Notes under the pieces: generated by a model
Told to the model about the DNA's origin: nothing
What the model saw: the letters and a program-made list of their open reading frames with translations, nothing else
Databases searched by the model: none
Translations under genes and position numbers: made by a program
Source of the DNA: a virus
Length of the DNA stretch: 22,814 nt
IMG/VR virus record: IMGVR_UViG_3300030331_006235
Location: 1-22,814 of that record
Strand: one strand, 5' to 3'
Part shown: positions 1 to 22,814 of the stretch, piece after piece
How positions within the stretch are numbered: the stretch's first letter is position 1
How the letters are laid out: every line of letters begins with the position of its first letter

Positions 1-28
1 ATTAAAATGGCTTTCCGTCTGTAATAAT

Positions 29-36
29 ACTATTTA
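29..36 (+). promoter_or_regulatory. ACTA(T/A)TTA intergenic motif, copy 1
   Basis: ACTATTTA preceded by AT, with 33 nt between the motif and the gp22-like start codon. It is one of seven copies found in gaps in front of virion genes. The function is inferred: a late promoter element or a 5' leader element. Bases 1-28 hold no recognisable gene end. Confidence 0.4.
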
Positions 37-69
37 TTTCTGAATTATTGTCAATTTAGGAGTAAATTC

Positions 70-1305
70 ATGTCTAATCTTCTTAACGAATCCATCGTGG
101 ATGCAAAAGCACTTCGCGAATCAGCATTAAAAAATGCTGAATCAGTTGTAATCGAAAAGTATGCCGATGAGGTTAAAAGAACTCTAGAAAACCTATTAGA
201 GCAAGAAGAAGATTTAGGCATGGACACTCAACCACCGGAAGAGGCAACTCAAGCCCCTGCCGGCGATGTAGTAGAAGACCAAAGCGATGATGTCCCACTC
301 GCAGCAACTGATGGATTAGGTGAGAATGAAGGAGCCAATCTTGACTCTTTACAATCTGAGGGAGAGGATGTTGAGGTGACTCTTGACTTGGGTGCCCTTC
401 AAGAAGCTATTGAGGCACTTTCGAGCGAACTTGATGAAGAAATCGATTTGACAATTGAAGAAGAAGAGAAAGATAAAGATGGTGACGGTGATAAAGACTT
501 TGCTGACATTATGATGGCTAGACGGATTGCTTCAGGAGAGTCTGAAGAAGATGCTCGCAAAGCAACTCGCAAACATAATAAAAAGAATGAGTCTACCACT
601 GAAGAAGTGGAAGAAGCCAAAGACGCCAAGCCCGAACCTGAGCTTGAGCCCGAAGAAAAACCAGTGTCAAAAGAGAAACGACAAGAATTAACAGAAACTG
701 AAGATATCGATATGGGCTCTTTGTTTGATTCCGTCATGGAAAAACTTAGTGCCGATATGGGTTTTGACTTATCTGGCTGGGCTGGTCGCCCCACATCACA
801 AATTATGGACGAGAAAGAAAGAGAACTCGCCCATGAAGCCTCAACCGATAGTGAAGAAGAAGCAACACTTGAAGAAGAGCAAGAAGAACTTAATGAGTCC
901 AACGAAACACTTGAAAAGGCACTCGAAAATAATGAGAGCCTAAAAGAAGAGTTGGCAAAATATGAGTCTGCTATGGAACAACTCAAAGAAAATCTCTATG
1001 AGGTTAATCTTTCCAATGCAAGACTACTTTATACGAACCGTGTATTAAGAAATTCCTCCTTAAATGAGCGACAAAAAGATAAAATTGTCGAAGCAATTTC
1101 CGGTGCTGGTTCTGTCGCAGAAGCTAAAACAATCTATGAAACGCTTCAAAGCACAGTGGAGGCTAAGCCTAAGCGAAGCCCACAATCACTTAGCGAAGCA
1201 ATAAGTAATAGATCTTCTGTATTAACCGCGTCTCGTAAAGAGACCAAAGCAACTTCTCAGGATCCGTTCTCGGATCGTATGAGAAGACTAGCTGGAATAA
1301 AATAA
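70..1305 (+). CDS. Prohead core scaffolding protein, gp22-like
   Basis: Internal scaffold around which the capsid shell assembles in the T4 family; it is normally degraded by the gp21 protease during maturation. The 411-residue product is strongly acidic, with Glu/Asp-rich stretches near residues 40-135 and 255-300. It has long predicted coiled coil near 260-310 and a C-terminal block (about 312-365) with the NARLLYTNRVL-type pattern I associate with marine T4-like scaffold proteins. It ends in RMRRLAGIK. Residues 135-146 form an Asp-rich calcium-loop-like segment (D135, D137, D139, G140, D141, D143, D146). An AGGAG at 58-62 sets the start. It lies 27 bp upstream of the major capsid gene, the normal place for gene 22. 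The head protease and portal genes are not in the window. The name rests on context plus composition. Confidence 0.8.
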   Translation: MSNLLNESIVDAKALRESALKNAESVVIEKYADEVKRTLENLLEQEEDLGMDTQPPEEATQAPAGDVVEDQSDDVPLAATDGLGENEGANLDSLQSEGEDVEVTLDLGALQEAIEALSSELDEEIDLTIEEEEKDKDGDGDKDFADIMMARRIASGESEEDARKATRKHNKKNESTTEEVEEAKDAKPEPELEPEEKPVSKEKRQELTETEDIDMGSLFDSVMEKLSADMGFDLSGWAGRPTSQIMDEKERELAHEASTDSEEEATLEEEQEELNESNETLEKALENNESLKEELAKYESAMEQLKENLYEVNLSNARLLYTNRVLRNSSLNERQKDKIVEAISGAGSVAEAKTIYETLQSTVEAKPKRSPQSLSEAISNRSSVLTASRKETKATSQDPFSDRMRRLAGIK

Positions 1306-1315
1306 ATCATATATA

Positions 1316-1327
1316 AAAGGAGGTGAT
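1316..1327 (+). promoter_or_regulatory. Near-perfect Shine-Dalgarno of the capsid gene
   Basis: AAAGGAGGTGAT lies 5 nt before the capsid ATG at 1333. Eleven to twelve bases are complementary to the conserved 3' tail of bacterial 16S rRNA, far longer than other ribosome sites here. This fits the very high expression expected of the major capsid protein. Confidence 0.85.
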
Positions 1328-1332
1328 AAATT

Positions 1333-3147
1333 ATGTCTAGCATTATCGAAAGATTGACCGAAGGAGTTGTCAATCGTGATATGCGTGCCGAAGGCCATGC
1401 CCTGCTTTCCAAGTGGGAACGCACCGGTCTTCTTGAGGGACTTGAAACAGAAGTTTCCCGCAAGAACATGGCACGATTGCTTGAAAACCAAGCAAAGGAA
1501 TTACTTCGTGAAAGTTCTTCCATGGCTGGTGGCGATGTCGAAGGATTCGCTGCTGTAGCTTTCCCTATTGTTCGTCGTGTTTTCGCTGGCTTGATTGCCA
1601 ACGATCTCGTCGCCGTTCAACCTATGAGTCTCCCATCGGGTCTCATTTTCTTCCTCGACTTTACTGTTGATGGAAACCGCCCTTCCCCAGCGAAGCCCGG
1701 TTACGCTGCTGATTCGTCGTTCTACGGCGGTGGCGTTGTTGGTTCGCAACTTACTGGTGGTATCAGCTTGTCTGGAGACAACGCTGAAGCTGGTCCTTAT
1801 GGACTTAACAACGGATATGCATCGCCAACTGGTTCCGCTCAATTAGCAGGTACCTCGTTTGTTCTTGTAGCTTCTGGTTGTGTTGGAAACGGTGGTGCCG
1901 CAACTGGTGGTACTGACGGACTTTCCGCTGCAGATCAAGCTGTGCTTGATTCTCTTTGCAGCTATGACCCCGACCTCTCTGGTTCGATGGTCTGTGTTGT
2001 TGAGCAAACCGGTTCGGCGCATCTTGAACAACTTAACGTGCAAGATTTAACAACCCTTGCTCTCTTGGACACTACTGCTACCACTACGGTTGTTAGAAAC
2101 AACGCAAAGATTATTCGTCGTCTTTCCAGACTTTCGTCTGGTTCTGTTTCGAATGATCCTAGCACTGCACAATACAAGATTACGCTTGTATACGCTCAAA
2201 AGTCTGGCTCCGTTGCATTCGACGTTGGTGGTGCTAACTCGCTCTTGGCTGCTGTAACTGGTAACCATAAGCACCAAGTTAGTTTCCAAATTGACGATGA
2301 CTTCCAAGCTAGCACCGCGCTTGGTTCTGTTGTTGGAGACGCAACTTGGGGTCTTGAAAATCAAGTTGATATCCCAGAAATCAACATCAAGGTTGATAGC
2401 ATTGCTGTCACCGCGATGACCAAGAAGCTTAAGGCTAAGTGGACACCTGAGTTGGGGCAAGATCTCAACGCATACCACAACCTTGATGCTGAAGTTGAGT
2501 TGACTAGCATTCTCTCTGAGCAAATTGCTCTTGAGATTGACCGCGAAATCCTTGAAGATCTCGTTGTCGGTGCTACCGCTGGCACTCTCTACTGGTCGCG
2601 TTCTCCCGGTCTTTTTGTGAACCGTGAAACTGGTCAAGAAATCGGCGCATCTTCTGCTGCTCCTGACTTCACCGGTACAGTTTCCGAGTGGTATGAAACC
2701 CTCATTGAAACAATCAATGATGTTTCTGCTCGTATTCACCGTAAGACTCTTCGCGGCGGCGCAAACTTCTTGGTATGTTCGCCAGAAGTTGCCAATATCC
2801 TTGAGTTCACCTCTGGGTTCCGTGCTTCTGTCACTGCTGACGATGAGCGCGGCTCCGCTGGTGCCGTAAGAGTTGGTGCAATCAGTAAGAAGTTCGACGT
2901 ATATGTTGATCCATACTTCCTCCGCAATGTGATCCTTGTTGGTCGCCGCGGAACCTCTTTCCTTGAAAGCGGATATGTGTATGCTCCATACGTCCCACTT
3001 CAAACTACTCCTACGATCTTCGGACCTGAAGACTTCGTGCCGCGTAAGGGTGTCATGACTCGCTACGCTAAGAAGATGGTCCGTCCTGATTTATATGGAT
3101 TGGTTATCTGTCGCGGACTTATTGGTGAAGCTGGCGCAACTAGCTAA
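1333..3147 (+). CDS. Major capsid protein, gp23-like
   Basis: Forms the hexamers of the icosahedral or prolate head (HK97 fold). The 604-residue product shows the gp23 N-terminal plan: a helical delta region with LLENQAKELL (about 49-58), then a hydrophobic stretch IVRRVFAGLIANDLVAVQPM (79-98). That stretch parallels the T4 gp23 segment MVRRAIPNLIAFDICGVQPM. A likely head-protease site of the L/I-x-E type is L58-R-E60, which would remove a 60-residue propeptide, comparable with the 65 removed in T4. At 604 residues it is longer than T4 gp23 (521), with Gly/Ser/Thr-rich stretches around 110-200 that may be a surface insertion. Codons are visibly richer in G and C than in flanking genes. A hairpin follows at 3173-3199. 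Confidence 0.95.
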   Translation: MSSIIERLTEGVVNRDMRAEGHALLSKWERTGLLEGLETEVSRKNMARLLENQAKELLRESSSMAGGDVEGFAAVAFPIVRRVFAGLIANDLVAVQPMSLPSGLIFFLDFTVDGNRPSPAKPGYAADSSFYGGGVVGSQLTGGISLSGDNAEAGPYGLNNGYASPTGSAQLAGTSFVLVASGCVGNGGAATGGTDGLSAADQAVLDSLCSYDPDLSGSMVCVVEQTGSAHLEQLNVQDLTTLALLDTTATTTVVRNNAKIIRRLSRLSSGSVSNDPSTAQYKITLVYAQKSGSVAFDVGGANSLLAAVTGNHKHQVSFQIDDDFQASTALGSVVGDATWGLENQVDIPEINIKVDSIAVTAMTKKLKAKWTPELGQDLNAYHNLDAEVELTSILSEQIALEIDREILEDLVVGATAGTLYWSRSPGLFVNRETGQEIGASSAAPDFTGTVSEWYETLIETINDVSARIHRKTLRGGANFLVCSPEVANILEFTSGFRASVTADDERGSAGAVRVGAISKKFDVYVDPYFLRNVILVGRRGTSFLESGYVYAPYVPLQTTPTIFGPEDFVPRKGVMTRYAKKMVRPDLYGLVICRGLIGEAGATS

Positions 3148-3172
3148 ACCTAAAATAGCGAAACTACAGTGC

Positions 3173-3199
3173 AAAGCCCTCGTTTTTAACGGGGGCTTT
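3173..3199 (+). terminator. Hairpin terminator after the capsid gene
   Basis: AAAGCCCTCG pairs with CGGGGGCTTT over 10 bp (one T-G wobble), with a 7-nt loop TTTTTAA. It sits 25 bp after the capsid stop. The 3' side lacks a clean T-run (CCTGT follows), so it may be a weak terminator or an mRNA-stabilising 3' hairpin. Confidence 0.65.
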
Positions 3200-3212
3200 C
3201 CTGTATGTCAAA

Positions 3213-3220
3213 ACTATTTA
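3213..3220 (+). promoter_or_regulatory. ACTA(T/A)TTA intergenic motif, copy 2
   Basis: ACTATTTA preceded by AA, just beyond the capsid-gene hairpin and 70 nt before the next start codon. It lies in the 143-bp gap after the capsid gene. Confidence 0.4.
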
Positions 3221-3290
3221 CAGGCAAGACTACTGTTGTGGTCTTTCCTATTATGTTTTTGACATGATTATAAATGGAGGGTTTTAAACT

Positions 3291-3914
3291 ATGGGAAGTA
3301 AAAGAATAGGACTTGCAAGAATGGAAGTCTTAATGGAAAATTTAAAAAGAGAATTAAAATTAAACGGCTCTTTGCTTAAAGATTTTATTGTTGGCGGCGC
3401 TGGTAATGCCTCAGCCGAACAGGGCGGTACAGGTGAATCTGGACATTTTGCTGTCCGAAAAAAATCTGAAGCAGTAGGATATCATATTTATCAAGAGGAA
3501 GTTAGCTTAGTTGGTACATCTAGTGCCACAGATAACGGTATTGTTGTTTACTTAAGTAAAGCACTTCCAGCTAATTCTCAGATTGTTTCAGCAGCAATGA
3601 CTGTTACAGGATTAGCTAGTGTGGCTACGTTTGACCTTAACCTGCAGATTACAGGAACTAGCGACACAGACCGCGGCACCGTGGTCTCCAGTGGAATTGA
3701 GCTTATTGGTACCGCAGCCGCCTCCGGTAAGCTTGTTTGCGGATCGGGTGCTACCGAGAACGCGACTCAGGCCCGCGGCGCGTCAGCAATTTCTGTCGGA
3801 GGAAGAACTTCGATTGCTCTATGTAATGATGGTACCGGAAATGGCACATCAGCACTAACTGCTGGTTCTGTTCTCGTAACTATTGAATATTACGGAAGTG
3901 CTGCTCCAGCATAG
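3291..3914 (+). CDS. Hypothetical virion protein, possible head decoration protein
   Basis: I do not recognise a named family. The 207-residue product starts with a basic amphipathic helix (KRIGLARMEVLMENLKRELK, about 4-23). A Gly-rich hinge follows near 35-50. The remainder (about 60-205) is Ser/Thr/Gly/Val-rich, with alternating hydrophobic residues typical of a beta-sandwich, and ends in LVTIEYYGS. There is no signal peptide. GGAGGG lies just upstream of the ATG. Position between the capsid and neck genes and the beta-rich make-up suggest a capsid surface or decoration protein; this is inference. Base composition changes within the gene: about 3655-3800 is clearly GC-richer than the 5' third. 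Confidence 0.6.
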   Translation: MGSKRIGLARMEVLMENLKRELKLNGSLLKDFIVGGAGNASAEQGGTGESGHFAVRKKSEAVGYHIYQEEVSLVGTSSATDNGIVVYLSKALPANSQIVSAAMTVTGLASVATFDLNLQITGTSDTDRGTVVSSGIELIGTAAASGKLVCGSGATENATQARGASAISVGGRTSIALCNDGTGNGTSALTAGSVLVTIEYYGSAAPA

Positions 3915-3937
3915 ACTAAAATAAGTTTTCATACTTT

Positions 3938-3966
3938 CCCCCTACCCTTTTGGATTGGGGGTTTTT
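3938..3966 (+). terminator. Rho-independent terminator
   Basis: CCCCC at 3938-3942 pairs with GGGGG at 3957-3961. The inner part is imperfectly paired (A-T, then CC/GG) around a TTTT loop. TTTTTATTTTT follows immediately. It closes the unit of the preceding 207-residue gene. Confidence 0.85.
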
Positions 3967-3976
3967 ATTTTTATAA

Positions 3977-3984
3977 ACTATTTA
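3977..3984 (+). promoter_or_regulatory. ACTA(T/A)TTA intergenic motif, copy 3, inside an inverted repeat
   Basis: ACTATTTA preceded by AA. This copy sits inside a near-palindrome, TATAAA-CTA-TTTATA (3972-3986). Only 19 nt separate the motif from the ATG at 4004, and the Shine-Dalgarno AAAGGAGA occupies 3989-3996. Confidence 0.4.
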
Positions 3985-4003
3985 TATGAAAGGAGAAATT
4001 ATT

Positions 4004-4198
4004 ATGCACCCCCGTAAAAGATTAATGTTTAGAAGGAGAGATGCTGCTCGACGCGCTGCTGTAGAAGCAGAAGCTCAACCAGAAGTTGTAGAGCTTGAGC
4101 CTGCTGTCGAAGAGGTTGTTGAGAAGAAGGCACCTGCTGCTAAAACTAGAAAGGCACCTGTGAAAAAAGCACGCAAAAAGACTACTCAAAAGAAATAA
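4004..4198 (+). CDS. Small Lys/Arg/Ala-rich basic protein, possible DNA-binding or internal head protein
   Basis: The product has 64 residues with three zones: a basic N terminus (MHPRKRLMFRRRDAARRA), an acidic Glu/Val-rich middle (about 20-40), and a Lys/Ala/Pro/Thr tail (about 41-64). The tail resembles histone H1-like or HMG-like bacterial tails. I chose the ATG at 4004 rather than the in-frame one at 3986, because AAAGGAGA (3989-3996) lies 7 nt before 4004 and would fall inside the longer version. No family is recognised. Binding to packaged DNA or to another head component is plausible from charge alone. It sits between a terminator and the neck genes, with its own leader. Confidence 0.65.
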   Translation: MHPRKRLMFRRRDAARRAAVEAEAQPEVVELEPAVEEVVEKKAPAAKTRKAPVKKARKKTTQKK

Positions 4199-4253
4199 AA
4201 GTTTAATAGTATAAAACTTATATATTTTAAAGGTGGTCATTGATTGCCTCTTT

Positions 4254-4261
4254 ACTAATTA
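4254..4261 (+). promoter_or_regulatory. ACTA(T/A)TTA intergenic motif, copy 4
   Basis: ACTAATTA preceded by TT, 18 nt before the gp13-like start codon and just upstream of its GAGGAG ribosome site at 4266-4271. Confidence 0.4.
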
Positions 4262-4279
4262 ATTTGAGGAGTTTAACTA

Positions 4280-5554
4280 ATGCCTACCAACCTTAGCCCT
4301 AAATCACAACAAAGTGCTATTGTTTTAACGTCTACAGGATCGACTGACGATGTTTCATCAGCGGTGCCATTTGGGATTTATACAGGCTCAATTGAATTTT
4401 TAAGTGGTGCATCCGATCAAGTTGCTTATACATTTAAAAAATTGGGCGGTGATGTCGTTGACATTGAGTTAACGACTGATAACGTTTATGCTGCATATGA
4501 AGAAGCAGTTCTTGAATATTCTTACATCGTTAATTTACATCAAAGTAAAAATAGTATATCTAATGCTCTTGGAAACGTGACGGGAACTTTTGATCATCAT
4601 GGTAATAGAATGTCTGGCCCTGTTAGTGCTAGCGTTAGATATCCGAGATTTCAAGCTCAACAAGAGCGTAGAATTGGAGACGCAATGTCTAGTATGGCTG
4701 GTTTTGGAGGCTCAATTAGGCAATATTCCGCTTCATTTAATGCAGTCGATGGGCAACAAGACTATGATTTGCAACAAATTTTAGAGACTCAATCGACAAA
4801 TGGTGTTGATGACGACGGAAATGCGGTTCCGTTTGCAGGAAAAATAGAAAATAAAAGAATCATTGTTAACAAAGTTTTCTTCAAGACTCCAAGAGCTATG
4901 TGGAGGTTCTTTGGTTATTATGGTGGTATAAATGTAATTGGAAATTACTCTACATATGGCCAATTTGCAGATGATTCAACTTTCGAAATTATTCCAACTT
5001 GGCAAAATAAAATGCAAGCCATAATGTATGAAGATTCTATCTACACTAGAACTTCTCATTTTTCATATGAAATTATCGATAACAGATTAAGAATATATCC
5101 TCGACCCGGTAATTATGGGTTTGACACTACTAAAACATTATGGTTTAGATTTCAAATAGATGATCAAGAAGTGTTTGAGTCGAACTCCGGGTATGATGAT
5201 GGAGTAGAGGGTGTAAACAATATTAACACTTTACCATTTGGTAATATACCTTATGAAAACATTAATTCAATTGGAAAACAATGGATTAGAAAATATGCAT
5301 TGGCTGTGTGTAAAGAAATGCTTGGTCAAATTAGGGGTAAATTTACAACAATTCCTATCCCCGGAGAAAGCGTGACATTAAATCATAGTGAACTTTTATC
5401 TCAAGCCAAGGATGAACAACAACAGCTTAAGGATAAATTAATGGAAATGCTTAAAGAAGTTGAATACAAAGAACTGGTTAAATATGATGCTGAATCAGTC
5501 GAAGCTTCCGAAAAAGTATTTAAGGCATCTCCATTACCAATTTTTGTGGGGTAA
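4280..5554 (+). CDS. Neck protein, gp13-like
   Basis: Head-completion or neck protein at the portal-tail joint. The 424-residue product has DIELTTDNVYAAYEEAVLEY at about 61-80. This matches the N-terminal signature of T4 gp13 ([20 protein letters not shown]), followed by a helix with the SYIVNLHQSKN pattern. The middle is aromatic-rich and probably beta-structured (about 190-300). The C-terminal third is helical, with a Gln/Lys/Glu coiled coil near 370-400. It is longer than T4 gp13 (309 residues). GAGGAG at 4266-4271 supports the start. The stop is 5 bp from the next gene, which reads as gp14, so the 13-14-15 cassette order supports the call. Confidence 0.8.
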   Translation: MPTNLSPKSQQSAIVLTSTGSTDDVSSAVPFGIYTGSIEFLSGASDQVAYTFKKLGGDVVDIELTTDNVYAAYEEAVLEYSYIVNLHQSKNSISNALGNVTGTFDHHGNRMSGPVSASVRYPRFQAQQERRIGDAMSSMAGFGGSIRQYSASFNAVDGQQDYDLQQILETQSTNGVDDDGNAVPFAGKIENKRIIVNKVFFKTPRAMWRFFGYYGGINVIGNYSTYGQFADDSTFEIIPTWQNKMQAIMYEDSIYTRTSHFSYEIIDNRLRIYPRPGNYGFDTTKTLWFRFQIDDQEVFESNSGYDDGVEGVNNINTLPFGNIPYENINSIGKQWIRKYALAVCKEMLGQIRGKFTTIPIPGESVTLNHSELLSQAKDEQQQLKDKLMEMLKEVEYKELVKYDAESVEASEKVFKASPLPIFVG

Positions 5555-5559
5555 TTTAA

Positions 5560-6048
5560 ATGGCAGATGAATGGAACAGACCGGAACAGCCACCACCACC
5601 ACTTTTTTTAGGTAAGAAAGAAAGAGACCTTGTTAAACAAGTTAATGATGAACTTATTGAAAAAGTAATTGGTCAACAAATTTTATATTACCCAATAGAT
5701 ACAGAAAGAACAGATTTTCATGATATGTATGGCGAAGCAATAGAGAAGACATTTCTTTCTCCAATAAGAATCTATGCACTTGTAAATGTTGAAGAAGAGA
5801 CAACTTCCTATCTTGAAGGCGTTGGTGTCGATGCCAATGCTATGATTAATGTATACTTTCACAAAAGAAGATTAACCGAAGATCAAGATTTATTTGCTAG
5901 ACAGGGCGATTTTGTTTTGTACGGAGATTTATATTATGAGATAGTTAAACTATCAACCCCACGTAAATTATTTGGTCAGGTTGAACATTCTTTTGAAACC
6001 ATGGCCACTTGCAAGCGCGCTAGAAGAGGACTATTCGATGCTACCTGA
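5560..6048 (+). CDS. Neck protein, gp14-like (short form)
   Basis: Works with gp13 as the ring that seals the head and receives the tail. The 162-residue product aligns by eye with the core of T4 gp14. Shared elements are a YY-P segment (ILYYPIDTERTDFHDMYGE, about 46-64), a region ending in a basic FHKRRL, and the D-F-V-L-Y-G-D-L-Y-Y-E-I-V strand pair followed by a P..LFGQ turn. T4 gp14 is 256 residues, so this is a compact version lacking the C-terminal extension. Its last 11 bp overlap the gp15-like start at 6038, implying translational coupling. Confidence 0.75.
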   Translation: MADEWNRPEQPPPPLFLGKKERDLVKQVNDELIEKVIGQQILYYPIDTERTDFHDMYGEAIEKTFLSPIRIYALVNVEEETTSYLEGVGVDANAMINVYFHKRRLTEDQDLFARQGDFVLYGDLYYEIVKLSTPRKLFGQVEHSFETMATCKRARRGLFDAT

Positions 6049-6913
6049 TGATTTTAATTTTGCACAATTGCCACCATCACGTGAGCGATTTACACTACAA
6101 GAAATAGGAATGCTTGGTTCATCAATTGAAAGCATTGATTATTCCATTGTCTCATGGCTAAAAGAAGATTTAACACTCAGCGCAAAAACCAATGCAGGAT
6201 ATACCAAAGTTCCTGTTTTTTGGCAAGTGCCAGAAAGAGCATTTCAAGTTAAAGATGATAAGTCGCTTAGAGATGAAGAAGGTTCAATTATTTTGCCTGT
6301 TGTGAGTATAGAAAGGACCGGCATAGTTAAAGATCCAGCGATGAAAGGATCATTTCAGGCACATCTTTTTTCTAATGATGGTGATGGTCGTTCCGGCAGG
6401 ATGATTATCGCCAAGAGAGTAAAACAAGATAAAACTAGAAACTTTGCAGTTGCTTCTGGTACTCGCAATAAATCAAATGGTGTAAATCAAAGATATTACC
6501 CAAGAGTAAATCATAAGGTTGTGATTCAAACATTATCCATTCCTATTCCTGTGTATGTTAATTTAGAATATAAGATAACAATTAGAACTGAATACCAACA
6601 ACAGATGAATTCATTAATGCAACCATTTATAGCCAGAACAGGACAAATAAATTCATTTTTATTAAGAAGAAATGGTCACATTTATGAAGCCTTTATAGAT
6701 CAAAACTTCTCACACAGCAATAATGTTGCTACCCTCAATGAAGAAGTGCGGATGTTCCAGACTGATATTACAATACGTGTTCTGGGTTATTTAATTGGCG
6801 AAGGTGAAAACGATGATCGAGAACTTGTTAAGATGGAAGAAAATTTTGTTGAGGTTATGTTTCCACAAGAGAGAGAGCCACTTCCGGGTGAACCAAGCTT
6901 TTTTGAAGATTAA
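6038..6913 (+). CDS. Tail completion / sheath-stabiliser protein, gp15-like
   Basis: Predicted to cap the finished tail and bind the neck. The 291-residue product begins MLPDDFNFAQLPPSRERF. I prefer the ATG at 6038 over an in-frame ATG at 5972 because AGAGGA lies 8 nt upstream of 6038 and the earlier start would overlap gp14 deeply. Visible elements parallel T4 gp15: a central region with the aromatic-proline-rich VIQTLSIPIPVYVNLEYKI, a regular EYQQQMNSLMQPFIA helix, and a terminal ITIRVLGYLIGEGE strand where T4 has a similar engineered-looking 'EVNGWMYPP' end. Order after gp13 and gp14 is the main support. A gp3-like tail terminator is the alternative. Confidence 0.7.
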   Translation: MLPDDFNFAQLPPSRERFTLQEIGMLGSSIESIDYSIVSWLKEDLTLSAKTNAGYTKVPVFWQVPERAFQVKDDKSLRDEEGSIILPVVSIERTGIVKDPAMKGSFQAHLFSNDGDGRSGRMIIAKRVKQDKTRNFAVASGTRNKSNGVNQRYYPRVNHKVVIQTLSIPIPVYVNLEYKITIRTEYQQQMNSLMQPFIARTGQINSFLLRRNGHIYEAFIDQNFSHSNNVATLNEEVRMFQTDITIRVLGYLIGEGENDDRELVKMEENFVEVMFPQEREPLPGEPSFFED

Positions 6914-6968
6914 ATCAGGAACTGAACGTTATTTTGTCGTTTCTCTTCCTCCTTTTGAAGATAGAAAT

Positions 6969-6976
6969 ACTATTTA
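6969..6976 (+). promoter_or_regulatory. ACTA(T/A)TTA intergenic motif, copy 5
   Basis: ACTATTTA preceded by AT, 56 nt before the sheath start codon, in the 119-bp gap 6914-7032. The gap also has a weak AACG/CGTT hairpin near 6924-6940 and an AAGAAGGA ribosome site before 7033. I see no strong sigma70 promoter. Confidence 0.4.
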
Positions 6977-7032
6977 ACTAATGATATACCCGTCATAATG
7001 ACAATTTCATTCTAAAGAAGGAACGCAACACT

Positions 7033-9951
7033 ATGTCAGTCAAGAAATTTAAATTTGTATCGCCGGGAGTTTTCATTAATGAAATTGATAACTCTTTTGT
7101 GCCCAGAACGGCAGATACAATTGGTCCAGCAGTTATCGGTAGGGCAACCCGTGGTTTAGCCATGCAACCCTTAAGAGTACAATCATATTCTGAGTTTGTA
7201 GAAAACTTCGGAGAAACTGTGCCCGGTAGCGGCGGCGGTGATGTTTATCGCGATGGTAACTTCCAATCACCTATGTACGGTTTGTATGCCGCAAAAGCAT
7301 TCTTGCGTCCAAATGTCGCTCCCCTTACTTATGTGCGCTTATTGGGGCATCAGCACCCTAACAATGCAGGAACACCCGCCGCACAAGCTGGCTGGCAAAC
7401 TGCAACCCGCGCCGGTCAAGGTGAAGGTGGTGGAGCATTTGGGTTGTTTGTTGTTAAGTCTTCCTCTTTAAATACTGCACACGAGGCAAACACAAGAGCG
7501 GTAGCTTCCTTAGCTGCAGTTTGGTATTTAAATGATGGAAGGGTAGAATTGTCCGGCGCGCTTTATGGTGGGGACACCTTAGTAGGTGCAACATCCTCCG
7601 TAGGAACAGCTATCTTATCTGATGAAAACGGAGTTTTTAAAGCAAGATTTGTCAGCGGTTCTGAACAAACAAGTGAAGTTGTTAACTTTAGCTTGGATCA
7701 GGATGATAGAAGATACGCGAGAAAAGTGTTTAACACTAATCCTCAATTAATTAGCAGTTCTGGTGGCGATTTTTATCCTACTAGTTTGCTCAAGAACTAC
7801 TGGCTTGGTGAGACTTTTGAGCAAGAGACACGCGACACTCTCGATGGCACTCTGTCTGGAGAAAGACTTGTTGGCTGGATTGCTAACATTGCACTTAGTA
7901 GTTCAGGCCCTGCGACCAATACGCTTGCAAATATGAAAGGCGCAAACTCGGTTGAAGCCAAAGCTGGCTGGTTTATTGGTCAAGACTTGAATGATTCAGA
8001 ATCCTATCAAGCTACGAACGCTACAAAACTTTTTAGAATCAAAGGCCGCGGCCATGGAGAATATATCAATAGGAACTTAAAAGTATCGATTTCAAATATT
8101 AACAGCTCAAATAGTAGTATTTCTGAATATGGAAGCTTCTCAGTCATAATTCGTATGCTTAGTGATGTTGACGGTGCAGTTCAAGTTGTTGAGAGATTTG
8201 ATAATTGCACACTTGACCCATCGTCTCCTAACTATGTCGCGCGCAAGATTGGTGATCAGTTCTTAGAATTCGATCAGTCTGAAAGAAGACTTAAGTTGTA
8301 TGGAGAATACCCAAATCAATCTAAGTTTGTATATATGGAAATGAATTCTGAAGTTGAAGCCGGCGCTACTGATCCTCTTCTCCTTCCTTTCGGATACTTT
8401 GGTCCTCCTAAGTTTTCTGATGTCACAGTTGCAATCGCCGGAACCCCACTGGCTGATACAACTCAAACTGCCTCAAACGGCTACTTCTACAACGCTGGTA
8501 CATACAAACCAACCCGGCCGGTTCAATTTGTATCGTTTATTTCCTGCAGTAATATAATTGATGATCTTGCATCAGTTTCTGCATCTCTTAGATATCCTGA
8601 CATTAGACTTCGCCATTCGTCATCTGACGGCGGCATATCTAATCCAGATGATTGTTTCTTTGGAATTCAAACTACAAGAACAGCGAACAGTAATCGATTT
8701 GACAAGAGCACTGTATTTGTAAACAGGCTTTTAAACAACTCAATTGGAGATGATCCTGTTGGCTCAACAATTGCTGGTATCGATTCATTCTCATACGTCT
8801 TCACTCTTGATGATATTGTAACCAATACTGGTGATACGACTGCTTTCTATGATTCTGGCTCTAGGTGCACCGGAAGATCAAAAACAGCGCTAAGCGGATA
8901 TCAAGCACTACTTGATGCAGGCTTCGATTCATTCACAGCTCCATTCTGGGGTGGTTTCGACGGAGTTGATATTACAAAGCCAGATCCATTCTATAACAAA
9001 GGTATGGGTACGTCCGCCAATGAGATCAACAGCTACGCTTATTATTCAATCTTGAGAGCCATTGATTCAACCGCAGATCCAGAATTTGTTGACATGAACA
9101 TGTTGGTAATGCCCGGCTTAACTAACGAAGGTCTAACTAACAGAATCGTGGATATATGTGAAGATCGTGGCGATGCCATGACCCTATTAGATATTGATGA
9201 AGCTTATATTCCCGCTCACGAGGAATACTATGCAACCAAGTCTGCTCGTATTCCAAATACTCCACAACAAATTGCAACCAAGATTAAGAATCGCGATATT
9301 GATTCCTCATACGCGGCTACTTTCTATCCATGGGTGCAGACACGTGAAGAACAAAATGGTCAACTTGTATGGGTTCCGCCTTCTGTGGCTATGATGGGCG
9401 TTCTCGCCTCATCTGAGCGCAAATCGCACTTATGGTTTGCCCCAGCAGGATTCAACCGTGGCGGCCTCTCAGAAGGCGCTGCAGGGATTCCAGTGACAGG
9501 CATTACAACTAAGTTGACCTCCAAAGAAAGAGATACTCTATATGATGCAAATGTTAACCCAATTGCTTCATTCCCATCAACTGGAATTGTAGTATTCGGA
9601 CAGAAAACATTGCAAGAGCGTCAAAGCGCACTTGATAGAATTAACGTTCGTAGATTGGTAATTTTCTTGAAGAAGCAGATTTCAATTATCTCGTCTACAA
9701 TTCTCTTTGAACAAAATGTCCCAAGAACTTGGAATAGATTCAAGGGTCTTGTTGAGCCATTCTTGGCCAACGTTAAAACAAACTTCGGTATTTCCGACTA
9801 CAAGTTAATTCTTGATGAGTCAACTACCACACCCGATCTCGTTGATCAGAATATTCTTTATGCGAAGATCATGGTTAAACCAGCACGTGCAATTGAGTTC
9901 ATTGCAATTGATTTCGTTGTTGCTTCAACTGGAGCGTCTTTTGACGACTAA
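7033..9951 (+). CDS. Contractile tail sheath protein, gp18-like
   Basis: Forms the contractile sleeve around the tail tube. The N terminus FVSPGVFINEIDNSF (about 8-22), followed by IGPAVIGRATRG, is the sheath signature. The C-terminal 250 residues carry the conserved core: TGIVVFGQKTL, a helix RINVRRLVIFLKKQI, FEQNVPRTWNRF and the terminal strand that plugs neighbouring subunits. The 972-residue product far exceeds T4 gp18 (659). The excess lies in the middle (about 130-650), rich in Ser/Asn/Gly and likely outward-facing domains. Codon use is GC-richer than in the later genes. Copy 5 of the intergenic motif precedes it, and the tube gene follows after 46 bp. Confidence 0.95.
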   Translation: MSVKKFKFVSPGVFINEIDNSFVPRTADTIGPAVIGRATRGLAMQPLRVQSYSEFVENFGETVPGSGGGDVYRDGNFQSPMYGLYAAKAFLRPNVAPLTYVRLLGHQHPNNAGTPAAQAGWQTATRAGQGEGGGAFGLFVVKSSSLNTAHEANTRAVASLAAVWYLNDGRVELSGALYGGDTLVGATSSVGTAILSDENGVFKARFVSGSEQTSEVVNFSLDQDDRRYARKVFNTNPQLISSSGGDFYPTSLLKNYWLGETFEQETRDTLDGTLSGERLVGWIANIALSSSGPATNTLANMKGANSVEAKAGWFIGQDLNDSESYQATNATKLFRIKGRGHGEYINRNLKVSISNINSSNSSISEYGSFSVIIRMLSDVDGAVQVVERFDNCTLDPSSPNYVARKIGDQFLEFDQSERRLKLYGEYPNQSKFVYMEMNSEVEAGATDPLLLPFGYFGPPKFSDVTVAIAGTPLADTTQTASNGYFYNAGTYKPTRPVQFVSFISCSNIIDDLASVSASLRYPDIRLRHSSSDGGISNPDDCFFGIQTTRTANSNRFDKSTVFVNRLLNNSIGDDPVGSTIAGIDSFSYVFTLDDIVTNTGDTTAFYDSGSRCTGRSKTALSGYQALLDAGFDSFTAPFWGGFDGVDITKPDPFYNKGMGTSANEINSYAYYSILRAIDSTADPEFVDMNMLVMPGLTNEGLTNRIVDICEDRGDAMTLLDIDEAYIPAHEEYYATKSARIPNTPQQIATKIKNRDIDSSYAATFYPWVQTREEQNGQLVWVPPSVAMMGVLASSERKSHLWFAPAGFNRGGLSEGAAGIPVTGITTKLTSKERDTLYDANVNPIASFPSTGIVVFGQKTLQERQSALDRINVRRLVIFLKKQISIISSTILFEQNVPRTWNRFKGLVEPFLANVKTNFGISDYKLILDESTTTPDLVDQNILYAKIMVKPARAIEFIAIDFVVASTGASFDD

Positions 9952-9964
9952 AAAAAACTTAGAT

Positions 9965-9972
9965 ACTAATTA
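9965..9972 (+). promoter_or_regulatory. ACTA(T/A)TTA intergenic motif, copy 6
   Basis: ACTAATTA preceded by AT, 25 nt before the tail-tube start codon, upstream of AAGGAGA (9982-9988). Confidence 0.4.
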
Positions 9973-9997
9973 AAAATATACAAGGAGAACCCAAAAA

Positions 9998-10591
9998 ATG
10001 CCATTCTGGTCAGATGATTTTCGCTCTGGAGATCTTAAAGATCCCAAGAGACAGTTTAGATTTAAAGTTGAAATTACAGGTATCAATGCCGATACCGGAG
10101 GATCACTGGTGTGGTACGCTAAAACAGTAAGCAAGCCATCCTTCGAAATTTCAACTGGTGAACACACCTACCTTAACCACAAATTTTACTACCCCGGTGG
10201 TGTTACTTGGAGCCCAGTTGCTATGACACTCGTCGATCCGCGTGATCCTGATATGTCTGCAACGTTGTCTGACATCGTGACACAGTCAGGCTATACTCCT
10301 CCCTCTACCCCAGATGATTTGGGCTCTATGTCTAAGTCTCGCTCAGCAGGTGCTTTGGGGACTGTCTATATTGCACAGCTTGACGGCGATGGTAATGAAA
10401 TTGAAAAATGGACACTTTGGAACTCATTTATAACTAAGGTTGATTTTGGTCAACTTCAGTATGAGGGCGGCGAGGCACTCACGGAAATTAGCATGGATAT
10501 CGCTTATGATTGGGCGCGTGTTGAAGTATTCCAGAGTAAGGGTTCGATGGCTACCGCCGGTAATCAAGGGACCGAGTTCTTCGACGGCTAA
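9998..10591 (+). CDS. Tail tube protein, gp19-like
   Basis: Stacks as hexameric rings to form the DNA-conducting tube inside the sheath. The 197-residue product is close to T4 gp19 (163). Recognisable elements are a PKRQFRFKVEITG strand (about 17-29), a WYAKTVSKPSFEIS strand-turn (about 39-52), an HKFYYPGGVTWSPVAMTLVD segment (61-80), and the terminal ALTEISMDIAYDWARVEV strand, all typical of the tube fold. AAGGAGA is well placed. It follows the sheath gene directly, as in T4-like and other contractile phages. Confidence 0.93.
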   Translation: MPFWSDDFRSGDLKDPKRQFRFKVEITGINADTGGSLVWYAKTVSKPSFEISTGEHTYLNHKFYYPGGVTWSPVAMTLVDPRDPDMSATLSDIVTQSGYTPPSTPDDLGSMSKSRSAGALGTVYIAQLDGDGNEIEKWTLWNSFITKVDFGQLQYEGGEALTEISMDIAYDWARVEVFQSKGSMATAGNQGTEFFDG

Positions 10592-10617
10592 AATTTAGTC
10601 TACAATAAAATAATATA

Positions 10618-10626
10618 TGTTATAAT
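10618..10626 (+). promoter_or_regulatory. Candidate extended -10 promoter before the gp26-like gene
   Basis: TGTTATAAT is a perfect extended -10 (TGnTATAAT). No good -35 is found 16-18 nt upstream (around 10597-10604). The gap is very AT-rich, so chance occurrence is possible. It is the only larger structural-block gap without the ACTA(T/A)TTA motif. Confidence 0.4.
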
Positions 10627-10654
10627 ATAATATCTAGAAAAAAAGAGGTGTATA

Positions 10655-11527
10655 TTGTCTAGAAATAGTAACCGCATTGGCGGAGGAGGCGCAACTGAAC
10701 AAGACGCCTCGCCGCCGCAACAAAACATGCAAAATGAAACAAATTCCAATGATTTTGGTTTTGTGGTGCCAACAGAATTTGTTGACTTACCATCAAAAGG
10801 TGTATTCTACCACGACGGTCATCCTTTATGCAATAAAGATACAATTGAAATTAAACACATGACTGCAAAAGAAGAAGATATGCTTACTTCTCGAAGCTTA
10901 CTCAAAAAAGGCGTTGCAATCGATAGGGTGATTAAAAGTATCATTGTGGATAAAAAAATAAATCCACAAGACTTATTAGTTGGAGATAGAAATGCCATTA
11001 TTGTCTCAGCACGTATATCTGCATATGGTAGCGAATACAACACAAAAGTTACGTGTCCCAGTTGCAGCACCCAGCAAGAATATTCCTTTGATCTGGAAGA
11101 TTCAGTATCCACTTTAAAACAAGACGATACTTTTGATGGATTGATTGAGCAACAAGATAATGGAACTTTTACTGTTGAATTACCTAGATCAGAATTAATT
11201 ATTGGTTTTAGATGCTTAACTGGTAGAGATGAAAAATCATTATCTACTGGCCTTGAATCAGACAAGAAAACCAAAGGCGCTTATGAGAAGGGCATAACTA
11301 GACAACTTAAAAATATTATGGTTTCTGTTAACGGAAACACCACATCTGAGGCAATAAATTATGTTGCCGATAATTTACCGTCTATCGACTCTAGATATCT
11401 ACGTCAAGCTTATAAATCAGTTAGTCCAAATATTGATTTGACTCAAAGATTTGAATGTGTTGAGTGTGATTATGAGACCGATATGGAGGTGCCGCTCACC
11501 GCGGACTTTTTTTGGCCTGACCGCTGA
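10655..11527 (+). CDS. Zinc-ribbon baseplate hub assembly protein, gp26-like
   Basis: A likely hub/tape-measure assembly factor. The 290-residue product has two CxxC pairs, C134-C137 and C268-C271, suggesting one zinc ribbon whose halves are separated by an insert. T4 gp26 likewise has a CxxC motif flanked by an otherwise helical chain. Residues 37-57 (VVPTEFVDLPSKGVFY) and 180-195 look conserved in type. The start is TTG at 10655: GAGG sits 6 nt upstream, while the next in-frame ATG (10727) has no ribosome site. Codons 285-286 are TTT TTT inside a T7 run, five codons before the stop, and the frame one base ahead is the next gene. This looks like a tail-chaperone frameshift arrangement. The gp26 name is by motif and context. 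Confidence 0.65.
   Translation: MSRNSNRIGGGGATEQDASPPQQNMQNETNSNDFGFVVPTEFVDLPSKGVFYHDGHPLCNKDTIEIKHMTAKEEDMLTSRSLLKKGVAIDRVIKSIIVDKKINPQDLLVGDRNAIIVSARISAYGSEYNTKVTCPSCSTQQEYSFDLEDSVSTLKQDDTFDGLIEQQDNGTFTVELPRSELIIGFRCLTGRDEKSLSTGLESDKKTKGAYEKGITRQLKNIMVSVNGNTTSEAINYVADNLPSIDSRYLRQAYKSVSPNIDLTQRFECVECDYETDMEVPLTADFFWPDR
11507..11513 (+). other. Candidate programmed frameshift site (T7 run)
   Basis: Seven T residues read as TTT TTT T in the gp26-like frame. A +1 slip (or a -2 slip) continues into the downstream frame (GGC CTG ACC GCT GAG TAT ATG) and would give a fusion of about 372-373 residues. The downstream ATG at 11532 has no convincing ribosome site. The fusion itself is inference. Confidence 0.45.
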
Positions 11528-11531
11528 GTAT

Positions 11532-11774
11532 ATGGAGAACATCTATGAGCAGTTTTTTTATCTAAAATACGCTGGTGGATGGTCTTTTTCGGAAGCTTAC
11601 AATCTTCCAGTTGGCTTGAGAAAGTGGTTTGTTAGAAGATTATCAAAACAGCTAGCAGACGAAAAGCAAGCGATAGAAGATGCCTCCAAGGGCGGTTCCA
11701 AATCGCAAACCTTATCAGCCAATAATTCTCCCCCGGTGCCGGCAGCATATCGTAAGAAATATGGACAGGGTTAA
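11532..11774 (+). CDS. Small gp51-like hub assembly protein / tail-chaperone C-terminal part
   Basis: An 80-residue product with an aromatic N-terminal block (FFYLKYAGGWSFSEAYNLP, about 7-25), then the basic helix LRKWFVRRLSKQ and a Ser/Asn/Pro-rich tail. It follows the zinc-ribbon gene and immediately precedes the tape measure, as gp51 relates to gp26 and the tape-measure region in T4. T4 gp51 is much larger (about 249 residues), so the match is only positional and functional. Its start codon is 4 nt after the upstream stop with no good Shine-Dalgarno. Translation therefore probably depends on coupling or on frameshifting at 11507-11513. The frame is open upstream to at least 11451. The stop lies inside the loop of the terminator at 11764-11790. 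Confidence 0.6.
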   Translation: MENIYEQFFYLKYAGGWSFSEAYNLPVGLRKWFVRRLSKQLADEKQAIEDASKGGSKSQTLSANNSPPVPAAYRKKYGQG

Positions 11775-11790
11775 TGCCCTGTCTTTTTTT
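11764..11790 (+). terminator. Strong rho-independent terminator
   Basis: GACAGGG (11764-11770) and CCCTGTC (11777-11783) form a perfect 7-bp stem with a TTAATG loop, followed by seven T residues (11784-11790). The stop codon of the 80-residue gene falls inside it. It separates the chaperone-like pair from the tape measure. Confidence 0.92.
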
Positions 11791-11796
11791 GTTTAA

Positions 11797-11804
11797 ACTA
11801 ATTA
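11797..11804 (+). promoter_or_regulatory. ACTA(T/A)TTA intergenic motif, copy 7
   Basis: ACTAATTA preceded by AA, directly after the terminator and 23 nt before the tape-measure start. The following bases (TTAAATAAG) also resemble a T4 late -10 element. Confidence 0.42.
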
Positions 11805-11827
11805 AATAAGCAAGGGATTATTATTTT

Positions 11828-14407
11828 ATGGCCATCGATGATTTAAGTGGAATTGAAAGTAGGCTGGAAGCTCTTCGTCGCGAGGCTGAAGACTATCGCG
11901 ATATTATGCAAGATAATGCCGCTTTCATGGATTCTATTATGGTTGATAGAACAGAAGCGCTTGACGAAGAAATTGAAAAACGAGAGCAAAATATTCGCTC
12001 AATCGAAAGACAAATAGAAAGCCTTAAAGCGATACAACGGGAAGGTTATAGGCTGACTGAATCGGAACGTGAACAGATCAAACTTCTTGAAAAGAAAATT
12101 GAACTCGAAAATAAAGAAATTAGAACCATAAATTCTAAAAAAGCTGCACAAGAAAAAATGAATGGTGTCATCAAAAAGACCATGGCTGAAACTATGCAAT
12201 TGACCGAGGTATATGGTAAGCATGAAATATTAAATGTTGATCTCATAGCTAGAGTTGGGCAGTTAGGTAAATCATTTCGCAGAACTGGAAATGCAGGAGC
12301 TATAATAGCAGCAGGTATTGGTGGGCTTGCTAACAGTATGATTTCATTAGTGTTTGCTGTGGATCAGGCATCGTCTTCTCTAATGCGAAATACAGGTATC
12401 AGCCAAGACGCCGCTGATGCAGTTTTTGCCAACACTCAGGAATTATCTCGCTTTGGTGTATCTATAGAGGACCAAAGTAAATCATTTCAATCACTCTTTG
12501 GTAATTTTACTGATTTTACTTTCCAGAATCAAGAAGTAAGAGACAGTTTAGTCGCAACAACTGCAAAATTAGGAGAGTTAGGAATTGCCGCCGATGATGT
12601 CTCGAAAGGTATTCAAAATAGCACAAAATTATTTGGACAAAATGCACAAGCTGCGGAGGCGACAGCAGTAGAATTAGCCGACTTTGCAAATAAAGTTGGA
12701 GTTGCTCCTGACAAGATTGCATCTGATTTTGCTGCAGTTGGTGATTCACTTGCAAAACTTGGCTCTAACGGTCCAAGAGCTTTTAAAGAATTAGCAGTAG
12801 CAGCCAAGATTACCGGCATCGAAGTTGGCCGCCTTATGCAAATAACAGATAAGTTTGATACATTTGAAGGCGCAGCAGAACAGGCCGGTAAACTAAACGC
12901 TGCACTTGGAGGTAATTTTGTTAACGCTATGGATCTTCTGATGTCTACTGACCCAATTGATCGTTTTCAACAAATTAGAGATTCAATATCAGCTACTGGG
13001 TTAACATTTGATGATATGTCTTACTTCCAACGTAAATTCTTTGCTGATGCTGCTGGTCTTAACGATGTATCCGAGTTAGCAAAACTAATGAGCGGTGACT
13101 TTAATGATTTAGCAGGAGCAGTTAATATGTCTTCTGCTGATTTTGCTGAGCTTGATGAGAAAGCTAAATCAGTACAAAGTGTGCAAGAAGAGTTGCAAGC
13201 TATACTTCAATCACTAATACCAGTATTGCAGCCGGCACTTGAAAGTCTAAGAAAATTTGCCGAAGGACTTGAAAATAATACAGTTTTAATTGCCTCGTTA
13301 GAGAAAGGTATAAGTGCCGCCGCCTTTGTTATTACACTTATGGTTGAAAACCTCGATCTTTTGGTTTATTATTTGGTTGGAAATGCGGTGCTTGGCATAG
13401 GTAAATTCACCGAATCAATGGTATCAGGGTTTGCAAAATCGCGCGAAACGGTTGTTAACTTTGTAGGATCTGCAAAAACTAAACTAACGTCATTTTTTAG
13501 CGGTACCGTAAGCCAAACCAGTAATCTTACAGACACACTTGGTAACATGACTCCTGCTCTCGATGAAGTTGGAGAGGGTATTGAACAAACCGGTGAAAGT
13601 GTTTCAGAAAGTTTGGACAATGTTGGAGAATCAGCAGCAGATAACTCTAGAAATCTATATGCTCTCGCAGCAGTCGTTTTAGCTCTCGGTGTAGGTTTTG
13701 GTTTAGCAGCGCTTGGTGCATCGTTTTTAGTTAAATCGTTTGGTGAACTCACAGGTGATCAAATTATTGGTGCTGTCGGTGGAATTGTGGCACTTGGGAT
13801 TGCACTAGCTATATTTGCTAAAGTTGCACTTGCTGCTGCAGTTCCCACAGGTTTAGCAGCTTCGGCAATATTTGCAATTGGTGCTGCTGTGGGTGTCGCT
13901 GCATTTGGTATGTCCTATTTGGTTGATTCATTTAAAGACTTAGGAGATCAATCGACTGGTATATTGTCAATGGCTTCAGCTATTACAGTGCTCACTGCGG
14001 CTGTCTTGGCTCTTGGGACGTTTGGTCTATTCGCCGCCCCGGGCCTTGCTCTGGTAGTTGTTGGAATAACCGGTTTGAGCGTGGCTATGGCAAATATGAA
14101 TTCTCAACCATTTGCTGATTTTACCGCCAACTTGAATACATTAATCGATAATATCGATGATCTCAAAAAAGTGAAAACAGAGATTGTTGCTATTTCAAAC
14201 GCTATGGAGAAGATACCCGCTGGTTCTGGCATGGCAATTCAAACAACTACAGCAACAGCTATTATGGCAGGCAATATGCGCCGCCAACAGAGCATCATGT
14301 TCAAGCCCGAACAAACATTCAACTTAGAAGTTGATGGAACGCAAATCCGAACAGTAATCAAGAACATAGTAGGTCAAGAAGTTGAGAAGAGGTTCCAACA
14401 GACATAA
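11828..14407 (+). CDS. Tail tape-measure protein (gp29-equivalent)
   Basis: Sets tail length and is threaded through the tube. The 859-residue product begins with a long charged coiled coil (about 5-125). A first hydrophobic stretch (IIAAGIGGLANSMISLVFA, about 159-177) follows, then a helical Ala/Gly/Asp/Phe-rich middle with the SRFGVSIEDQSKSFQSLFG style typical of tape measures. Strongly hydrophobic Ala/Gly/Val-rich segments occupy about 608-755, likely the membrane-active part used in DNA entry. At roughly 0.15 nm per residue the tail would be near 125-130 nm, longer than T4 (about 100 nm from 590 residues); this is an inference. It starts after a terminator and copy 7 of the motif, with weak AAGGGA at 11812. 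Confidence 0.85.
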   Translation: MAIDDLSGIESRLEALRREAEDYRDIMQDNAAFMDSIMVDRTEALDEEIEKREQNIRSIERQIESLKAIQREGYRLTESEREQIKLLEKKIELENKEIRTINSKKAAQEKMNGVIKKTMAETMQLTEVYGKHEILNVDLIARVGQLGKSFRRTGNAGAIIAAGIGGLANSMISLVFAVDQASSSLMRNTGISQDAADAVFANTQELSRFGVSIEDQSKSFQSLFGNFTDFTFQNQEVRDSLVATTAKLGELGIAADDVSKGIQNSTKLFGQNAQAAEATAVELADFANKVGVAPDKIASDFAAVGDSLAKLGSNGPRAFKELAVAAKITGIEVGRLMQITDKFDTFEGAAEQAGKLNAALGGNFVNAMDLLMSTDPIDRFQQIRDSISATGLTFDDMSYFQRKFFADAAGLNDVSELAKLMSGDFNDLAGAVNMSSADFAELDEKAKSVQSVQEELQAILQSLIPVLQPALESLRKFAEGLENNTVLIASLEKGISAAAFVITLMVENLDLLVYYLVGNAVLGIGKFTESMVSGFAKSRETVVNFVGSAKTKLTSFFSGTVSQTSNLTDTLGNMTPALDEVGEGIEQTGESVSESLDNVGESAADNSRNLYALAAVVLALGVGFGLAALGASFLVKSFGELTGDQIIGAVGGIVALGIALAIFAKVALAAAVPTGLAASAIFAIGAAVGVAAFGMSYLVDSFKDLGDQSTGILSMASAITVLTAAVLALGTFGLFAAPGLALVVVGITGLSVAMANMNSQPFADFTANLNTLIDNIDDLKKVKTEIVAISNAMEKIPAGSGMAIQTTTATAIMAGNMRRQQSIMFKPEQTFNLEVDGTQIRTVIKNIVGQEVEKRFQQT

Positions 14408-14420
14408 AGGAAAGTAAAAA

Positions 14421-15602
14421 ATGAGCCAAAAATCAAAACCTAATTTTGACAACCAGAGATATGATCGTATTGAAGTTGGAGCAGATAAAAAATTTGGTTT
14501 CAGTGAAACAGACAATCGTAAATTTAAAATAGATCCAAATGGTCAACAGGTCCGACTTCCACAGTTTGATCCCCCGGCGTTTAATTTTTCAGCAACTGAT
14601 GGTATAGCTAATCAAGCACAGGCTGTTATATCATTAAAACATATGCCCAGTGGTCAAGAAGAATATTTTAAAGCTTTTATTACAACTTTTAACGATACTT
14701 TGTCTCCTTCTTATAATGAAGAAACAGTCTTTGGAAGAACAGACGCAATTTATACTTTTAAAAACACTACGAGACAAATTAGTTTGAGTTGGAAAATACC
14801 TGCTGAAACATATAGCGAAGCATATGAAAATCTATCTAAAGTTCAAAATATTGCCAAATACGTTTACCCTAATTATCATTCTCTTAACGATTCTGGTGTT
14901 TTTGACAATGCCTTAACTTTATCGCAAACACCATTAGTTAGACTTAAAGTTATGAATTTGTTATCTAAAACTAAATCAGCAGGTGGTTCAGGGGAAGTCA
15001 TCGATGAGACTAGCTCAAAGGATAAGTTCTCTACATATCGTTCAGATGTTAGCGCTGCCCAAGGTGCTTTGGGCGTTATTAAAAGCATGACAATTTCTCA
15101 TAATCTTGAAAATGTTGATAATGGAGGCGGTGTTCTATACGCAGGGCCTAATACCGTTTTACCCAAACTTATAGAAGTTAATATATCATTTGATGTAATA
15201 CATGATGAAACATTGGGCTGGCAAGGACGTAATTTTAACAATAGAGCAAGTGGTTTTCCATACGATGTTGTTAAACAAAAGGAAATAGACCTTGAACAAT
15301 TAAATAATGCTAATACACATAATCAAGCAATTGCTGCTCGCCAAGCTAAAGTTAATGGTGAAGAATTGGCGCAACAAGCCAAAGATAATGCAATTGCAAG
15401 ATATGGCACTGCCGGCGGAAACGCTAGATTTAAAAAAGACCAAAAAAGAATACACAGATTAGCCAACAAAGAAAACTTGAATGATAGACAAAGAGAGAAA
15501 TTGGGATATTTGTCTTCGACTGTCGCAGGTCAAAATGCACTAAATCAGAAAGATAATAATTCTGTTTGGGATGACCCTGACCCGCAAATGCTGGATTCAT
15601 AA
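14421..15602 (+). CDS. Baseplate tail-tube cap/initiator protein, gp48/gp54-like
   Basis: Predicted to sit between the baseplate hub and the first tube ring. The 393-residue product has a core EYFKAFITTFNDTLSPSYNEE followed by VFGRTDAIYTFKNTTRQISL and a YVYPNY turn, with repeated beta-strands. This is the pattern of gp48/gp54-type baseplate-tube junction proteins in T4-like phages, from memory. The last third (about 295-365) is a charged Gln/Lys/Asn-rich helical tail. GGAAAG lies upstream of the ATG, only 13 bp after the tape measure. It could be gp48 or gp54; I cannot tell, and only one such gene is seen in the window. Confidence 0.6.
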   Translation: MSQKSKPNFDNQRYDRIEVGADKKFGFSETDNRKFKIDPNGQQVRLPQFDPPAFNFSATDGIANQAQAVISLKHMPSGQEEYFKAFITTFNDTLSPSYNEETVFGRTDAIYTFKNTTRQISLSWKIPAETYSEAYENLSKVQNIAKYVYPNYHSLNDSGVFDNALTLSQTPLVRLKVMNLLSKTKSAGGSGEVIDETSSKDKFSTYRSDVSAAQGALGVIKSMTISHNLENVDNGGGVLYAGPNTVLPKLIEVNISFDVIHDETLGWQGRNFNNRASGFPYDVVKQKEIDLEQLNNANTHNQAIAARQAKVNGEELAQQAKDNAIARYGTAGGNARFKKDQKRIHRLANKENLNDRQREKLGYLSSTVAGQNALNQKDNNSVWDDPDPQMLDS

Positions 15603-15612
15603 GGAATATAAA

Positions 15613-15951
15613 ATGCCACGTTATTATAATTACAGAATACTAAATAATTCAAGCGAATATTATCGCAAGCTGCGACAAGAGCGTAATAATTTGAAAAATA
15701 TTCGACAATACGAAACACCAATATTAAGACATCCAACAATTTCTGAGAGAATTGAGATTGAGAGCACTCAGCATGTCTGGACAGTGGGTGACAAATATTA
15801 TAAACTAGCAGCAAAATATTACGGAGATCCTACACTATGGTGGGTGATAGCATGGTATAATGGTACTCCAACTGAAGCTCATGTATACCCGGGATATTTA
15901 CTAACGATTCCCTTAGATGCTGACAAAGTTATTGAAACATTTGGAATTTAA
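15613..15951 (+). CDS. LysM-domain baseplate protein (gp53 / tail protein X type)
   Basis: A 112-residue protein, mostly one LysM-like unit. A basic N terminus rich in Tyr/Arg/Asn (1-45) precedes the segment HVWTVGDKYYKLAAKYYGD and then TLWWVIAWYNG ... YPGYLLTIP (about 55-102). This is the V-x-x-GD-x-x-x-x-IA-x-x-xY-G ... W-x-I...N ... PG-x-x-L-x-IP pattern of LysM. Contractile tails carry such proteins at the hub or wedge junction, as in gp53 of T4-like phages and gpX of P2. I used the ATG at 15613 with AAGGAA upstream, since the in-frame ATG at 15571 lies inside the preceding gene. It ends 2 bp before the next start. Confidence 0.75.
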   Translation: MPRYYNYRILNNSSEYYRKLRQERNNLKNIRQYETPILRHPTISERIEIESTQHVWTVGDKYYKLAAKYYGDPTLWWVIAWYNGTPTEAHVYPGYLLTIPLDADKVIETFGI

Positions 15952-15953
15952 AA

Positions 15954-18900
15954 ATGTCTGATGCCAATACTAAAAGAGATAAATTATTAGAAAGCATTGC
16001 CGATCAGGATGAATTAGATGGGCTCGGTGAGGGCAGTGATTTATATAATCACGTTAAGTCGGGATACTCCGCTGCGTACACCATAGCCACAAAACTTGAA
16101 AGTAGCATAGAAAAGTACAACTCAATTGTACGAGATATCAAAGCTAATGAAAGCTTATCTACGAAAATAGTGCCGGATGGAGCCGGAGGGGGGGTTGTCG
16201 GTGACCGATTAAGAGAAATAACCCCACCGACAATAACCACCGGTGGAACATTTCAAAATAAATTATCTGAAACAAGCAATACTGTAAAAGTATCTAGATT
16301 TAACAAAAACGAGATCGATACTTTAATAAGAGGTATGGCTTTCACTAAGGATGATCGAGCTTTAGTACAAGCCGCCCTATCTCAAGCCCAAGAAGTACTT
16401 TCACAGGCTAAAGAAGTCGAAACATGGATGGACGAATACAATAGTATTTCTTCAAAGGTCACCGCTCCTTCTCTTGCAGAGAGAGGTGGGGTAGCGCTGA
16501 CCAGCTTGCTGGCATCCGCTGGAAATGCAGTCATCGCAAATGATCTCGCTGCTCGTGAAATAGATGCTTTAGTAACGAAGAAAAAAGCAGCGCTAGCATC
16601 AATTGAGAGCGGACTAAATCAGTCATTCGATGACACTCTTAATCAAGCATTCAAGGAACAGTGCTTTATTCAAAGATACGTTTACCAACTAGTGGAGCAG
16701 AGATTGCTAGATCCTGATTTGGATGTAAAACTACCCTATGAAGAGGGAAATGGTGCAGGCTTCAACAGACCAATAACGGTACAGGGATCACCTTTTGGAT
16801 TTATTAATGGATTGACTGTTCCAAGATCTACCCAGACACTTTTTGAATTGCCAAACTCAATCCTATCTCAATTGCAGCCTCACATCAGGCTTTACAAAGT
16901 CGATGAAAACGGAAACGAAATTCCAATTGAATTTGAATCGTCAATATTGAAAAATCCAAGAAAAGATATTGACAGTGTTTTAAAAACTTCGAAAAGAAGA
17001 GGTCATGGAGCCGGATTAAAAAGTTTTAATTTTGCTTTTGAAGGAACTGACCCATTTACTATTAAAAAGAGTATAACTGCAAAACTAACTATTGCGGCTG
17101 CTTCATTTGAAGAGCTTTTAGATGATAGGGGTGGTTATGCGTATGCAGATTTGGCTTTAAAAACCGGAACTTCACTTATGGAACAAAATGTGACAAGTGA
17201 TGTAAATTCTGACGGTGTGATTGACAACTTGGATAAGCTAAAATTTAGGTTGAAAGCTGTAGTTGGGTACAGTTCACCTCCTAATTTACACATCCCCTCC
17301 AGTCTTGGTATAGAAAATGGCTCAACTTTATTTAAAGATGCAATTAAAAATAGTTTTGTGACTTTGAATTTAACTCCTACTATTCATGAATTTAAATTTG
17401 ATGAAACTGGGCGTGTGAATTTTTCAATTGATTATCTTGCATACGTTGAAGATTTTTTTGATAATGCGCATTTCAATGTATTTTCTGACATCAGAACAAC
17501 TGCTGATGTATATAGGAGAAAGGTGTTGCGCAAATATTATGAAAGCACTTGCAATCTAAAAGAAATCGACAGACTAAAGAAAAATGAAGAAAAATTAATA
17601 CCATTTGAACAACGAAATGCACTAAGAAGTTTAATTGAAAGACTGTTGGGTTCCAATAAAATGAAAGCTGTTGAAGTGCAGTATGACAAACTAGGCAACT
17701 TTGTACTTGATCCGCTTATCGATCCCGTCACATTGATTAGTAATAATCCCAAACCAGATCCAACTAATGATGAACAAATTACCTACTTTTATTTTTATGA
17801 TTTAATACAAATTGCTATGGATAATATAGAAAATTCCTTGAAAGATGGTGGTTACCCTAAAGTTTTAGATGAGATGCAGGCACCGAGTCAAGAGTTTAAA
17901 GACAAAGAAAAAAAATTACTAGCTAGAATGAGAGATAATTTTAAGGATTTAAGAGTTGTTTTGGGCCCAATAGAAATAAGAGATCCAGCAAATTCTAGCC
18001 ACTATCGTGAATGTTCAATCGCAGATATCCCAATTTCACTTAATTATTTTGCTGAGTGGATGACTCAAAAAGTAATTTCTAGAGATCGTGTTGAGTATAA
18101 CTTATCTCGCTTTATAAATGATTTTATTAAAAGCTACCTAAGAAATTTTTTAAATGATGCAACATGTTATGGTGGCGCGTCGAAACAAAGAGTATCTTTT
18201 TTCTCGTCTAATATTACTTCTTATAAAAACGCTGGCTCCACAAAAGATGAGATTACTCAAAGAATTATAAAAGATAGAAAAGCATATGGACCAGAAAATC
18301 TAGACAGATTACTAACCTCTGGTGGTGGTATACAAATAAGCAGTTTAAGACCGCTATTGAATATAATGGGCTCTAGAGCAGGTGCCAGTAATCAAAATCC
18401 AGTTAACAAAGATGCTACAAATTATATGATATTCTATGCGGGCCGTACACGACCAAGAGAAAACTTCACTGGTGATAGAATATTTGATCAGAATAACGGA
18501 ATTTATCACTACATTCTTGGTAGAGATCGCGGTATTGTTAAAAACATTAATTTGACCAGAACAAAATCTACTGGTCTTAAGGAATTAAGATTTGAGCAGG
18601 AAGGCTTTGATGGTCTGCAGCAACTTAGAGAGGTTTATGATGCGGAAATTAAAACCTTTGCATATCCCGGCGCATTTCCCGGCACGTATATTTTTGTTGA
18701 ACCTCGTGGTTTTGCACCAGAGACACAGAGTATGCAGGGAAATCCTAATGAAAAAATAACACAGTATAATAAGTACGATCTTACGAAGTATGGTATCGGT
18801 GGTTATTTTATGATTATACGCTCTGAACACAATTTTGCTGAGGGGATTGCTGAAACCTCAATAACAGCTAAATGGGTTGCCGAAGCCAACCCAGATGGAG

Positions 18901-19037
18901 AACCACCACCAGAAGGCGGCGTCATAGGTAATTCTAATTCAGGCACTTCAAAGTGCAGAACGCGACATTCAAAACAAAATGTCCAGATACAGAATCAAAA
19001 AAATACAAAACCAGAGGATTCGGTCTCAAAACCGTAA
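15954..19037 (+). CDS. Large baseplate hub-like structural protein
   Basis: A 1027-residue structural protein. An N-terminal helical coiled-coil part (about 1-220) contains a repeated QAQEVLSQAKEVE motif. Several beta-rich domains follow. Residues 416-427 are a textbook EF-hand/dockerin calcium loop (D416, N418, D420, G421, I423, D424, D427). The C-terminal region (about 890-985) ends in GGYFMIIRSEHNFAEGIAETSITAKW. This has the 'PG...I.V....Y.I....H......T.I.A.W' layout of tail hub proteins such as gp27 or gpD-type hubs; T4 gp27 is only 391 residues. The last 33 residues are a hydrophilic Pro/Ser/Gln tail over a region open in all three forward frames. Position after the tube cap and LysM gene supports the hub assignment; exact identity is uncertain. 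Confidence 0.6.
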   Translation: MSDANTKRDKLLESIADQDELDGLGEGSDLYNHVKSGYSAAYTIATKLESSIEKYNSIVRDIKANESLSTKIVPDGAGGGVVGDRLREITPPTITTGGTFQNKLSETSNTVKVSRFNKNEIDTLIRGMAFTKDDRALVQAALSQAQEVLSQAKEVETWMDEYNSISSKVTAPSLAERGGVALTSLLASAGNAVIANDLAAREIDALVTKKKAALASIESGLNQSFDDTLNQAFKEQCFIQRYVYQLVEQRLLDPDLDVKLPYEEGNGAGFNRPITVQGSPFGFINGLTVPRSTQTLFELPNSILSQLQPHIRLYKVDENGNEIPIEFESSILKNPRKDIDSVLKTSKRRGHGAGLKSFNFAFEGTDPFTIKKSITAKLTIAAASFEELLDDRGGYAYADLALKTGTSLMEQNVTSDVNSDGVIDNLDKLKFRLKAVVGYSSPPNLHIPSSLGIENGSTLFKDAIKNSFVTLNLTPTIHEFKFDETGRVNFSIDYLAYVEDFFDNAHFNVFSDIRTTADVYRRKVLRKYYESTCNLKEIDRLKKNEEKLIPFEQRNALRSLIERLLGSNKMKAVEVQYDKLGNFVLDPLIDPVTLISNNPKPDPTNDEQITYFYFYDLIQIAMDNIENSLKDGGYPKVLDEMQAPSQEFKDKEKKLLARMRDNFKDLRVVLGPIEIRDPANSSHYRECSIADIPISLNYFAEWMTQKVISRDRVEYNLSRFINDFIKSYLRNFLNDATCYGGASKQRVSFFSSNITSYKNAGSTKDEITQRIIKDRKAYGPENLDRLLTSGGGIQISSLRPLLNIMGSRAGASNQNPVNKDATNYMIFYAGRTRPRENFTGDRIFDQNNGIYHYILGRDRGIVKNINLTRTKSTGLKELRFEQEGFDGLQQLREVYDAEIKTFAYPGAFPGTYIFVEPRGFAPETQSMQGNPNEKITQYNKYDLTKYGIGGYFMIIRSEHNFAEGIAETSITAKWVAEANPDGEPPPEGGVIGNSNSGTSKCRTRHSKQNVQIQNQKNTKPEDSVSKP

Positions 19038-19051
19038 TTTAGGAATTAAAA

Positions 19052-20353
19052 ATGTCAATATTCTATAAAACTTCTAATAATGATGAATCACAAAATTTAT
19101 ATGAAAAAAAACTAATCTACGAATCAGATATTCTAGAATCAGAGTACGATAATTTAGTCAATTTTCAAATAGCCGAAAAATTCATGTACGGAAGAGTTAA
19201 TTTTTCCTACAACCCAATAGTATATGACGCCGATAATGTGCCACTTTCGACTTTATCTAATACCAACACAGAACAGACAGATCTACAAGCAGCGTGTTAT
19301 GTAGCTAACGCTTTTAATGATTTAGCACAAAAATTTAGAACAAAAATCCTATCAGGTGAAATAGATTCTAATCAAGAATTTTTATCGAATCTTGAAGTAA
19401 AAAAAGCCTATCAAGATCCTGTCAGATTGTACAAACAGTACTTGCTGGAATTACAACAAGAAATAATAAACACAATTAAATCAAGTGATACAAAATTTGA
19501 TGATTATAACAAATTTAAAGTATCTTTTTATGAAATAATAAAAAAAATATCAAATGAAAGACCTATAACATTCCCCGGTTTTATGAAAAGTAGGTTTTGC
19601 CCAATTAATGTTAGTGGTTTAGTTATTGAAATTGCTGATATTGATTACGATAATGATCTTGAAAAAATAATAGAATTCAAAAACAGTCGTAATTGGAAAT
19701 TCTACCTAAATACATGTCGCTCATATGGATTTTTAGTTGATTCATCCAACCCTTTTAGATTAATTGCCAACATTGGCTCACCAGAGATGCTAGAATACGC
19801 TGAAAATACACCAAATTGTAGATTATCATCAACCGTTGAAATATTGTCAACTAGCTACAGTCTTGCACGTAATAATTACGAATCTGTTTTCAGACAATTC
19901 GCTTTAGAAACTTACAATTTAGCAAGTTCTTTTTATCTCAACATCGAGAGATGCAAAGATGGGACAGTTTTAACCAATATAGTTGAACCAAAAAAGTATA
20001 CCAGTGATGAAGCTGCAGGATTAATAACAGATTCAGAGTTTATCGCAATATATATGGACTTGAGATTTAATGAGGAAAATACTTCATACAAGCAATATCA
20101 AAAAAATATTATTATACGAAATACGAAAAACAAGCTAAAAAACAAAAATTTACAAGTTGCATTGAGGTATTTTGCGAAATTTATCGCCTCTACATACAAC
20201 CGAAGCGGCTCCTTGACAGATTTAATAAATCGTGCTACATTATATAATAAAGAACGCACAGATTCATTAGATGGTGCCTCTTCTGTCTCTACTTCAGCGG
20301 ATAACTCAACCGTTGGGTCAGCGTCTACGGGAACTAGTACTTCGGGTTATTAA
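19052..20353 (+). CDS. Conserved-looking protein of unknown function, probably tail/baseplate associated
   Basis: I do not recognise a named family. The 433-residue product is charged, Asn/Lys/Tyr-rich and mostly helical. It contains a notable block at about 176-215 (FPGFMKSRFCPINVSGLVIE, then SRNWKFYLNTCRSYGFLVD) and another near 247-290 with regularly spaced Tyr/Phe. The C-terminal 30 residues are a Ser/Thr/Gly tail of low complexity. TAGGAA upstream serves as a weak ribosome site. The stop codon overlaps the polymerase start by one base (TAATG at 20351-20355), so the two are translationally coupled. Tail-linked status is from its position after the hub gene; it could equally belong with the DNA-metabolism genes that follow. 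Composition is much AT-richer than the capsid gene. Confidence 0.6.
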   Translation: MSIFYKTSNNDESQNLYEKKLIYESDILESEYDNLVNFQIAEKFMYGRVNFSYNPIVYDADNVPLSTLSNTNTEQTDLQAACYVANAFNDLAQKFRTKILSGEIDSNQEFLSNLEVKKAYQDPVRLYKQYLLELQQEIINTIKSSDTKFDDYNKFKVSFYEIIKKISNERPITFPGFMKSRFCPINVSGLVIEIADIDYDNDLEKIIEFKNSRNWKFYLNTCRSYGFLVDSSNPFRLIANIGSPEMLEYAENTPNCRLSSTVEILSTSYSLARNNYESVFRQFALETYNLASSFYLNIERCKDGTVLTNIVEPKKYTSDEAAGLITDSEFIAIYMDLRFNEENTSYKQYQKNIIIRNTKNKLKNKNLQVALRYFAKFIASTYNRSGSLTDLINRATLYNKERTDSLDGASSVSTSADNSTVGSASTGTSTSGY

Positions 20354-21561
20354 TGTATTTTCAAACTCTTGATGACAAAACTGAATGTGTCGGTGTATAT
20401 AAAGATGGTGAATTATATTTCGATGATTTTCCAGATAATTTGCTGCGAACTTGGAAATATTCAGGTTCTATAACAGACGATAATGTTGAATATGCGTGGC
20501 TTTACGCCGAGGGTCAAACGTTGCGGGATGCCTGCCCTCCAGAGTATGAAAAAGAATTAAATTCTAGCATGCGAAAAATGGAGGCATTTTTTAAATCATT
20601 TCAAATAGCAAAGTTAAATATGAATGAGCATTGTATATTTGATCTTATTCCTGAAGATTCACTAGCAGCATTTTGTGAAATAAAAAATAAAATTACTGAA
20701 TATGTGTTCACCAATTATAGTAAACCTAATAACTACGTTTTTTTGAATGAAGCACAAAAATTACTTTATTCAATTAGAGAAACAAATTTGAATATTGATA
20801 TCTCTGATTGCAAATCTCTTTTTACCTCAACTAATAATCGTCTCGGTTTACAAAAAATTACCAATGGACCAAAATATATCGATTATAACCTCTTTGGCAC
20901 CGTCACTGGCCGTTTGACTACTTACCCAAGGTCTTTCCCTATTTTAACTATGAAAAGAGATTTTAGGCGTATTATAAAGCCACACAATGATTGGTTTTTA
21001 TCTCTAGATTATAATGGTGCAGAGGTTCGCACTGTGCTGGCACTTTTGGGAAAGACACAGCCAAGTGAAGATATCCACAATTGGAATGTCGCCAATATAT
21101 TCAATAGCTCCGAATACACCCAGCAAGAGATACCTTTTGATAGAGATGATGCAAAAGTATTATTTTTCGGATGGTTGTACAACCCAGATTCTGAGGTGAT
21201 TAAATCTACTCTTTACGATAGAGATGCGATTATTGATCAATACTACATAGATGGCTCAGTGAGCACAATATTTGGCAGAAATATAGAAGTTGACAAACGT
21301 AGGGCTCTAAGCTATATTGTGCAGAGTACAACCTCAGACTTAGTGCTTGATAGGGCCATAGCTATATCAAAACTATTAGAGGGAAAAAGTAGTTTTGTTT
21401 CGCATCTTGTGCATGATGAGGTGGTAATTGATTTACATGATGAGGATAAGCACTTGGTGCCCGAGATAAAAGATATTTTTTCTAATAATAAACTTGATAA
21501 TTTCTTGGTAAATTTAAGTGCCGGCAAAAACTTTTATGATTTGGAAGAGCTAAAATTATGA
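20353..21561 (+). CDS. Compact family A DNA polymerase (PolA-like)
   Basis: Predicted 5'-3' DNA polymerase of the Pol I family. The key motifs are present: TGRLTT (185-190), motif A D219-Y-N-G-A-E224-V-R226 (DYSQIELR type), motif B R264-x3-K268-x3-F272-G-x2-Y276, a GSVSTIFGRN strand (301-310) with a downstream Q324 region, and motif C H354-D355-E356. The catalytic aspartates D219 and D355 and O-helix lysine K268 are intact. There are 402 residues against about 930 in E. coli Pol I. The 150 residues before the palm show no exonuclease motifs, and the B-to-C spacing (87) is shorter than in E. coli (about 124). F272, like E. coli F762, predicts dideoxy discrimination. It overlaps both neighbours by 1-4 bp. 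T4 itself uses a family B polymerase, so this is unusual. Confidence 0.88.
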   Translation: MYFQTLDDKTECVGVYKDGELYFDDFPDNLLRTWKYSGSITDDNVEYAWLYAEGQTLRDACPPEYEKELNSSMRKMEAFFKSFQIAKLNMNEHCIFDLIPEDSLAAFCEIKNKITEYVFTNYSKPNNYVFLNEAQKLLYSIRETNLNIDISDCKSLFTSTNNRLGLQKITNGPKYIDYNLFGTVTGRLTTYPRSFPILTMKRDFRRIIKPHNDWFLSLDYNGAEVRTVLALLGKTQPSEDIHNWNVANIFNSSEYTQQEIPFDRDDAKVLFFGWLYNPDSEVIKSTLYDRDAIIDQYYIDGSVSTIFGRNIEVDKRRALSYIVQSTTSDLVLDRAIAISKLLEGKSSFVSHLVHDEVVIDLHDEDKHLVPEIKDIFSNNKLDNFLVNLSAGKNFYDLEELKL

Positions 21562-22424
21562 TTTCGATCGTTGGTATTGGAAATGCGGCATCATCGATTG
21601 CTAAAAAATTTGATGGTATGTCGCAGTATGATGTTTATCTTTTAAATGACAAGTTTAAGAAGTCAACAAAAACAAATTACAAATTAAAATCGTTTGAAAA
21701 ACCAGAAGATTATGAAAAAAACATACCAGATTTACGCAATTTTTTTAAGGACGTTAGAGATCGTGTACAAGTATTTATTACCGGAGCGTCATTGAGTTCT
21801 ATTTACAGTCTTGGAATTCTTGAACAACTAAAAGATAAAGAATTAGATGTTTTTTTTATCAAACCCGATATTGAACTTTTGACAGGAGTACCAAGACTTG
21901 TCGAAAATATGGTTTTCGGTGTTTTGCAGGAATACGCAAGATCTGGTAATCTTAGAAGTTTTACAATTTTTTCAAATGAAAATATTGAACAAATACATGC
22001 ATCAATTAATTTGAAAACATATTACGATACGATCAATACCACCATATTTTCTTCTGTGCATTATCTAAATTATTTTGAGCATACAGAGCCACATATTGGT
22101 AACATGTCTAAGCCTAGCGATATTAGTAGGATTAGAACCGTTGGTATGCTTGATATGAAAAAATTAACAGAAATGTGGCTTTTTAACCTTGACATGGAAC
22201 GAGAACTGTGCTATTATATGTGTATAAATTCTGAAAGACTTGAGGGGGAAATTGGTCTTCATAAAAAGCTCGTTGATATTTTAAAAAGCAAACCAAGAAA
22301 TGCCTTTCGTAAAATATCGTATTCAATTTATGAAACAGAATTACCAGATTTTGGGTTTGTCGTGGCCCATACAAATGCGACACAAACAAATAAAAATACT
22401 CTTGACAAGCTAGAGCAAGAGTGA
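21558..22424 (+). CDS. Divergent tubulin/FtsZ-superfamily-like protein
   Basis: A 288-residue protein whose layout follows FtsZ/tubulin. The first strand and nucleotide loop, IVGIGNAASSIAKKF (4-18), resemble tubulin GQCGNQIGAKF. A strand VFITG at 72-76 leads to a Ser/Ala-rich loop where the GGGTGSG motif would lie. Then come strand VFFIKPD (98-104), strand FTIFSNENIEQI (135-146, like IPNDKLL), a helix with DTIN (157-160) like FtsZ H7, and PSDISRIRTVGM (186-197) like DFADVRTVM. The C terminus shows strand CYYMCI, helix LHKKLVDILK and strands SYSIYE and GFVVAHTN, matching the beta-alpha-beta-beta C domain. The glycine-rich signature is lost, so GTP binding is uncertain. Smaller than FtsZ (about 380) and PhuZ (about 315). 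It begins in ATGA overlap with the polymerase stop, so it is coupled. Assignment is by eye. Confidence 0.6.
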   Translation: MISIVGIGNAASSIAKKFDGMSQYDVYLLNDKFKKSTKTNYKLKSFEKPEDYEKNIPDLRNFFKDVRDRVQVFITGASLSSIYSLGILEQLKDKELDVFFIKPDIELLTGVPRLVENMVFGVLQEYARSGNLRSFTIFSNENIEQIHASINLKTYYDTINTTIFSSVHYLNYFEHTEPHIGNMSKPSDISRIRTVGMLDMKKLTEMWLFNLDMERELCYYMCINSERLEGEIGLHKKLVDILKSKPRNAFRKISYSIYETELPDFGFVVAHTNATQTNKNTLDKLEQE

Positions 22425-22430
22425 TACATT
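22402..22430 (+). promoter_or_regulatory. Sigma70-type promoter for gp32
   Basis: TTGACA (22402-22407), a 17-bp spacer, then TACATT (22425-22430) with TGA just before it, giving an extended -10 (TGn). It overlaps the end of the tubulin-like gene and lies 52 nt before the gp32 start. This marks a boundary between late virion genes and early/middle replication genes. Confidence 0.75.
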
Positions 22431-22482
22431 AGATGCTGTGGAACGCACAGTATACTTTAAAAATAAATAGGAGAAAAAACTA

Positions 22483-22814
22483 ATGTCAATTAATATGGAC
22501 CTAATGCGCAAGAAACTTGCAACCCTTCGCGGTGACGGAAAAGGTAATGGAGACTCCATTTTCTTTAAGCCCGATGAAGGAGATACAGATATTCGCATCG
22601 TACCAACCAATGATGGTGATCCACTCAAGGAAGTCTTCTTTCATTACAATGTCGGTGAACATAAAGGCGGAATTGTGTGCCCAAAGCGTAATTTTGGTGA
22701 ACGCTGCCCTGTATGCGATTTTGCATCTGCAGTTTGGAAAGAGGGCACTGAAAATAATGATGAAGAAGCTAAGAAGCTTGCAAAGTCTCTCTTTGTACGA
22801 GCACGTTACTTTTC
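22483..22814 (+). CDS. Single-stranded DNA-binding protein gp32, N-terminal part (cut by window end)
   Basis: Coats single-stranded DNA in replication, recombination and repair. The visible 110 residues begin MSINMDLMRKKLATLRGDGK, a short basic N terminus like the cooperative-binding region of gp32. They continue with FKPDEGDTDIRIVPT and the zinc-binding set H54-x11-C66-x8-C75-x2-C78. T4 gp32 has H64-x12-C77-x9-C87-x2-C90, so spacing is nearly the same. GGAG at 22470-22473 precedes the ATG by 9 nt. The gene is preceded by its own TTGACA promoter and runs off the window. Confidence 0.9.
   Translation, partial: MSINMDLMRKKLATLRGDGKGNGDSIFFKPDEGDTDIRIVPTNDGDPLKEVFFHYNVGEHKGGIVCPKRNFGERCPVCDFASAVWKEGTENNDEEAKKLAKSLFVRARYF

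Follow-up and report, generated by a model that had tools for sequence, protein, structure and literature searches.

The window, that is, the whole stretch of DNA analyzed here, is a 22.8-kb viral record (22,814 nucleotides) in which T4-type genes run in one direction, among them gp23 capsid protein, tail sheath, gp19 tube and baseplate (T4_baseplate), with a DNA polymerase (PolA), the gene under study (Tub-B) and a single-stranded DNA-binding protein (SSB) at the right end. The initial annotation had placed a divergent tubulin/FtsZ-like protein of a T4-like phage at the Tub-B locus, and the ORF was found in the sequence as described, with ATG as its start codon. The motifs on which that call relied are present as well, namely GIGNAASSIAKKF (residues 6-18), IKPD (101-104), SNENI (139-143), DTIN (157-160) and PSDISRIRTVGM (186-197), and the phage type was recognized correctly, since gp23, tail sheath, gp19 and gp32 are all encoded in the window. 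Its capsid protein is of the gp23 kind and its tail and replication genes are of T4 type, which makes the phage T4-like. The nearest named relatives of the capsid protein are Mel-JY01, immuto and RM378, plus two huge-phage records, and on the capsid protein alone the phage would be placed in Far-T4. The features considered are listed in Table 1.

Table 1. Features of the window and locations of FtsZ-A in three related contigs (positions after a contig name refer to that contig)
Feature	Position	Strand	Description	Evidence
gp23	1333..3147	+	T4-type major capsid protein, marks a T4-like phage	PF07068, E 3e-73
unk433	19052..20353	+	433-aa protein, conserved upstream neighbour, no family match of note	conserved position
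PolA	20353..21561	+	402-aa family-A DNA polymerase, polymerase domain only	PF00476, E 1.9e-12
ATGA overlap	21558..21561	+	PolA stop/Tub-B start, translational coupling	sequence, related loci
Tub-B	21558..22424	+	288-aa degenerate tubulin/FtsZ-fold protein	ORF, relatives, AF2 model, fold searches
T1 loop	21573..21596	+	GIGNAASS, residues 6-13; G6 and G8 invariant, other glycines of GxGGGGGN mostly lost
T4 loop	21783..21803	+	residues 76-82 read GASLSSI and replace GGGTG(S/T)G	alignments
N140	21975..21977	+	follows strand S6 directly; site of the T6 Asn that contacts guanine	DSSP of model, alignments
N160	22035..22037	+	invariant residue of helix H7; in the alignment its E. coli FtsZ counterpart is N186, beside D187	model, alignments
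T7 loop/H8 region	22083..22136	+	residues 176-193	alignments
SSB	22483..22814	+	gp32-like single-stranded DNA-binding protein, cut by window end	PF08804, E 2.3e-7; phrog_1192, E 1.2e-14
FtsZ-A	L112:1303-2439
FtsZ-A	L114:1036-2172	-
FtsZ-A	L122:9995-11134

The initial annotation had also described Tub-B as fused by overlap to the polymerase gene. The overlap is real, four nucleotides long and of the kind that couples translation; of 104 related loci, 98 have ATGA here and 6 have GTGA. The two proteins themselves are not fused. The gene order unk433/PolA/Tub-B/SSB is kept wherever a contig extends far enough, and the operon as a whole reads PolA/Tub-B/gp32/UvsX/5'-3' exonuclease/DnaB helicase. 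In every case the polymerase is preceded by the 433-aa protein, whose sequence (26-57% identity) diverges more quickly than those of the adjacent proteins. PolA has no 3'-5' exonuclease domain. In contig L065 the third gene past Tub-B encodes a separate 5'-3' exonuclease, and the long contigs yielded no family-B polymerase.

Relatives of Tub-B are numerous. A first scan confirmed 78, a profile scan confirmed at least 486 among the first 599 candidate stretches listed, and a scan started from a divergent member gave 100. These relatives are full-length ORFs under strong purifying selection (dN 0.004-0.12, dS 0.02-2.1, dN/dS about 0.04-0.19) which, together with the kept gene order, makes Tub-B a real gene, far beyond chance. 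One member (G016), flagged in its match as broken by a stop, was found to have an intact ORF of 280 aa, and the supposed break was rejected. Comparison with known families by sequence gave nothing: Pfam returned no match up to E 10, PF00091 included; PHROGs returned only phrog_8956 (E 0.12) and not the PhuZ profile phrog_4733; PDB profile searches gave chance-level matches (cysteine synthase and others); Tub-B was not detected by tblastn in phages, and searches of genome contigs found neither Tub-B nor FtsZ-A, the second tubulin described below. Vibrio phage 184E37 was rejected as a relative, because its match (E 0.07) consists of two pieces in different short ORFs and is due to chance.

An AlphaFold2 model, a single predicted structure built with no templates from a 31-sequence alignment of the family itself, reached pLDDT 84.6 and pTM 0.85 and consists of a GTPase-type Rossmann domain, a central helix H7 and a C-terminal alpha/beta domain, i.e. 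the two-domain tubulin/FtsZ fold. The best Foldseek matches in the PDB were E. coli FtsZ, S. aureus FtsZ, CetZ and TubZ (E 1e-12 to 1e-11, TM 0.63-0.70, prob 1.00). VIA-align gave Z 23.6 against CetZ 3zid (3.1 A over 267 residues) and Z 21-23 against TubZ and tubulin (TubZ 4ei7 Z 22.6, 2xka Z 21.9). In the viral structure library (BFVD) the six best matches had E below 1e-5, the informatively named ones being FtsZ, cell division protein or PhuZ, and unrelated matches began at E 4e-4 with TM about 0.3. The fold, which the initial annotation had proposed from motif order, is thus matched by the template-free model along the whole chain; FtsZ, CetZ and TubZ ranked best, no unrelated Rossmann family came out on top, and an unrelated Rossmann fold such as a dehydrogenase or methyltransferase was rejected on the Foldseek, VIA-align and viral-library results. 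Two longer uncultured-phage proteins in BFVD, A0A6J5RW92 and A0A8S5UFG9, annotated as FtsZ or cell division proteins, also match the fold.

The nucleotide site was surveyed in 40 diverse aligned Tub-B members, with equivalences to FtsZ set by the DSSP boundaries of the model and an alignment at 10-15% identity rather than by superposed coordinates. In divergent members the T1 loop reads GIGTAGEN, which is close to GVGGGGGN and of the same length, and a shortened T1 was therefore rejected. The T4 signature is gone: 39 of the 40 members have G-[SA]-[SA]-x-[STC]-[SA]-[NILS], one has G at the second place, and the first glycine (G76) alone is invariant. The loop VFITGASLSS (residues 72-81), noted in the initial annotation as lacking glycines, is present but retains this one. 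Of the T7 catalytic residues, again placed by DSSP-anchored sequence alignment, the position of FtsZ N207 is Asn in 26 of 40 members and that of D212 is D/E in 34 of 40, while that of D209 is mostly S/A/T/V, the aspartate being lost in all 40. N140 is invariant (40/40) and by its place in the alignment would be the T6 Asn; N140 and N160 lie at or beside the guanine-holding positions of FtsZ and tubulin, and their conservation suggests that the nucleotide face still matters. With the T4 signature and the T7 aspartate lost, catalysis by Tub-B is very unlikely. The earlier expectation of altered or no GTP binding is only partly settled: T4 and the T7 aspartate are lost, but N140 and N160 are kept in all members.

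Tub-B almost certainly has the tubulin/FtsZ fold, with loss of the phosphate-binding T4 loop and of the T7 catalytic aspartate. On its predicted structure it belongs to the tubulin/FtsZ fold superfamily, but the defining features tested for the PF00091 GTPase family and for PhuZ failed, and we class it as a tubulin-fold pseudo-GTPase, not as FtsZ, TubZ or PhuZ. As its fold is invisible to sequence search, similar proteins have probably been overlooked in other phages.

A PF00091 search of long related contigs revealed, in the three largest, a 378-aa FtsZ-like protein (FtsZ-A) above the curated cut-off (33.5-33.9 bits against 33), which matched FtsZ in phmmer (E 2.5e-10) and scored best against FtsZ/CetZ, not PhuZ. 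A further PF00091 match in L115 (E 0.006) was rejected, as it falls in the gene of a large structural protein of about 1000 aa. Relatives of FtsZ-A occur in at least 174 contigs, and the motifs GVGGGGN, GGGGGTGSS, LDNE and FDSKDLET are invariant in 21 sequences. From its PF00091 match and motifs FtsZ-A is predicted to be a canonical FtsZ-like GTPase; its AF2 model is of low confidence (pLDDT 48). The protein carries a conserved acidic N-terminal extension of about 60 residues (EFDFLPPAEPPPSFNQEKDHYHEEV...) and stops at the last strand, without an FtsZ-type C-terminal linker or tail peptide. Its gene is preceded by those for a RuvC-like resolvase, an endonuclease, a primase and an SbcC/gp46-type protein, within the last codons of whose ORF FtsZ-A starts in L116; terminase, portal and head protease come after it. 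The gene next to FtsZ-A is not the same between phages (L112 vs L114). Two small ORFs (127 and 102 aa) lie just after FtsZ-A in L116 (L116:11134-11822), the first overlapping it by ATGA, and these could encode partners of FtsZ-A.

A total of 26 contigs with FtsZ-A (41-196 kb) were used to examine co-occurrence. All 11 that continue for about 40 kb past FtsZ-A encode Tub-B, on the same strand and at a distance of 39.1-42.8 kb downstream, in one case counted across the wrap-round of a 195,459-base contig; the remaining 15, without Tub-B, end within 34 kb. Because G001 and G002 are near-identical, these amount to about ten independent cases, all of one lineage. The record of the window itself is 22.8 kb long, and we infer that its phage carries FtsZ-A as well, as do relatives whose Tub-B is 83-86% identical and whose genes are arranged alike. 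Between genomes, identity is 88-98% for FtsZ-A, 59-82% for the capsid protein, 44-88% for Tub-B and 50-78% for PolA, so among the compared proteins constraint is strongest on FtsZ-A. In a profile comparison of Tub-B with FtsZ-A (hhalign) the T1 region alone aligned (P 0.04); it gave no close kinship between the two, and a recent duplication of FtsZ-A was rejected.

Judging from contigs of 191, 195 and 196 kb, the genome would measure about 190-196 kb. Phage tubulins are known from jumbo phages and partition systems, and in jumbo phages a multi-subunit RNA polymerase tracks with tubulin (PMC7824862); this mark of nucleus-forming, Chimalliviridae-like jumbo phages was looked for with PF00562, which was absent from seven contigs of 127-196 kb, with 14 of 14 controls positive. 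PhuZ, the spindle tubulin of nucleus-forming jumbo phages and itself a dynamic filament (PMC4244570), is like Tub-B a phage-encoded tubulin fold (BFVD, Noxifer PhuZ, E 3e-8), and a link to the positioning of phage DNA is plausible for Tub-B too. Unlike PhuZ, Tub-B is without GTPase motifs, and its phages differ from PhuZ phages in their genomes of ~190 kb, gp23-type capsid, lack of a detectable multi-subunit RNA polymerase and second, FtsZ-like protein. With FtsZ and CetZ, Tub-B shares the two-domain fold over the whole chain and the T6 and H7 Asn positions, but it has no GGGTG(S/T)G, no D209 equivalent and no Pfam match, is 288 aa long and is only 8-13% identical. TubZ, the tubulin of plasmid and phage partition, is a GTPase that acts together with a DNA-binding adaptor in partition; Tub-B has the same fold but no GTPase signature, and lies in a replication operon. 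Archaea with dual FtsZ1/FtsZ2 (e.g. Odinarchaeota, Haloferax) likewise hold two tubulin-family proteins per genome with divided roles (PMC12583498), but both of those paralogues are polymeric FtsZ, whereas one of the phage pair is without signature motifs. The only match to FtsZ-A in a phage collection was the FtsZ-like product of gene 138 of Bacillus phage G (25% over half of the query), an unrelated phage of 498 kb without a Tub-B match. PF00091 found no convincing match in the phages and metagenomic phages with the nearest capsids, and matched phage G as positive control. The Far-T4 paper mentions neither tubulin nor FtsZ (PMC4360716). In searches of open-access literature, which are no proof of absence, we found no report of a phage tubulin without GTPase signature, of one in a core replication operon, or of one paired with FtsZ in T4-like phages. 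These findings point to a phage cytoskeleton of two parts that is linked to DNA replication and has not been described before.

The reading we tentatively favour, possible though short of probable, is a two-protein tubulin system in which Tub-B couples the replisome to FtsZ-A filaments or regulates them. FtsZ-A, encoded behind the gp46/SbcC recombination gene, would form a GTP-driven filament. Tub-B would attach to it end-on, in the longitudinal direction, as an adaptor or a subunit that does not hydrolyse GTP, serving as cap, nucleator or minority component. Without a T7 aspartate, Tub-B would fail to set off GTP hydrolysis in the subunit next to it, and the filament would be locally stabilised or capped; translated in coupling with the DNA polymerase, it would tether or position replisomes or phage DNA during infection, and its linkage to PolA and gp32 suggests a role in carrying them to the filament. 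This reading is supported by the fold, by the loss of T4 and T7 with the T6/H7 Asn kept, by the intact motifs of FtsZ-A, by the co-occurrence (11/11), by the replisome operon and by the constraint on FtsZ-A, which exceeds that on the capsid protein. Against it, the two genes lie 40 kb apart in separate operons, no close kinship was found by profile comparison, the 11 contigs are of a single lineage and not independent, the low confidence of the FtsZ-A model bears on its C-terminal domain, and Tub-B diverges much faster (44-88% vs 88-98%), unlike an obligate co-polymer subunit. That last point also weighs against the idea that Tub-B binds guanine nucleotide or another ligand through an altered phosphate site and is an obligate, alpha-tubulin-like co-polymer with FtsZ-A. 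Although N140 and N160 are invariant at guanine-contact positions, G6, G8 and G76 are invariant with small polar residues at 77-81, T1 is near-canonical in divergent members and co-occurrence is complete where it could be tested, the T4 signature is gone and the D209 position is S/A/T/V in nearly all aligned members, and we consider this unlikely.

Tub-B may instead be a repurposed fold that serves the replisome only, acting next to gp32 as, for example, a loader or a structural accessory and playing no part in a cytoskeleton, its co-occurrence with FtsZ-A being merely that of two core genes of one lineage. Its place between polymerase and gp32 in a core replication operon, its lost GTPase signature and a rate of change like that of the polymerase (44-88% vs 50-78% identity) all fit, but the same genomes hold a dedicated phage FtsZ and the conserved T6/H7 Asn indicate a nucleotide face that apparently still matters; this is rather unlikely in our judgement. 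Quite improbable is a decoy or cap that poisons host FtsZ and blocks division. A tubulin-fold subunit without catalytic residues could cap filaments, and small phage inhibitors of FtsZ are an established precedent (T7 Gp0.4 and lambda Kil; PMC3961180, PMC4944311); however, the Tub-B gene is coupled to polymerase and gp32, outside any host-takeover region, and the phage has an FtsZ of its own that could likewise be hit by a generic cap.

In its fullest form the two-protein reading would be a heteromeric cytoskeleton, in which a catalytically dead tubulin, encoded among the replisome genes, either caps a hyper-conserved FtsZ of the phage or assembles together with it, and positions replicating DNA in ~190-kb T4-like phages without signs of a nucleus; we hold this to be doubtful, though possible. 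If true, phage cytoskeletons would extend beyond nucleus-forming phages, Tub-B would be an example of a pseudo-GTPase tubulin partner, and the pair would offer a small two-gene test system for the effect of a catalytically dead subunit on tubulin filaments. At the C-terminus of Tub-B, the tail NTLDKLEQE (window positions 22386-22421) is wholly absent from some members and conserved, though poorly ordered, in many others, and might be a docking peptide.
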